From Pantoea sp. alder81 (GTDB lineage Bacteria > Pseudomonadota > Gammaproteobacteria > Enterobacterales > Enterobacteriaceae): a stretch of DNA of 64,000 nt. Positions 1 through 64,000 of the stretch are shown here, piece after piece. The first letter of the stretch is position 1. Every line of letters begins with the position of its first letter. A model generated the notes under the pieces. The model was not told the DNA's origin. It did no database searches and worked only from the letters and a program-made list of their open reading frames with translations. The DNA is taken from NCBI RefSeq assembly GCF_020179835.1, contig NZ_JAIUDA010000001.1:682001-746000 (forward strand), in the 5' to 3' direction. Both the position numbers and the translations under genes were made by a program.

Positions 1-542
1 GACTCTCGTGAAATCTTGCTTTGCAGACTGGCACCTAACCACAACAGATAACAGCGCTGAGCCAGTTGCTCTGGCGTTTGCCCATACGGCAGTGTCTGCT
101 CCGCGGCGACTTCGCTCAGACAGCGTGCATAAGCTGCGATCATGGCGCTGGCACCGTGTTGTAAAGCATCACGCATCGGTTCTGATAAATCGCAAACTTC
201 CGCGGATAACTTCACACCCAGACAGCCCACAATATGGCCTTGCTCGATAAACAGCGTTGCGCCATAGCGGAAGTGCGTCAGCAAACGTTCACGCGCTGAC
301 AAGCCCGGCTGATTTAACTGCTGCTCGACCTGCTGCAGGTAGTTAACGAAATAGCGTTCCAGCAACGCGACGCCAAATGCTTCTTTGGAACGGAAGTAAT
401 GGTAAAACGATCCTTTCGGCACTTCTGCCAGCGCCAGCATTTCGCTCAGGCCCATTCCGGTAAAACCACGTTGCAAACAAACCTGCTCGCCAGTGGCGAG
501 CAGGTGTTCACGGGTTTCGTTGCGTTGCACAGTCTTGTTCAT
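1..542 (-). CDS. nemR: TetR-family repressor NemR (C-terminus cut by window edge)
   Basis: Reading leftward from an ATG at 540-542, 180 codons remain open to the window edge, so only the last residues are missing (E. coli NemR is about 199 residues). The N-terminal TetR helix-turn-helix is clear, with the typical KGSFYHYFRSKE recognition segment near residues 43-54. NemR represses nemA and related electrophile-detoxification genes and is inactivated by cysteine modification. A cysteine in the GCLGV segment (about residue 107) lies where the known redox cysteine Cys106 of E. coli NemR sits. Its palindromic operator lies just upstream. The family is certain; the nemR assignment also rests on the neighbours ydhL and ydhF. 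Confidence 0.9.
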   Translation of the reverse strand, partial: MNKTVQRNETREHLLATGEQVCLQRGFTGMGLSEMLALAEVPKGSFYHYFRSKEAFGVALLERYFVNYLQQVEQQLNQPGLSARERLLTHFRYGATLFIEQGHIVGCLGVKLSAEVCDLSEPMRDALQHGASAMIAAYARCLSEVAAEQTLPYGQTPEQLAQRCYLLWLGASLQSKISRE

Positions 543-555
543 GGGCCACACAGTA

Positions 556-573
556 TTAGACCAGTCGGTCTAA
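556..573. promoter_or_regulatory. NemR operator upstream of nemR
   Basis: The sequence TTAGACCAGTCGGTCTAA is a perfect 7-bp inverted repeat with a 4-bp spacer, 13 bases upstream of the nemR start. It matches the TAGACC/GGTCTA palindrome known for NemR boxes, so autoregulation is likely. It also lies only 8 bases beyond the eptA stop codon. Confidence 0.85.
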
Positions 574-581
574 TGCAAACC

Positions 582-2219
582 TTATCCGGCACTTTGGCAC
601 GATCTGATCATGTCCAGCTGCGGTTGGTACTCTTGCGTCTGAATGTTGAACATGCCCAAAACGGTATGGAAAAGATTGTCTTGCGACACTTTCTCGCTCG
701 CGGCCTGCTGACGTAAGCAGGACTCATTAATGTGGTAAGCCGCAGCATAGCCAGGCGACATCCACATCAGCAGAGGGATGTGTGTCTGCTGTGAAGGGGC
801 AAACATATAGGGCGCACCGTGCAGGTACATACCGTGTTCGCCCAGCGATTCACCGTGATCCGAGAGATAGACCAGCGCTACATTAAAGCGATCGCTTAAG
901 GCTTTGAGTTTATCAATGGTGCGACTCACCATATCGTCGGTGTACAGCAGAGAGTTGTCATAGGTATTCACCAACGCCTGATGGTCGCAATCCTGAATCT
1001 GGTTGCTATCGCAGGTTGGCGTGAAGCGACGGAATTCCGCCGGATAGCGCTGATAATAGGCCGGCCCATGGCTACCCATCTGATGCAACACGATAATCCC
1101 ATCATTGTGCAGACTATCAACATAGTTATCAAAACGATGCAGCAGGACATCATCCAGGCAGAAACCATCGTGACAATATTGCGACAGATTCCACTGCGTC
1201 ATATCGGTGTGCGGCACGCGATCGCAGGCACCTTTACAGCCGCCATCATTTTCACGCCACAGTACGCTAACACCAGCATGGGCGAGAATATCTAACACGC
1301 CTTCCTGATGATGCGCCAGATTGGCATCGTAATGCTCACGTGGCATGTTGGAGAACATACAGGGAACGGAAATGGCCGTTTCGGTACCGCAGGAGCTGGC
1401 GTCGGGGTAGTAAATGACCTGCTGTTTTTTCAGTTCAGGGTTGGTTTCACGCGCATAGCCACCCAGTGAAAAGTTCTCGGCACGTCCGGTTTCGCCCACC
1501 ACTAATACCACCAACGTTTTCTTCGGCTCAGCAGCGATCAGCGGGCCTTTTTTGGCATCCTGGCCAATTTTTACCAGCGCCTGACTGTCTTGCAGATAAC
1601 GTTGATCAACGTAATGACCGGTGCCGCTAACAATATTGGCCGGAGTGATCATTTTCACCAGCCCTTTATTGTTGCGAATCAGTGAGGCGTAATCTTTATA
1701 GAACAGCACCGCCATCAGCAGAATCAGCAAAATCGCACCCAGCGCCCCGGCCAGGCGTTGCAGCAGGCTCCACCACCAGCGTTGCCCGGTTTTGATGCGT
1801 ACCATGCAGATGGCGGCGACGGGCACCAACCCCATCAAGATCATCCACACCACATAACCACTGCTGATCAGTGCTCCAGCTTCCTGAGCATCCGACTCAA
1901 ACACGTTTTCGATCATATTGGTGTCAATCACCGTACCGAAACTGTGCATAAAGTAGTTAGCGGCGGCGCTGGCCAGCACCAACAGAATAAGCAGCGGCTT
2001 GCGAACATAGGGCCATGCCAGCAACGAGAAAATCAGATAGAACGCAGAGGCCAAAACCACCGGAATGCTGGCTGCAAACAGGTAATCGTGAATGCGATCG
2101 TAAGGGATAATTTCCCAGGCGCGCAGCAGAAACAGGGCGTTGAGCACGAGGGTAAAAAACAGGGCGGCGATCAGATTAAAACTGCTGGCATGGCACTGTA
2201 ACTTGTTCGGGAATTTCAT
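582..2219 (-). CDS. eptA: Lipid A phosphoethanolamine transferase (EptA family)
   Basis: A 545-residue inner-membrane enzyme close to the usual EptA length of about 547. About five N-terminal membrane segments (residues 15-180) precede a periplasmic alkaline-phosphatase-fold domain. Visible motifs are VGETGRAENFSLGGY, SCGTETAISVPCMFS with the threonine that carries the phosphoethanolamine intermediate, HQMGSHGPAYY, and YLSDHGESLGEHG with metal-binding Asp and His. It transfers phosphoethanolamine from phosphatidylethanolamine to lipid A and so affects cationic peptide resistance. It is co-directional with nemR and lies between nemR and ydhL, which are neighbours in E. coli. EptB or another paralogue is less likely given the N-terminus and length. 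Confidence 0.87.
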   Translation of the reverse strand: MKFPNKLQCHASSFNLIAALFFTLVLNALFLLRAWEIIPYDRIHDYLFAASIPVVLASAFYLIFSLLAWPYVRKPLLILLVLASAAANYFMHSFGTVIDTNMIENVFESDAQEAGALISSGYVVWMILMGLVPVAAICMVRIKTGQRWWWSLLQRLAGALGAILLILLMAVLFYKDYASLIRNNKGLVKMITPANIVSGTGHYVDQRYLQDSQALVKIGQDAKKGPLIAAEPKKTLVVLVVGETGRAENFSLGGYARETNPELKKQQVIYYPDASSCGTETAISVPCMFSNMPREHYDANLAHHQEGVLDILAHAGVSVLWRENDGGCKGACDRVPHTDMTQWNLSQYCHDGFCLDDVLLHRFDNYVDSLHNDGIIVLHQMGSHGPAYYQRYPAEFRRFTPTCDSNQIQDCDHQALVNTYDNSLLYTDDMVSRTIDKLKALSDRFNVALVYLSDHGESLGEHGMYLHGAPYMFAPSQQTHIPLLMWMSPGYAAAYHINESCLRQQAASEKVSQDNLFHTVLGMFNIQTQEYQPQLDMIRSCQSAG

Positions 2220-2446
2220 GAAAACTCAGTAGCAGGATGGAATGTGACAATCGTATGAATTCAACATGAGGAAAACCTTAACGCTTATTAAACAGTACCG
2301 AACCAAAGGTTGCTGCGCTGGCATCAATGGTAAATATCCATTTCCGTGGTCATGACTGGATGAAATATGGCCGAACTGCGTATACGCTTTGCACAATGTC
2401 ACTATGCTGTTATCAATATGAAGCCTGTTGTTAAATCGGAGTGGAT

Positions 2447-2686
2447 GTGGCCGAGCAATTAGAGTTCTTCCCTGTACCCAGCCCCTGTCGCGGTATCTGT
2501 CAGAGTGACGCACGTGGATACTGTCGTGGCTGCCTGCGTAGCCGTGAGGAACGTTTTAACTGGATGACGTTTACCGATGCGCAAAAACGCGATGTGTTGA
2601 GGTTATGTCGTCAACGCTGGCTGCGCTCGCATCGACAACAAAAAGTCGATGAAAATCATGATCCGCAACAACCCTCACTGTTTTAA
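2447..2686 (+). CDS. ydhL: DUF1289 protein YdhL
   Basis: A small cysteine-rich protein of 79 residues, MAEQLEFFPVPSPCRGIC at the N-terminus, with conserved CRGIC and YCRGCLRS segments that suggest metal or cluster binding. The function of DUF1289 is unknown. The start is a GTG at 2447 preceded by GGAG at 2438-2441 with a 5-base spacer; an in-frame GTG two codons earlier overlaps that ribosome-binding site and is less likely. The C-terminus PQQPSLF matches the E. coli protein. It precedes ydhF on the same strand, as in E. coli. Confidence 0.87.
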   Translation: MAEQLEFFPVPSPCRGICQSDARGYCRGCLRSREERFNWMTFTDAQKRDVLRLCRQRWLRSHRQQKVDENHDPQQPSLF

Positions 2687-2758
2687 GAAAACGATGATTT
2701 GCCTTTCCGTTATACTCCCAGATTCGCTTTCCGCATTCGCGTTCAAGGGAGTTTATCG

Positions 2759-3655
2759 ATGTTACAACCGCAAACTATCGCCCCACAGGGGCCTCAATTC
2801 TCACCGTTGATCGTCGGCTACTGGCGCCTGCTGGAGTGGGGTATGACGCCGCAGCAGTTGGTGGCCTTTATCGAGCATCATCTGGCATTAGGCATTACTA
2901 CCGTGGATCACGCCGATATTTACGGTGACTACGGTTGTGAAGCCGCCTTTGGTGAGGCGCTGCGTCTGGCGCCGGGGCTGCGTGAAAAACTGCAGATTGT
3001 GACGAAGTGCGGCATTGCGACGCGCGCCAAACCAGAACATAAAATCGGTCATTACATTACCGAGGCCAGCCACATCCTGCACAGTGCGGAAAATTCCCTA
3101 CGCTATTTCAGCACTGATTATCTTGATCTGCTGCTGATTCATCGTCCGGATCCCTTAATGGATGCGGATGAAATCGCCGAGGCCTTTATGGCGCTGCACC
3201 AGAGCGGCAAAGTGCGCCATTTCGGCGTGTCGAACTTTACCGCTTCCCAGTTCACGCTGCTGCAATCTCGCCTGCCGTTTAGCCTGGTCACCAACCAACT
3301 GGAAATCTCTCCGCTGGAACAGTCAACGCTACTCGACGGCACGCTCGATCAGTGTCAGCAGGTGCGTATCCGCCCAATGGCCTGGTCATGCCTGGGGGGT
3401 GGGCGCCTGTTTAACGATGCGCATTATCAGCCATTGCGTGATGAGCTTGAGCAGGTAAAACAGGAAATCGGTGCGAGTAGCATCGAACAGGTGGTGTATG
3501 CCTGGGTGATGAAATTGCCAAGCCGCCCATTGCCGATCATCGGATCCGGTAAAGCCACACGCGTCAGCGAAGCGGCAGGTGCTTGCCAATTGACGCTTGA
3601 TCGTCAGCAGTGGTTCCGCATTCGTAAAGCGGCGCTCGGTTTTGATGTGCCCTGA
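2759..3655 (+). CDS. ydhF: Aldo/keto reductase YdhF
   Basis: A 298-residue NADPH-dependent oxidoreductase of the aldo/keto reductase fold. The catalytic tetrad is visible: Asp and Tyr in DHADIYGDYG, Lys in VTKCG and His in LLIHRPDP. The cofactor-binding C-terminus carries LPIIGSGKATRV. The start at 2759 follows AAGGGAG at 2745-2751 with a 7-base spacer; the open frame extends upstream to 2699 but has no E. coli-like sequence there. The natural substrate of YdhF is not established. Confidence 0.92.
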   Translation: MLQPQTIAPQGPQFSPLIVGYWRLLEWGMTPQQLVAFIEHHLALGITTVDHADIYGDYGCEAAFGEALRLAPGLREKLQIVTKCGIATRAKPEHKIGHYITEASHILHSAENSLRYFSTDYLDLLLIHRPDPLMDADEIAEAFMALHQSGKVRHFGVSNFTASQFTLLQSRLPFSLVTNQLEISPLEQSTLLDGTLDQCQQVRIRPMAWSCLGGGRLFNDAHYQPLRDELEQVKQEIGASSIEQVVYAWVMKLPSRPLPIIGSGKATRVSEAAGACQLTLDRQQWFRIRKAALGFDVP

Positions 3656-3736
3656 AGCGTAAAACTACGTCAAATTACGGCAGCCTCGCCTATTCCAGTC
3701 CAGGCTTACAGGGCATTTCAACCGTAAGGAGACGTT

Positions 3737-4255
3737 ATGAAGAAAATTCTCATCGCCACACTGGCGCTGGTCTGTGCTGCTGGGGCTCAGGCCGCCTCTG
3801 AAGAGGTGACACTGCATGAGGTCACTGCACAAGGTACCGGCGCCGCCATCGGCAAAGTCACTATCAGTGAAACGCCATATGGTTTGCAGTTTGCACCCGC
3901 GCTGACGGGCCTTAAACCGGGAGTCCATGGATTCCACGTGCATGCCAAAGGCAGTTGTGAGCCTGGACAATCGGATGGCAAAACCGTTGCGGCCGGCGCG
4001 GCCGGTGGACACCTTGATCCCCAGAATACCGGCAAACACCTCGGACCCTACGCCGACGGTCATCTGGGCGATCTGCCTGCGCTTTATGTCACCGACGATG
4101 GCAAGGCCGACTATCCGGTGGTTGCGCCACGTATAAAATCGCTGAGCGAAGTGAAAGGTAAGGCGTTAATGGTTCATGTGGGTGGCGATAATCATGCTGA
4201 CCATCCGCAGCCGCTGGGTGGAGGCGGTGCCCGATTTGCCTGTGGGGTGATTTAA
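3737..4255 (+). CDS. sodC: Periplasmic Cu/Zn superoxide dismutase
   Basis: A 172-residue precursor with a Sec signal peptide that ends at AQA-A (about residue 19). The copper-binding [10 protein letters not shown] stretch, the zinc loop [23 protein letters not shown] and the terminal [10 protein letters not shown] with the disulfide cysteine are all present. It dismutates superoxide in the periplasm. A strong GGAG ribosome-binding site precedes the ATG. It follows ydhF by 81 bases on the same strand, as in E. coli, where sodC is near ydhF. Confidence 0.95.
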
Positions 4256-4389
4256 ACTATTAGGCGGCAGGCAATCTGCCGTCTGCATCTTTTCACTGCC
4301 GGAAAAATTCTGACCCATTTTCCCGCTACACTCCGTGCGATATCCGTCCTATGATGTTGATTCAGGAATAGAACCTCTCAGGGGCAGGA

Positions 4390-4857
4390 ATGAAAACGCG
4401 TGGGATTTTGCTGTTATGTGTATTACTCGCGGGATGTGATCAACCCAACGAAACGCAGTTGAGGTTAGATACCAGCCGCCAGCTACAGCGCACCATTGAT
4501 ACCAACCCGCTGCGTGCAAGTTGTGAGGATATTGCCCGTGGCCGGGAATGGCTGACTCAGCACACCCTTGAGCGGTTACAGGCGCAGGGCTGCCAGAACG
4601 TGCTGCGCAGCGCCACCGAAACTAACTTCCTGCACACCGAGTTTTTTCACCGCGCGTTAACTACCGTGTGTGGCTCAATTCGGGGTAAAAGTTTCACCGG
4701 CACCTATCTCGATCGCCGCTTTATCTATTCGTATGAAGAGCGATTTCTGGTGATTGAGCCGATGACCGAGCAGGACAAAACCCGTTTTGAAGGGCACAAA
4801 ACTTTGCAGCAGTTGCAGGATGATTTCAACCGTCAGACCACGCAGTATTGCCAGTAA
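4390..4857 (+). CDS. Hypothetical lipoprotein, function unknown
   Basis: A 155-residue protein with a short lipoprotein signal ending in LLAGC (lipidation Cys16) followed by Asp, which in enterics tends to favour retention in the inner membrane. I do not recognise the mature part: it is charged, with cysteines near residues 41, 64, 94 and 154 that could form two disulfides, and a C-terminal helical stretch. It runs convergently into ydhK: its TAA ends at the base before the ydhK stop codon begins. It takes a place between sodC and ydhK where E. coli has no such gene. Confidence 0.8.
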   Translation: MKTRGILLLCVLLAGCDQPNETQLRLDTSRQLQRTIDTNPLRASCEDIARGREWLTQHTLERLQAQGCQNVLRSATETNFLHTEFFHRALTTVCGSIRGKSFTGTYLDRRFIYSYEERFLVIEPMTEQDKTRFEGHKTLQQLQDDFNRQTTQYCQ

Positions 4858-6858
4858 TCAATCCGGCACCGCCTGACTTAACTGTGCCAGTGAGCAGCGC
4901 AGGCGCCATAAAATGCCCGCCAACGTATTGGCCTCGCTATCAGGCTGCTGCTGCAGTTGCGCAATCATACCTTCCAGCTCATCCAGTGTGGCCTGCAACG
5001 AAGTGTGACGCACGCCGCGCAGGCTCATAATCCGTTGTAAATCCTGCAAACTACTATCGCGCATCTGTGCCAGAGTGCTTGAGGCGGGTCGCCATTCACG
5101 TAATTGCCAGACGATGTGAGAACAGTTGAGCAGCACCACGCCCCAGCGCAGCAGCCAGACACGCGCCTGTTCATCACGGCTATTGCTCAACTGGCTAATG
5201 TGATGATAGATCTGCGATTCAAAGTGGCTTTCGCTTAGGCGTGGATGGCGTCGCAGCTGGTCAAGAAACGCATGGCGTAACGCGCGAATATGCCGGCGGC
5301 TTCGGCGCGCATCGGAACTCGGACGCAGTACCTGAAACGCCATCCATGCCAGCAGCACGCCGCACACTTTTGCCAGATTATCGTTGAGGAAGCTTTGATA
5401 ATCCCAGTCCGGCGGATTGGTGACGGCGATAAATGAACCCATAAACACAATAAATTGCCCCCACATCCCCGCGCGTTTTTTCTGCTGCAGCTTAAACAGT
5501 TGCAAGGTAATCAGTAGCGGAAACAGCACCAGCAGAAATTGCCACAGGGCGCTGATTTGCACCATCAATCCGTATTGCAGCAGAAAACTGAACACCGACA
5601 GCCACAGCAGGGTTTTTAGCAACAGTGACACGCTGCCACTGGGGGAGGGAGCGGAAGAGTAGAGTACGCAGGCAATCGCTGTCAGCGTCAGGGCTGCCGC
5701 GCCCGCATCCCACTGCGTATCGATCCAAAAGGCACAGCCCAGCATGATAACGCTGAAGGTGCGTAACGCACTCCAGCCCGCTTCAGCGCTGTCGCTTTCT
5801 CGTGCCAAAGAGGGCACATCCGGGGGCTGAAAGCGCGTATCGGCGTCAGCGCGTTCAATCAAGCGTATCCAGCGATTGACGTTGAGGTAAACCCAACAGA
5901 AGTAGCGCAGACGCTGAACAAAGGCGCGCTGGCGGTAATCGCCGGTTGCTTCCGGTGTCACGCTGCGCAGTATGCGCGCCAGTCGATACTTATCACACTG
6001 CGGTAATGCCAGTTCGTGCAACAGTTGCTGAATGGCGGCGTAGAGTTCCGGAGGCGCATCCGGCCAGTTAAGCAGCATGCGGCGCAGGCTGGAGAGAACG
6101 CTGGTCAGGCGTAGCTGCTGGTGCAAAACATAGTTGAGCACGTTGTTCTGACGGCGATAGCGGTAATGGCTCCAGAACGCCTGAATACGCAGCAAGTTCA
6201 TGGTGAGAATCTGGCTGATGACATTCTCATGCGCGGTGCGCACGTTATCGGTGCTGCTTTGCTGCAACAGTAAAACCGCATGATCCAGCAGACGGGCGTG
6301 CATCTGCCGCAGCGAGTTCATTAAGGTGTTGCCATCCGACGTGCTGGGCAAAACCATCATCATCAGACCGGCACACAGAATGCCTGAAATCACTTCGCAA
6401 ACGCGCGCCTGAGTGATATCCCACAGCTGGGTCACATCGGTAATGTTGACGCTGCTAAAGGCAATGATCGCCGCGGTATATCCGGCCAGTGAGAACGCGT
6501 AAGCAACATTGTTTTGATAGTGGTTGGCGATCCACGTACAGAACGCCAGCCAGCCAGCCATAAAAAAGGCAAATAGCCAGGGCTCGTTGAGCGTGTGTCC
6601 GGCAATCAACAGGGCTGCCGTGGCGCCCAGCAAACTGCCGACAATGCGACCCAGACTTTTACTGATCGCGCCGCCCACGGTCGGGAAACTCACCACAGCG
6701 GCGGACGTCATCGCCCAATAGGGTTCGTCCAGTTGCAGCGCATAGGCGATGGTCAGCGCCAGACACATGGCAATCGCGTTACGTAAGGCATAGCGCCATT
6801 CTCCCCCGGTTGCTTTAATCCAGGGTAGATTTTGCCAGGCCAGCCACTGCAGATTCAT
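4858..6858 (-). CDS. ydhK: YdhK-type efflux pump membrane protein (FUSC/AaeB family)
   Basis: A 666-residue inner-membrane protein, close to E. coli YdhK (670). Two blocks of membrane helices (about residues 25-180 and 370-510) are each followed by a soluble helical region, the usual layout of aromatic-acid exporters such as AaeB and fusaric acid resistance proteins. The start [12 protein letters not shown] at 6858 lies 7 bases after the ydhJ stop; the frame is open 41 codons further upstream but that part overlaps ydhJ. It is expected to work with YdhJ as a two-part efflux system; the substrate is unknown. Confidence 0.88.
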
Positions 6859-6865
6859 GGCGGCC

Positions 6866-7723
6866 TCAATGTGCGATGGAAATCGTACAGGTGGTGCCCG
6901 CCACCAGCGGAACATCATCCGGAATTGCATCCAATCGAATGCGCACCGGCACCCGCTGCGCCAGTCGCACCCAGGGCACATTCGGTTTGATGTCCGGCAC
7001 TAATCCGCTGTCCGTTGCAACGCTCTGATCGTAAATGGCGCGCCCGATACTCTCCACTTTGCCCCGTAAGCGAGCACCGTTGCTGTACAGCACAATTTGC
7101 GCGTCTGCGCCGGGCTGAATGTGACGCAGTTTGGTCTCTTCGAAATAACCCATCACGTAATAAGAGTGGCTATCCACCAATGCGAACAGTGGCGTTCCGG
7201 CGGTGGCGTAATTGCCGGGACGGAGTGTCAGGTTGCTGATCCAACCGTCGGTGGGGGCGGTAAGGGTGGTTTGCTGCAGGTTCCAGCGCGCCTGATCCAG
7301 ACTGGCCTGTGCCGCTTTAGTGGTGGCGGTGGCGGCGTTCGCTGTTAATCGCGCGGCATCCATATCTTCTGCTGAAATCACGTTGCGCGGCAGGCTGGCG
7401 CGGCGATTGGCCTCATGCTGAGCTTTGGCCAGATCGGATTGCGCCTTCGCCAGCTGGGCATCTGCGTTATCCAGGGCAATTTGCCAGGGCACGGGATCGA
7501 TTTTCAGTAGGACGTCACCTTTATGCACAAACTGGTTGTCATGCACCTTCAGATCAATGATTCGCCCTGAAACTTCCGGTGTGATATCCACCAACTCAGC
7601 GCGCACTTTGCCATCACGCGTCCACGGTGACTGCATGTAGTAGTTCCACATCCACCAGCCGGCAATCAGGGCCAGGGCAAACACCACCAGAGTTGAAAAG
7701 TATTTAAAAGGGTTGAATTTCAT
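6866..7723 (-). CDS. ydhJ: YdhJ-type membrane fusion protein (HlyD family)
   Basis: A 285-residue periplasmic adaptor with one N-terminal membrane anchor (residues 9-29). A biotinyl-lipoyl-like half-motif, [20 protein letters not shown], is followed by a helical hairpin (about 75-150) and the return half [19 protein letters not shown]. This is the standard architecture of AaeA-like adaptor subunits. It lies between ydhI and ydhK in a tight same-strand cluster (6-7 base gaps), which indicates one operon. Confidence 0.9.
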
Positions 7724-7729
7724 GGTGAT

Positions 7730-7966
7730 TTATCCGAGGCTCAGTATCCACAGTGCGCCAGTGACGCAGAGAACAAACAGGGAAAGATCCATCAAGGTGG
7801 GATGCCAGATGTCGCCGGAGTACATCCAGCCGCGCAGCAAGGGGTGAATCAGTAACCAGAAAAAGAACCCCAGCAGCACGGCTTTAAACAGCGGCGGAAA
7901 GAACAGCGAGGCACCAAATACCAGGTCAGTAAGCGGAGCGGTGGCGGAAAGTGCGGTAATGGACAC
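7730..7966 (-). CDS. ydhI: Small membrane protein YdhI (DUF1656)
   Basis: A 78-residue protein with two membrane segments (about residues 22-42 and 58-77). DUF1656 proteins accompany AaeA/AaeB-like pumps (AaeX in E. coli); their role is unclear. It is the first gene of the leftward ydhI-ydhJ-ydhK operon and is divergent from slyA across a 152-base region, the E. coli arrangement. Confidence 0.9.
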
Positions 7967-8091
7967 GTGTTTTCATCCTTCATGGTCCCAGGTTCTCTCT
8001 ATAACTAGCGTAGAAGAGAGCGTGCCGTCTGGCCTGAGATTTGTAATTTGTCCTGTAAACTCGCAGAATAGTGTAAAATCTGGCTTGATAG

Positions 8092-8103
8092 CTAGCAAGC
8101 TAA
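8092..8103. promoter_or_regulatory. SlyA-type operator
   Basis: CTAGCAAGCTAA differs by one base from the known SlyA consensus TTAGCAAGCTAA. It sits 15 bases upstream of the slyA ATG, so autorepression is likely. The same intergenic region carries the ydhI promoter, so the efflux operon might also be affected. Confidence 0.75.
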
Positions 8104-8118
8104 TTATAAGGAGATGAA

Positions 8119-8556
8119 ATGGATACGCCCCTCGGAACAGACCTGTCTCGGCTGGTACGCATCTGGCGTGCCTTGATTGACCAGCGTTTGAAGCCGCTTG
8201 AGCTGACACAAACGCATTGGGTGACGTTACACAATATTCATCAACTCCCGCCAGAGCAGTCGCAAATCCAGTTGGCAAAAGCCATTGGTATTGAACAGCC
8301 TTCACTGGTGCGTACGCTGGATCAGCTGGAAGAGAAAGGATTAATCACCCGTGCCACCTGCGCTAACGATCGTCGTGCCAAGCGCATCAAGCTGACTAAG
8401 CAAGCCGAGCCGATCATTGAGAAGGTTGAAAATGTGATTGACGCCACCCGTGATGACATCCTTTCAGGCATCAGCCTTGAAGAGATCAATCAGATGGTCA
8501 CGCTGATTGCACGGCTGGAAAAAAACATTCTTGAGTTCCAGAACCGCGAGAAATAA
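8119..8556 (+). CDS. slyA: MarR-family transcriptional regulator SlyA
   Basis: A 145-residue winged-helix regulator, nearly the length and sequence of E. coli SlyA (144). The DNA-binding part includes [30 protein letters not shown] and the wing with [10 protein letters not shown]. SlyA counteracts H-NS silencing and controls envelope and virulence-related genes in enterics. A strong AAGGAG site lies 8 bases before the ATG. It ends in a terminator shared with slyB. Confidence 0.95.
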
Positions 8557-8587
8557 AAAAACCGACGCGCTGGCGTCGGTTTTTTTT
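8555..8587. terminator. Bidirectional terminator between slyA and slyB
   Basis: ACCGACGC-GCTG-GCGTCGGT (8561-8580) is a perfect 8-bp stem with a 4-base loop, flanked by an A-run on the left and a T-run on the right, so it can end both converging transcripts. Confidence 0.93.
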
Positions 8588-8597
8588 ATCTGTTCGC

Positions 8598-9065
8598 TTA
8601 GCGTGGTGAAACGGTCACCTGGCTGCCGTTAGACGCCATCACGACGCGCTGACCCACGGAGTAACGGGTTGCAGCCTGCTTCTGCACCACCATAATGGTG
8701 TTGCCATCGTCTTTACGGATTTCCAGCTCAACACCGTCAGACTTGTTAACTGCACCCTGTACGCCCTGACCTGCGACGCCGCCGAGTACCGCACCCCCTG
8801 CCGTAGCCAGACTACGACCGGTACCGCCACCAATGGTGTTACCGAGGAAACCACCCAGTACCGCACCACCAATCGCGCCAATCACGTTATTTTCATCGCC
8901 ACCCTGGATTTTAACCGGGCGAACCGACACCAGAGTACCGTAAGAAACACTTTGTACTTGTTTGGCTTCATTGGCGCTATACACATCACCGGAAAGGGTG
9001 TCATTGCTGACACAACCTGCCAGCGTCAGGCCGGTCAGTGCCACGGCTACAAAACGCTTAATCAT
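8598..9065 (-). CDS. slyB: Outer-membrane lipoprotein SlyB
   Basis: A 155-residue lipoprotein with the lipobox LTLAGC (Cys18). The glycine-rich middle IGAIGGAVLGGFLGNTIGGGTGRSLATAGGAVLGG forms the two-part glycine-zipper hairpin typical of the SlyB/Pcp family. SlyB forms rings that stabilise outer-membrane proteins during envelope stress and belongs to the PhoPQ regulon in enterics. The 285 bases upstream (9066-9350) are shared with the divergent anmK promoter; I could not pick out a convincing PhoP box there. Confidence 0.95.
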   Translation of the reverse strand: MIKRFVAVALTGLTLAGCVSNDTLSGDVYSANEAKQVQSVSYGTLVSVRPVKIQGGDENNVIGAIGGAVLGGFLGNTIGGGTGRSLATAGGAVLGGVAGQGVQGAVNKSDGVELEIRKDDGNTIMVVQKQAATRYSVGQRVVMASNGSQVTVSPR

Positions 9066-9350
9066 CAGAAAGCTCCTTAATGCAAAAAAACGCCATGTTC
9101 TCGTCCTCTACAGCAAGAGTATAAGACAGAAAGCTGGCAATTGACTCTATGTCCAAATAATACGCGGCTGAGGCGAAGGATAGACCATTGCCCCTCAACA
9201 AAAATTCAATTTCGTGCTGAAAATATTTTAGCGCTGAAATGCTGTGTGCTGTGCGGTTGAAAAGCGGAATTTTATCATAGAATTAGCCGCTGATATTTGC
9301 CAGGCTAAACAGAATCGTATTGAAGACTCGCACGTGGGTAAGGAACCGCT

Positions 9351-10472
9351 ATGAAATCAGGACGCTATATTGGTGTGATGTCCGGCACCAGCCTCGACGG
9401 GGTAGATGTGGTGCTGGCGGTCATTGATGAGCATATGGTGGCGCAGCAGGCCAGCTATTGCCACCCAATGCCGCAGGAGATTCGCCAACAGGTGCTGGCC
9501 ATCTGTCAGGGGCAATCGCTGACCCTGTCACAACTCGGCCAACTGGATACCCGATTGGGCAAGCTGTTTGCAGAAGCGGTGTTGACCCTAATGCAGCGGC
9601 AATCTCTGGAAGCCAGCGACATCATGGCAATAGGTTGCCATGGTCAGACCGTTTGGCATGAACCACAGAGCGACGCGCCGAATACGCTGCAGATTGGTGA
9701 TAGCAATCAGATCGCCGCAGCCACAGGAGTCACAGTGGTGGCCGATTTTAGACGTCGCGACATGGCTTTAGGTGGACAAGGTGCGCCACTGGTTCCCGCG
9801 TTCCATCAGGCGCTACTGATGGACAGCACTGAAAGGCGCATGGTGCTCAATATTGGCGGTATTGCCAATCTGTCGTTGTTGATCCCAGGCCAGCCGGTGC
9901 GTGGCTTTGATACCGGCCCCGGCAATATGCTGATTGATGCGTGGATCTGGCGCCATAAGGGCGTGCCCTATGATAAAGATGCCAGCTGGGCACGCAGTGG
10001 TCAGGTGGTGCCTGCACTGCTTGATGAAATGCTCAACGACCCCTGGTTTGCGCTGCCACCACCCAAAAGTACCGGCCGTGAATATTTCAATCTTGGCTGG
10101 GTTGAGCGCCAACTACAGCGCTTCCCGGCACTGGCACCGCAGGACGTGCAGGCCACACTTAGCGAACTCACTGCACTAACCATTGCTCAGCAAGTTCAGC
10201 TCAACGATGGCTGCGATCGGCTGTTGGTCTGCGGTGGTGGAAGTCGCAATCCGGTGCTGATGGCCCGACTGGCAGCTTATCTGCCGGGAACGGAAGTCGG
10301 GACGACCGATGAAGCCGGGATCAGTGGCGATGATATGGAAGCGTTGGCGTTCGCCTGGCTGGCGTTTCGCACTTTATCCGGTCTGCCTGGTAATTTACCG
10401 GCGGTGACCGGTGCACGAGAAATGAGTGTGTTGGGCGCCATTTATCCGGCGAATGCCCGATTAACACGTTAA
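9351..10472 (+). CDS. anmK: Anhydro-N-acetylmuramic acid kinase
   Basis: A 373-residue kinase of the hexokinase-like fold. The N-terminal phosphate loop [15 protein letters not shown], the acidic [10 protein letters not shown] region, the GGIANLSLL loop and [15 protein letters not shown] are present. It phosphorylates and opens 1,6-anhydro-MurNAc during cell-wall recycling, giving MurNAc-6-phosphate. The order anmK-mliC-pdxH on one strand with gaps of 10-14 bases suggests one transcript. Confidence 0.95.
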
Positions 10473-10482
10473 GGAGTGAACG

Positions 10483-10812
10483 ATGAAAAAAATCGCTATG
10501 ATGTTGGGCTGTGCCGTTGCGCTGAGTGGTTGCGGCATGATGCACAAAGAGCAGCCAGCACCCCAGACATTGCGCTACCAGTGCGGCACTTTGCCGTTGA
10601 CGGTGACACTGGATAATCCAAAGCAGCAGGTGAGCTTTATTCTGGATGGTAAACCGCTCACCTTAACGCAAACTGTATCGGCTTCCGGCGCGCGATACAG
10701 CGACGGCACTTATGTCTTCTGGTCGAAAGGCAATGGCGCTTTTGTTGAGCGCAATGACAAAATCGTGATTAATGACTGTGAATTGCAAAATGCGGATGCG
10801 TCCGCCCAGTAA
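10483..10812 (+). CDS. mliC: Membrane-bound lysozyme inhibitor MliC
   Basis: A 109-residue lipoprotein with the lipobox LSGC (Cys18). The mature domain carries the MliC signature: [13 protein letters not shown] near the start, [19 protein letters not shown] with the inhibitory Ser/Lys loop, and a late cysteine (NDCEL) that pairs with the first. It protects peptidoglycan from C-type lysozyme at the outer-membrane face. It lies 10 bases after anmK. Confidence 0.92.
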
Positions 10813-10826
10813 CGAAGAGAATCAGC

Positions 10827-11483
10827 ATGAGCGACAGTGATAGCTTGCAAAATATTGCCCATTTGCGTCGTGAGTACACCCGCGGCGGACTGAGACGTAA
10901 CGATCTGCCAGACAATCCGCTGGCGCTGTTTGAACATTGGCTCAGGCAGGCGTGCGATGCGCAATTGCCTGATCCCACAGCGATGACCGTCGCCACCGTG
11001 GACAGCAGCGGTCAGCCTTATCAGCGCATCGTGTTGCTGAAGCATTATGATGAGCAAGGTATGGTGTTTTACACCAACCTTGGCAGCCGTAAGGCGCTGC
11101 AACTGGCCGATAACCCGCGCATCTCGCTTCACTTCCCGTGGCACTTCCTTGAGCGTCAGGTGATGGTGCTGGGTGAAGTTGAGAAACTGACGCCACTGGA
11201 AGTATTGAAATACTTCAGCAGCCGTCCGCGTGACAGCCAGATTGGTGCCTGGGTGTCGAAGCAATCGAGCCGTATTTCGGCGCGCGGCGTGCTGGAGGGC
11301 AAGTTCCTTGAACTGAAGCAGAAATTCCAGCAAGGCGAAGTGCCTTTACCCAGTTTCTGGGGCGGATATCGCGTCAAATTCCACACCGTGGAGTTCTGGC
11401 AGGGCGGCGAGCATCGTCTGCACGATCGCTTCCTCTATCAACGTGAAGCCGATGGCTGGACGATTGACCGTTTAGCCCCGTAA
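10827..11483 (+). CDS. pdxH: Pyridoxamine 5'-phosphate oxidase
   Basis: A 218-residue FMN flavoenzyme, the same length as E. coli PdxH. Conserved segments include [61 protein letters not shown] and the C-terminal [10 protein letters not shown]...WTIDRLAP. It oxidises pyridoxine- and pyridoxamine-5'-phosphate to pyridoxal 5'-phosphate. It is close to pdxY, which supplies the same pathway by salvage. Confidence 0.97.
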
Positions 11484-11622
11484 AACTGCGTTTTACCCCC
11501 TTTCAACGCTGGCGCAGTTGGCGTCAGCGCTTTATGCTATAGCCCTCTTTTTTTTCGTATCCGCATCTCAGCGGAAAGCTGTGTACCAGCCTAGGTGCAG
11601 TCTGATCAATTTGGAGTCAGTG

Positions 11623-12897
11623 ATGACCAGCAGTAACCTGATACAACAATTGCAAGAAAGGGGCTTAGTCGCCCAGGTAACGGACGAGGAAGCGTTAGCA
11701 GAGCGACTGGCGCAAGGGCCAATTGCACTCTATTGCGGCTTCGATCCGACCGCTGATAGCTTGCACTTGGGCCATCTGGTGCCGCTGCTCTGCCTGAAAC
11801 GTTTTCAGGACGCCGGACACAAGCCGGTCGCGCTGGTGGGTGGTGCCACCGGTCTGATTGGCGATCCCAGCTTTAAAGCAGCAGAACGTAAACTCAACAC
11901 CGCTGATACCGTGGGCGAGTGGGTCGAGAAGATCCGCAACCAGGTGGCGCCTTTCCTTAGCTTCGATTGCGGTGACAACAGCGCCATTGCGGCCAATAAC
12001 TACGACTGGTTCGGCGGCATGAACGTGCTGACCTTCCTGCGCGATATTGGCAAGCACTTCTCGGTGAACCAGATGATTAACCGCGAAGCGGTGAAGCAGC
12101 GTCTGAATCGTGAAGATCAGGGTATCTCCTACACCGAATTCTCCTACAACCTATTGCAGGGTTATGACTTCGCGGAGCTGAACAAGCGTCACGATGTGGT
12201 GCTGCAGATTGGTGGTTCCGATCAGTGGGGCAACATCACTTCAGGTATCGACCTAACGCGTCGCCTGCATCAGCAGCAAGCGTGGGGCTTGACCGTTCCG
12301 TTGATCACCAAATCAGACGGTACCAAATTCGGTAAAACCGAAGGTGGCGCAGTCTGGCTTGATGCGAAGAAAACCAGCCCGTACAAGTTCTACCAGTTCT
12401 GGATCAACACGGCCGATGCTGACGTGTATCGCTTCCTGAAGTTCTTCACCTTTATGAGCATTGAAGAGATCAATGCGCTGGAAGAGGAAGACAAGAACAG
12501 CGGTAAGGCGCCACGTGCGCAGTATGTGCTGGCAGAGTTAGTTACCCGTCTGGTGCACGGCGAAGCGGGTCTGACCGCGGCAAAACGTATCACCGACAGC
12601 CTGTTCTCAGGCAGCCTGACCGAAATGACCGAAGCGGACTTCGAGCAGTTGGCGCAGGATGGTATGCCGGTGATTAACCTGAATGCGGAAGACGATCTGC
12701 AGCAGGCGCTGGTGGCCGCTGAACTGGTGCCGTCTCGTGGCCAGGCGCGTACCATGATCGGTTCTAACGCCGTGTCGCTTAACGGTGAAAAACAATCTGA
12801 CGCCGAGTATCGTTTCAGCGACAGCGACAAACTGTTTGGTCGCTTCACGCTGTTGCGTCGCGGTAAAAAACACTACTGCCTGATTAACTGGCAGTAA
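11623..12897 (+). CDS. tyrS: Tyrosyl-tRNA synthetase
   Basis: With the ATG at 11623 the protein has 424 residues, exactly the E. coli length. The frame stays open upstream to 11518 but the extra part is not protein-like and TTGGAG (11611-11616) precedes 11623. The class I signature appears as LHLGHLVP and the second as KFGKT. An S4-type RNA-binding domain occupies about the last 75 residues ([18 protein letters not shown]). It charges tRNA-Tyr. A terminator follows at 12905. Confidence 0.97.
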
Positions 12898-12904
12898 GGT
12901 TCGA

Positions 12905-12927
12905 GGGCCGGTTTCCGGCCCTTTTTT
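12905..12927 (+). terminator. Terminator of tyrS
   Basis: GGGCCG-GTTTC-CGGCCC followed by a run of six T. It separates tyrS from pdxY, although pdxY follows by only 38 bases. Confidence 0.92.
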
Positions 12928-12965
12928 ATGGCAAGGCAGTACAGGGCAATCAGTACAGGGCAATA

Positions 12966-13826
12966 ATGAAAAATATCCTCGCAATCCAGTCTCATGTGGT
13001 TTACGGCCACGCTGGTAACAGCGCCGCCGAATTCCCAATGCGTCGTATGGGCGCAAACGTTTGGCCGTTGAACACCGTACAGTTCTCTAACCATACGCAG
13101 TACGGTCACTGGACCGGCACTGTGATGCCCGCTACGCATCTGACCGACATCGTCAAAGGCATTGCGGCGATTGACCGTCTGAAGACCTGTGATGCGGTGC
13201 TGAGCGGCTATTTAGGGTCTGCAGAGCAGGGCGAGCAGATTCTGGAGATCGTGCGTCAGGTGAAAGCCGCCAATCCGAACGCGTGGTTCTTCTGCGATCC
13301 GGTGATGGGCCATCCTGAGAAGGGCTGCATCGTGGCGCCCGGCGTCGCGGAATTCCATTGCAAGATGGCGATGCCGGCCAGCGATATCATCGCCCCGAAC
13401 TTGCTGGAGCTGGAAATGCTCAGCGGTCACGAAGTGTCTAACGTGGAGCAGGCGGTGGTTGCCGCCCGTGCCTTAGTCGCGCAGGGCCCCAAAGTGGTGC
13501 TGGTGAAGCATCTGGCGCGTGCCGGACGCCGCAGCGATCGCTTTGAAATGCTGCTGGTCACCGCTGACGAGTGCTGGCACATCAGCCGTCCGCTGGTGGA
13601 TTTCGGGGTACGTCAGCCAGTAGGCGTCGGCGATCTCACCAGTGGTTTACTGCTGGTCGATCTGCTTCATGGTAAATCGTTGCAGGATGCGCTGGAGCAC
13701 GTTACCGCCGCAGTGTATGAAGTGATGCTGAAAACCCATGAGATGGGCGAGTATGAGCTGCAACTGGTGGCGGCACAGGACGCGATTGCGCAACCGACTC
13801 AGCATTTTGCTGCTGAGAAGCTGTAA
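12966..13826 (+). CDS. pdxY: Pyridoxal kinase PdxY
   Basis: A 286-residue ribokinase-fold salvage kinase (E. coli 287). The N-terminus [18 protein letters not shown] and the [17 protein letters not shown] stretch are typical. The anion-hole region reads [14 protein letters not shown], where the aspartate of VGVGD is the catalytic base. It phosphorylates pyridoxal to PLP. The start ATG follows a weak purine-rich stretch, and the 38-base gap to the tyrS terminator must hold any own promoter. Confidence 0.95.
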
Positions 13827-13837
13827 CAGCTGCGAAA

Positions 13838-13867
13838 TCTGCAGGCAACCACCCGGTGGCCTGCAGA
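13838..13867 (+). terminator. Stem-loop after pdxY
   Basis: A perfect 9-bp inverted repeat (TCTGCAGGC and GCCTGCAGA) starting 11 bases after the pdxY stop. No T-run follows, so it may protect the 3' end or be a weak terminator. Confidence 0.5.
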
Positions 13868-13872
13868 CACAA

Positions 13873-13899
13873 TGCAAAACAGGCGCACAGTGTGCGCCT
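13873..13899 (-). terminator. Terminator of the glutathione transferase gene
   Basis: AGGCGCAC-AGT-GTGCGCCT at 13881-13899; read leftward it is followed by TGTTTT, which fits a terminator for the leftward gene ending at 13908. Confidence 0.75.
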
Positions 13900-13907
13900 G
13901 AATCGTC

Positions 13908-14516
13908 TTAAACCAAACCTTCCGCCTTCAACGCTGCCTGCACCGCCGGGCGTTCCGCGACGCGATCAAACCAAGCTTCAAGCGCCGTTAACCCGCTCAA
14001 ATCCAGCTTGATGGCTTTTGCCCAGCGTGTGACCACGAACAGATAGACATCGGCCACGGTATAACGCAGGCCCATCAGCCACTGCTTGTCTTGCAGCGCT
14101 TCATTTACCGCCTGATATTTCTTCTCTAACTGCGCTCGCACAATCGCTTTGTACTCTTCCGGTGTGTCCGGGCGGAACAGCGGAGAAAAGGTTTTGTGCA
14201 GTTCACTGCTGACAAAGCTCAGCCATTCAATGGTGTGGTAGCGCGTCAGGCTGCCGGTCGGTGCCAGCAAATTGCGGTCTGGCTTCAGATCCGCCAGATA
14301 CTGCACAATGGCAACGCCCTCGGTCAACAAGCTGCCGTCATCAAATTGCAGCGCGGGAACCTGTCCTTTGGGGTTAATTTGCCAGTAATCTTCTCCCTGC
14401 TCGGTGACCTTTTTCTGCAGATCGACATTGACCTGGGTAAAGTCCAGCCCGCATTCAAGCGCAACAATATGCGGTGATAGCGAACAGGCACCGGGCTTGC
14501 AATAGAGTTTCATCAT
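13908..14516 (-). CDS. gstA: Glutathione S-transferase GstA
   Basis: A 202-residue beta-class glutathione transferase (E. coli GstA is 201). The thioredoxin-like N-terminus has [13 protein letters not shown] with the catalytic-site cysteine, the cis-Pro segment [10 protein letters not shown] and the glutathione-binding [13 protein letters not shown]. The all-helical C-terminal domain carries the [13 protein letters not shown] motif. Two adjacent ATG codons both lie within reach of AGGAG, so the start may be 14516 or 14513. E. coli has gst next to pdxY as well. Confidence 0.95.
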
Positions 14517-14587
14517 GGCTTCTCCTGGAAGTGTGGTTGTGATCGAATTAGCATAAATCTGCGAAAATAATTTACCAGTGACCGCGA

Positions 14588-15496
14588 TCAGGAATTACGG
14601 TCCGCTTTTAACTTTTCTGGAGCAAAACAAGGAAGCGAAGGCAATTGTTCCAGCGCATAGTCCCAGAACTGCCGCACCTTGGGTGTCATGTTCTTAACCC
14701 GCTGTGTGACCAGCTGTACCGGCAATGGGGCAGGTTCCCACTCGGGTAATAGACGGATCAGTTTGCCATCACGAATATCATCCAGCACCTGGTACGACAG
14801 CAAACGACCAATCCCCTGGCCACCCCGCAGCGTTTCCAGCTGGCTTTCAATATCGTTAACGCGCAGACGTGGCAAAATGCGCACGCGTAAATCCTGCGCA
14901 AAGCGCCACTCTCTTGTGTGGCGTAAGCTGGTGATCACGGTATGTTGCTGGAGCTCTGTTGGATGTGCAGGCGCACCCGCAAGCCTGAGATATTCTGGGC
15001 TCGCCACCAATGTCGAACGCACGCTGCCCACTTTACGTGCCACCATTGAGGAATCCTGTAATTCTCCAATGCGCAGCGCGATATCCAGTCCGTTTTCTAT
15101 CAAATCCTGATAGCTGTCGCTCAATACCACTTCGATCTGCATCTCAGGATGCTGCTGCAAAAAGGCATTGACCAGCGGCATGATATGGCGTCGACCAAAA
15201 GGCACGGGCGCAGTGATACGCAGCAACCCCTGCAGGCCACTGTGATGCGCGCTGTCCAGCGCGTGCTGATAATCACCTAATATTTGCTGCGCACGTTCAA
15301 ACAGCTGCCAGCCGGCTTCTGTCGGCGCGAGTTGACGCGTGGTGCGTTCAATCAGGGTGGTGCCGAGACGGGATTCGAGTGCGTTTAACGATCGTGTGAT
15401 GACCGGTGGGGATCGCTGTAGCAGACGTGCGGCGCCGGCCAGGCTGCCTTGCTGAACCACCGCGACAAATACCTGCAGCTCTTCGAATCGGTCCAT
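14588..15496 (-). CDS. LysR-family transcriptional regulator
   Basis: A 302-residue regulator with the LysR winged HTH at residues 1-60 ([45 protein letters not shown]) and a periplasmic-binding-protein-like effector domain (about 90-290). The effector domain resembles the CrgA/DsdC-like group of LysR proteins with a [16 protein letters not shown] segment. It lies upstream of gstA in the same direction (71-base gap) and is not in the E. coli order between gstA and dtpA. The target genes cannot be told from the sequence; gstA is a candidate. Confidence 0.88.
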
Positions 15497-15610
15497 GATA
15501 ATTACCGCTTGATAAACAAGAAGCCGTCATCATGCGGGTAAGTGGATTAAAAGCGAAGCTTTGGCAGCAGGAAACGTTAAACCGGTGTGAATAAATGAGT
15601 AACAGGAAAT

Positions 15611-15636
15611 AAAAAAGCCGGGCATTTGCCCGGCTT
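15611..15636 (-). terminator. Terminator of dtpA
   Basis: AAGCCGGGC-ATTT-GCCCGGCTT (15615-15636); read leftward it is followed by a run of six U. It sits 17 bases beyond the dtpA stop. Confidence 0.93.
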
Positions 15637-15652
15637 GTTCACATCACCTTCA

Positions 15653-17161
15653 TTACTGATTCGCGTTAGCGCTTTTCAGTTCAGGCTGTGGAGCATCACT
15701 CTGCGTCATACGGTTCAGCAGTGGCGCGGTGATCAGCATCAGGATAGCGATCACGCCGGTAGCAATACCAATCTGCTGGAACACATGGCTGTAAACTTCC
15801 AGTGAGGCATGGGGATCGGTCACATCACTCGGCACGGCCATCAGGTTAGCCACTTTACCGGCAATCATTGCGGCACCCGCAGTGGTCAGGAACCACGAAC
15901 CCATGATGAAGCCCATCAGACGCTGTGGGACTAACTGAGCCACCATCGCCAGGCCGAGACCAGAAATCATCAGTTCGCCCACACTCTGCAGTGCATAGCT
16001 GATGATCAGCCAGTTCACAGAGACAATACCGGCATCGTTAGCGAATTTGGCACCAAATGGCAGCACCAGGAACGCGGCAGAGCACAGCACCATACCGATG
16101 GCGAATTTGTGCGGCATAGGCAGTTTGTCGCCCAGCTTGTTATACACCGCGGCCAGAATCGGGCTAGCCAGCATGATCCAGAACGGGTTCAGCGCCTGGA
16201 ACTGTTCGGGTTCGAAAGTGATGCCCAGAATGGCATGCTCAACGTTACGAATGGCAAAGAAGTTGAGTGAGGTTGGCATCTGCATGTAGAGCACAAAGAA
16301 CACAATCGCTTCGACCATCAGCAGGAAGGCCACGATCATTTTACGACGAGCCGCACCCTGCAGCGCAAAAGCTTCTTTCGCAAACACCAGCACGATACCG
16401 ATGGCAATCACGCCCAGCGCAATGCGAGCGATGGTTTGGTGATGTAACAGCCAGGCCGCGATCGCCACCAGAGCCACTACACCCACCAGCGTCATCAGCA
16501 ATTTGCTGACGTTCAGCGGTGCAAAGTCAGGTTTAGAGCCGTAGTTTTTCACCAGGCGCTGGCAGAACAGGAAGTTCAGTAAGGTAATCACCAGACCCAC
16601 TACGGAGAGCGAGAAAGCAGCGCCCCAGCCGTAATGTGCAGCCAGCCACGGTGTCAGCATCATCGAGAACAGTGAACCGATGTTGATCGACATGTAGAAC
16701 ATGGTGAAAGCACCGTCGATGCGCGGATCATCTTTCTCGTAGCAGGTAGACAGCAAAGAAGAGGGGTTGGCTTTAAACAAGCCACTGCCCACGGCAATGG
16801 TCGCCATGCCAACGTACACCATCGCGGTATCGTGGCCTGAGAAGGCGATCAGTGCATAACCGAGAGCCAGCACGATCACGCCGAGCACAATCACGCGTTT
16901 GGTGCCCAATACTTTATCGCCCAGCCAGCCGCCAATCGCGACCATGCCGTAGACCAGGGCGCTGAACGAGGTGAACAGGGTAATGGAGTCCGCTTCGGAC
17001 ATCCCCAGCTGTTTCACCAGGTAAACGGCCATGATGGCTTGCAGACCGTAGTAGCCGAAACGCTCCCACAGTTCGATGGAGAAAATCAGATAAAACGCTT
17101 TCGGTTGCTTGAACGCGTTGAGGCTTACTGCCTCGTCAGTGTGTTTGTTTGCAGTTGACAC
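15653..17161 (-). CDS. dtpA: Di/tripeptide:H+ symporter DtpA (TppB, POT family)
   Basis: A 502-residue inner-membrane transporter with about 14 helices. The POT motif ExxERFxYYG is present as [20 protein letters not shown], along with [15 protein letters not shown] in helix 5 (second POT signature). It imports di- and tripeptides using the proton gradient. The neighbour relationship to gstA and nth is as in E. coli. It is monocistronic: a terminator follows and a long AT-rich region precedes it. Confidence 0.94.
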
Positions 17162-17813
17162 GTGTACCTCAGTTTATACATAGCCTGTTTTACGACAGGA
17201 ATTAAGTCTGCGTCGGGCTGAGCAATCCCGCGCAACATTGTTATTAGAAAGGAAAAACGGCGCCTAATTTGGCTGAATCAGGCCATCAGGGCAAGCATTT
17301 TTTGCACGCTGAAATACTTGTAACAGGTAGGGTTAATGCCGTTATAAGAAGTTGTAAATCAGTGTTAAATATTGCTGGGTGGCATTATATCAGAATAATC
17401 GTACTAACTGGAGATCCTGAAGATCATTTTCCTGATATAAACTCCTTAAGGCGTATTTTACAGAATATAACGCTGTAGATGATTATTTATACCAATATAA
17501 AGCTTGCGGTTGCACACTTACTAAGCACAATTGCTTGATTGTTGAGCGTAATGGGCGGGTTGAAGTTTCCAATAGGCTAATTTGTTGATCCTGCGCACAA
17601 AATTACGAATTAATAAAATCCGTAAAAGAAGTAAACGATTGCGCGGTCGACGTCTGTCGAGTTAATCACCATTAAGGGCAGTTTTTAACCGCATAAAATG
17701 CAGGCTTTAACCACAATGCTCGCAAGCGAAAGTGAGTGATCTTGCGCGGAAATGCGCTTAGACAGGTCGTGATGTTTGCTGTAACCTCGTTTTTTCCCTA
17801 AAAGGACGTAGCC
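17162..17813. other. Long AT-rich intergenic region between dtpA and the amidotransferase gene
   Basis: About 650 bases between two divergent genes. It must contain the dtpA promoter near its left end and the promoter of the 17814 gene at its right end. It is clearly more AT-rich than its surroundings, and the only open frame (17269-17478, 69 codons) has no recognisable sequence or ribosome-binding site. A short imperfect stem (CGCAAG/CTTGCG near 17722-17747) is visible. I see no RNA gene or repeat. Confidence 0.6.
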
Positions 17814-18503
17814 ATGACGCAGTCAGTTCGTGTCGCCCTTGTTGGCGATTACCGTGCCAATGCCGTTGCACATCAAGCCATTCCTCCTGCTGTACAGTTT
17901 GCCGCAAAATCCCTCTCGCTAGACGTTACCGCCGACTGGATCGCCACTCCTGATATCCATCAACATAACTGGAACGATTACGATGCCATCTGGGTTGTGC
18001 CAGGCAGCCCGTATCTGAACGACGAAGGTGTCTTTGCAACGATCCGCTGGGCGCGTGAAAACCACAAACCTTTCCTGGGTTCGTGTGGCGGTTTCCAGTA
18101 TGCGGTGGTGGAGTACGCTCGCAATGTGCTGGGTTGGGAAGATGCCGGACATGCGGAAACGGATGAAGGTGGGCGCTGGGTGATTGCCCCGCTAGCCTGT
18201 TCGCTGGTGGAACAGCGTGGCACGGTGACATTCGAAGCGGGCTCACGCATTGCGCAGGCCTACGGCGCGCTCGAAAGTAATGAAGGCTATCACTGCAATT
18301 TCGGCGTGAATCCAGAATTTAGCGCCGCGCTGGCGACCAATAATCTGAAGATTACCTCGTGGGATTTGGATCAGGATGTCCGTGGCGTTGAACTGACCGA
18401 TCATCCGTTCTTTGTTGCGACGCTGTTTCAGTCAGAGCGAGCGGCGCTGCAAAATCGACTATCCCCGCTGGTGGTCGCCTGGCTGCAGGCCGCGGCCAAA
18501 TAA
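17814..18503 (+). CDS. Class I glutamine amidotransferase-like protein (CTP synthase C-terminal-related)
   Basis: A 229-residue stand-alone glutaminase-type domain. The nucleophile elbow reads PFLGSCGGFQYAVVEYARNVLG with Cys91, and the late ESNEGYHCNFGVN supplies a histidine. This matches the family related to the C-terminal half of CTP synthase; some members of it are annotated as selenoproteins, but here the codon is an ordinary TGT. No synthetase partner is next to it, so the substrate is unknown. AAAGGACG precedes the ATG. It is absent from this place in E. coli. Confidence 0.8.
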   Translation: MTQSVRVALVGDYRANAVAHQAIPPAVQFAAKSLSLDVTADWIATPDIHQHNWNDYDAIWVVPGSPYLNDEGVFATIRWARENHKPFLGSCGGFQYAVVEYARNVLGWEDAGHAETDEGGRWVIAPLACSLVEQRGTVTFEAGSRIAQAYGALESNEGYHCNFGVNPEFSAALATNNLKITSWDLDQDVRGVELTDHPFFVATLFQSERAALQNRLSPLVVAWLQAAAK

Positions 18504-18535
18504 TAGATTGAACAGAGAGGCTGCTTTGCCTCTCT

Positions 18536-19495
18536 TCACTTGTCCAGACATAGCAGGGGTTTACGCGCACGACCCGACTGGTGATAACTTTCGATAGCCG
18601 CGCGCCACTCGCTCAATGGGAAAATGTCGACCTCACCACACTCGCTGTCACGCAGCAGCGGCCAGACTTCTGAGAAAAGCTGTTGCCACTGTGCCGCGTC
18701 AATATCGCCCAAAGTGTGCCGTACATGAAACCAGCGCAGTGCCGGACGAGCGGCGTTAACGCGCACCGGCGTGCCGCTTAGGACGCCATAAGCCACAAAG
18801 TGCGCGTGCTCAGGCAGCGCCTGCCAGATGTATTGTCCCGTTTCGCCTCCCACCGCATCAAACACGATGTCTGTTTGCGCACTTACTGCACCCATCGCTT
18901 CCCATTCGGTGTCCTGCAATGCCGTCAGGCCCAGAGCTTGCAACCGCTCTGCATGCGCTGACGACCGATACACCACCACCACACGTTGTGCACCGTGCAG
19001 GTGGGCCCACTGGGCCAGCAAAAGCGCGCACGCGGATCCACCGGCAGTGATGAGTACGTTTTTACCGCTGACCGGCCATTGCTGCAGCATCAGCCAGGCG
19101 GCCAGCGGGTTGATATAAGCGCGTGCGGCCAGCGTACTCACGATATCGTCCGGAACCGGAACGGCGAGTTGTGGATCGATATCAACATAACGTTGCCAGC
19201 AGCCCACGCCACGCAGCGGCAAGACGCGTTGGCCTACCCGATGCTGTAAAGAGGGAGGTGCGGCGATCACGGTGCCCACACCTTCGTAGCCGGCTATCTG
19301 CGGAGGTGCCACACGATGACGATAAGCACCGGTAATCGGGATCAGGTCAGACGCGTTAATCGGCGCATAGTGCATTTGCACACGCAGCATGTCAGCGGGA
19401 CGTGGGTTTAAAGAGGAGGATTCCAGCGTCAGCACATCTACAGGATCGCCAAACTGCCGATACAAGAGCGCGAGATTGCGACCGGCTATCGGCAT
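18536..19495 (-). CDS. Zinc-independent MDR-family oxidoreductase (quinone reductase-like)
   Basis: A 319-residue medium-chain dehydrogenase/reductase. The N-terminal GroES-like domain has NASDLIPITGAYRHR and PPQIAGYEGVGTV, without the catalytic zinc ligands of alcohol dehydrogenases. The Rossmann part has GKNVLITAGGSACALLLAQWAHLHGA and DIVFDAVGG for NADPH. Such proteins reduce enoyl thioesters or quinones (trans-2-enoyl-CoA reductase-like). The start MPIAGRNLALLY at 19495 lies only 4 bases after the nth stop, so it is probably translated with nth; the upstream 15 codons would overlap nth. Confidence 0.82.
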   Translation of the reverse strand: MPIAGRNLALLYRQFGDPVDVLTLESSSLNPRPADMLRVQMHYAPINASDLIPITGAYRHRVAPPQIAGYEGVGTVIAAPPSLQHRVGQRVLPLRGVGCWQRYVDIDPQLAVPVPDDIVSTLAARAYINPLAAWLMLQQWPVSGKNVLITAGGSACALLLAQWAHLHGAQRVVVVYRSSAHAERLQALGLTALQDTEWEAMGAVSAQTDIVFDAVGGETGQYIWQALPEHAHFVAYGVLSGTPVRVNAARPALRWFHVRHTLGDIDAAQWQQLFSEVWPLLRDSECGEVDIFPLSEWRAAIESYHQSGRARKPLLCLDK

Positions 19496-19499
19496 GGAC

Positions 19500-20135
19500 T
19501 CAGACTTCGGTTTTGGCGTCGAACTCACACAGATCTTCAATCAGGCAGGAGCCACAGCGCGGTTTACGTGCTACGCAGGTATAGCGGCCGTGCAAGATCA
19601 ACCAATGGTGGCAATCGACTTTAAAGGCGGAAGGCACCACTTTAATCAGCTTATCTTCGACTTCTTCAACATTTTTGCCGGGCGCGAAGCGGGTGCGATT
19701 GCTGACGCGGAAGATATGCGTATCCACCGCAATGGTCGGCCAGCCAAAGGCGGTATTCAACACTACGTTGGCGGTCTTGCGTCCGACACCGGGCAGGGCT
19801 TCTAGTGCTGCCCGATCTTCGGGGACTTCACCGCCATGCTGCTCGATAAGCATGCGGCAGGTTTTGATCACATTCTCTGCCTTGCTGTTAAACAGGCCGA
19901 TGGTCTTGATGTACTCCTTCACGCCATCCACGCCTAACGCCAGAATCGCGGCAGGGGTATTGGCCACCGGATAGAGCTTAGCGGTGGCCTTGTTGACGCT
20001 GACATCCGTCGATTGTGCGGAGAGCAGAACCGCAATCAGCAGTTCAAAGGGTGAGCTAAAGTTCAGTTCCGTAGTGGGATGCGGGTTGTCATCACGCAGA
20101 CGCGTGAGAATTTCCAGTCGCTTATCCTTGTTCAC
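19500..20135 (-). CDS. nth: Endonuclease III
   Basis: A 211-residue DNA glycosylase/AP lyase, the E. coli length. The helix-hairpin-helix [14 protein letters not shown] carries the catalytic lysine, VDTHIFRV contains the catalytic aspartate, and the C-terminal cluster loop [19 protein letters not shown] holds the [4Fe-4S] cluster with four cysteines. It removes oxidised pyrimidines. The start is a GTG that overlaps the rsxE stop by 4 bases (GTGA), so it is coupled to the rsx operon as in E. coli. Confidence 0.97.
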
Positions 20136-20833
20136 ACTGCTTTCCCGGTTTCACCCTGCGGGGCAGCTTCAGGTTCAGAGGCACGCAAGGCGGCGCGTTG
20201 CTTCATTTTCTGATCGATCAGATATTTACCCGCCAGCAACATACCCAAACCGATAAACGCACCTGGCGGCAGCATGGCCAGCAACATCGGTGAATCGAAA
20301 TGGAACACTTCAATACGCAGCGCTTTAGCCCAGGGGCCCAGCAGTTGGTCAGCACCGTTAAACAGCGTGCCGCTACCAATCAATTCACGAATTGAACCTA
20401 AGGTCACCATCGCGCAGGTCGCGCCCATACCAATGGCAAATCCATCCAGCGCGGAGAGCGGAATGCTGCTTTTCGACGCTACCGCTTCCGCACGGCCCAC
20501 AACGATACAGTTGGTCACGATCAGGGGGATGAAGATACCCAGTGATTGATACAGGCCGTAAGCGTAAGCATTAATCAGCATCTGTACACAGCTCACCACC
20601 GAGGCGATGATCATCACATAAATAGGGATACGGATTTCCGCCGGCACCCAACGACGCGACGCCGAAATGGCGCTGTTAGTGATGGTCAACACCAGCGTGG
20701 TGGCCAGGCCAAGACCGAGGGCGTTAGTGGCGGTTGAGGTCACGGCCAGCAGCGGGCACAAGCCGAGCAGCTGCACTAAGGCGGAGTTGTTTTTCCACAG
20801 GCCGCCAACCAGCAGGTTTTTCGCTTCACTCAT
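20132..20833 (-). CDS. rsxE: Electron transport complex subunit RsxE
   Basis: A 233-residue integral membrane subunit with about six helices. The Nqr/Rnf signature [28 protein letters not shown] is intact, with the cysteine that helps ligate the membrane [2Fe-2S] cluster shared with RsxA. The ATG at 20833 overlaps the rsxG stop by 4 bases (ATGA); an upstream frame extension of 5 codons is not needed. Part of the Rsx complex that keeps the SoxR cluster reduced. Confidence 0.96.
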
Positions 20834-21465
20834 GGTGCATCTCCACATTCTGGCAGCGAAGAGAGCTTCGCTGGCAACGTTTCAATCAGTAAGGCGGCAC
20901 GTTTAGTGGCATTGACCACCGCGCGCGGGGTAATGGTGGCGCCGGTAAATTGATCAAATTCACCACCGTCTTTTTTCACCGCAAAGTTCTTGTCATCGGC
21001 ACCGTGCACGACTTTGCCGTTAAAGCTGTTGATCCAGTTAGAAATACGCAGTTCGATCTTGTCGCCCAGCCCTGGCGTTTCATGGTGTTCCACTACGCGC
21101 ACGCCCAGTACTTTGCCCTGGAAATCGGCACCAACCAACATCTGAATCGCACCAGAATAGCCGTCTGGCGCGGTGGTCTCAAGCGCTGCGGCGACAGGCT
21201 TGTCACCTTTACGTGCCAGATAGAGATGATGCGGCTGGTTATTGCCTAATGCCGCTGCATCCGTCACCAGGAAACACTCTTGCTGAATGTGATTGTCATA
21301 CATCTCGGTGGGCACCACCTGATCGAGCAGGTTCTTTTGCTGCAGCGCCGTCTGATGTTCCACCGTGGGCTTGGTGACATAGTTCACCACGGCCGTGACG
21401 CCGGTGGTGATCACTGCAAACGCCGCCAGCGTCACGGCATTTTTACGAATAGCATCGAACATCAT
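20830..21465 (-). CDS. rsxG: Electron transport complex subunit RsxG (covalent FMN)
   Basis: A 211-residue membrane-anchored periplasmic subunit with one N-terminal helix (residues 8-30). The FMN-binding domain ends in [17 protein letters not shown], whose final threonine is the covalent phosphoester attachment point. [23 protein letters not shown] and [11 protein letters not shown] are further family marks. The ATG overlaps the rsxD stop by one base. Confidence 0.96.
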
Positions 21466-22523
21466 TAATCCTTGCGATGGCCGTAAACGCGCGGCTGGGT
21501 GTAGTAATCAATCAGCGGCACGCAGATGTTCGCCAACAGAACCGCGAAGGCCACACCGTCCGGATAACCCCCAAAACTTCGAATCAGCCACACCAGCAAG
21601 CCAATCAATGCACCATAAACCAGGCGACCACGGTTAGTCGTCGAAGCGGTGACCGGGTCGGTGGCGATAAAGAACGCGCCGAGCATGGTTGCGCCAGAGA
21701 ACAAATGAATCAGCGGCGAGTTCAGTGATTCCGGTGAGAACAACCAGCCAAGGGTTGCGCAGAAGGCCAGCGACACCAGGAAACTGACGGGGATGTGCCA
21801 GCGAATGGCATTCTTCGCCAGCAGCAGCATCCCACCCAGCAGATAGCCAAGGTTGATCCACTGCCAGCCTAATCCGGCCAGCACGCCGGTATAAATCGGC
21901 TCAGCCAGCAACTGCTCTGCACTGTGCCCGGCACGTAAGCCGGTTTTAAAGGTATCCAGTGGGGTGGCCTGACTCACGCCATCCACTCCGAGCTGGAGTT
22001 GCTGCATGGTCTCACCGGCCATTGTGTGATTGGTGAAAACCATGCTCAGAGAATCGAGCAAACCAGGTTTGATCGCCTGTAAGGAGTCTGGTGGTAACCA
22101 GCTGGTCATCTGCACCGGGAAAGAGATCAGTAAGACCACATAACCCACCATGGCCGGGTTAAACGGGTTTTGACCCAGGCCGCCATAGAGTTGTTTTGCG
22201 ATAACAATGGCAAACACGGTGCCGATGACCACCAGCCACCAGGGCGCCAGCGGCGGCAGACTGATACCGAGCAGCAGTGCGGTGAGCAGGGCAGAGTTAT
22301 CCGACAGTGTCGGAACCACCGGTGTCTTGCGCAGACGCAAAATGGCGCCTTCAGTGATCCACGCGGTGGCGGTGGCCAGTAATACCTGAATCAGAAAACC
22401 CACGCCAAAGAAATACCACTGCGCAACCATGCCCGGCAGGGCAGCCAGCACCACCAGCAGCATGATGTTGCCGGTGCTGCGGCGGTTGTGGGTATAAGGA
22501 GAACTTGCGATACGAAAAGCCAT
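21465..22523 (-). CDS. rsxD: Electron transport complex subunit RsxD (covalent FMN)
   Basis: A 352-residue integral membrane subunit of the Nqr/Rnf type with about nine or ten helices. [21 protein letters not shown] and [12 protein letters not shown] are conserved, and the covalent-FMN motif is [22 protein letters not shown], where the threonine of SGAT carries the flavin. Its ATG follows the rsxC stop directly. Confidence 0.96.
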
Positions 22524-25073
22524 TTATTCCTCAGTCGTCGAAGGCTGCTGCTGCGCTTTACGCGCTTTGGCACGGGCGACCGCGGCAGCAATTGCCGCTT
22601 TACGTGGGTCGGCGGAGTCAGGAGAGGCAGCAGCCTCCACTTCAGAAGATGATTCAGGTGCGGTTTCAGTGGGTACCGATGCTTGTTCAGCCGCCGCTGC
22701 CTTCTTCGCTTTAGCGCGGGCAATGGCGGCTTCAACTGCTGCTTTACGCGGATCGACTTCAGCGGCCGGAGCTGCATTCGCGGGTTCAGATGCTTGTTCA
22801 CCAGCCGCAGCCGCAGCTTTCTTCGCTTTAGCACGCGCAATAGCGGCTTCAACCGCCGCTTTACGCGGATCGACTTCAGCGGCCGGGGCTGCATCAGCGG
22901 GTTCAGATGCTTGTTCACCAGCCGCAGCCGCAGCTTTCTTCGCTTTAGCACGCGCAATAGCGGCTTCAACCGCTGCTTTACGCGGATCGACTTCAGCAGC
23001 AGGAGCTGCATCCGCAGGCTCAGAAACTTGTTCGCCAGCCGCAGCCGCAGCTTTCTTCGCCTTGGCGCGCGCAATGGCGGCTTCAATCGCCGCTTTACGC
23101 GGATCGACTTCAACAGCAGGAGCTGCATCAGCAGGCTCAGAAACTTGTTCGCCAGCAGCCGCCGCAGCTTTCTTCGCCTTGGCGCGCGCAATGGCGGCTT
23201 CAACCGCCGCTTTACGCGGATCGACTTCAGCAGCCGGAGCTGCATCAGCAGGCTCAGGCGCTTGTTCGCCAGCCGCAGCCGCCGCTTTCTTCGCTTTGGC
23301 ACGCGCAATAGCGGCTTCAACCGCCGCTTTACGCGGATCGGCCTCAGCAACAGATGTTTCAGCAACGTCGTTTACTGGTTGCTCAGCGACACCAGACTTC
23401 TTCGCCTTAGCACGCGCAATTGCCGCTTCAACCGCGGCTTTACGGGGATCGCCAGACTGGCGGCTCAGCGCCTGCGTTTCAGACTGTTTTTCCGCCTGCT
23501 GAGCTAACGCCTGCGCATGACGGGCTTCGCGTTCGGCGGTTTCCTGCTCTGGTGTTTTGGCGGCACGCGACTTCACGCGAGCAATCGCCGCGTCACGTTC
23601 ACCCTGATCGCTACGCGCCACACGCTGTTTGGCTTCTTCATGACGCGCTTCACGCGCCAGCTTTTCACGTTCTAAACGCGCCTGACGCGCTTCAAAGCGC
23701 GCCTTCGCTTCGGCGGTGCGCTTCGCTTCGAGATCGATAGCACGTAATTCGGCCTTCTCCTGGCGATAATATTGCACCAGCGGAATATTACTCGGGCAGA
23801 CGTACGCACAGGCACCGCACTCAATGCAGTCATCAATATTATGGGCACGCGCTTTCTCATGGTCGCCGCCCTGGCTGTACCAGAATAGCTGCTGAGGCAG
23901 CAGCTTCGCCGGGCAGGCATCTGCACAGGCACTGCAACGAATACAAGACTGCTCTTCTTCGTTATTGCCCATCTCACTGGCTGACGGCGCCAGAATGCAG
24001 TTGGAGATTTTAACCAGCGGCACGTTCAGTGATGGCAGCGTAAAGCCCATCAGCGGACCGCCCATGATCACCATCTGACGCGAGCCCGGTGTGAAATCAA
24101 CATGGTGCAACAGATGGCTCACCGGCGTGCCCAGACGTCCCCAAACGTTACGCGGCTGCGCAATGGCTTCGCCTGTCAGCGTGACGACACGTTCGGTAAT
24201 CGGCTCGCCATCGATAATGGCGCGCTTGACCGCCCAAGCCGTACCGACGTTTTGCATCAGCACGCCGATATCGGTGGAACGACCGCCGTGCGGCACTTCA
24301 ACGCCGGTAAGAATCTTAGTCAGTTGTTTGGCGCCACCCGATGGGTACTTGGTTGGGATAACGCGCAGTTGCAACTCGCGGTCACCGCCCAAAGCCTGCT
24401 TTAGCGCTGCAATCGCCTCGGGTTTATTATCTTCGATGCCAATCATCACTCGTTCTGCCTGCAATACCCAGGCAAGGATGCGACATCCTTCCAGCACTTC
24501 CGCCGCGCAGTCCTGCATCAGACGATCATCGGCAGTGATGTAAGGCTCGCATTCGGCGGCGTTGATAATCAGGGTTTTGACCCCGCGCAATCCGCCACGC
24601 AGCTTGGTGGCGGTGGGGAAGCCCGCACCACCTAAACCGGCGACGCCTGCTTCATGAATACGTTTCACGACATCTTCACGTGGCAACGCACGGAAGTCAG
24701 GTTGCGGATCGAGCGTGGTCCAGCGATCTTCACCATCGGCGCGCAGGAAAATACACAGTTCGGAAAGACCCGAAGGGTGCGCTGTCATATGTGGCGCAAT
24801 CGCTTCGATGGTACCGGAAGTCGGCGCGTGAACCGGCAGCATGCGTCCGCTACCAAAAGTCAGCGGCTGACCACGCAGAACGTGATCGCCAGGCGACACG
24901 CAAATCTCGCCTTCATGGCCGATATGCTGTTTTAACGGAATGATGAATTGTTCAGGCAGCGGCAACTGGCTTAGTGGCGTGCCGTTTGACTGGGTTTTCA
25001 TTTCCGGCGGATGAATACCGCCCTGAAAATCCCACAGTTTTTCTTTGCGGAACAGTTTTAGCAGATTAAGCAT
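22524..25073 (-). CDS. rsxC: Electron transport complex subunit RsxC with an expanded C-terminal repeat tail
   Basis: An 849-residue subunit, about 110 longer than E. coli RsxC (740). Residues 1-365 form the Nqo1-like NADH/FMN-binding part ([29 protein letters not shown]). Two ferredoxin-type [4Fe-4S] motifs follow: [12 protein letters not shown] at residue 377 and [12 protein letters not shown] at 416. From about residue 450 the protein is helical, charged and Ala/Lys/Arg-rich; from residue 542 it carries eight copies of a [18 protein letters not shown] motif, five units being near-identical in DNA. The tail probably tethers or dimerises the subunit; its exact role is unknown. rsxB overlaps its start by 8 bases. 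Confidence 0.95.
22755..23339 (-). repeat. Five 117-bp tandem repeats in rsxC
   Basis: The aspartate codons that begin each unit lie at 23337, 23220, 23103, 22986 and 22869, and the next at 22752, giving five units of exactly 117 bases (39 residues). Units differ by only a few substitutions (such as AVEV/AAEV, APEP/VSEP/ASEP). Shorter or longer divergent units flank the array (37 residues upstream, 48 downstream). The near identity points to recent expansion or gene conversion, so copy number may vary between strains. Confidence 0.95.
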
Positions 25074-25644
25074 GAGTTTCTACCGGGATCACCCGTACAG
25101 GAATGGTTTCGAGATCCCATTTCCAGTTGGCCGTTGTGGTGGCAACCGGACGCATTTCAATACAGTCGGTCGGACAGGGAGCAACACACAAATCGCAGCC
25201 AGTACAGACATCGCTCAGCACGGTATGCATGGCGCGTGTGGCGCCCACAATCGCATCCACCGGGCAAGCCTGGATGCATTTGGTGCAGCCGATGCAGTTG
25301 GCTTCATCAATCCATGCCACGGTGCGGATCGGTTCCTGCACTTCCTCACCACCATCCAGCGGTTGCGGTTCAACGTTCAGCAGTGCGGCCAGCTTGAGCA
25401 TGGTTTGCTCGCCACCGGGGGCGCATTTATTAATGGCTTCACCGTTATTACCCACGGCATCCGCATACGGACGGCAGCCGGGATAACCACACTGTCCGCA
25501 CTGACTCTGCGGCAGAATACTGTCGATCTGTTCAACGATCGGATCTTCTTCCACCTCGAATCGGCGCGAGGCGTAGCCGAGCAGGGCGCCAAAGACCAGG
25601 CCCAGCGCAGCAATCGCCACAATAGCAATCCAAATCGCGGTCAT
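25066..25644 (-). CDS. rsxB: Electron transport complex subunit RsxB
   Basis: A 192-residue iron-sulfur protein anchored by one N-terminal helix (residues 4-25). The Fe-S domain [16 protein letters not shown]...NKCAPGG is followed by two ferredoxin motifs, [16 protein letters not shown] and [16 protein letters not shown]. It passes electrons between the RsxC clusters and the membrane subunits. It overlaps rsxC by 8 bases and abuts rsxA. Confidence 0.96.
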
Positions 25645-26225
25645 TAGAATTTCACCAGCCCGGTAAAGCCCATAAAGGCCAGCGCCATCAAGCCTGCGGT
25701 CACTAATGCAATTGAGTTGCCCTTGAATGGCGCAGGGACGTTGGCTAACACCAGGCGTTCACGCATACCGGCGAACAGCACCATCACCAAAGAGAAGCCG
25801 AGCGAGGCACTGAAGCCATAGACCGCGGCCTGCAAAAAGGTATGGTTAAGATTGACGCTCAGTAGCGGCACACCCAGCACTGCGCAGTTAGTGGTAATCA
25901 GCGGCAGGAAGATACCCAGCAAGCGATAGAGTGACGGGCTGGTTTTGCGCACCACCATTTCGGTGAATTGCACCACTACGGCGATCACCAGGATGTACGC
26001 CAGCGTGCGCAGGTAAACCAGGTCGAGCGGCACCAGAATCAGATGGTTCACCAGCCAGGCGCAGATCGCCGCGAGGGTGATCACGAAAGTGGTGGCGAGT
26101 CCCATGCCAATGGCCGTTTCCAATTTTTTTGACACGCCCATGAAGGGGCATAGGCCGAGAAACTTCACTAATACGAAGTTGTTCACCAGCACGGTGCCAA
26201 TAAAGAGAAGTAAGTAGTCGGTCAT
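25644..26225 (-). CDS. rsxA: Electron transport complex subunit RsxA
   Basis: A 193-residue membrane subunit with six helices, the E. coli length. The N-terminus [31 protein letters not shown] contains the conserved cysteine, and the second half has [13 protein letters not shown], mirroring RsxE. It is the first gene of the leftward operon rsxABCDGE-nth, with starts and stops overlapping throughout. SoxRS-related regulation is known in E. coli; no operator was identified here. Confidence 0.96.
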
Positions 26226-26348
26226 TTTTTAACCTGGGAAGCCGAAAGGCGTCTATTATCCGGAATTGAGACGTGCATCTCAACCTCTACACAAAATGTG
26301 TGGGTGTTGAGAGCACTCAGAATTAAATTCCTGACGAAACTCGCGCCG

Positions 26349-26789
26349 TTATGGTTGGATAAACGTCTCTTTCACACGCTGTGAGCGTTTGAAGTAGGGC
26401 ACAAATACCGCCGCAGCCAGCAGCGATAACAGCAGCGTTTGAATCGCCTTACTATCCGCCACCGGGCTGAACGCGAACGTTTTCAATGCCAGTAGCACGG
26501 TCATCAGCAGCCACAGGATGTAATGACGCGGTAAGCGGCGAGAACGTTTACAGAAAATCCAGCAGACCCAGATACTGTATACCCAGACCACAGCGGCGGT
26601 GAGCAGAGAAATCGCCCATTGCATCAACAACTCGCCGTGAGTAAACAGCGTGGTGCGCAGTTCGGTATTAAATAACGGGCTCAGATACATGGCCACGACG
26701 AGCGCACTGGTCAGCATTGTCATAATCAACCAGGCCAGCGGCAACAACAGCCAGCCAGCAATACGCGGCGGGTTTACCGATTCGGTCAT
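26349..26789 (-). CDS. ydgK: DUF2569 membrane protein YdgK
   Basis: A 146-residue protein with four predicted membrane helices (about residues 10-33, 55-77, 88-107 and 117-133) and the DUF2569 start RIAGWLLLPLAWLI. Function unknown. It lies between cnu and rsxA in the same direction, as in E. coli. Confidence 0.87.
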   Translation of the reverse strand: MTESVNPPRIAGWLLLPLAWLIMTMLTSALVVAMYLSPLFNTELRTTLFTHGELLMQWAISLLTAAVVWVYSIWVCWIFCKRSRRLPRHYILWLLMTVLLALKTFAFSPVADSKAIQTLLLSLLAAAVFVPYFKRSQRVKETFIQP

Positions 26790-26890
26790 CTTGCGGATCC
26801 TGTAACGAAATTTAGAAGGCGTTGTATGTCCAAACGGGGCACGCCCGACATGGACAACGCAATAGTGCAGAAAAAGGCGGGGAAAACCAA

Positions 26891-27106
26891 TTACATTACG
26901 TAGCGCCAGACAGATTTTGGCACGCGTCCCATATCGAAAAGGCGGCCGCCGGAAACAAGTTCAGCACGACGGTGATCGGCAGCGCGATACATATTGATGA
27001 TGTCATTATCATCGGTCAGCGAATAATTAAGATGGTCGTAGAGTTTTTCCAGACTCTCAAGATTATTCACTTTGCGGAATTTCAACAGGTAATCTAGCGC
27101 AGTCAT
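26891..27106 (-). CDS. cnu: Hha/YmoA-family nucleoid protein Cnu
   Basis: With the ATG at 27106 the product has 71 residues, exactly the size of E. coli Cnu (YdgT), and the sequence [20 protein letters not shown] ... [20 protein letters not shown] matches throughout. The frame continues upstream to 27178 but the extra 24 residues have no counterpart. Cnu partners with H-NS/StpA to silence genes and was first found as an oriC-binding protein. The ribosome-binding site is weak. E. coli has blr next to it; no blr was seen here. Confidence 0.95.
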
Positions 27107-27468
27107 GATTGCCATTAAAAAATAGAAAACTGGGAAGTGCCCAAGTATAGGGAGCACGCCGTCAGAGTCCATACGCACGCGTTAAAAAAATTCAAAAATC
27201 AGACAACGTGAGCTAATTCGCTCATAAAAAGACATTTTTTCTTCATTTTACTGTTTTAAACGCGCATTTCTGACCGCGAATAGGGCAATTTCAGCCCCGA
27301 CGCACGATAGGATGTAAAAAAAGCTCACACCCTTAAAGCAAATAAACGACGTCATTCTTTTTTCAACTTAGCGCCCTGATTTTTACGCTTATAAAGGCTT
27401 TATGGGGCAAATAATGCAGATCAGTTTGGCAAATTCAGGTGCAAGCTTTAAAAACACCCATCACATAG

Positions 27469-27484
27469 TGTGCGAATAATCACA
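27469..27484. promoter_or_regulatory. Probable CRP site upstream of ytfQ
   Basis: TGTGCGAATAATCACA has nine of ten bases of the TGTGA-N6-TCACA consensus. It lies about 300 bases before ytfQ. Catabolite control of a sugar importer fits. Confidence 0.65.
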
Positions 27485-27536
27485 AAACTGATCATTGCTC
27501 GTGTCCGCGGTCAATAACCATTCTTTACGCAACGTC

Positions 27537-27550
27537 TGTAATCGCTTCCA
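27537..27550. promoter_or_regulatory. LacI/GalR-type operator upstream of ytfQ
   Basis: TGTAATCGCTTCCA fits the GalR/GalS-type pattern TGNAANCGNTTNCA at every fixed position and is centred on CG. No LacI-family gene other than malI is in the window, so the regulator would be encoded elsewhere (GalR or GalS are candidates). Confidence 0.6.
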
Positions 27551-27780
27551 GTGTTAACGTACATAACCGATTCTGTTTATTACATTTATTTAACGGCTAC
27601 TGAAATAATTTTCAGGCAAATCGTCCATATGGCTGGTACGACTTCTTAAGTGGTTAATTCCGTAACCCCTTTAATTCATTCTATTTTGTGAGGCATGTCG
27701 CGCTTGTTTTCTCGCTTTTGCGCCAGGCTTAATCTGCGTTTTGTACCCCTACAGCACACTCCCTTCAGAGGAATGAAATT

Positions 27781-28737
27781 ATGTGGAAACGTTTACTCTT
27801 AACCGCCATGGTGAGTTCAGCATTGAGTACGTCTGTACTTGCCGCTGATATGACGGTGGGCTTCTCACAGGTTGGCTCGGAATCTGGCTGGCGTTCAGCG
27901 GAAACCAACGTGGCGAAAAGCGAAGCGCAAAAGCGCGGTATCACGTTGAAAATCGCCGATGGTCAGCAGAAGCAGGAAAACCAAATCAAAGCGGTGCGTT
28001 CGTTCATCGCACAGGGCGTTGACGCCATCTTCATCGCCCCGGTGGTACAAACCGGTTGGGAACCGGTGCTTGAAGAAGCCAAAGACGCCAAAATTCCGGT
28101 GTTCCTGTTAGACCGCGCCATCGTGGTAAAAGACAAGTCGCTGTATATGGCGGTGGTGACCGCAGACAACGTGCTGGAAGGCAAGTTGATCGGTGACTGG
28201 CTGGTGAAAACAGTCGGCGACAAGAAGTGTAACGTGGTTGAGTTACAAGGCACCGTGGGTGCCAGCGTAGCGATCGATCGTAAGAAAGGATTTGCCGAAG
28301 CCATCGCGGGCCACAACAACATCAAAGTGATCCGTTCGCAGTCCGGCGACTTTACCCGTAGTAAAGGGAAAGAGGTAATGGAGAGCTTTATCAAGGCGGA
28401 AAACAACGGCAAGAACATCTGCATGGTGTATGCGCATAACGATGATATGGCTATCGGTGCCATCCAGGCTATCAAAGAGGCGGGTCTGAAGCCGGGCAAA
28501 GATATCCTTACCGGTTCTATCGATGGCGTTCCGGATATCTACAAAGCGATGCTGGCGGGTGAGGCCAATGCCAACGTAGAGCTGACGCCAAACATGGCGG
28601 GTCCGGCTTTCGATGCGCTGGAGAAATTCAAAAAAGACGGCACGATGCCACCAAAAATCATCAAAACCGAATCGAAACTGTATCTGCCGGACTCCGCGCA
28701 GGCCCAGCTCGACACCAAAAAAGGCATGGGTTACTGA
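27781..28737 (+). CDS. ytfQ: Sugar ABC transporter substrate-binding protein YtfQ (galactofuranose type)
   Basis: A 318-residue periplasmic binding protein with a Sec signal peptide ending at VLA-A (about residue 21). The mature start ADMTVGFSQVGSESGWRSAE and the VDAIFIAPVVQTGWEPVLEEA, MVYAHNDDMAIGAIQA and GSIDGVPDIYKAML stretches are typical of YtfQ, which binds galactofuranose in E. coli. AGAGG lies 9 bases before the ATG. It heads the four-gene operon ytfQ-ytfR-ytfT-yjfF. A terminator-like hairpin follows it. The exact sugar cannot be told from sequence. Confidence 0.92.
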   Translation: MWKRLLLTAMVSSALSTSVLAADMTVGFSQVGSESGWRSAETNVAKSEAQKRGITLKIADGQQKQENQIKAVRSFIAQGVDAIFIAPVVQTGWEPVLEEAKDAKIPVFLLDRAIVVKDKSLYMAVVTADNVLEGKLIGDWLVKTVGDKKCNVVELQGTVGASVAIDRKKGFAEAIAGHNNIKVIRSQSGDFTRSKGKEVMESFIKAENNGKNICMVYAHNDDMAIGAIQAIKEAGLKPGKDILTGSIDGVPDIYKAMLAGEANANVELTPNMAGPAFDALEKFKKDGTMPPKIIKTESKLYLPDSAQAQLDTKKGMGY

Positions 28738-28744
28738 TCCCCGC

Positions 28745-28767
28745 AACCGCCCTTCGGGGCGGTTTTT
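28745..28767 (+). terminator. Intra-operon terminator between ytfQ and ytfR
   Basis: AACCGCCC-TTCG-GGGCGGTT with a following T-run. The loop is a stable UUCG tetraloop. The hairpin begins 8 bases after the ytfQ stop and would cut most transcripts before ytfR, giving an excess of binding protein. Confidence 0.85.
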
Positions 28768-28793
28768 CATGACGTAAGGCGAGGTAGAACCTG

Positions 28794-30314
28794 ATGAGCA
28801 CCGCAGATGCATCCGCACTCCTGACTCTCAACGGTATCAGCAAAGGTTTCCCCGGCGTGAAAGCGCTGGATAATGTGTCATTCAGCATTCGCAAAGGCGA
28901 GATCATGGCGCTGCTGGGCGAAAATGGCGCGGGGAAATCCACGTTAATTAAAGTGCTGACCGGCGTTTACACCCGTGATGCAGGCACCATCACCCTGAAT
29001 GGCACCGCTATTTCACCGCACAATACTGCCGATGCGCAGCAAATGGGCATCGGTACGGTTTATCAGGAAGTGAATCTCCTGCCGAATATGTCGGTGGCAG
29101 ACAATCTCTATATTGGCCGCGAGCCACGCCGCTTTGGCATGATCGATCGTAAGCGCATGGTGCGTGACGCCGATGCGCTGATGCGCAACTACGGTTTCGC
29201 CCTCGACGTGACGCGTCCCCTGGGCCATTACTCGGTGGCAATGCAGCAGATCATTGCGATTTGCCGCGCCGTGGATCTCTCGGCTCAGGTGTTAATCCTC
29301 GACGAACCCACAGCCAGCCTTGATGCCAGTGAAGTCGAAATGTTGTTCACCCTGATGGCGCAGCTGAAAGCCAAAGGGATGAGCCTGATTTTTGTCACAC
29401 ATTTTTTAGACCAGGTGTACCGCATTACCGATCGCATCACCGTATTGCGCAACGGGCAGTTTATTGCCACACGTGATACGGCATCGCTGCCGCAAATCGA
29501 ATTGATCAAACTGATGCTGGGGCGCGAGCTGTTGGAGACCGCCCTGCAGCGTCAGGGCAGTACGCTGAAGAGCAATCAACCAGTGGTGTCATTCAAAGAT
29601 TACGGCAAGAAGGGCACCATCGAACCGTTCGACCTGGAGGTGCGCCCGGGAGAAGTGGTGGGCTTAGCCGGATTACTGGGATCGGGCCGCACCGAAACCG
29701 CCGAAGTGTTGTTTGGCATCCGTCGTGCGGATCGCGGTACCGCCACCATTAAAGGCAAAGTGCAGCACATTCGGACACCGGCCAAAGCTTCCCATTTGGG
29801 CATGGGTTTCTGCCCGGAAGATCGTAAAACCGACGGTATTATCGGTGCGGCTTCAGTGCGTGAAAATATTATTCTGGCACTGCAGGCCCAACGCGGCTGG
29901 CTAAGGCCAATCAAACGTCGTGAGCAGCAGGCCATCGCCGAGCGCTTTATCAAAAGCCTGGGGATTCGCACGCCTCATGCCGATCAGCCGGTTGAGCTAC
30001 TCTCCGGCGGTAATCAGCAAAAGGTGCTTCTGTCACGCTGGCTGGTGACTAAACCGCAATTCTTAATCCTCGACGAACCGACGCGTGGCATTGACGTTGG
30101 TGCACATGCCGAGATTATTCGTTTGATTGAAACACTGTGCGCCGATGGACTGGCGTTACTGGTTATCTCCTCTGAACTCGAAGAGCTGGTGGGCTATGCC
30201 GATCGCGTGTTGATCATGCGCGATCTGAAGCAGGTGGCTGAAATCCCGCTGGAGCAGCTGTCGGTGGCATCAATCGTGAATGCCATCGCCGATGGAGGAG
30301 CACAACATGCTTGA
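28794..30314 (+). CDS. ytfR: Sugar ABC transporter ATP-binding protein YtfR
   Basis: A 506-residue double-ABC ATPase of the RbsA/AraG type. The first domain has Walker [11 protein letters not shown] and Walker B VLILDEPTASLD; the second has the degenerate Walker A GLLGSGRTET, the signature [17 protein letters not shown] and Walker [13 protein letters not shown]. It powers the importer formed by YtfT and YjfF. Its stop overlaps the ytfT start by 8 bases. Confidence 0.92.
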   Translation: MSTADASALLTLNGISKGFPGVKALDNVSFSIRKGEIMALLGENGAGKSTLIKVLTGVYTRDAGTITLNGTAISPHNTADAQQMGIGTVYQEVNLLPNMSVADNLYIGREPRRFGMIDRKRMVRDADALMRNYGFALDVTRPLGHYSVAMQQIIAICRAVDLSAQVLILDEPTASLDASEVEMLFTLMAQLKAKGMSLIFVTHFLDQVYRITDRITVLRNGQFIATRDTASLPQIELIKLMLGRELLETALQRQGSTLKSNQPVVSFKDYGKKGTIEPFDLEVRPGEVVGLAGLLGSGRTETAEVLFGIRRADRGTATIKGKVQHIRTPAKASHLGMGFCPEDRKTDGIIGAASVRENIILALQAQRGWLRPIKRREQQAIAERFIKSLGIRTPHADQPVELLSGGNQQKVLLSRWLVTKPQFLILDEPTRGIDVGAHAEIIRLIETLCADGLALLVISSELEELVGYADRVLIMRDLKQVAEIPLEQLSVASIVNAIADGGAQHA

Positions 30315-31323
30315 ATCCCCTATGACACATCCAAAACCTGAACGGCGTAAGCCGAAGTTGCCGCCTGGCATGCCACAAATCGTCGCGCTGATTTTGGTGC
30401 TGCTGGTGGATAGCCTGGTCGCGAACAATTTTTTTGCCGTGCATATCCAGGATGGCCGCCTGTTCGGCAGCCCGATTGATATCCTCAACCGCGCTGCGCC
30501 GGTTGCGCTGCTGGCCATCGGTATGACGCTGGTGATTGCCACCGGCGGGATTGATTTGTCGGTAGGCGCGGTGATGGCGATTGCGGGCGCAACAGCGGCC
30601 ACCCTGACCGTTGCAGGGCACAGCCTGAGCTTTATCATCCTTGCCACATTGGGTACCGGACTGGCCTGTGGCTTGTGGAACGGCGTGCTGGTCGCCCTCC
30701 TGAAGATTCAGCCGTTTGTGGCCACGTTGATTTTGATGGTGGCCGGGCGCGGTATCGCGCAGCTGATTACTCAGGGTCAGATTGTGACCTTCAACAGCGA
30801 CAGCCTCGGCTGGTTCGGCAGTGGCTCGTTGTGGATGCTGCCGGTTCCGGTGTGGATAACATTGCTGGTGGCGCTGTTGGTGTGGCTGCTGACGCGTAAA
30901 ACCGCGCTGGGTCTGTTTATCGAAGCGGTGGGCATTAACCTGCGCGCTGCCCGTAATGCCGGTGTTAACGGTTGGTTAGTGGTGATGTCCACCTATGCCA
31001 TCAGCGGTGTGTGCGCGGCTGTCGCGGGCCTGATCGTGGCCGCGGATATTCGTGGCGCCGATGCCAACAACGCGGGCTTATGGCTGGAGTTGGATGCCAT
31101 TCTCGCCGTGGTGATTGGCGGCGCATCGCTGATGGGCGGGCGTTTTAATCTGGTGCTGTCGTTAATCGGCGCGCTGATTATCCAGTCGATGAATACCGGT
31201 ATTTTGCTCTCTGGCTTCCCGCCGGAGTTGAATCAGGTCGTGAAAGCGGTAGTGGTGATGTGTGTGCTGTTACTGCAATCGCCGCGCTTTATCGCCATGC
31301 TGAAAGGGAGACGACCAAAATGA
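30307..31323 (+). CDS. ytfT: Sugar ABC transporter permease YtfT
   Basis: A 338-residue inner-membrane permease of the RbsC/AraH (CUT2) type with about nine helices. GMPQIVALILVLLVDSLVANNFF, GGIDLSVGAVMAIAG and the EAA-like ADANNAGLWLELDAILAVVIGGASLMGGRF loop are conserved with E. coli YtfT. The start at 30307 follows GGAGGAG (30294-30300) with a 6-base spacer; upstream in-frame codons lie inside ytfR. Confidence 0.93.
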   Translation: MLESPMTHPKPERRKPKLPPGMPQIVALILVLLVDSLVANNFFAVHIQDGRLFGSPIDILNRAAPVALLAIGMTLVIATGGIDLSVGAVMAIAGATAATLTVAGHSLSFIILATLGTGLACGLWNGVLVALLKIQPFVATLILMVAGRGIAQLITQGQIVTFNSDSLGWFGSGSLWMLPVPVWITLLVALLVWLLTRKTALGLFIEAVGINLRAARNAGVNGWLVVMSTYAISGVCAAVAGLIVAADIRGADANNAGLWLELDAILAVVIGGASLMGGRFNLVLSLIGALIIQSMNTGILLSGFPPELNQVVKAVVVMCVLLLQSPRFIAMLKGRRPK

Positions 31324-32306
31324 TTAAGCGCCATCTGCCATTGATGATTACGCTGCTGGTGTTTGTCGCCGGTTATCTGTTCTGCCTGAGTCAGTTCCCT
31401 GGCTTTGCCTCGACACGCGTGATCTGCAATATCCTGACCGATAACGCGTTTCTCGGCATCATCGCCGTCGGCATGACGTTTGTGATTTTGTCAGGCGGTA
31501 TCGATCTGTCGGTGGGAGCCGTTATCGCCTTTAGCGGTGTGTTTCTGGCGAAGATCATCGGCGATTATCACGTCGATCCAATCCTTGCCTTCGCGATTGT
31601 GCTGGCGATGGGGGCACTGTTTGGCGCCATGATGGGCTGGCTAATCGATGCGCTGAAGATCCCGGCCTTTATCATTACGCTGGCGGGGATGTTTTTCCTG
31701 CGCGGTTGTAGTTATCTGGTGTCGGAAAACTCGATTCCCATCGATCACCCGCTGTATTCCACGCTGTCGAGCCTCGCGTGGAAGATTCCCGGTGGCGGTC
31801 GTCTTAGTTTGCTGGCAGTGATTATGCTGGTGGTGGTGATCGGCGGGATCATCCTCGCGCATCGCACGCGATTTGGTAATCAGGTGTACGCCATCGGCGG
31901 CAGCCTGACGTCGGCGCAGTTGATGGGCGTTTCAACTCGCGCCACCACCATCAAGATTTATATGCTGTCCACTACCCTGGCGACACTGGCGGGGATTGTG
32001 TTCTCGATTTATACCTCGGCAGGCTATGCCCTGGCAGGCTTGGGCGTGGAACTGGACGCGATTGCCTCGGTGGTGATTGGCGGCACCTTGCTGTCCGGTG
32101 GTGTCGGCACGGTACTCGGCACGTTGTTTGGTGTATTGATCCAGGGGCTGATTCAGACATGGATTAACTTCGATGGCACGCTGAGTTCGTGGTGGACGAA
32201 GATCGCCATCGGCATCCTGTTATTTGCATTTATTGCCCTGCAGCGCCTGCTGACCGTGATGTGGGATCGTCAAAAGAATGCGCCGGTTAAGCGTTTAACT
32301 TCGTAG
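31320..32306 (+). CDS. yjfF: Sugar ABC transporter permease YjfF
   Basis: A 328-residue CUT2 permease, the second membrane subunit of the importer (E. coli YjfF is 331). GGIDLSVGAVIAFSGVFLAKI and LGVELDAIASVVIGGTLLSGGVGTVLGT are the conserved permease loops. Its ATG overlaps the ytfT stop by 4 bases (ATGA). It ends the operon and is followed by a strong terminator. Confidence 0.93.
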   Translation: MIKRHLPLMITLLVFVAGYLFCLSQFPGFASTRVICNILTDNAFLGIIAVGMTFVILSGGIDLSVGAVIAFSGVFLAKIIGDYHVDPILAFAIVLAMGALFGAMMGWLIDALKIPAFIITLAGMFFLRGCSYLVSENSIPIDHPLYSTLSSLAWKIPGGGRLSLLAVIMLVVVIGGIILAHRTRFGNQVYAIGGSLTSAQLMGVSTRATTIKIYMLSTTLATLAGIVFSIYTSAGYALAGLGVELDAIASVVIGGTLLSGGVGTVLGTLFGVLIQGLIQTWINFDGTLSSWWTKIAIGILLFAFIALQRLLTVMWDRQKNAPVKRLTS

Positions 32307-32327
32307 TCGTTAGTGGCTTGTTTTAGG

Positions 32328-32354
32328 AGGTGCGCAAATTTGTGCACCTTTTTT
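32328..32354 (+). terminator. Terminator of the ytfQRT-yjfF operon
   Basis: AGGTGC at 32328 pairs with GCACCT, extended by the palindrome CAAATTTG, and is followed by six T. It begins 21 bases after the yjfF stop. Confidence 0.9.
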
Positions 32355-32489
32355 GTTTTGAGGCTGCGATTCGAGGGTGTTGGAGGCTTGGTGCTGAGAA
32401 TTGTGGATGTTGGGTGCGGGGTTGCAGGTTTTGGCGCTCATATTTTGAATGTTAGGTAGGGTTGCTGAAAGTTTTGTGCATCGCCCCAC

Positions 32490-32581
32490 AAAGGCCAGCC
32501 CGATCGCAAAGGAACCCCGCATCCATGCAGATCGACCGCGCCATCCCTGGCGCGAACGCTTTGCTCTTCGGGCTGGCCTTT
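32490..32581. repeat. 92-bp inverted-repeat element with 14-bp perfect arms
   Basis: AAAGGCCAGCCCGA (32490-32503) and its exact complement at 32568-32581 enclose a second arm pair GCAAAG/CTTTGC (32506-32511, 32559-32564) and a hairpin CGCGCC-ATCCCT-GGCGCG (32537-32554). The whole can fold into one long branched stem on either strand. It could be a miniature mobile element, a REP-like repeat or a structured RNA; nothing in it codes for a recognisable protein. Confidence 0.75.
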
Positions 32582-32678
32582 ATGAGGCAATTGAGATGTT
32601 TATTGCTGTAGTCAGTGCGAACCTGAGCGTTCAATTCAAATTCAGCTCCCAAAAACCGCAACGAACCTGCACAAAGGA

Positions 32679-32779
32679 GACAAAGGTGGGCAGTGGAGTA
32701 AAGCGTACGCCGCATGGATGCGGCGTCCGAGGCTACAGGGATGTATTCACGCCGACTTTACGTAACGTCCACCTTTGTC
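32679..32779. repeat. 101-bp palindromic element with 11-bp terminal inverted repeats
   Basis: GACAAAGGTGG (32679-32689) and CCACCTTTGTC (32769-32779) are exact inverted ends; inside them GTAAAG pairs with CTTTAC (32756-32761), and a perfect hairpin CGCCGCAT-GG-ATGCGGCG occupies 32708-32725. The stretch around CTACAGGGATGTATTCACG resembles sequences seen repeatedly between genes of Erwinia, Pectobacterium and related enterics. It looks like a dispersed non-coding repeat or MITE-like element. Confidence 0.7.
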
Positions 32780-32926
32780 GACTGGACCGCGCGTTTTTAG
32801 CCACAGCGCCCACCTTTGTCGACTGAACCGCACGTTTTTAGTCACAGCGTCCACTTTTGTCGACTGAACCGCACGGTTTTACCCACAATCCACTTTTGCC
32901 CACTGGAACGAGGGTTTTAACCACAA
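32768..32926. repeat. Four degenerate tandem repeats of about 41 bp
   Basis: Units begin at 32768, 32809, 32850 and 32889 (spacing 41, 41, 39). Each starts with (T/C)CCAC(C/T)TTTG(T/C), continues with GACTG(A/G)ACCG-like sequence and ends in a GTTTT...CCACA stretch. Divergence grows from left to right. The first unit begins within the right end of the palindromic element, so both probably share an origin. Confidence 0.85.
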
Positions 32927-32951
32927 AAAAGCCGCGACTCAACGCGGCTTT
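32925..32951 (-). terminator. Terminator of araBA
   Basis: AAAGCCGCG-ACTCAA-CGCGGCTTT (32928-32951), with an A-run on the left that is a U-run in the leftward transcript. It lies 17 bases beyond the araA stop. Confidence 0.92.
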
Positions 32952-32968
32952 AACCGGTAATCAAACGA

Positions 32969-34459
32969 TCAACGTGCTAACCGGTAATACGCCTCATTCC
33001 AGCGCAACGCGTCTTTGAACGCCGGCAAACGCGTATCCTCATCAATCACCAGCACCTCAATGCCGTTCAGCTCGCCGTACAGATACATATCATCCAAATC
33101 CAGTGCCTGACTAAACACCGTATGGTGCGCACCGCCGGCCAGGATCCAGGCTTCAGAGGCGGTAGCCAGTGAGGGCTGGGCACGCCACAAAGCACGCGCA
33201 ACTGGCAACTTCGGCAGCGGTTTTGGCTGCTCAATCGCATCCACCACATTCACCAACAGACGGAAACGATCGCCCATATCAATCACGCTGGCATTCACCG
33301 CGCGACCGGCTGGCGTGGAGAAAATCATGCGCGCCGGATCGGCTTTGCCACCTATGCCGAGGAACTGCACATCAATTAACGGCTTCGCCTCTTTGGCGAT
33401 CGATGGGCACACTTCCAGCATATGTGAGCCGAGCACCAAATCGTTGCCCGGTGAGAAGTGATAGGTGTAATCCTCCATAAATGAGGTGCCGCCCGCACGG
33501 TTTCCGGCTTGCACTTTCAAAATATGCAGCAGCGCGGCGGTCTTCCAGTCACCTTCACCAGCGAAACCATAACCCTGGCCCATCAAACGTTGCACCGCTA
33601 ACCCCGGCAACTGCGTCATGCCGTGCAGGGTCTGGAAATTAGTGGTAAAGGCTTTACAGCCTTCATCATCAAGGAAACGCTTCAAACCAAGTTCAATGCG
33701 CGCTGCATCCAGCACATTCTGACGCTTCTCGCCATTGACGGCGGCAGCCTCGCTGAACAAATACTGGCTCTCATATTCATCGACCAGCGCATGCACATCG
33801 CCATCGCTGACGCTATTTACCACCTCAACCAGATCGCCGACGCCCCAACCGTTGACCGAATAACCAAACTGAATCTGCGCGGCCACTTTATCGCCCTCGG
33901 TCACCGCCACTTCGCGCATATTGTCGCCAAAGCGCGCCACTTTCAGCTGCTGGCTGGCCTGCTTCGCGAGTGCCGCATTGATCCAGCGGCCGATACGCTG
34001 CTGGCTGGTTTTATCCTGCCAGTGGCCGGTCACCACGCTGTGCTGTAAGCCCATGCGCGCGCCGATAAAACCGAACTCACGGCCGCCGTGCGCGGTCTGA
34101 TTCAGGTTCATAAAGTCCATATCCATACTGTCCCACGGAATCTCTGCGTTGAACTGGGTATGGAATTGCAACAGGGGCTTATTCAGGATACTCAGCCCAC
34201 CAATCCACATCTTGGCCGGTGAAAAAGTGTGTAACCAGGTAATGATACCGACACAACTATTGTCGTGATTGGCTTCGCGGCACAGCGCCAGCGCTTCATC
34301 CGGTGATTTCACCAGCGGCTTCAACACCAGCGGCACCGGCAGCGTGCCCGCCTGATTCAATCCGTCCATCACCTGGCGTGCGTGATGTTCGACCTGGCGC
34401 AAGGTTTCCGCTCCGTAGAGATGCTGAGTTCCAATCACAAACCAAACGTTCTGTTCCAT
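32969..34459 (-). CDS. araA: L-arabinose isomerase
   Basis: A 496-residue cytosolic enzyme (E. coli 500) that converts L-arabinose to L-ribulose. The start [40 protein letters not shown] and the metal-site glutamates in [11 protein letters not shown] and [11 protein letters not shown], with histidines in GSHMLEVCP and GGAHHTVFS, are present. It follows araB by 11 bases on the same strand. araD does not follow; a terminator does. Confidence 0.96.
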
Positions 34460-34470
34460 TTCTCGCTCCT

Positions 34471-36156
34471 TTACTTAGCGGATGTGGCGCGGGCGGCATA
34501 CTGAGGTTCAGCGGCCTGGCACCAGTTTTGATAGCGTTGATAAAGCTGTTGATAGCCCGCCACGCGCAGACTGTTGGGCTGCAAGGTCACGGCAATCGGA
34601 CTTGCCATCACCTGCTGTGCGGCAGGCACATCGGCATAGACGTTCGCGGCGACGGCGGCAAAAATGGCAGCACCCAGCGCGCAACACTCGTCAGAAGCCA
34701 CGATATCCAGCGGACGATTCATCACGTCGCAACAGGCTTGCATAATGGCGGGAGACTTCCGCGCAATGCCCCCGAGCGCCAGAATGCTCTCCACCGGAAT
34801 CTGCTGCTTCTCAAAACACTCCATAATGGCGCGTGCACCAAATGCCGTGGCAGCGACCAGACCACCAAACAAGGCGGGTGCGTCGGTGCCAAGATTCAAA
34901 TCGGTGATCACGCCTTTCAGACGCTGATTGGCATCCGGCGTGCGACGCCCGTTGAACCAATCCAGCACCACGGGCAGATGATCAAGTTGCGGATCGGCGG
35001 CCCAGGCTTCGGTGAGGGAGCGGATCAAATCCTGCTGCATCTCGGCGAGTTGCGGCTGCAGCTCAGGATGACGCGCCACGGCTTGTTGCAGCGGCCAGCC
35101 CAGCAAGCGACTGAACCAGGCGTAGATATCACCAAACGCAGATTGACCCGCTTCGCAGCCAATGGCGCCCGGCACGACGCTGCCATCGACCTGGCCGCAA
35201 ATGCCTTTGATGGCGCGGTCACCGACTTTCTCACTGTCGGCAATCAGAATGTCGCAGGTTGAGGTGCCAATCACTTTCACCAGCGTATAAGGCTGCGCGC
35301 CCGCACCGACTGCGCCCATATGACAGTCGAAGGCGCCACCGGAGAGAATGACCTGTTCCGACAACCCCAAACGCTGCGCCCATTCGATGGAGAGCGTGCC
35401 CACCGGTACATCAGCAGTGAAGGTGTCGGTAAACAATGGAGAATCCAGCTGCTCAACCAACATCGGATCGAGTGCACGGAAAAAATCTGCGGGCGGTAAA
35501 CCCTGCCATTCAGGATGCCACAGCGATTTGTGTCCAGCGGCGCAGCGTCCACGCCGCAGCTGCGCCGGGGCGGTGCGCCCGCTCAACAGGGCTGGCACCC
35601 AATCACAGAGTTCCACCCAAGACACTGCCGCATCACGCACCGCTGCATCCTGGCGTGACACGTGCAGAATCTTGGCCCAGAACCACTCCGACGAATACAC
35701 GCCGCCGATATAGCGGGTGTAATCGGTGAAATGACCGTTGCGGCACAGCTGGTTGATCTCTTCTGCTTCTTCAATTGCGGTGTGATCTTTCCACAACACA
35801 AACATGGCGTTGGGGTTGGTGGCGAACTCCGGACGCAGCGCTAAAACGTTGCCGTCACGGTCAATCGGCGCAGGGGTTGAACCCGTTGAATCCACACCTA
35901 TCCCCACTACGGCGGCGCGCTGTTCGCGGGTTAACGTTTGCACCACCGCAACCACCGCCTGCTCCAGCGCATCAATATAGTCTTGTGGATGATGGCGGAA
36001 ACGGTTGGCGTGCGCGTCACAGAATTCCCCCTTCGCCCAGCGCGGATAGTTCACCACTGCCTTTTCCAGCTCTTTACCACTGTGACAGTCCACGGCGAGG
36101 GCACGCACCGAGTCACTGCCAAAATCCAGCCCAATTGTTATGGCGCCTGCACCCAT
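34471..36156 (-). CDS. araB: L-ribulokinase
   Basis: A 561-residue FGGY-family kinase (E. coli 566). [18 protein letters not shown] is the N-terminal phosphate loop, [17 protein letters not shown] and [10 protein letters not shown] lie in the middle and the second FGGY-type signature is [24 protein letters not shown]. It phosphorylates L-ribulose at C5. It is the first gene of araBA, divergent from araF across a 365-base control region. Confidence 0.96.
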
Positions 36157-36521
36157 TGGGATTCTCCTGTGTGAGTTATCTGGCTCTATCCTGGAATGCG
36201 GGTGCGTAAGCGGTTAGTCATCGCTGGCTGAGAATATGCACTTTTCTGCCATCGAAACCGTTATGTGATCGATAGCAAAAGTTAATGACTGGTTAATTTC
36301 GCTGAATATATGGAGGAATTGGTCATCGTTTTGGGATGTGATACCGCTCTACATTTTTCTTCTCCATTACCGCTACAACTAGCCCAGCGTTTGCACAGCC
36401 TTTGTACAACCTTTGAGCTAACGCGCTGATTTTGCGCTGTACCCAAACGTGAAATCCAATTGGTAGCGTTTACACCGATTCGTTATTAACAGCGAAAAAC
36501 ACCATTGTGCCGGAGAGCATC
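36157..36521. promoter_or_regulatory. Divergent control region of araB and araF
   Basis: 365 bases that should hold both promoters and the AraC and CRP sites. A CRP-like half-site TGTGATCGATAG is near 36263. At 36461-36474 TGGTAGCGTTTACA, 48 bases before araF, differs in one base from a LacI-family operator pattern and also includes TAGC, the start of AraC half-sites. No site is a clear match to the E. coli araI consensus, so individual sites are uncertain. Confidence 0.6.
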
Positions 36522-37505
36522 ATGCATAAATTAACTAAAGCGCTGGCGGCGGTAGGTCTCGCCGCGGTTATGTCACAATCCGCTATCGCCGAGACCATGA
36601 AACTCGGTTTCCTCGTCAAACAACCGGAGGAACCCTGGTTCCAGACCGAATGGAAGTTCGCTGATAAGGCCGGTAAAGATCTCGGCTTCGAAGTGATCAA
36701 AATTGCCGTGCCCGACGGTGAGAAAACCCTCAATGCTATTGATAGCCTGGCGGCGAGCGGGGCAAAAGGTTTCGTGATTTGTACCCCGGATCCGAAACTG
36801 GGTTCAGCCATCGTGGCGAAGGCGCGCAGCTATGGCCTGAAGGTGATTGCAGTTGACGATCAGTTCGTCACCGCCAAAGGCAAGCCAATGGACACCGTGC
36901 CGCTGGTGATGATGGCCGCAACCAAAATTGGTGAGCGTCAGGGCCAGGAACTCTACAAAGAGATGCAGAAACGCGGCTGGGATGCGAAAGAGACCGGCGT
37001 AATGGCGATTACCGCTAATGAGCTGGACACTGCACGTCGTCGCACCGGCGGTTCGATGGACGCGCTGAAAGCAGCCGGATTCCCGGAAAAACAGATCTAT
37101 CAGGTGCCGACCAAATCCAACGATATTCCCGGCGCGTTTGATGCTGGTAACTCGCTGCTGGTGCAGCATCCAGAGGTGAAACACTGGCTGATCGTCGGCA
37201 TGAATGACAATACGGTGCTGGGTGGCGTGCGCGCGACCGAAGGCCAGGGCTTTAAAGCGCCCGACGTGATTGGCATTGGCATCAACGGTGTGGACGCGGT
37301 GAGCGAGCTGTCAAAAGGTGCAGCAACCGGCTTCTACGGTTCGCTGCTGCCAAGCCCGGATGTGCACGGTTATAAGAGCAGCCAGATGCTTTACAACTGG
37401 GTGACCAAAGGCGAAGAGCCAGCGAAATTCACCGAAGTTACCGATGTGGTGCTGATTACCCGCGACAACTTCAAAACCGAGTTGGCGAAGAAAGGGCTGA
37501 TGTAA
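36522..37505 (+). CDS. araF: L-arabinose-binding periplasmic protein
   Basis: A 327-residue precursor (E. coli 329) with a signal peptide ending at AIA-E (about residue 23). The mature start ETMKLGFLVKQPEEPWFQTEWKFAD, CTPDPKLG, the DTARRRTGGSMDAL loop and IVGMNDNTVLGG match arabinose-binding protein. The ATG at 36522 follows GGAG (36512) with a 6-base spacer; a GTG at 36507 is upstream of that site and is rejected. It heads araFGH. Confidence 0.95.
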   Translation: MHKLTKALAAVGLAAVMSQSAIAETMKLGFLVKQPEEPWFQTEWKFADKAGKDLGFEVIKIAVPDGEKTLNAIDSLAASGAKGFVICTPDPKLGSAIVAKARSYGLKVIAVDDQFVTAKGKPMDTVPLVMMAATKIGERQGQELYKEMQKRGWDAKETGVMAITANELDTARRRTGGSMDALKAAGFPEKQIYQVPTKSNDIPGAFDAGNSLLVQHPEVKHWLIVGMNDNTVLGGVRATEGQGFKAPDVIGIGINGVDAVSELSKGAATGFYGSLLPSPDVHGYKSSQMLYNWVTKGEEPAKFTEVTDVVLITRDNFKTELAKKGLM

Positions 37506-37530
37506 TGGTCAACGGTCACCATTAATGGTG

Positions 37531-37631
37531 ACCCTACAAATGATGAGCACGACATTTGTAGGGTGTGCAGTCAACGGTGACCTCTACAAATGATGAGCAC
37601 GATATTTGTAGGGCGCGCATTTATGCGCGCC
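37531..37631. repeat. Three stem-loops between araF and araG
   Basis: ACCCTACAAAT ... ATTTGTAGGGT (37531-37564) has perfect 11-bp arms. A second, nearly identical copy CTACAAAT ... ATTTGTAG with the same loop follows at 37584-37611, then GGCGCGCAT-TT-ATGCGCGCC (37612-37631). Loops of the first two both read GATGAGCACGA. They resemble REP-like intergenic repeats of enterics and probably stabilise araF mRNA or limit read-through. Confidence 0.85.
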
Positions 37632-37663
37632 TGTGATCTAACAGGCACTATCCAGGAGTTTCC

Positions 37664-39184
37664 ATGGAAACTGATCAAGCCTTTCTGTCCTTTCATGGCA
37701 TCAGTAAAACTTTTCCGGGCGTAAAAGCGCTGCAGGATATCTCGTTCCAGTGCCGCGCCGGGGAAGTGCACGCGCTGATGGGCGAAAACGGCGCAGGGAA
37801 ATCCACGCTGTTAAAGATTCTCAGCGGCAGTTATCAGCCGACTCAAGGTGAAATTCGCATCAAAGGCGAAACCAAAAGCTTCAACAACACCGTGGACGCG
37901 CTGGATGCGGGTGTGGCAATCATCTATCAGGAACTGCATCTGGTGCCTGAGATGAGCGTGGCGGAGAACATCTATCTTGGCCAGCTGCCCCACAAACGCG
38001 GGTTGGTGAATCGCAAACTGCTGCGCTACGAAGCGGATTTGCAGCTTAAAAATCTCGGCATGGATATCGATCCTGATATGCCGCTGAAATATCTGTCGCT
38101 CGGCCAGTGGCAAATGGTGGAGATTGCCAAAGCGCTGGCGCGCAATGCGCGCATTATCGCCTTTGATGAGCCGACCAGTTCACTTTCGGCGCGTGAAATC
38201 GAGCATCTGTTCCGCGTCATCCGTCAGCTGCGCGATCAGGGCCGTACCGTGCTGTATGTGTCGCATCGCATGGAGGAAATTTTTGCCCTGAGTGATGCGA
38301 TCACCGTGTTCAAAGATGGTCGCTATGTGCGCACCTTCACTGACATGGCCAACACCCATCATGACGATCTGGTGCAGGCGATGGTCGGCCGCAACCTTGG
38401 CGATATCTACGGTTATGCGCCGCGCGCCTTGGGTGAAGTGCGTTTGCAGCTTGATCAGGTCGAGGCCAAAGGCGTGCGCATGCCGATTTCGCTGACGGTA
38501 CGTGCCGGTGAAATCGTTGGCCTGTTTGGTCTGGTGGGCGCAGGGCGCAGCGAGTTGATGAAAGGGCTGTTCGGTGCCACCAAACTACGCGGCGGCAGCG
38601 TGTCGCTGGATGGCAAAAAACTCAATATCCGCCAGCCGATCGATGCGATTCGCGCGGGGATCATGCTGTGCCCGGAGGATCGTAAATCTGAAGGCATTAT
38701 TCCGGTGCACTCGGTGCGCGACAACATCAATATCAGCGCTCGCCGCCATAACCTCACGGCGGGTTGTCTGATTAAACCCGGCTGGGAGGCGAAAAACGCC
38801 GATCTCCACATCCGCTCACTGAATATCAAAACACCAGGGCCGCAGCAGCTGATCATGAACCTGTCAGGGGGCAATCAGCAGAAGGCAATTCTGGGCCGCT
38901 GGCTGTCCGAAGAGATGAACGTGATTCTGCTGGATGAGCCGACGCGCGGTATTGATGTCGGTGCCAAGCATGAGATTTATAACCTGATTTACCAACTGGC
39001 AAATAAAGGGATCGCGGTGCTGTTTGCTTCCAGCGATCTGCCCGAAGTCATGGGGCTGGCTGACCGCATCGTGGTGATGCGCGAAGGTGAAATTGCCGGA
39101 GAACTGCCACACGACGCGGCCACGGAGCAGCTGACGCTGAGCCTGGCGATGCCGAAAACACCTCAAGCGGCCGCCGTGGCCTGA
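37664..39184 (+). CDS. araG: L-arabinose ABC transporter ATP-binding protein
   Basis: A 506-residue double-ABC ATPase (E. coli 504). Domain one has Walker [13 protein letters not shown] and Walker [13 protein letters not shown]; domain two has the degenerate [10 protein letters not shown], signature [16 protein letters not shown] and Walker [13 protein letters not shown]. It energises AraH. It is preceded by AGGAG and by the stem-loops after araF. Confidence 0.95.
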
Positions 39185-39201
39185 TGTAAAGGAGAGCAAC
39201 A

Positions 39202-40188
39202 ATGGCTTCATCTACCACTTCCAACACGCCACCGGCACAGCGCAGCGGACTGCAGTTAGGGCGTATCTGGGATAATTTCGGCATGCTGGTGGTCTTTGCG
39301 CTGCTATTTATCGTTTGCACCATCTTCGTGCCCAACTTCGGCACTTTCATCAATATGAAAGGGCTGGGACTGGCGATGTCGATGTCCGGAATGGTGGCGT
39401 GCGGCATGCTTTTTTGCCTCGCGTCTGGCGATTTTGACCTTTCCGTCGCCTCGGTGATTGCCTGTGCCGGTGTGGTGACCGCTGTAGTGATTAACATGAC
39501 GGAGAGCCTGTGGCTGGGCGTGGCTGCCGGTTTAGTGCTTGGTATGGCCACCGGATTCATCAACGGCTTTGTGATTGCCCGGCTGAAAATCAATGCGCTG
39601 ATCACCACGCTGGCGACCATGCAGATTGTGCGTGGTCTGGCGTATATCTTCTCTGACGGTAAAGCGGTCGGTATCGAGGATGAGCGCTTCTTCACCCTCG
39701 GATATGCCAACTGGCTCGGCTTGCCAGCGCCGATCTGGCTGACCATCGCCACCATGATTGTGTTTGGTTTCGTGCTGAATAAAACCACCTTTGGTCGCAA
39801 CACGCTGGCGATTGGCGGTAATGAGGAAGCGGCACGTCTGGCTGGGGTGCCGGTGGTGCGCACCCGCATTATCATCTTCATTTTGTCGGGGCTGGTCTCG
39901 GCGGCGGCGGGCATTATTCTGGCCTCGCGCATGACCAGTGGTCAGCCGATGACCTCACTCGGTTATGAATTGATCGTGATTTCAGCCTGTGTGCTGGGCG
40001 GCGTTTCATTGAAAGGCGGCATCGGTAAGATTTCGTATGTAGTGGCGGGCGTGCTGATATTGGGTACGGTTGAGAATGCGATGAATTTATTGAATATCTC
40101 GCCGTTCTCACAGTATGTGGTGCGCGGTTTGATACTGTTAGCGGCGGTGATTTTTGACCGCTATAAACAGAAAAACAAAGCGGCCTGA
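39202..40188 (+). CDS. araH: L-arabinose ABC transporter permease
   Basis: A 328-residue CUT2 permease (E. coli 328) with about nine to ten helices. The conserved [19 protein letters not shown] segment and [29 protein letters not shown] match AraH. It starts 17 bases after araG with GGAGAG before the ATG and ends the transport operon; a moderate GC-rich hairpin (about 40212-40232) follows. Confidence 0.95.
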
Positions 40189-40277
40189 TTCCAGCCGTAA
40201 AAGATGAGGCAGGGCGGCCAAAGGGTCGCCCTTCTGGCGCGCGGCACTGCGCATTTACAGGTTACCGTGAGGGCACT

Positions 40278-41195
40278 ATGTACCATCGTGAACCCCCCAG
40301 TGAGCAGCAGAACCCCCTGTTACCCGGCTATCCCTTTAATGCCTGGCTGGTGGCGGGCTTAACGCCGATCAATGCTAACGATCAGCTGGATTTTTTTATC
40401 GACCGACCGCTCGGTATGAAGGGTTACATCCTTAATCTGACAATCAAAGGTCAGGGGCGCATTTTTGATGGCGAATCGGCGTTTGACTGCGAACCCGGTG
40501 ACTTGCTGTTGTTCCAGCCTAAAACCCCGCACTACTATGGCCGTTCACCTGACAGCCCATGCTGGTTCCACCGCTGGGTCTATTTCCGTCCGCGTGCTTA
40601 CTGGACAGACTGGTTGCAGTGGCAGGATGAGAGTCAGGGCGTGGGGCGGTTGCGGTTGCCAGAAGCGCAGCGTGCCGAGTTTGATCGTCTGTTCGCCAGC
40701 ATTGAACAGACGCACAATTCGGGGCGTCGCTTTGCCGAGGAGCTGGCGATGAACCTGCTGGAGCGATTGCTGTTGCGTGCAGTGGAGGAAGATCCGCGCA
40801 GCCATCAGCAAATTCGCGATCCGCGCGTGATTGAAGCCTGTCAGTACGTCACCAACCATCTGGCAAGCGAGGTAAAAATCGAGGAAGTGGCGCGGCACGT
40901 GTGCCTTTCCCCGTCACGGCTGGCGCATCTGTTTCGCGAACAGATGGGCATTAATCTGCTGCGCTGGCGTGAAGATCAGCGGGTGATCCGCGCCAAATTG
41001 CTGCTGCAGACCACGCAGGAGCCGATTGCCTCGGTTGGGCGAGAAGTGGGTTATGACGATCAGCTCTATTTCTCTCGCGTTTTCCGCAAACGGGTCGGCG
41101 TCAGTCCCAGTGATTTCCGGCGTCGTAGTCAGGATGCGCACGATGCCTTAGTCGCTCAGGAAAGCTGGCAACCGGCACGGAGTGCTATCTCCTGA
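40278..41195 (+). CDS. araC: Arabinose operon regulator AraC
   Basis: A 305-residue regulator. The N-terminal arm and cupin domain contain [19 protein letters not shown] and [24 protein letters not shown], almost identical to E. coli AraC, and the [10 protein letters not shown] segment lies before the dimerisation helix. Two HTH motifs at the C-terminus include [20 protein letters not shown] and [27 protein letters not shown]. It activates araBA and araFGH with arabinose. Unlike E. coli, where araC is divergent from araBAD, it lies downstream of araH. Confidence 0.95.
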
Positions 41196-41272
41196 GTTTT
41201 CAGGTGATTCCGCCTTGTTGTTACTGGCTGATTCGTCTTAAATCAGTCTGGTAACGAACAAGAGGAATGAGA

Positions 41273-42313
41273 ATGAGCGATAAATTACGTGTCGGCCTGA
41301 TTGGCTATGGTTTTGCCAGCAAAACCTTTCATGCTCCTTTGATCGTCGGCGCGCCTGGCGTTGAATTGGCAGCCGTCTCCAGCAGTGATGCCAGCAAGGT
41401 GCATGCCGACTGGCCCTCAGTGCAGGTGGTTTCGGATCCACAGGCGCTGTTGGATGATCCGACACTGCAACTGATTGTCATACCCACCCCGAATGACACT
41501 CACTTCCCATTAGCCAAAGCGGCGTTGAATGCCGGTAAGCATGTCGTCGTGGATAAACCTTTCACCGTGACACTGTCACAAGCGCGTGAGCTGGATGCGT
41601 TGGCTAAAGCCAAAGGTTTGCTGCTGTCGGTATTCCACAACCGCCGCTGGGACAGTGATTTTCTGACGCTGAAAACGTTGCTGGCTGATGGCGCCTTAGG
41701 TGATGTGCGCTATCTCGAATCGCATTTTGATCGTTTCCGTCCCGAAGTTCGTCAGCGCTGGCGTGAAATGAAAGGCCCTGGCAGCGGTATCTGGTTTGAT
41801 CTGGGTCCGCATGTGCTGGATCAGGCATTGCAGCTGTTTGGTCCGCCGGTCGCTATCAATGTGGATATGGCAGAACTGCGCCCAGGTGCGCAAACCACCG
41901 ATTATTTCCATGCGGTGCTGACCTATCCAACCCGTCGTGTGGTGTTGCACGGCAGCATGCTGGCGGCAGCGGAGTCGGCACGCTTCGTGGTGCACGGTAC
42001 GCGTGGCAGCTACGTCAAATATGGCCTCGATCCGCAGGAAGATCGTCTGAAAGCGGGTGAACGTCCACCGCAGGAGGATTGGGGTTATGACATGCGCAAC
42101 GGCACTTTGACGCTGGCAGAAGGCGACGTGATGGTGGAAAAAGAGCTGCTGACGCTGCCGGGTAACTATCCGGCCTACTACGCGGCGATTCGCGATGCGA
42201 TTGCCGGCACCGGTGAGAATCCCGTCCAGGCTGAAGAGGCGATTCAGGTGATGGAGCTGATTGAACTTGGTTTACAGTCCGCTGAAAAACGCCAGACGAT
42301 GTCGCTGAAGTGA
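41273..42313 (+). CDS. ydgJ: Gfo/Idh/MocA-family oxidoreductase YdgJ
   Basis: A 346-residue NAD(P)-dependent dehydrogenase, the E. coli length. The Rossmann start LRVGLIGYGFASKTFHAPLI, the VIPTPNDTHFPLAKAALNAGKHVVVDKPF motif with the EKP-like lysine and the GSGIWFDLGPHVLDQALQLFG helix are visible. AGAGG lies 7 bases before the ATG at 41273; the ATG at 41267 is too close to it. Substrate unknown. It marks the point where the E. coli-like backbone resumes. Confidence 0.93.
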   Translation: MSDKLRVGLIGYGFASKTFHAPLIVGAPGVELAAVSSSDASKVHADWPSVQVVSDPQALLDDPTLQLIVIPTPNDTHFPLAKAALNAGKHVVVDKPFTVTLSQARELDALAKAKGLLLSVFHNRRWDSDFLTLKTLLADGALGDVRYLESHFDRFRPEVRQRWREMKGPGSGIWFDLGPHVLDQALQLFGPPVAINVDMAELRPGAQTTDYFHAVLTYPTRRVVLHGSMLAAAESARFVVHGTRGSYVKYGLDPQEDRLKAGERPPQEDWGYDMRNGTLTLAEGDVMVEKELLTLPGNYPAYYAAIRDAIAGTGENPVQAEEAIQVMELIELGLQSAEKRQTMSLK

Positions 42314-42384
42314 CACAATGAAAGTGCGCTTTGAGAGAATCCGTGCCGGCAAACAGGCAAGGTCACTCTGCAGGGCGGCTTCAA

Positions 42385-42417
42385 TAAAAAAGGTGCGCAG
42401 CGATGCGCACCTTTTTT
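42385..42417. terminator. Bidirectional terminator between ydgJ and add
   Basis: GGTGCGCA-GCGA-TGCGCACC (42392-42411), A-run to the left and six T to the right, placed between converging genes. Confidence 0.94.
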
Positions 42418-42431
42418 GCTTTTAAAGCGCG

Positions 42432-43430
42432 TTACCCCGCCACGCGCTGACGCAGCGCAGCTTTCTCTGCATCGCTAAGGAAGGCAATCGTCACACCATT
42501 TTCCTGCGCCTGGCGCATCTCTTCGGCGGTGAGTCCGGCCTGCGGCGCAGCGTGCTCATACTCATGCGCCAGCTCAATCCCCTGAACTGCCGGATCATCG
42601 GTGTTGATGGTGGCGAGGATGCCGTGCTGCAGGAAGGCTTTCAGCGGATGAGTGGCCAGCGAAGCCACGGTGCTGGTCTGAATATTTGAGGTCATGCAGG
42701 ATTCAATGCCAATACGCTGCTCAGCCAGGAAGTCCATCAGCGCGCGGTCCTCAATCGCTTTCACGCCATGGCCAATACGCTCCGCGCCGAGTTCGCGAAT
42801 CGCCTGCCAGATGCTTTCCGGACCCGCGGCTTCACCGGCGTGCACGGTAATGCGGAAACCGGCATCACGCGCGCGATTGAAGTGGCTGAGGAACTCACTG
42901 CCCGGGAAGCCAAGCTCATCACCGGCCAGATCAACGGCAGTAATGCCATCGCGGTGTGCCAGCAAGCCTTCCAGTTCGCGCAGGCAGGCTTCATCACCAA
43001 AGGTACGGCTCATAATGCCGATCAGATTCACATCCACGCCGTACTGTTTCACGCCCGCGCGCACGCCATCAATCACGGCTTCTACCACACCGGCAATCGG
43101 CAGGTTGTGCGTCATCGCCATATAGCCCGGCGAAAAGCGCAGTTCCGCGTAGTGGATCCCTGCGCGCGCAGCATCTTCGACGTTTTCCAGCGCAATGCGG
43201 CGGCAGGCGTCTAAATCGCCCAGCACTTTTACGCCCCAGTCCAGCTTCTGCAGGAAGCTCACCAGATCGGGTTCATTGGCCGTGACTTGCACATGCGGAC
43301 GCAGATCGTCGAGCGAGTTGGCAGGCAGCGCGAGATTAAACTGGCGACCTAAATCAAGAATGGTTTGTGCGCGGATGTTGCCATCGAGGTGGCGGTGGAT
43401 GTCGGTCAGGGGGAGTTTCAGGTCAATCAT
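42432..43430 (-). CDS. add: Adenosine deaminase
   Basis: A 332-residue zinc hydrolase (E. coli 333). The metal ligands are visible in [23 protein letters not shown] and INTDDPAV, and the catalytic glutamate lies in the AGEA segment. It deaminates adenosine and deoxyadenosine to inosine forms for purine salvage. It lies between ydgJ and malY, as in E. coli. Confidence 0.96.
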
Positions 43431-43548
43431 GTCGCACTCGCTAAAGTTTCATAAAGTGCAGAGCATTATAAAAACATCTTGCGCAACAGCGCCAGTGATT
43501 TGCGCAAGACGTGAAATGGATGCTGAATTAATCAGCATCCGAGCGCAT

Positions 43549-44727
43549 TTAATACGATTTTAAAGCAGCAATCAGGCGATCCAACCCGTCATCCAGCTTA
43601 CTGCGTGGGCAACCCGCGTTGAGGCGCAGATAACCCCGGCTGGCATCACCGTAAGTCGAACCCGGCATGATCGCCACTTTGTACTGATGAATCAGCTGCT
43701 GTTGCAGTGCCTGCTCATCAATACCCAGCGGAGTGAGATCAATCCATGCCAGATAGGTGGCGGCAGGGGGCTGCCAGCTGAGCGCAGGAAAAGCGGTATT
43801 AAGCCGCTGCGCGATATGCTGCATATTCGCCTGCAGATAATCGCGCAGTGCATCCAGCCAGGCTTCACCCTCGCGATATGCGGCAATGGTCGCCGCGACG
43901 GCCATCACCGCCGGTGACGATAAGCCATCCTGCTGTTTGAGTGCGAGGAACCAGGCCTGGCGATCGGCTTGATGCGGAATGATGCCCCACGCGCCCGTCA
44001 GTGCCGGAATGTTGAAACTCTTCGAAGCCGAGGTAAATAATGCCCAGGGAGATTGCGCCACCTGGCTCCACGGGATGTGGTGTGCATCGCCCAACACCAT
44101 ATCCATGTGGATCTCATCGCTGATCACCTTCACATCGTGGCGCGCACAGAGCGCGGCCATTTGCTGTAACTCCTCACGCTGCCACACTTTGCCGGTAGGA
44201 TTGTGCGGGCTGCACAGCAGCATCACTTTGCAATCGGGTCGCGCCAGTAGCTGCTCCAGTTGCGCCATATCACACTGCCAGTCATTACCCTGGCGCTGGA
44301 GTGGCAGTTCCAGCACGCGGCGCTGATTACCGTTGATAGTGTTATAAAACGCATCGTAGGCAGGCGTATGAATCAGCACTTCATCGCCGGGTTTTGTCCA
44401 GTGGCGCAGTAATTGCGCCACCATGTAGATCACCGACGGGCCGTAAACCAGCGATTGCGCCTCAACCTCTGTGGCAAAACGGTGCTTCATCCAGTGTTGA
44501 ATGGCTGAAGTAAAGTCCTCGTGCTGCCAGCGGCTGTAGCCAAATACACCATGGTTTAACCGCTGTTGCAGCGCTTCAATGATGCAGGGCGCCGTGGCGA
44601 AATCCATATCGGAGATGGTGAAGGGCAATAAGCCCTCCACACCGAAGCGATCCGCCACAAAATCCCATTGCGTGCACCAGCTGCCGTGACGATCCACGGT
44701 CTGGTCGAAATCAAAGCTCTGCATCAT
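43549..44727 (-). CDS. malY: PLP-dependent cystathionine beta-lyase MalY
   Basis: A 392-residue class I aminotransferase-fold enzyme (E. coli MalY 390). FTISDMDFATAPCIIEAL, CSPHNPTGKVW and the PLP-lysine segment FTSASKSFNIPALTGAW are typical. It cleaves cystathionine and in E. coli also represses MalT by direct binding. It overlaps the malX stop by one base (TAATG-like), so it is coupled to malX. Confidence 0.95.
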   Translation of the reverse strand: MMQSFDFDQTVDRHGSWCTQWDFVADRFGVEGLLPFTISDMDFATAPCIIEALQQRLNHGVFGYSRWQHEDFTSAIQHWMKHRFATEVEAQSLVYGPSVIYMVAQLLRHWTKPGDEVLIHTPAYDAFYNTINGNQRRVLELPLQRQGNDWQCDMAQLEQLLARPDCKVMLLCSPHNPTGKVWQREELQQMAALCARHDVKVISDEIHMDMVLGDAHHIPWSQVAQSPWALFTSASKSFNIPALTGAWGIIPHQADRQAWFLALKQQDGLSSPAVMAVAATIAAYREGEAWLDALRDYLQANMQHIAQRLNTAFPALSWQPPAATYLAWIDLTPLGIDEQALQQQLIHQYKVAIMPGSTYGDASRGYLRLNAGCPRSKLDDGLDRLIAALKSY

Positions 44728-46313
44728 TACACCGTCGCACTCATCAGGTGTGCCATTTCATCTTTCACCGACTGCACTTGCGGTCCGATCACCACTTGCA
44801 GGCTGGTTTGGTTGAGATGCACCACGCCAATTGCGCCATTGGCTTTTAGCGCGGCATCGTTCACTTTGCTCATGTCCGCAATGGTGAGGCGTAAACGCGT
44901 CAGACAGTTGTCCAGCGAGGTGATGTTTTCCACGCCGCCCAGAGCCGCCAGAATCGCCGGGGTGTTGTAGCCCGATTTCCCCACGCCCGCGCGGCTGACC
45001 TGCTGTTCCACGCTGCTGGTTTCTGCTTCGCGCCCCGGTGTCTTGATGTTGAAGCGCGTGATAGCAAAACGGAAGATGGCGTAGTAACCCACGAACCACA
45101 CCGCCGCAATCACCGGCACCCAATACCATTTGGTGGAGAGGCCGTGCAGCACGCCGAACACGAAGAAGTCGATGACGTTACCGTCAGTATTACCAATGGT
45201 CACGCCGAGAATCGCCATCACGGTAAAGCCCAGACCCGTCAACAGGGCGTGGATCAGATACAGCACCGGTGCCACGAACAGGAACAGGAATTCGATCGGT
45301 TCAGTAGTACCGCCGACCACGCAAGCCACCACACCCGAAATCAGCAGCCCTTTAATTTTGTGACGATTTTCAGGACGCGCACAGTGGTAAATCGCCAGTG
45401 CGGCACCTGGCAAACCACCGAGGAACGCCGGCATCTTGCCTTGCGACAGGAAACGCGTGGCGCTCTCCGCGAAGCCATGAGTCTCCGGACAAGCCAGCTG
45501 CGCCTGGAAGATGGTCAGGGCACCGCTGACACTTTTGCCGCAGACGTCGAGCGTGCCGCCCGCATCGGTGAAGCGAATAATCGCCACCAGAATATGTTGC
45601 AGACCAAACGGCAGCAGCAGGCGTTCGCCGGTGCCGAAGATCATCGGGCCAAATTCACCGGCACTGTTGATCATCCAGCCTAAGCCGGTAATCGCACGGG
45701 CAAAGAATGGCCAAATCAGCGGTACCACTAAGCCGAGCAAACCCATCACTACGGTGGTGACAATCGGCACAAAGCGCGTACCACCAAAGAAGGCGAGTGC
45801 GTCCGGCAGGCGAATGTTGTGGAAGCGCTCATGCAGCCAGAACACCACCACGCCAACGATCACCGCTCCCAGGATACCGGTGTCGATGGACTGAATGCCC
45901 AGGATGTTTTGTACGTTGTTGGCTTTCAGCACCGCCGCATCAGTGGTTGGCAGAATGCCGTTGATATTGAGCCAGAAGTTCACGCTCAGGTTCAGCACTG
46001 CGTAGCCGACAAAACCGGCAAAGGCAGCGACGCCTTTGTTCTCCCGCGCCATGCCCAGGGGAATCGCAATGGCGAACATCACTGGCAGATAGCTGAAGGC
46101 AAATGAGCCTAACTTAGCCATCCAGATGAACAGGTATTGCAGGAAGGGCTGATCGAGCATCGGAATCAGCGTCAACACATCGTGACTGCTCAGTGAACTC
46201 CCGATGCCGAGCAAAATGCCGCAAAACGACAGCAAAGCAACGGGCAACATAAAGGTTTTACCCAGACTCTGGAAAAATTCCCAAAGTGACATTTTGGGTC
46301 GGCTGGCGGACAT
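44727..46313 (-). CDS. malX: PTS EIICB permease MalX (maltose/glucose type)
   Basis: A 528-residue phosphotransferase system permease (E. coli 530). Residues 1-420 form the EIIC membrane domain with about ten helices and the GGTTEPIEFLFLFVAP motif; the C-terminal EIIB domain has ITSLDNCLTRLRLTIADMSK with the phosphorylated cysteine. It can transport glucose and maltose in E. coli. Operators for MalI and a CRP site lie just upstream. Confidence 0.95.
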   Translation of the reverse strand: MSASRPKMSLWEFFQSLGKTFMLPVALLSFCGILLGIGSSLSSHDVLTLIPMLDQPFLQYLFIWMAKLGSFAFSYLPVMFAIAIPLGMARENKGVAAFAGFVGYAVLNLSVNFWLNINGILPTTDAAVLKANNVQNILGIQSIDTGILGAVIVGVVVFWLHERFHNIRLPDALAFFGGTRFVPIVTTVVMGLLGLVVPLIWPFFARAITGLGWMINSAGEFGPMIFGTGERLLLPFGLQHILVAIIRFTDAGGTLDVCGKSVSGALTIFQAQLACPETHGFAESATRFLSQGKMPAFLGGLPGAALAIYHCARPENRHKIKGLLISGVVACVVGGTTEPIEFLFLFVAPVLYLIHALLTGLGFTVMAILGVTIGNTDGNVIDFFVFGVLHGLSTKWYWVPVIAAVWFVGYYAIFRFAITRFNIKTPGREAETSSVEQQVSRAGVGKSGYNTPAILAALGGVENITSLDNCLTRLRLTIADMSKVNDAALKANGAIGVVHLNQTSLQVVIGPQVQSVKDEMAHLMSATV

Positions 46314-46360
46314 AGTCTCTCCTGGTTAAAAAGCGGCAATTTATCAAAATGGTAAAGAAT

Positions 46361-46376
46361 GATAAAACGTTTTACC
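46361..46376. promoter_or_regulatory. MalI operator at the malX promoter
   Basis: GATAAAACGTTTTACC differs by one base from the E. coli MalI operator GATAAAACGTTTTATC and is centred on CG, as LacI-family sites are. It lies 48 bases upstream of malX. Confidence 0.85.
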
Positions 46377-46385
46377 AAGCAATTT

Positions 46386-46401
46386 TGTGGCTATAGTCAC
46401 A
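46386..46401. promoter_or_regulatory. CRP site between malX and malI
   Basis: TGTGGCTATAGTCACA has nine of the ten fixed bases of TGTGA-N6-TCACA. It lies between the two MalI operators, so it can serve both divergent promoters, as known in E. coli. Confidence 0.75.
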
Positions 46402-46440
46402 AAGCGTGACTAATCCCAGGCTTTATTTTTGCGCTAATCA

Positions 46441-46456
46441 GTGTAACGTTTTACCT
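46441..46456. promoter_or_regulatory. Second MalI operator, near the malI start
   Basis: GTGTAACGTTTTACCT shares the half AACGTTTTACC with the malX operator. It lies 37 bases upstream of the malI ATG, suggesting autoregulation. Confidence 0.65.
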
Positions 46457-46492
46457 CTTTGTTTCTTCATCAGTTGTTGGAAACGGAACCGG

Positions 46493-47518
46493 ATGTCTCA
46501 GCCTAAAACCACTATTCATGATGTCGCACAAGCGGCTGGCGTTTCTGTCTCGACGGTCTCTTTGGTGCTGTCTGGTAAAGGACGTATCTCTACTGCCACC
46601 GCCGAGCGAGTTAATCAGGCAATTGAGCAGTTGGGTTACGTACGCAACCGTTCAGCATCGATTCTGCGTGGCGGTGAGAGCGGCGTTATTGGCTTGATCG
46701 TGCGCGATCTCAGCCAGCCGTTTTATGCGGCGATGACGGCGGGGCTGAGTGAAGTGCTGGAGCAGCAGGGAAAAGTGCTGGTTCTGACGCAAAGCGGACA
46801 ACACGGGCAGCACCTGCAGCGCTGCTTCGATTCTCTGGCCGCTCAGGGCGCCGATGGCATTGTGTTGGGGGGTGCCGTTGCGCAGGCGGAAACGCTGGTC
46901 GCGCAGGCGCATGAACAACAGATTGCGCTCATTTGCGCCGCACGTGCCAGTAGCCTCGACAAGGTCGATTCCTTGCGTCCGGACAATAGCCAGGCCGCGC
47001 GTATCGCGACAGAGTACCTGATCCGTCAGGGGCATCAGCGTATCGCGTGGGTCGGCGGATTGGGTTCTTCATTGACGCGTGCGGAACGTATCGGCGGCTA
47101 TTGTGCGACGCTGCTGCAATACGGACTGCCGTTTCGTCCAGACTGGATCATTGAGTGCGACGATCGCCAGCAGAGTGTTGCAGCGTTAACTCAGGACTTG
47201 CTGCATCATCATCCGCGCATCACCGCCATCATTGCCCATAACGCCAGCACTGCGCTGGGCTGTTATTTTGGTGCCATTCACAGTGGACGCTCGCTGGGCG
47301 AAGATGCGGTGGACAGCTACTTTACGCAAAAGCTGGCGCTGGTCGGTTTTAATGATGATCCGCAGCGTGAGTCGTATGATTCCTCACTGACGTTTGTCAG
47401 CAGTGAAGCGCGTGATGTCGGAAGGCGAGCGGGGGAAAGGATGTTGCAACGAATGGCGAAGCCGGATGCGGAAGTGCAAACCTTGATTGTGCCGCCGCAG
47501 TTGGTGCGGGGAGGATAA
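46493..47518 (+). CDS. malI: LacI-family repressor MalI
   Basis: A 341-residue regulator (E. coli 342). The LacI HTH is at residues 6-30 (TIHDVAQAAGVSVSTVSLVLSGKGRIS), followed by the hinge helix and a periplasmic-binding-type sensor domain with SGVIGLIVRDLSQPFYAAM and RIAWVGGLGSSLTRAERIGG. It represses malXY. The start ATG at 46493 places the HTH at the N-terminus; the open frame further upstream overlaps the operators. Confidence 0.95.
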   Translation: MSQPKTTIHDVAQAAGVSVSTVSLVLSGKGRISTATAERVNQAIEQLGYVRNRSASILRGGESGVIGLIVRDLSQPFYAAMTAGLSEVLEQQGKVLVLTQSGQHGQHLQRCFDSLAAQGADGIVLGGAVAQAETLVAQAHEQQIALICAARASSLDKVDSLRPDNSQAARIATEYLIRQGHQRIAWVGGLGSSLTRAERIGGYCATLLQYGLPFRPDWIIECDDRQQSVAALTQDLLHHHPRITAIIAHNASTALGCYFGAIHSGRSLGEDAVDSYFTQKLALVGFNDDPQRESYDSSLTFVSSEARDVGRRAGERMLQRMAKPDAEVQTLIVPPQLVRGG

Positions 47519-47554
47519 AATTGGCGGGCACACCGAGGTGCACCCGCAAGCTGA

Positions 47555-49054
47555 TTACTCCGGCATCCCTTCGCTGGTTTGCGCGCCCAGCATATAGCGT
47601 GACAGGAACTGCTCCAGTGACATCTTGTCGCCATTCATCGTCACCTGACCGTTGCTATACTGCAGGCTGGTGGTGATGTTGTCATCCTGCTGCTGCGTCA
47701 GACGGAACATCTGCCCCATGGCGGCCAGACCTTTCACCTGCTGATCCGCCAGCTTCTGCGCATCGTCGCTCTGATACCCTTCAGCCAGACCCACATGACG
47801 CATGGCTTCGGTGGCCATCGGCATATTGATGTTCAGCTTGCCATCGAGCGTTTTCAGCACGCGATCCACTGCGGCACCAAGATTCTGCGCTTCGCCCGTT
47901 ACGGTAGCAGGATCGTTAAAGCCAACGCTGAGGTTAAAGGTGCTTTCACCTTTATCGTTTTTCCAGCTCAGCGGCGCGATGCTGACGGTTGGAGAACCTT
48001 TTAACAGCGTCGGCAGGTTATTTTTCAGGATGGTTTGCACACTGGCCTGATAACGCACTGGATCTTCAACCAGACCAGGCTGGTTCAATAGTGCCTGCAT
48101 TTGCGCGTTGTAGCTGTCTGAGAAGGTTTTCACCGCCTGCGCATCAAACTGCGCAAACTTCATCGCCAGCTTAGCTTCGCCGAACGGTTGCTTCTGCAGG
48201 GTGATATTGCCGACGTTCATATTCAGATCGCCGCCAATTTTGCCATCTTTATTATCGAAGGAGGATTTGGTGTCCAGCTTCTGCAATGACAAACCTTCCT
48301 GACCGTTAATGCTGGCGTCGAGTTTATCCAGGCTGATGGACTGATCACCCACGCGCACACCTTCCGGGCTGAGATGAGTATCACCCTTCAGCTTCAGGCC
48401 ATTAATCGTGAACAGCACCGGCTGCTCAACCTGGTTTTTGCTGGTAACGGCAATGCTGGAAAAGTCGCCATTCAGGCTGACTTTATCGCCTTTGCTGTCC
48501 GCGCTGATTTCGAGGGTGCCGCCGTTGGTGGCAAGACGATCGCCGGTCTGTGCGTTGTTATAATCCACTGCCAGCAGATCCAGCACGGTGTCGGTTGCCC
48601 CGCTGTAGCCGACGCGAGTGTCAGCGGTCACCAGCGATTTACCGTTGGTGAGCTCAAACAGTTTCTTCACCGCATCGGTGTTTTCCAGCTCGGTATGCAC
48701 CGATGCCATGCTTGGGATCAGGCTGCCGCGTTTCAACTGCGCGAACGGGAAGGGACCATGGTCGATGGTTTCGTTCAGCACGATGCTTTGACCAGGCTTC
48801 AGCAGCGGATTGTCTTCAGTCTGTGAACTGGCCTGAATCACCAATTTAGTTTTGCTGCTGAAGATGCCGCGCTGGTAATCCTGATAGCTGAGCGTCAGGC
48901 GAGCATTCGGCGCATAGGCATTAAGCTGAGTGTTGGCGTTCTGCAACATTTGATCCATATGGCTTTCCAGCTGCTTGCCGGTAAACCAGGATGCGCCTGT
49001 CCAGATTACGCCGATCGCTACAATTACACCTACGGCAACCTTGGTCTTTTTCAT
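47555..49054 (-). CDS. ydgA: DUF945 protein YdgA
   Basis: A 499-residue protein with one N-terminal membrane anchor (residues 5-25) and a long, beta-rich periplasmic domain (E. coli YdgA 502). It ends LEQFLSRYMLGAQTSEGMPE. The function of DUF945 proteins is not established, though some affect envelope properties or swarming. It lies between malI and manA; E. coli has hdhA and uidRABC between malI and ydgA, and these are absent here. Confidence 0.93.
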   Translation of the reverse strand: MKKTKVAVGVIVAIGVIWTGASWFTGKQLESHMDQMLQNANTQLNAYAPNARLTLSYQDYQRGIFSSKTKLVIQASSQTEDNPLLKPGQSIVLNETIDHGPFPFAQLKRGSLIPSMASVHTELENTDAVKKLFELTNGKSLVTADTRVGYSGATDTVLDLLAVDYNNAQTGDRLATNGGTLEISADSKGDKVSLNGDFSSIAVTSKNQVEQPVLFTINGLKLKGDTHLSPEGVRVGDQSISLDKLDASINGQEGLSLQKLDTKSSFDNKDGKIGGDLNMNVGNITLQKQPFGEAKLAMKFAQFDAQAVKTFSDSYNAQMQALLNQPGLVEDPVRYQASVQTILKNNLPTLLKGSPTVSIAPLSWKNDKGESTFNLSVGFNDPATVTGEAQNLGAAVDRVLKTLDGKLNINMPMATEAMRHVGLAEGYQSDDAQKLADQQVKGLAAMGQMFRLTQQQDDNITTSLQYSNGQVTMNGDKMSLEQFLSRYMLGAQTSEGMPE

Positions 49055-49183
49055 CGCTGAGTCGTCCTTATCCTTGGGTCCGCACGCCGCTGCTTGGGGT
49101 GCGACGGTGAAGAAAAACGCCCGCAGGCGTTTTAAAGTAATAGTCTGAAAGAATAGCAGTTAATGCTGGCATCGTCAGCCGGA

Positions 49184-50359
49184 TCAACTGAGCGCGTTGT
49201 AGACCCGCGCCAGGCGTCCTGTGCCCGCAGCGTTAACCGGGGATTCACTGGCGGCAACGAAGCACGACTCACCGGGCTTCAACACCTGTTGCTCACCTGA
49301 CTTCTCAATCACCGCCTGACCTTCAATGCAAAACAGCAGCGCCGCACTCTGTTGCGCTAACGGCTGTGGCGTGGCGGAGAGGGCGTGGATGGCAAAGGCA
49401 AAATCCTCCACCGGAATCGGGAAGTTCAGCGTATCGCCTGCTTGCACAGGCTGAGTCAACAGCGTGGCAGCCGGTTTGGCCTCAAACTTCAGATTCGCCA
49501 TCAACTCTGGGATATCGATGAATTTTGGGGTAAGTCCCGCGCGCAGAACGTTATCGGAATTCGCCATGACTTCGAGTGCCACCCCTTTTAAATAGGCGTG
49601 CGGCGTCTCGGCAAACAGGAACATGGCTTCGCCAGGCTGCAGGGTGATGACATTCAGCAACAACGGCGAGAACAAGCCGGTATCGTCCGGATAATCTGCC
49701 GCAATGCTTTTGATGGTCTGCCAGGGTTCGCCACCGCGTGAGTTGAGTGCAGATTTCAGCACCGCCAACGCCAGTGATTTAGGCTCGTCTTTTAACGACA
49801 GCAGGGTAGAGAACAGTTTGGCAAGGCTGGCCTCATCGGGTTTTTCGAGGAAGTGAGCGATCTGCGGATGGGCGCCGGCCACCGGCTCAAGCAGCGAAAC
49901 AATTTCGTGCATCTCGCGGAAGCCGTTCATCGCCTGAAATGGAGTCAGGGCATAAACCAGTTCCGGCTTGTGATTCGCGTCTTTGTAGTTGCGCTCAGCA
50001 GCGCCAATCGGAATCCCGGCAGCATTCTCGCGCGCAAATCCCTCTTCGGCTGCGGCTTTGCTTGGGTGCACCTGAATCGATAAGGCCTGATCGGCACACA
50101 ACACTTTAAACAAGAAAGGCAACTCGCCAAAACGCTGTGCAACGGCCGCGCCTAGCGTAGCGGTTTGGTCATCATTGATGACATCGCGCAGGGAACGCGT
50201 TTCACCCTTGATCTCAACGGTTGACGGACTCTTTGGATGGGCGCCCATCCACAGCTCCGCCATCGGTAATCCCTGCGGGTTCTCAATGCCGTAAAGTTCG
50301 GTCAGCGCAGTTTTGCTGCCCCAAGCGTAATTTTGCAGCGAATTGTTCATTTTTTGCAT
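49184..50359 (-). CDS. manA: Mannose-6-phosphate isomerase
   Basis: A 391-residue zinc enzyme (E. coli 391). YAWGSKTALTELYGI, AELWMGAHPKSPS, the zinc ligands in LSIQVHPSK and DANHKPELVYAL, and the ETPHAYLKGVALEVMANSDNVLRAGLTPK stretch are present. It interconverts mannose-6-phosphate and fructose-6-phosphate. It is divergent from fumC with 196 bases between; E. coli has fumA at this spot. Confidence 0.96.
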   Translation of the reverse strand: MQKMNNSLQNYAWGSKTALTELYGIENPQGLPMAELWMGAHPKSPSTVEIKGETRSLRDVINDDQTATLGAAVAQRFGELPFLFKVLCADQALSIQVHPSKAAAEEGFARENAAGIPIGAAERNYKDANHKPELVYALTPFQAMNGFREMHEIVSLLEPVAGAHPQIAHFLEKPDEASLAKLFSTLLSLKDEPKSLALAVLKSALNSRGGEPWQTIKSIAADYPDDTGLFSPLLLNVITLQPGEAMFLFAETPHAYLKGVALEVMANSDNVLRAGLTPKFIDIPELMANLKFEAKPAATLLTQPVQAGDTLNFPIPVEDFAFAIHALSATPQPLAQQSAALLFCIEGQAVIEKSGEQQVLKPGESCFVAASESPVNAAGTGRLARVYNALS

Positions 50360-50555
50360 CGTTTACCCCTAATAACCGTAAGTAAATAGGCTTATTAAAG
50401 CAGAAAGTGCCATACAAAATACATCAACAAGTGCAATAAACGCGATGGGCTCGCATAATGTTAATTTCTTGTATGTGACAATCTTGCTCGCTCAACGGCG
50501 TCGCGGGAAGACGACCTGAGCGGAAACCTCTAATCTGAGCTAAGGAGACGTAGTC

Positions 50556-51953
50556 ATGGCAGCGAATCGCATTGAAAAAGATTCAATGGGACCGATCGAA
50601 GTACCGGCAGATAAGTTGTGGGGGGCACAAACCCAGCGTTCGCTGGAGCATTTCCGTATCTCAACCGAGAAGATGCCCGTCGCATTAGTGCATGCTTTAG
50701 CGTTGACTAAACGCGCAGCAGCACAGGTGAACCGCGATCTCGGCCTGCTTCCGGCTGAACGAGCAGAAGCGATTCTGAAAGCGGCTGACGAAGTGCTGGC
50801 TGATAAACACAGTGAAGAGTTTCCGCTGGCGATCTGGCAGACCGGTTCCGGTACCCAGACCAACATGAACATGAACGAAGTGCTGGCCAACCGCGCCAGT
50901 GAAATTCTCGGCGGCGAGCGTGGCATGTCGCGTTTGGTGCACCCAAACGATGACGTCAACAAGAGCCAGAGCTCCAACGACGTGTTCCCCACCGCCATGC
51001 ACGTGGCCGCGGTCATCGCCGTGCGGGAGCAGCTGATTCCGCAGATTCATGTGCTGAAAAAGACCCTGAGCGAGAAGTCTGAAGCCTTTAAAGACATCGT
51101 GAAGATTGGTCGTACCCACCTGCAAGATGCGACGCCATTGACCCTGGGCCAGGAAATTTCCGGCTGGGTGGCAATGCTGGAGCATAACCTGAAGCACATC
51201 GAACACAGCATTCCTCATGTGGCCGAGTTGGCGCTGGGTGGCACCGCTGTTGGCACCGGTTTAAATACCCATCCCGAGTATGCGGTTCGCGTGGCGAAAG
51301 CGCTGGCCGATCTGACGCAACAACCCTTTGTGACGGCACCAAATAAATTTGAAGCGCTGGCGACCTGCGATGCACTGGTGCATGCCCATGGCGCGCTGAA
51401 AGGTCTGGCAGCGTCATTGATGAAAATCGCCAACGACGTGCGCTGGCTCGCATCGGGTCCGCGTTGTGGTATTGGTGAACTTGCCATTCCAGAAAACGAA
51501 CCGGGCAGCTCAATCATGCCAGGTAAAGTGAACCCAACCCAGTGTGAAGCCTTAACCATGCTGTGCTGCCAGGTGATGGGTAACGACGTCGCGGTGAATA
51601 TTGGTGGTGCTTCGGGCAACTTTGAGTTGAACGTGTTCCGTCCAATGGTGATCCACAACTTCCTGCAGTCAATTCGCCTGCTGGCCGACGGGATGGACAG
51701 CTTCAACCATCACTGTGCGGTAGGGATTGAACCGGTGCGCGAACGTATCGATCAGTTGCTGAATGAATCGCTGATGCTGGTGACGGCGCTCAATACCCAT
51801 ATCGGTTATGACAAAGCGGCGGAAATCGCCAAGAAAGCCCATAAAGAAGGGCTAACGCTAAAAGGCTCAGCGCTGAAACTCGGCTATCTGACTGAAGAGC
51901 AGTTTGACGAGTGGGTACGTCCTGAAGAGATGGTTGGCAGCATGAAGCAATAA
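50556..51953 (+). CDS. fumC: Class II fumarate hydratase FumC
   Basis: A 465-residue oxygen-stable fumarase (E. coli 467). The superfamily signature [16 protein letters not shown], the [19 protein letters not shown] loop and [16 protein letters not shown] are intact. It hydrates fumarate to malate without an Fe-S cluster, and in enterics is induced by SoxRS and iron limitation. AAGGAG precedes the ATG. Two hairpins follow it before tus. Confidence 0.97.
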
Positions 51954-51964
51954 TTATCGCGGCA

Positions 51965-52034
51965 AACTGAGGGATAATACCCCTCAGTTCAGCGATGATG
52001 TGCAATGACAGAGGCGGCCTGAGGGCCGCTTCTT
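51965..52034 (+). terminator. Two stem-loops after fumC
   Basis: AACTGAGG ... CCTCAGTT (51965-51989) is followed by GCGGCC-TGAG-GGCCGC (52014-52029) with TTCTT. The second is the better terminator for fumC; tus ends just to its right from the other strand. Confidence 0.7.
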
Positions 52035-52036
52035 CA

Positions 52037-52963
52037 TTAAAGCTTGTCACTCCACAAGTGCAGCCGTGGGATAACCAAATGCAGCGGCTGCGCCAACGGC
52101 TTATGACGATGCGTGACGTTATCGGCGTCGTAATCCAGCAATTCCCCTAAAATCGGCACCTGAGTCTTATCCCGACACAGCACCAGAAGCGGTGAAGGGC
52201 AGGCGAGTTGCACCTGTTTTTTGTTACTGGCGCGCCAGACGCGGGCAATCGGCTGCACCTTAACCGGACGTTTGATTTTCAGTTTGGCATCGGCGGGCAG
52301 TGACAAAATCATATCCAGCTCCTGCTGGACTTTTTCCGCCCACTGTTCGCGCGTCCAGGGTGCTTGCGCACGGTTTGCCTTCAGGCTGCGTTCCAGCTGC
52401 TCGACCACGGCTTCACGCGTGAGGTTTTTAATAATGTTCTTGTTGGCCCAGCCAAAGCGCAGGCTGTCCGGCGCATGCAGTAAGGTCACACTGCGATAAG
52501 CATTCAGGGTGATCAAACCGCGCAGATGCTGGTGGACAAACTCAAAACGCGCCTCACTCGGCAAGCCCGACTCCACGGTAATCAGGTGTTCAAGGCGCAG
52601 CTTAAGCGCATTGATATCTGACACTTGCTGGCTGATGTGCTCGCTGACGGCATCATCCGCTTCAATACAGATAGCGCCAGGCAAGCGCACCGCAGCCTTG
52701 GTGCTCAGTTTTTCTGACTGGTGCTGCATAAACAGACGACAGTAATGGGTCAGCGCCATATCGCGCGCTTTCTGGCCGAGATGTTGAGTGACGGCGATGC
52801 GCTCAATCTCATCATTCTCATGACCTTTTTCAATTTCGGGCAAACTAAAGGCGCGCGCAATCAGCAACGGCTGCTGTTCCACCTGTTGACGCAGGGTGCT
52901 AAGACCCAGCTCCAGCGCGTTAACGCACTCGTGCAAATCGGCCACCAAATCATAGCGGGACAT
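52037..52963 (-). CDS. tus: Replication terminus site-binding protein Tus
   Basis: A 308-residue DNA-binding protein (E. coli 309). SRYDLVADLHECVNALELGL begins the protein, and the DNA-binding core PGLITLNAYRS-type segment (GLITLNAYRSVTLLHAPDSLRFGWANKNIIKNL), KLKIKRPVKVQPIARVWRAS and LLDYDADNVTHRHKPLAQPLHLVIPRLHL are near-identical to E. coli. It binds Ter sites and stops replication forks from one side. The ATG at 52963 gives the E. coli N-terminus. A Ter site overlaps its promoter. Confidence 0.95.
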   Translation of the reverse strand: MSRYDLVADLHECVNALELGLSTLRQQVEQQPLLIARAFSLPEIEKGHENDEIERIAVTQHLGQKARDMALTHYCRLFMQHQSEKLSTKAAVRLPGAICIEADDAVSEHISQQVSDINALKLRLEHLITVESGLPSEARFEFVHQHLRGLITLNAYRSVTLLHAPDSLRFGWANKNIIKNLTREAVVEQLERSLKANRAQAPWTREQWAEKVQQELDMILSLPADAKLKIKRPVKVQPIARVWRASNKKQVQLACPSPLLVLCRDKTQVPILGELLDYDADNVTHRHKPLAQPLHLVIPRLHLWSDKL

Positions 52964-52972
52964 GTTACGCTC

Positions 52973-52992
52973 CATAGTTACAACATACCATT
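52973..52992 (-). other. Ter replication-arrest site (TerB-like)
   Basis: On the minus strand GTATGTTGTAACTA (complement of 52975-52988) is identical to the core of E. coli TerB, including the G that opposes the locking cytosine C6. It lies 12 bases upstream of the tus ATG, the same relation as TerB to E. coli tus, so it also serves in tus autoregulation. By the E. coli rule the blocking face is on the right, so forks moving leftward would be stopped. Confidence 0.92.
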
Positions 52993-53119
52993 TAACTTAT
53001 CCCATTCGGAGTCAATCTTCCACCCTGATAGCGTGAATTCGCGAAGCAGGGCACACAAGCATTTTTCCAGCAGGATGAATATGTTATAACAATGCTTTGC
53101 CTGCTAACGGAAACTTGTC

Positions 53120-54301
53120 GTGGAGCATCACCCTAAACCTGCGGTTCCTGCCATCGTGACACTCGGATGGGTTCAAATCCTGTCGTGGGGCGGCTCGTTT
53201 TATCTCATGGCCGTGATGGCGAATCCGATTGTGGCGGAAACCGGCTGGTCGCAGCAGTGGGTATATGGCGCATTGTCTTTGGGCATTTTGGTTTCTGGCC
53301 TGTTAGCACCCTTAAGTGGCCGCCTGATTGCGGGCAGTTATGGCCGCGTACTACTGGCGTCGAGCGGGGCGGTGATGGCGCTGGGCCTGGTCATCATGGG
53401 ATTAAGCCACCATCTGCTGCTGTTCCTCTTTGCCTGGCTGATTATCGGCATTGGAATGGCGATGGGTTTATACGACTCCCTGTTTGCCACCCTCGGAACG
53501 CTTTACGGTGGACAGGCTCGCGGGGCAATTACCGGTATTACCCTCATCTCCGGCTTTTGCACCACGCTGGTATGGCCGGGCACCGCGCTGCTCATCCATT
53601 GGCTTGACTGGCGCGGCGCCTGTTTCGCCATTGCCGCACTGTTATGCCTGACCGTGCTGCCTGCGTATTGGTATGCACTGCCTGCGCCTGTTAAGCCTAT
53701 TGCGAAAGTCGCGGCGAAGCGCAGTAACAATACGGGTGATTTGGCACCGTCGCTCTTTTGGTTGTTATGCAGCATTTTTACCCTCGCTTCGGTGATTATG
53801 ACCGCTATTTCGGTGCAGTTAATCAGTTTGTTACAAGCCAGCGGTCACTCATTGACTGCCGCCTTAGCCATCAGCGCGATTCTGGGCCCTTGTCAGGTTG
53901 GCTCGCGGATCGTGGATATCGCGTTTAAACGGGGACATCCGATTTGGACGACATTTTTCTCGGTAGGATTAGTGGCGTTAGGGCTGCTGCTGCTGACCCT
54001 CTATCCGCAGTTCGCACTGGTCAGCATGGTGCTCTATGGTGCAGGAAATGGACTGCGTGCGATTGTACGGGGAACTTTACCGCTGGTGATGGTCAAACCA
54101 GAGGCCTACGCCATTGTGGTAGGGCGCATGGCGCGCCCTGCACTGATTGGCCAGGCATTAACGCCGCTGGTAGGGGGATATGTTTTTCAGCAGCTCGGGG
54201 CGAATGCCACATTATGGCTGCTGTGCTTGTTGGCGTTAGTGAACGTGTTGCTGGTGGGGGTGCTGAAGCAAAAATTGCCTGCGCTCAAGCCGCAAACGTA
54301 A
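53120..54301 (+). CDS. MFS transporter, substrate unknown
   Basis: A 393-residue protein with 12 predicted membrane helices and a GTG start. The first helix region reads GWVQILSWGGSFYLMAVMANPI, with GRLIAGSYGRVLLASSGAVMALG forming the loop 2-3 region. It resembles the small group of MFS permeases found beside regulators and oxidoreductases, but I cannot name a substrate. It lies between tus and an Rrf2-type gene; E. coli has rstB next to tus instead. Confidence 0.82.
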   Translation: MEHHPKPAVPAIVTLGWVQILSWGGSFYLMAVMANPIVAETGWSQQWVYGALSLGILVSGLLAPLSGRLIAGSYGRVLLASSGAVMALGLVIMGLSHHLLLFLFAWLIIGIGMAMGLYDSLFATLGTLYGGQARGAITGITLISGFCTTLVWPGTALLIHWLDWRGACFAIAALLCLTVLPAYWYALPAPVKPIAKVAAKRSNNTGDLAPSLFWLLCSIFTLASVIMTAISVQLISLLQASGHSLTAALAISAILGPCQVGSRIVDIAFKRGHPIWTTFFSVGLVALGLLLLTLYPQFALVSMVLYGAGNGLRAIVRGTLPLVMVKPEAYAIVVGRMARPALIGQALTPLVGGYVFQQLGANATLWLLCLLALVNVLLVGVLKQKLPALKPQT

Positions 54302-54478
54302 AAGGGAGCAGTAAACTAAGCAGCCTGTGCGCTTCTGTCTGATCAAATGATGAATACGTGCCTTGATCACAGTCGCTGGCTTCTAAAAAGCAACAGTGTT
54401 TGTTATATTTATTGCTCATTGATTACTCACTGCCGCGGCATAAAAACAATAAGATAAACCGCAACTCAGGATACAGAA

Positions 54479-54964
54479 ATGCTTGATTACCGCTTCCCGA
54501 CAGCTTTGCAGATGGTTTTGAGCGTAGCGATGGCGGAGCAACTGGGCAAACGCTCGACCAGTGCTATTTTGGCGTATGGTCTTGAAGCGAACCCCAGTTT
54601 CATTCGAAAACTGATGGTTCCGTTAACGCGCGATGGCATCATTGTCTCTACGCTTGGCCGTACCGGTTCGATTCATCTCGGTCGTACAGCCGCGGAGATT
54701 ACGCTGCGCGATATTTATACTTCTGTGATCGAAGATAAAAAACTCTGGGCTTCGCGTCCGGATGTGGCACCGCGCTGTCTGGTGAGTGCCAACCTGTGCT
54801 GGTACTTCAAATCGATTGCTGAAGAGGCGGAAGAAGCCTCGCTGAAAGTGCTTGAGACGCGCACCGTGGCCGACGCGCTGGCTGAGTTGAAGAAACACGA
54901 TACCAGCAGCTGCGATGAACTGCCCGATCTCGAAATTGAAGACCTCTGCAAAAAATCCCGCTGA
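54479..54964 (+). CDS. Rrf2-family transcriptional regulator
   Basis: A 161-residue Rrf2 protein with an N-terminal winged HTH (YRFPTALQMVLSVAMAEQLG ... NPSFIRKLMVPLTRDGII) followed by the wing RTGSIHLGRTAAEITLRDIY. Cysteines at residues 100, 107, 145 and 157 could bind an Fe-S cluster or sense redox state, but their spacing differs from IscR (92, 98, 104). Its nearest neighbours are the MFS gene upstream (177-base gap) and the converging methionine-rich peptide gene. Target genes are unknown. Confidence 0.85.
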   Translation: MLDYRFPTALQMVLSVAMAEQLGKRSTSAILAYGLEANPSFIRKLMVPLTRDGIIVSTLGRTGSIHLGRTAAEITLRDIYTSVIEDKKLWASRPDVAPRCLVSANLCWYFKSIAEEAEEASLKVLETRTVADALAELKKHDTSSCDELPDLEIEDLCKKSR

Positions 54965-55009
54965 AATCAGTAAAACGGTTACCGGACATCAGCCCGGTAA
55001 CCCGCATTT

Positions 55010-55264
55010 TTACTTAGACATTCCGTCTTTAGACATCTCATCTTTCGCCATGCCATCTTTAGACATACCATCTTTAGACATGCCGTCTTTCTTCATGCTG
55101 TCATGTTTCTTCATCGGTTTTTTCATGTGCTCTTTCTTCATGCCATCGTGCGACATACCGCTTTCATTTTGCATGCCATCTTTTGCCATGTTATCGGCTG
55201 CATAAGCGCCAGAGAAAGCCATTAACATTGCGCCAGCCAATACAGTTGCAATAACGTTTTTCAT
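55010..55264 (-). CDS. Methionine-rich MXKDX-repeat periplasmic peptide (MrpX-like)
   Basis: An 84-residue precursor with a signal peptide ending at AYA-A (residue 22). The 62-residue mature part contains 12 methionines, spaced mostly every five residues in an MSKDG-type repeat, and is otherwise Lys/Asp/Gly-rich with no cysteine. It matches the pentapeptide MXKDX repeat family; the best-known member, MrpX of Azospira, is a sacrificial methionine sink for hypochlorite. It is the last gene after the molybdoenzyme and cytochrome b on the same strand, 26 bases from the former. Confidence 0.85.
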   Translation of the reverse strand: MKNVIATVLAGAMLMAFSGAYAADNMAKDGMQNESGMSHDGMKKEHMKKPMKKHDSMKKDGMSKDGMSKDGMAKDEMSKDGMSK

Positions 55265-55290
55265 CTTAACTTCCTTTCAGGTTGAGGGTA

Positions 55291-56079
55291 TTAACTGCCG
55301 CCGAACCAGTTGTAGCCCTGATCTTCCCAGTAGCCACCGGTAAAGCGGTTGGTGATTTCAATCGAAACAATATGCTTCGGGTTTTTATAGCCAAGTTTTG
55401 TCGGAATGCGCAGTTTCATTGGATAACCGTATTTCGGCGGTAATATGCGCCCATCCCAACTCAGTGCCAATAACGTTTGCGGATGCAATGCGGTCGCCAT
55501 ATCAATACTGGTGTAATAATCATCCGCACAGCGGAAGCTGACATATTTCGCTTTGGTATCAGCCCCAATAAGTTGCAGAAAATCACTGAATCGCACACCG
55601 CCCCAGCGGCCAATTGCACTCCATCCTTCAACACATATATGACGGGTGATTTGTTCATGCTGCGATAGCTTATATAACTCAGGAAGTCGCCAGCTGCGTT
55701 TATCACGTACCAGCCCGATAATCTGCAACTGGTAATCATCCCCGGTTACCTGCGGAATATCTTCTTCGCCATAAAAGGCATTAAACGGAAACGGGCGTGT
55801 AATATCTTGCAAAGTATATTCCGGCGCCATCTGATGTCCGTTGAATAACCATCCCTGAACGCGATCGTTAAAACGGGACATGCGATTCAATACGTTTTCA
55901 ACATCCGGATTGTCATCCAGATCGCAACCGCTGAGCATCGCCACGCCACCAAGGGTTAACCCCAGTCGAAGAAAATGACGGCGGGAGTGCCCCGACAACT
56001 TTTTTGCCAGTAAGGCTTGCGCGTCTTTAACCAGGTGTGAAGCATCGCTGGCAGTGAGCGCAATGGGTTTCTTTTCCAT
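55291..56079 (-). CDS. Tat-exported molybdopterin oxidoreductase (sulfite oxidase/MsrP family)
   Basis: A 262-residue protein. A twin-arginine motif SRRHFLRL (Arg33-Arg34) is followed by a hydrophobic stretch and a lipobox-like LSGC (Cys52), so it may be a Tat-exported lipoprotein. The sulfite-oxidase fold shows the molybdenum-cysteine segment HICVEGWSAIGRWGGVRF (Cys149) and the late KYGYPMKLRIPTKLGYKNPK motif. The start at 56079 follows GAGG with a 6-base spacer; a longer frame upstream overlaps the cytochrome b gene. It probably takes electrons from the adjacent cytochrome b to reduce an oxidised periplasmic substrate. Confidence 0.85.
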   Translation of the reverse strand: MEKKPIALTASDASHLVKDAQALLAKKLSGHSRRHFLRLGLTLGGVAMLSGCDLDDNPDVENVLNRMSRFNDRVQGWLFNGHQMAPEYTLQDITRPFPFNAFYGEEDIPQVTGDDYQLQIIGLVRDKRSWRLPELYKLSQHEQITRHICVEGWSAIGRWGGVRFSDFLQLIGADTKAKYVSFRCADDYYTSIDMATALHPQTLLALSWDGRILPPKYGYPMKLRIPTKLGYKNPKHIVSIEITNRFTGGYWEDQGYNWFGGS

Positions 56080-56087
56080 TTTCATCC

Positions 56088-56687
56088 TCAGCGCCCACGA
56101 GTGATCAGCAACAGCGTTTTGGGAACCAGTGCTACCATCACCAGATGAATGACAAAGAACATGCATAAAAAGGACATTGCGCCGAAATGTATTAATCGAG
56201 CAGTGTCATATCCGCCTAATAATTCACGCAGCAGCGAAAACTGGACTGATTTCCATAGCACGAGTCCAGAGGCTACTAATAAAATGCCGTCAACAGTCAC
56301 CAATAAATACGCAAATTTTTGCACCATATTATAATGACGCAGGTCGTGGTGATCGAGTCGGCCCCTTAATGCAGCGAAAGCGTCTTTAAAAAGTTGCGTG
56401 ATACTCAGCGGCAAGAAACGTTGCCTGAAGCGGCCACTGAAGAGATTCATGACCAGATAAAACACACCATTCAGGCCGAATATCCACATTACGGCAAAAT
56501 GCCACTGCAACGCGCCACCCAGCCATCCTCCTAACGTATAAGGATTAGGAAAAGAGAAGGGGAATAAGGGTGACGCGTTATAAATGCGCCATCCACTTAG
56601 AATCATCATGATAATGGCGGCGGCATTTATCCAGTGACACACTCTCAACCACAGCGGATGAACAGGTCGACCCGATGCTGTTTTCAT
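56088..56687 (-). CDS. Membrane cytochrome b (thiosulfate reductase/b561 type)
   Basis: A 199-residue inner-membrane protein with about four to five helices. Histidines suited to bind heme b lie at 18 (VCHWINAA), 63 (QWHFAVMW), 167 (LIHFGAM) and 181 (VIHLVM). This pattern fits the cytochrome b/b561 family that pairs with periplasmic molybdoenzymes, rather than the MsrQ/YedZ ferric-reductase type. It is the first gene of the leftward three-gene group and lies 8 bases from the molybdoenzyme gene. Confidence 0.85.
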   Translation of the reverse strand: MKTASGRPVHPLWLRVCHWINAAAIIMMILSGWRIYNASPLFPFSFPNPYTLGGWLGGALQWHFAVMWIFGLNGVFYLVMNLFSGRFRQRFLPLSITQLFKDAFAALRGRLDHHDLRHYNMVQKFAYLLVTVDGILLVASGLVLWKSVQFSLLRELLGGYDTARLIHFGAMSFLCMFFVIHLVMVALVPKTLLLITRGR

Positions 56688-56840
56688 TCTTTACCTCTGC
56701 ATATCGCTATGCTGTTCGGAATGATGACAGAGTGCCCGTTTATTGATCACGGAATCCTCACGCAGAGTTAAACAAAATGTGATAACTCCAACGGGCGATT
56801 CTGTATAAGATTAAAAAAGAGGTTCATTGAGGCGGTAAAC

Positions 56841-57560
56841 ATGGCGAAGAAGATCTTAATCGTTGAAGACGATGGCAATATTGCGGAGCTGTTAAACATT
56901 CACCTGCGCGATGAAGGCTTTGATATTACGCATGCTGCGGATGGTGACATGGGCAGTCAATTGCTGGAAAGCCAACGCTGGGATGCGCTGATCTTCGACA
57001 TTATGCTGCCCGGCGTCGACGGACTGGAGTTATGTCGCCGCGCGCGCAATATGCCGCATTACACGCCGATTGTGATGATCAGCGCCCGCGCCAGTGAAGT
57101 GCATCGTGTACTGGGGCTTGAACTGGGCGCGGATGATTACCTGACCAAACCCTTTTCCATGCTGGAACTTGTCGCTCGCGTGAAGGCGTTATTTCGTCGA
57201 CAAGAAGCGATGAGCCAGAATATGCGTCAGGACGCGGGAAACCTGCGTCTCGGCACGCTGAGTATCGATCCCGTCGCCCGTGAAGTTCACCTCAATCAGC
57301 TACCGATTGAGCTGACGCCGCGCGAATTCGAGCTGCTGTACCACTTCGCCCGTCACCCCGGCAAAGTCTTCTCGCGGTTGAGCCTGCTCAATTTGGTCTG
57401 GGGCTACCAGCACGAAGGTTATGAGCACACGGTGAATACCCATATCAACCGTCTTCGTTTGAAGATCGAAGCGACACCGGCCGAACCGCGCTGGATCCTC
57501 ACCGTGTGGGGGCAGGGATATAAGTTCGTGGTGCCCGAAGAGGGAGAGCATGCCAGATGA
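56841..57560 (+). CDS. OmpR-family response regulator
   Basis: A 239-residue response regulator. The receiver has the acidic pair Asp10-Asp11, phosphorylation site Asp53 (FDIMLPGVDG) and KPFS lysine; the C-terminal winged helix (about 135-235) includes LTPREFELLYHFARHPGKVFSRLSLLNLVWGY. It is divergent from cytochrome b across 153 bases, so it probably controls that operon. It overlaps the sensor gene by 4 bases. It is not RstA, which sits near tus in E. coli. Confidence 0.9.
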   Translation: MAKKILIVEDDGNIAELLNIHLRDEGFDITHAADGDMGSQLLESQRWDALIFDIMLPGVDGLELCRRARNMPHYTPIVMISARASEVHRVLGLELGADDYLTKPFSMLELVARVKALFRRQEAMSQNMRQDAGNLRLGTLSIDPVAREVHLNQLPIELTPREFELLYHFARHPGKVFSRLSLLNLVWGYQHEGYEHTVNTHINRLRLKIEATPAEPRWILTVWGQGYKFVVPEEGEHAR

Positions 57561-58999
57561 AGCGTCTCTCTCTCACCCAACGACTGACGCTGGTGTTTGC
57601 TTTGATGCTGGTGATCAGCAGTGCGCTGATTTTGGTTATTCAGGATCAAAACCGTAAGCAGTACAGCGATGCGATGATGCAGAACCTGTCGCGCAATTTG
57701 GCCAGTTCAATCGCCAAAAGCAGCGTGCTGATGAATGCCGAAGGCACCGCGCGTCCGGCGTTGAAACAGCTGTTTGGTCAGATGATGTCGTATAACCCGA
57801 GCGTGGAAGTCTATCTGCTGGATACGCAAGGCCGCATTTTGGCCAACGACGCGCCGGTTGGGCACCTGCATCGACAACAAATTGATGTCCGTTCGGTACA
57901 AAAGTTACTGCAGGGTGCTGCTTTGCCTGTGTACGGCGACGACCCTCGTTCTCTGGCCGACAAAAAAGTGTTCAGTGCCGCGCCCATACAGGATGGAAAT
58001 CGCACCCTTGGTTATCTGTATGTGATTTTGCAGGGTGAGAATTATCAACAGTTACAGCAGGGTGTGCTGACCTCGGTATTGCGCAGTTCGATGTTGTGGT
58101 CAGTGGTGGTGATCATCTTATGCGGGCTGATTGCGGGCGGATGCGCCTATTACTGGGTCACGCGACCGGTCAGAAAACTGACGCAACAAGTGGTCTCACG
58201 CGAGGATGCGCTGGAGCATTTTGCAGCGCTGCCTTATTCAACATCACAGGATGAAGTCGCGCAGTTGCACAATGCCTTTATTGATATGGCGAAGCGTATT
58301 GCAATGCAGGTTCAGGCGTTAGAGTTGAAAGACCAGCAGCGCCGTGAGTTTGTCGCCAACATCTCTCACGATCTGCGTACCCCGTTGATGTCGATTCAGG
58401 GTTATCTTGAAACTTTGTCGGTGAAAGCCAACAGTCTGACTGACGCAGAGCGCAGTCGCTATCTGCAGATCGCGCTGACGCAAAGTGAGAAGGTGGGCAT
58501 GCTGGCGCAACAGCTGTTCGAGCTTGCGCGTCTGGAGCACGGCGTGGTGACACCGCAGTGTGAGCGGTTCTCTCTGCCCGATTTGGTGCAGGATGTATTA
58601 CAGAAATTCGAGTTGCCTTTCGATAACGCGCAGCTGCAGTTTGCCGTAGACATTCAACCCGGTTTACCGATGATTGATGCTGATATGTCGATGATTGAAC
58701 GGGTGCTGACCAATCTGATCGACAACGCCATCCGTCATACGCCACTCGGCGGCAACATTACTCTGCGTATCTGGAGTGAGGATCAAAAAGTGATGCTGGA
58801 GCTGGAAGACAGCGGTCCTGGCATCTCTTACGAGTTAAGTCAGACGTTGTTTGAACGGCCCTCGATCATCGATACCAACCGTCGCGATAATGGCGGTTTA
58901 GGCCTGGTGATTGTCAGACGCATGTTGCAACTGCATCGTGGCGATATCGTACTGAAAAAAGCGCCGGGTGCCTGCTTCCAGCTCTTCGTTCCCCAATAA
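57557..58999 (+). CDS. Membrane sensor histidine kinase
   Basis: A 480-residue kinase with helices at about 10-30 and 178-200 enclosing a periplasmic sensor of about 145 residues, a HAMP domain (about 200-255), the H-box FVANISHDLRTPLMSIQGYLETL with His271, and an ATPase with NLIDNAIRHTP (N-box) and DSGPGIS (G1). The G2 region NRRDNGGLGLVIVRRM is present. It partners the regulator that ends 4 bases into its start and is followed by a terminator. Signal unknown; the genetic context suggests a periplasmic oxidative stress. Confidence 0.88.
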   Translation: MKRLSLTQRLTLVFALMLVISSALILVIQDQNRKQYSDAMMQNLSRNLASSIAKSSVLMNAEGTARPALKQLFGQMMSYNPSVEVYLLDTQGRILANDAPVGHLHRQQIDVRSVQKLLQGAALPVYGDDPRSLADKKVFSAAPIQDGNRTLGYLYVILQGENYQQLQQGVLTSVLRSSMLWSVVVIILCGLIAGGCAYYWVTRPVRKLTQQVVSREDALEHFAALPYSTSQDEVAQLHNAFIDMAKRIAMQVQALELKDQQRREFVANISHDLRTPLMSIQGYLETLSVKANSLTDAERSRYLQIALTQSEKVGMLAQQLFELARLEHGVVTPQCERFSLPDLVQDVLQKFELPFDNAQLQFAVDIQPGLPMIDADMSMIERVLTNLIDNAIRHTPLGGNITLRIWSEDQKVMLELEDSGPGISYELSQTLFERPSIIDTNRRDNGGLGLVIVRRMLQLHRGDIVLKKAPGACFQLFVPQ

Positions 59000-59032
59000 A
59001 AAAGGGGCGGTCTGTGAAGACCGCCCCTGTTT
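59000..59032. terminator. Bidirectional terminator between the sensor kinase and oqxB
   Basis: GGGGCGGTC-TGTGAA-GACCGCCCC (59004-59027) with an A-run on the left and a short T-run on the right, between converging genes. Confidence 0.92.
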
Positions 59033-59046
59033 AACACGGTAAAACC

Positions 59047-62000
59047 TTACACCGTTTGCACTTCCGCATCCGGCTGCTTACGCGTGACCAGTTTACGCAG
59101 CGTCACATAGAACACCGGCGTCAGGAACAGGCCAAACAGCGTGACGCCCAACATGCCCGAGAACACGGTAATCCCGGTGACACCACGCACTTCAGCACCC
59201 GCACCTTCACCCAGAATCAGCGGAATGGTCCCGGCGATAAAGGCAATCGAGGTCATCACGATAGGGCGCAGACGCAGGCGACAGGCTTCCAGCGCCGACT
59301 CGACAATCCCTTTGCCTTGCATCTCCAGCTCACGGGCGAACTCGACGATCAGAATGGCGTTCTTACACGCCAGCCCCATCAGCACGACAAGACCCACCTG
59401 CACAAACACGTTGTTATCGCCGCCGGTGAGCCACACGCCAACCAGCGCGGACAGCATGGTGACCGGCACAATCAGGATCACCGCCAGCGGCAGCGTCCAG
59501 CTCTCATACAGCGCCGCCAGCACCAGGAACGCCAGCAGCACGGCGACCGGGAAGACGATAAACGCGGTATTCCCTTGCGTTGCCTGCTGATAGCTCAGAT
59601 CGGTCCATTCGATGTTCATGCCGTTTGGCAGTACCTGACCCGACATCGCTTCCAGCTTCTCCATTGCCTGTGCCGAAGAGAGCACGCGTGGATCGGCATC
59701 ACCAATCAAGTCCGCCGCCGGATAGCCGTTATAGCGAATCACCGGATCGGGGCCGTAGGTGGTAGTGATGTTCACCATGCTACCAATCGGCACCATCTCG
59801 CCTTGATTATTGCGGGTACGCAGATTGGCGATATCCTGCACGCTGTTACGGAAATCCCCGTCCGCCTGCGCCATCACACGCCAGGTACGACCAAACTTAT
59901 TGAAGTCGTTGACGTAAGACGAACCCAGATAAACCTGCAGGGTGCTAAACAGATCGGTGAGAGAAACGCCTTGCGCTTTGGCCTTGTCACGATCTACCTG
60001 TACATCCAACTGTGGCACGTTGGCTTGATAAGAGGAGATCGGGAACATCATGCCTGGCGTCTGCATTACCGCACCGGACAAAGTATTGATGGCGGTTTGC
60101 AGCGCACCGTAACCCAATCCCGCACGATCCTGCACATACAGCGAGTAACCCGATCCTTGCCCCAGCCCCAGAATTGGCGGTGGCATAATCGAGAAGCCGA
60201 AGCCCTGCTGGATTTTGGAGATTTTCGCGTTGATCTCGGCGTTAATTTCCGCCGCGCTGCGCGTGCGCTCACTAAACGGCTTCAGACCAAAGAAGACGGT
60301 GCCGGTATTCGGCGTATTGGTGAACTGCAACGCATTCAGGCCAGGGAAAGCAACCGAATAGGCCACGCCTTCAGTGTTCATGCCGATCTCGCTCATCTTA
60401 CGAATCACTTCATCGGTACGCGCCAGTGATGAACCTTCCGGCATTTTCACGCCGCCAATCAGATACAACTTATCCTGCGTCGGAATAAAGCCGCCCGGTA
60501 CGGTGTGAAACATAAAGCCCGCACCCACCAGTAACAGCACATACACGCCAAACACCGCACCACGACGACGCAGGGTTTTGCCGACCATTGACTCGTAGCC
60601 ATCCGAACTGCGCTGGAAGAAGCGGTTGAACGGACGGAAAATCCAGCCGAGCAAACGATCAATCAGACGCGTCGGCATATCTTTCGGCGCGTCATGCGCC
60701 TTCAGCAGCTTGGCCGCCAGTGCCGGAGAGAGCGTCAGTGAGTTGATGGCAGAGATCACCGTGGAGATGGCAATCGTCACCGCAAACTGTTTATAGAACT
60801 GGCCGGTTACGCCCGACAGGAACGCCATTGGCACGAATACCGCACACAGTACCAGCGCGATAGCGATAATTGGTCCCGACACTTCACGCATCGCCTGATG
60901 CGCCGCCGCCGTCGGTGAGAGTCCCATCGCGATATTACGTTCGACGTTCTCCACCACCACGATGGCGTCATCCACCACGATGCCTATCGCCAACACCAGG
61001 CCAAACAAACTGAGGGTGTTAAGCGAGAAGCCCAGCAGATAGAGCACGCTAAAGGTTCCCACCACCGACACCGGCACCGCCAGTAACGGGATGATGGACG
61101 CGCGCCAGGTCTGCAGGAACAGGATCACCACCAACACCACCAGCACAATCGCTTCAAACAGCGTTTGCACCACGGCGCGGATCGAGTCACGCACGAACAC
61201 GGTTGGATCGTACGGCGCGGCCCACTGCACATCGTCCGGGAAGCGGGTGGCCAGTTCAGCCATCTTGTCACGCACGGCGTTAGACAGGTCGATGGCGTTG
61301 GCGCCCGGCGCCTGGAAGATACCAATACCCACCGCGTCCTTGTTGTTCAGCTGAGAGCGCAGGGCGTAGCTACCGGAACCCATCTCTATACGTGCCACGT
61401 CACGCAGGCGCACCAGGGAGCCGTCATCGGCGGTTTTCAGAATGATATTGCCGAACTGTTCTTCGCTTTCCAGACGGCCCTGAGTGTTGATCGACAGCAG
61501 GAAGTCGCTGGCCTTTTTGGTCGGCTCTGCGCCCAACTGACCGGCAGACACCTGCACGTTTTGCTCCTGCATGGCGCTGACCACATCGGAAGCGGTCATG
61601 CCACGGGCGGCCACCTTGTTCGGATCGAGCCATACGCGCATCGCATATTCGCCCGCTCCGAAGATCTGAATCTGACCGACACCCGGCAGGCGTGCCAGCT
61701 CATCTTTGACCTTCAGGGTGGCGTAGTTACGCAGATAGAGTGAGTCATACTTGCCCTTCGGCGAGAACATGTGCACCACCAGCGTCAGCGTCGGCGACAT
61801 CTTCTGCGTGGTCAGACCGAGCTGACGCACCTCTTCCGGCAGACGCGCTTCCGCCTGGGCCACACGGTTCTGCACCTGAACCTGCGCCTGATCGGGATCG
61901 GTACCCGGACGGAAGGTCACGGTGGTGACCAGCACGCCATCAGAACCGGCGACTGACTTCATGTACATCATGTTTTCGACCCCGTTGATCGCCTCTTCCA

Positions 62001-62199
62001 GCGGCGTCGCCACCGAATCAGCAATCACTTTGGGGTTGGCACCAGGGTATTCCGCGCGCACCTGCACGCTGGGTGGCACCACGTTGGGGTATTCACTGAT
62101 CGGCAGCAGCGGTATGGCGATCAGACCGGTGGTAAATATCAAGATCGACAGCACCGCCGCGAAAATCGGTCGGTCGATAAAAAAGCGGGAGAAATCCAT
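59047..62199 (-). CDS. oqxB: RND efflux pump transporter OqxB
   Basis: A 1050-residue RND transporter, exactly OqxB length. It begins MDFSRFFIDRPIFAAVLSIL and the helix-4 proton-relay motif is GIVVDDAIVVVENVERN, with its lysine partner in CKNAILIVEFAREL. Sequence throughout matches OqxB of Klebsiella far better than AcrB. It exports quinolones, quinoxalines and other drugs together with OqxA and an outer-membrane channel such as TolC. It lies 18 bases after oqxA. Confidence 0.94.
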   Translation of the reverse strand: MDFSRFFIDRPIFAAVLSILIFTTGLIAIPLLPISEYPNVVPPSVQVRAEYPGANPKVIADSVATPLEEAINGVENMMYMKSVAGSDGVLVTTVTFRPGTDPDQAQVQVQNRVAQAEARLPEEVRQLGLTTQKMSPTLTLVVHMFSPKGKYDSLYLRNYATLKVKDELARLPGVGQIQIFGAGEYAMRVWLDPNKVAARGMTASDVVSAMQEQNVQVSAGQLGAEPTKKASDFLLSINTQGRLESEEQFGNIILKTADDGSLVRLRDVARIEMGSGSYALRSQLNNKDAVGIGIFQAPGANAIDLSNAVRDKMAELATRFPDDVQWAAPYDPTVFVRDSIRAVVQTLFEAIVLVVLVVILFLQTWRASIIPLLAVPVSVVGTFSVLYLLGFSLNTLSLFGLVLAIGIVVDDAIVVVENVERNIAMGLSPTAAAHQAMREVSGPIIAIALVLCAVFVPMAFLSGVTGQFYKQFAVTIAISTVISAINSLTLSPALAAKLLKAHDAPKDMPTRLIDRLLGWIFRPFNRFFQRSSDGYESMVGKTLRRRGAVFGVYVLLLVGAGFMFHTVPGGFIPTQDKLYLIGGVKMPEGSSLARTDEVIRKMSEIGMNTEGVAYSVAFPGLNALQFTNTPNTGTVFFGLKPFSERTRSAAEINAEINAKISKIQQGFGFSIMPPPILGLGQGSGYSLYVQDRAGLGYGALQTAINTLSGAVMQTPGMMFPISSYQANVPQLDVQVDRDKAKAQGVSLTDLFSTLQVYLGSSYVNDFNKFGRTWRVMAQADGDFRNSVQDIANLRTRNNQGEMVPIGSMVNITTTYGPDPVIRYNGYPAADLIGDADPRVLSSAQAMEKLEAMSGQVLPNGMNIEWTDLSYQQATQGNTAFIVFPVAVLLAFLVLAALYESWTLPLAVILIVPVTMLSALVGVWLTGGDNNVFVQVGLVVLMGLACKNAILIVEFARELEMQGKGIVESALEACRLRLRPIVMTSIAFIAGTIPLILGEGAGAEVRGVTGITVFSGMLGVTLFGLFLTPVFYVTLRKLVTRKQPDAEVQTV

Positions 62200-62217
62200 A
62201 ACAGGCAGTCTCGATTA

Positions 62218-63372
62218 TTATTGAGCGGAGCGCATTGCCACCGGTTGAGCTTTCACCGGCATGCCAGGCATGAAGACTTTCTGCAGGCCATTGACGATCA
62301 CCTTGTCACCCGGCTTCAAACCGGATTGCACAATGCGCAGGCCATCAGCCAACTCGCCAGCCTGAATATCGCGACGCTCGGCTTTACCCTGCGCATCGAC
62401 CACATAAACGTATTTACGATCCTGATCGGTCAGCACCGCTTTATCGTCGATCAACAGCGCGTTAAACGCGGCACTGCCGGGCAGACGCACGCGGGCAAAC
62501 AGACCGGGCGTAAATTGACGTTCGTGATTATCCAGCGAGGCGCGCATGCGAATGGTGCCGGTGCTGGCAGTCAGCTGGTTATCGAGGAAATCGACGGTGC
62601 CGTGATGTGGATAACCCTGTTCACCGGTCAGCGCGATTTCCACCGGCAGCGAGCCGCGGTTTTGTCCCTTACGCGCCATTGCCTGATACTGCAGGTAGGT
62701 GGCTTCATCCACATCGAAATAGACATACATGCGATCCTGCGACACCAGCGTGGTGAGCACGCTGGCACTGTCACCTGCGGTCACCAGGTTGCCGGTGGTG
62801 ATCATCGCGCGGCTGGCGCGGCCATCAATCGGGGCTGTCACGCGGGTAAAGTCGAGGTTCAGCTGCGCCATGTCGACCGCTGCCTGCGCAGAAAGCACAT
62901 TGGCCTGCGCCTGGCTGGCTGCAGAACGACGCTGTTCCCACTCTTCACGGGATACCACATTGGTGCCAATCAGTTTATCGGTACGCGCCGATTCACTGCG
63001 TGCCAGCGATGCCTGACTGCGCGCCGTGGCCAGTTCAGCCTGTGCTTGTTCTAACGTGGCGCGGTAGGTGCGGTCATCGATGGTGAACAACACCTGACCT
63101 TTTTTCACGTCGTCGCCTTCGCGATAGTTAACCTGATCGATATAGCCAGAAACGCGGGGACGCAGCTGCACGCTCTGCACCGCTTCAAAGCGACCATTGA
63201 AGCTATCCCATTGGCTAACGTTTTGCTCTACCACCTGCGCGACACTCACTTCGGGCGGGGGTGGCGGGGCGTTTTGCGCCACACCACGATCGCAACCGGC
63301 CAGCAGGCTTCCCAGCAACATCACTCCTGACAGGCTTACCGCCCGACGAACCCCATATGTTTGCAGATGCAT
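62218..63372 (-). CDS. oqxA: RND efflux pump membrane fusion protein OqxA
   Basis: A 384-residue periplasmic lipoprotein adaptor (OqxA about 391). The lipobox is LLAGC (residue 27). VQLRPRVSGYIDQVNYREGDDVKKGQVLFTIDDRTYRA is the lipoyl half, then a helical hairpin and the return half LDFTRVTAPIDGRASRAMITTGNLV. It links OqxB to the outer-membrane channel. It heads the leftward oqxAB operon and is divergent from an AraC-type regulator. Confidence 0.94.
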   Translation of the reverse strand: MHLQTYGVRRAVSLSGVMLLGSLLAGCDRGVAQNAPPPPPEVSVAQVVEQNVSQWDSFNGRFEAVQSVQLRPRVSGYIDQVNYREGDDVKKGQVLFTIDDRTYRATLEQAQAELATARSQASLARSESARTDKLIGTNVVSREEWEQRRSAASQAQANVLSAQAAVDMAQLNLDFTRVTAPIDGRASRAMITTGNLVTAGDSASVLTTLVSQDRMYVYFDVDEATYLQYQAMARKGQNRGSLPVEIALTGEQGYPHHGTVDFLDNQLTASTGTIRMRASLDNHERQFTPGLFARVRLPGSAAFNALLIDDKAVLTDQDRKYVYVVDAQGKAERRDIQAGELADGLRIVQSGLKPGDKVIVNGLQKVFMPGMPVKAQPVAMRSAQ

Positions 63373-63436
63373 TGTTGTTATTCCGCGTTGGTGTAATAAA
63401 AAAAGGACATGTACGAAAAATCTGCAACTTTTAAGA

Positions 63437-63588
63437 TTGCATTAAAACGCGATGAGTGTAGGCTTCTGCAAACCGCATCTGCAAGAATATCTGATACACT
63501 TTATGTGCTGTTTTGATCAATTCGTTTCAAAGGGGGAAAGCCCCTACGGCGAGTGCGGCATTTAATGCAATAATAAAACTTGCATTAA
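63437..63588. promoter_or_regulatory. Repeated TTGCATTAA motifs between oqxA and the AraC-type gene
   Basis: TTGCATTAA occurs at 63437-63445 and again as a perfect inverted pair, TTAATGCAA (63562-63570) and TTGCATTAA (63580-63588) with a 9-base spacer. The repetition within the divergent promoter region suggests an operator for a dimeric regulator. The owner is not known; the adjacent AraC-type activator or an OqxR-like repressor are candidates. No convincing classic marbox was found. Confidence 0.5.
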
Positions 63589-63666
63589 GTGTCATAGTCA
63601 GTCACCCTTAAAGTGTAATTGCAACTGATACTGATACTGTTCGTTAAGGCGACGGGAGAAAATGGG

Positions 63667-64000
63667 ATGATGAGCGACGCATTTATTCACGATCTGATCG
63701 ACTGGATTGATAACAACATTGAAGCACGTCTGGATCTGGACACCGTAGCAGGGCGCGCCGGTTACTCGAAATGGCACCTGCAGCGTATGTTCAAAGAGCA
63801 CACCGGCTACCCGCTGGGTGAGTACATCCGTAATAAGAAACTGAAAAAATCGGCGGATCGTCTGACGACCACCAACGAACCGATCCTCAATGTGGCGATC
63901 TCACTGGGATTTGATTCGCAGCAGTCGTTCAATCGCAGCTTTAAACGCCAGTTCGGTGTTGCGCCAGGTGCATGGCGTCGACATGCCGTTCCTGCCGCCA
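63667..64000 (+). CDS. rarA: RarA/RamA-like AraC-family activator (cut by window edge)
   Basis: At least 111 residues, nearly the full length expected for MarA/SoxS/RamA-type single-domain activators (107-125). Two HTH motifs are visible: LDTVAGRAGYSKWHLQRMFKEHTGYPLGEYIRNKKL and ILNVAISLGFDSQQSFNRSFKRQFGVAPGAWRR. The start at 63667 follows GGGAG with an 8-base spacer; the next ATG (63670) is possible. In Klebsiella the activator RarA is encoded beside oqxAB and induces it, which suggests the same role here. Confidence 0.75.
   Translation, partial: MMSDAFIHDLIDWIDNNIEARLDLDTVAGRAGYSKWHLQRMFKEHTGYPLGEYIRNKKLKKSADRLTTTNEPILNVAISLGFDSQQSFNRSFKRQFGVAPGAWRRHAVPAA

Follow-up and report, generated by a model that had tools for sequence, protein, structure and literature searches.

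A chromosomal locus of Pantoea sp. alder81 as a probable OrhKR-type module against periplasmic methionine oxidation

What is the role of a gene group that encodes a methionine-rich secreted peptide, a molybdoenzyme and a cytochrome b, and that lies back to back with a two-component system of its own? We addressed this question for one such locus within a window of 64,000 nucleotides, the whole stretch of DNA analysed here. A first-pass annotation had described a tight leftward gene group coding for a methionine-rich secreted peptide, a Tat-exported enzyme of the sulfite-oxidase fold and a heme-b membrane protein, with genes for an OmpR-type regulator and a sensor kinase running the opposite way. 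The ORF list and translations placed all five genes at the coordinates it had given, and profile matches confirmed the layout, with an OrhR-like response regulator (56841..57560, plus strand; PF00072 and PF00486) and an OrhK-like sensor histidine kinase (57557..58999, plus strand; PF00512 and PF02518). The gap of 26 bases from enzyme to peptide was given correctly; that of 8 bases between cytochrome b and enzyme holds for an enzyme start at the ATG at 56079, and shrinks to 2 bases with the alternative ATG at 56085. In a Pfam scan of 53120-58999 the neighbours were the two-component genes, a regulator of the Rrf2 family and an MFS protein, with RND efflux genes beyond. The cassette is chromosomal, with the Rrf2 gene on one side and a gene for RND efflux on the other. 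A consensus scan placed a weak terminator-like inverted repeat on the downstream side of the operon (54977..55002, both strands) and another, probably shared, between the kinase and RND genes (59003..59028, scored on the minus strand); with 6 repeats found against 3.9 in shuffles, this signal is weak.

The combination had been thought undescribed in enterics. That claim fails: PMC8550376 (2021) describes orhK/orhR with c3566-c3568 in E. coli CFT073, with the same kinds of genes in the same order. According to the accessible text of that paper, the two loci share the gene set, its order, the divergent two-component pair and the location of the operator. The copy in E. coli UTI89 likewise matches in all five genes and in their order, and shares the PF01292 donor and the lipobox with the window. 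The window regulator is 64% identical to the UTI89 version and 67% to an E. coli plasmid version, and the enzyme is 65% identical to the OrhKR-type enzyme of E. coli. In contrast to the chromosomal copy studied here, that of CFT073 lies on a pathogenicity island and is co-transcribed with a downstream virulence operon (PMC8550376, accessible text). Because the arrangement was already described in uropathogenic E. coli, our locus chiefly provides a further example, along with a few novel details. We conclude that the locus is probably a chromosomal oxidant-defence module of the OrhKR-c3566-c3568 kind, in which the peptide acts as an oxidant sink while the enzyme and cytochrome b recycle its methionines. 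The first-pass interpretation is partly supported: context and sequence agree with a periplasmic methionine-oxidation defence module under a dedicated two-component system and with a donor other than MsrQ.

Two further systems resemble the locus by their descriptions. In the MrpX-YedY1-YedZ1 system of Azospira suillum, the methionines of a periplasmic peptide are oxidised to sulfoxides, and a YedY-type reductase that draws its electrons from quinol restores them (PMC4623255 and PMC5748585, accessible parts); the window has both a methionine-rich secreted peptide of the MXKDX type (TIGR02953) and, next to it, a YedY-like enzyme. BcrXQP of Brucella melitensis also pairs a methionine-rich MXKDX peptide with a putative sulfoxide reductase (PMC8315932, accessible part). 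The two-component pair of the window differs from the SigF/NrsF sigma/anti-sigma control of MrpX and from the ECF sigma control (BcrS/AbcS) of the HOCl-induced Brucella genes; neither an ECF sigma factor nor NrsF was found beside the window operon, among the neighbours in 53120-58999 and the RND genes beyond. We also considered froABCD of P. aeruginosa as a relative; its products are called uncharacterised in the part of the source available.

The enzyme (55291..56079, or from 56085 with the alternative start; minus strand) matches PF00174 with 108 bits, and its best match, both by sequence and by Foldseek, is MsrP/YedY, with which it shares the CVE-x-WS motif and the Mo-ligand Cys. Its fold would also suit a sulfite dehydrogenase feeding electrons into the cytochrome, and VIA-align aligned the enzyme model equally well to SorA and MsrP, which counts against the recycling role. 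However, the profile scored MsrP above SorA (98 against 71 bits), and the NCBIfam SorA model, whose cut-off is 600, gave the enzyme 45 bits. Moreover, the sulfite-binding Arg55 of SorA aligns to Phe104 of the enzyme, at a position where 0 of 140 distinct rows have Arg (120 have Phe, the others another residue). Sulfite dehydrogenase identity was rejected because this Arg is absent, and we regard that reading as highly improbable. We infer instead that the enzyme reduces methionine sulfoxide.

Is it then simply a second MsrP? E. coli MsrPQ/HprSR shares with the locus a sulfite-oxidase-fold enzyme with the Cys ligand and CVE-x-WS, a membrane heme donor and two-component control (PMC10151825, accessible part). 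The window differs in its dedicated peptide, in the Pfam family of its donor, in the predicted lipoprotein nature of its enzyme and in a score of 81 bits against the MsrP equivalog NF003767, under the cut-off of 207; this last point also counts against the role proposed here. Membership in MsrPQ was rejected on the score and on the donor, which belongs to PF01292 and not PF01794. The genome has a separate MsrPQ, from whose MsrP the enzyme likewise differs by its predicted lipoprotein nature. The Tat signal of the enzyme ends in a lipobox (RRHFLRLGLTLGGVAMLSG followed by CD; the lipobox Cys is Cys54), and among 140 distinct rows the first Arg is kept in 140, the second in 139 and the Gly-Cys of the lipobox in 140. 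The enzyme is therefore predicted to be a membrane-anchored lipoprotein: Tat export stood as first proposed, and the free periplasmic protein gave way to an anchored one. A literature text search did not find the term 'tat lipoprotein' for sulfoxide reductases among the matches listed.

The PF01292 cytochrome b (56088..56687, minus strand; 83 bits) is probably a quinol-linked electron donor. Its His18, 63, 167 and 181 are kept in 155-156 of 157 rows, and its first fold matches were FdnI and HyaC, with weak E-values. Comparison by BLASTP with MsrQ of the same genome, a PF01794 protein, gave an E-value of 0.14. The proposal that a b561-type donor replaces MsrQ thus holds in that the donor is not MsrQ; it does not hold as a peculiarity of this locus. 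We found PF01292 donors also at the UTI89 locus and at three SigF/NrsF-linked loci (Kozakia, Caballeronia and Burkholderia), and PF01292 is therefore the usual donor family of the module.

The peptide (55010..55264, minus strand; 84 aa) scored 60.3 bits with NCBIfam TIGR02953 penta_MxKDx, whose cut-off is 41. Cleavage after SGAYA, a point predicted by eye, bears out the count of 12 Met in 62 mature residues. The peptides of E. coli UTI89, of the E. coli plasmid and of locus L087 do not reach the TIGR02953 cut-off, and the Burkholderia peptide gives no score at all, both of which count against the proposed module. Could such a peptide, containing Met and His, bind Cu(I) under copper or other metal stress, with the enzyme keeping the metal reduced? 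The methionine-rich sequence would fit, as would Cys outside the script-cut signal part in 35/81 related peptides and the CusR/HprR-like regulators among the neighbours of a sister clade of the enzyme (clade B). However, Cys is absent from the peptide of the window, the genes adjoining the module include neither a copper transporter nor a copper chaperone, and for the E. coli system both the induction and the phenotypes on record relate to peroxide (PMC8550376, accessible text); we consider the copper reading improbable.

Conserved co-occurrence of peptide and enzyme had been proposed as a check. Cytochrome b adjoins the enzyme in 80/80 related loci of named genomes, kinase homologues occur in 41/80, and tblastn found the peptide in 78/80. 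At one of the two misses (L070) only 56 bases of contig follow the aligned stretch of the enzyme; the contig of the other (L010) is the same size as that of L109, which has a Met-rich 104-aa ORF at that place. We therefore count the peptide with the enzyme in 79/79 testable named loci, all of the enzyme's own clade A, and it also accompanies the enzyme in 28/28 fetched family loci. Judged from these loci, the grouping is more than chance. In clade B, by contrast, the co-occurrence broke down: a Met-rich peptide was found at 0/21 loci, whose enzymes are 56-61% identical and have cytochrome b. A filter demanding lysine misses the acidic peptide of L096/L206 and that of L090, and clades B and C were searched without this demand; the looser filter gave one match in clade B (L156, 772-960), more than 2 kb from the enzyme and with no signal-like start, which we counted as chance.

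Because none of the 21 clade B loci has such a peptide, their enzyme can work without one, which counts against a dedicated sink and raises the possibility that, like MsrP, the enzyme serves chiefly in the repair of periplasmic proteins at large, with the peptide a minor decoy or signal. In the same direction, the CFT073 phenotypes are for c3566 and c3567 and not for the peptide, and these two genes by themselves allowed regulator mutants to grow again in tert-butyl hydroperoxide (PMC8550376, accessible text). The constant company of the peptide in clade A, the other Met-rich partners of distant relatives and the MsrPQ already present in the genome speak against general repair, which we judge rather unlikely.

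How might the module be controlled? We found a predicted response-regulator operator, TCAC-N17-GTGA (56758..56782), at the core of a conserved 33-base block between the divergent genes. It reads TCACG-N15-TGTGA here, has N14 in UTI89 (counted by hand), and occurs once in each of the 44/44 intergenic regions examined, 54-82 bases before the regulator gene. In CFT073 the predicted operator is TCACA-N15-TGTGA, upstream of the cytochrome gene, and binding by the regulator and activation of the operon were shown experimentally; experiments on that system used tert-butyl hydroperoxide and macrophage oxidants rather than chlorine oxidants, and we found no enzyme activity assay in the accessible text (PMC8550376). 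A scan found no consensus sigma-70 promoter in the divergent intergenic region of the window (across all 64,000 nucleotides it gave 3, against 4.4 expected). Within the genome the operator pattern matches perfectly at a single site, that of this locus; allowing two mismatches added four sites, against two matches of a reversed control. Control of the genome's own msrPQ by the same regulator was rejected on these counts. The one nearest msrP, which we take to be chance, lies about 2 kb upstream of the msrP ORF, inside a 507-aa ORF, presumably csrD, next to an MreB-like ORF. In the kinase, Met77 is invariant; we attribute no sensing role to this residue, as the surrounding motif could be structural.

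We propose that the kinase senses a periplasmic oxidant, whereupon the regulator, as in CFT073, would bind the single conserved operator and switch on cytochrome b, enzyme and peptide; induction of the window operon by oxidant would follow. The soluble peptide would offer about 12 methionines that react first and become sulfoxides, as reported for Azospira MrpX. The enzyme, predicted to be anchored as a lipoprotein on the outer face of the inner membrane, would reduce these sulfoxides with electrons passed from quinol through cytochrome b. Respiratory electrons would thus be spent on a catalytic oxidant sink, alongside ordinary MsrPQ. We favour this mechanism because the UTI89 gene order is that of CFT073 and both operator and peptide are so constantly kept, and because the enzyme has the MsrP-type motif and Mo-ligand Cys without the SorA Arg. 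Two further grounds are that unrelated Met-rich proteins adjoin distant enzyme relatives in 3/10 loci, and that one Acetobacteraceae locus (Kozakia) adds msrA, msrB, an ECF sigma factor and NrsF.

These observations extend to many ordinary enterics a system known from perchlorate reducers and from a pathogenicity island. They show a compact cassette that has a single operator of its own, and they correct two working assumptions, the MsrQ homology of the donor and the free periplasmic enzyme. New here are the PF01292 donor, the predicted Tat lipoprotein, the clade-specific peptide, the unrelated Met-rich partners and the Kozakia locus. There is perhaps an even chance that the enzyme family, a Tat-anchored lipoprotein of the inner membrane that receives electrons from an FdnI/HyaC-like cytochrome b, forms its own class of periplasmic methionine sulfoxide reductase distinct from MsrPQ. 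On this reading it would have been paired repeatedly with dedicated Met-rich sacrificial partners unrelated to one another (basic MxKDx peptides, acidic DGMSHDD repeats, Met-rich EF-hand-like proteins), giving a catalytic oxidant sink that runs on quinol and in which ECF sigma factors and two-component systems have replaced each other as controllers. If functional, such pairing would offer a direct route to further sacrificial antioxidant proteins.

We found that the five genes that the first-pass annotation had placed between 55010 and 58999 were all borne out when the ORFs were checked. The peptide matches TIGR02953 in an NCBIfam profile search, and Pfam profiles assign the enzyme to PF00174, the cytochrome to PF01292, and the regulator and kinase to an ordinary OmpR-type two-component pair. 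For the regulator and kinase, the top NCBIfam scores (within the best 25 of 97 and the best 25 of 83 families, respectively) fall under equivalog cut-offs, as does the score against the HprR equivalog (145 bits vs 353). The genome (5.6 Mb) has a canonical MsrP and MsrQ too, encoded on a different contig. This MsrQ belongs to PF01794, and BLASTP gives no significant match between it and the window cytochrome (E 0.14). Across 167 residues the MsrP shares 29% identity with the window enzyme, and a lipobox Cys is absent from its signal region, as read from the sequence. Beside this MsrPQ, the module forms a second and different system.

The idea that such a combination had not been described in enterics fails, as the system of uropathogenic E. 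coli CFT073 is in print. There, C3564/C3565, named OrhK/OrhR, are kinase and regulator, and their genes adjoin c3566 (cytochrome b), c3567 (putative sulfoxide reductase) and c3568 (Met-rich peptide); these three share one transcript, whose promoter is bound by the regulator and induced by tert-butyl hydroperoxide, and mutants of c3566 and of c3567 have a sensitive phenotype (PMC8550376). The annotated locus of E. coli UTI89 has the same gene order as the window. The inducer in Pantoea sp. alder81 would be an oxidant. C3566 has been put at 23.1% identity to MsrQ; its UTI89 counterpart matches PF01292, not PF01794. In the same paper, 'Tat' is absent and 'lipoprotein' is used once, for Pal (PMC8550376). 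A literature search of limited coverage found no two-component version outside E. coli. In related papers, Brucella bcrXQP is controlled by an ECF sigma factor and linked to HOCl (PMC8315932), HprSR is reviewed (PMC10151825), and the Azospira MrpX cycle is summarised (PMC4623255 and PMC5748585). The Pantoea peptide would likewise have a sacrificial role.

To describe conservation of the gene set, we used the best 80 loci from named genomes, out of a longer list. Cytochrome b is present in 80/80, and the peptide in 78/80 by tblastn and in all 79 testable loci. The two-component pair occurs in 41 of the 80, divergent every time; the 39 loci lacking it comprise 33 from Pseudomonas, three from Edwardsiella, L025, L070 and L073, with upstream sequence too short to judge in two of the 39 (L008 and L080). 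An enzyme match was found in 14/61 genomes of the genus, 42/198 of the family and 12/369 of the class, sets that partly overlap with each other and with the named genomes, so that the counts are not independent. Eleven of the 14 genus matches belong to the window's clade, and in all 11 a Met-rich ORF and the regulator adjoin the enzyme; among 28 clade A loci fetched from the family, the peptide is present in 28 and the regulator in 25.

A quick tree of 86 enzymes was rooted on the genome's own MsrP, whose very long branch leaves the root unsure. In this tree, clade A (support 93) unites the window enzyme with peptide-bearing loci, E. coli among them, and its sister, clade B (support 87; 56-61% identical), also has cytochrome b. 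The proposed co-occurrence of peptide and enzyme holds in clade A but not in clade B, where no Met-rich peptide was found in 21/21 loci (flanks of only 1.5 kb in L144) and a different regulator (34-38% identical) lies nearby in 16/21. Two clade B enteric operons inspected gene by gene, L151:3369-6183 and L164:3309-5388, encode a secreted protein adjoining cytochrome b, and a lipoprotein molybdoenzyme, without the Met-rich peptide; the L151 secreted protein has a DUF5666 match under threshold. L151 additionally carries a divergent CusR/HprR-like regulator. Clade C is about 40% identical to the window enzyme, with Met-rich proteins 5' of cytochrome b in 3/10 loci: an acidic peptide of DGMSHDD repeats that carries a signal, beside a divergent kinase and a regulator 47% identical to that of the window (L206:4094-8494); a secreted Met-rich EF-hand-like protein (L203:2808-3182); and a short ORF resembling the latter, without a signal (L207:3040-3183). 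A record titled Chryseobacterium (L012) bears an enteric-type copy beside Citrobacter in the tree, and is probably mislabelled or contaminated.

The controller is mostly an OmpR-type pair in enteric loci. On a Kozakia plasmid (L167:319-4619), cytochrome b, enzyme and MXKDX peptide are divergent from msrB, msrA, an ECF sigma factor and NrsF; a Caballeronia locus holds peptide, cytochrome b, enzyme and sigma factor, and a Burkholderia locus holds cytochrome b, enzyme, a Met-rich peptide matched by no profile, and NrsF. The msrA/msrB clustering in Kozakia is the strongest contextual argument that the module deals with methionine sulfoxide, and the Pantoea enzyme would reduce sulfoxides. HprS is described as sensing via periplasmic Met residues (PMC10151825). 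Met77 of the window kinase (57785-57787) is the sole invariant Met of the predicted periplasmic part (44/44 homologues), and may be structural.

PF01292 cytochromes also serve SigF- or NrsF-linked loci. The suggestion of a b561-type protein in place of MsrQ was therefore right about the family, but such a donor appears to be the rule for the module. His18, 63, 167 and 181 are each conserved in 155-156 of 157 rows, a pattern that fits two hemes. For the cytochrome model (pLDDT 86), the leading matches are FdnI and HyaC, two heme-b subunits linked to quinone, at weak E-values of 0.004 and 0.017, respectively. In Pantoea, the electron path would run through this cytochrome.

The twin Arg, hydrophobic stretch and lipobox Cys of the enzyme are kept in all three clades, although Cys replaces the second Arg in L143. 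The residue after the lipobox Cys is Asp in 84, Asn in 54 and Ser in 2 of 140 distinct rows; E. coli lipoproteins with Asp there stay in the inner membrane. Cys151, the putative Mo ligand by alignment with MsrP, is present in 140/140 distinct rows, as are Glu153, Trp155 and Ser156. Phe104 aligns with SorA Arg55, a position located through the R55M entry 2ca3. The AlphaFold model (30 rows; pLDDT 76, pTM 0.66; catalytic part mostly >80) has MsrP/YedY as its top Foldseek match, and MsrP and SorA tie in VIA-align.

A site 5' of the cytochrome gene was predicted from the published inverted repeat. We searched 44 loci (41 genome-contig loci, the window, L084 and L085) for TCAC-N14-18-GTGA between the cytochrome and regulator genes and found exactly one match in each, 54-82 bases 5' of the regulator gene. 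This intergenic region is most conserved in the block around the site, CCTCACG.AaagTTAAAtaAAATGTGAtAACTc (43 rows with equal site length). Within the block, GTTAAA and GTGATA lie 11 bases apart. OmpR-type regulators bind direct repeats with this spacing, so the true half-sites may differ from the inverted arms. The genome contains one perfect operator match, in the window; a dedicated regulon is thus the simplest reading of these sequences.

The module-adjoining Rrf2 gene is present in 57/61 congeners. Among 30 Rrf2 loci fetched, the module is present in 3, RND sequence starts within ~1 kb of Rrf2 instead in 24, and 3 have neither; one of the 24 (L174) retains a 53-residue kinase fragment, 85% identical. 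This remnant, overlapped by a short peptide-like match between Rrf2 and RND (L174:1229-1447), looks like a deletion scar. Congeners G387 and G405 carry the module at another genomic place. GC content is 42-48% for peptide, enzyme and cytochrome, 53-56% for kinase and regulator, and 55% for the window. In E. coli, part of the module has a DNA match in 351/5,426 genomes, none reaching 80% coverage, and 75 of 364 matching places are on plasmids. On one E. coli plasmid (L085:87-4663), the whole module is flanked by a transposase ORF and IS26, and similar copies also occur on Klebsiella and Shigella plasmids.
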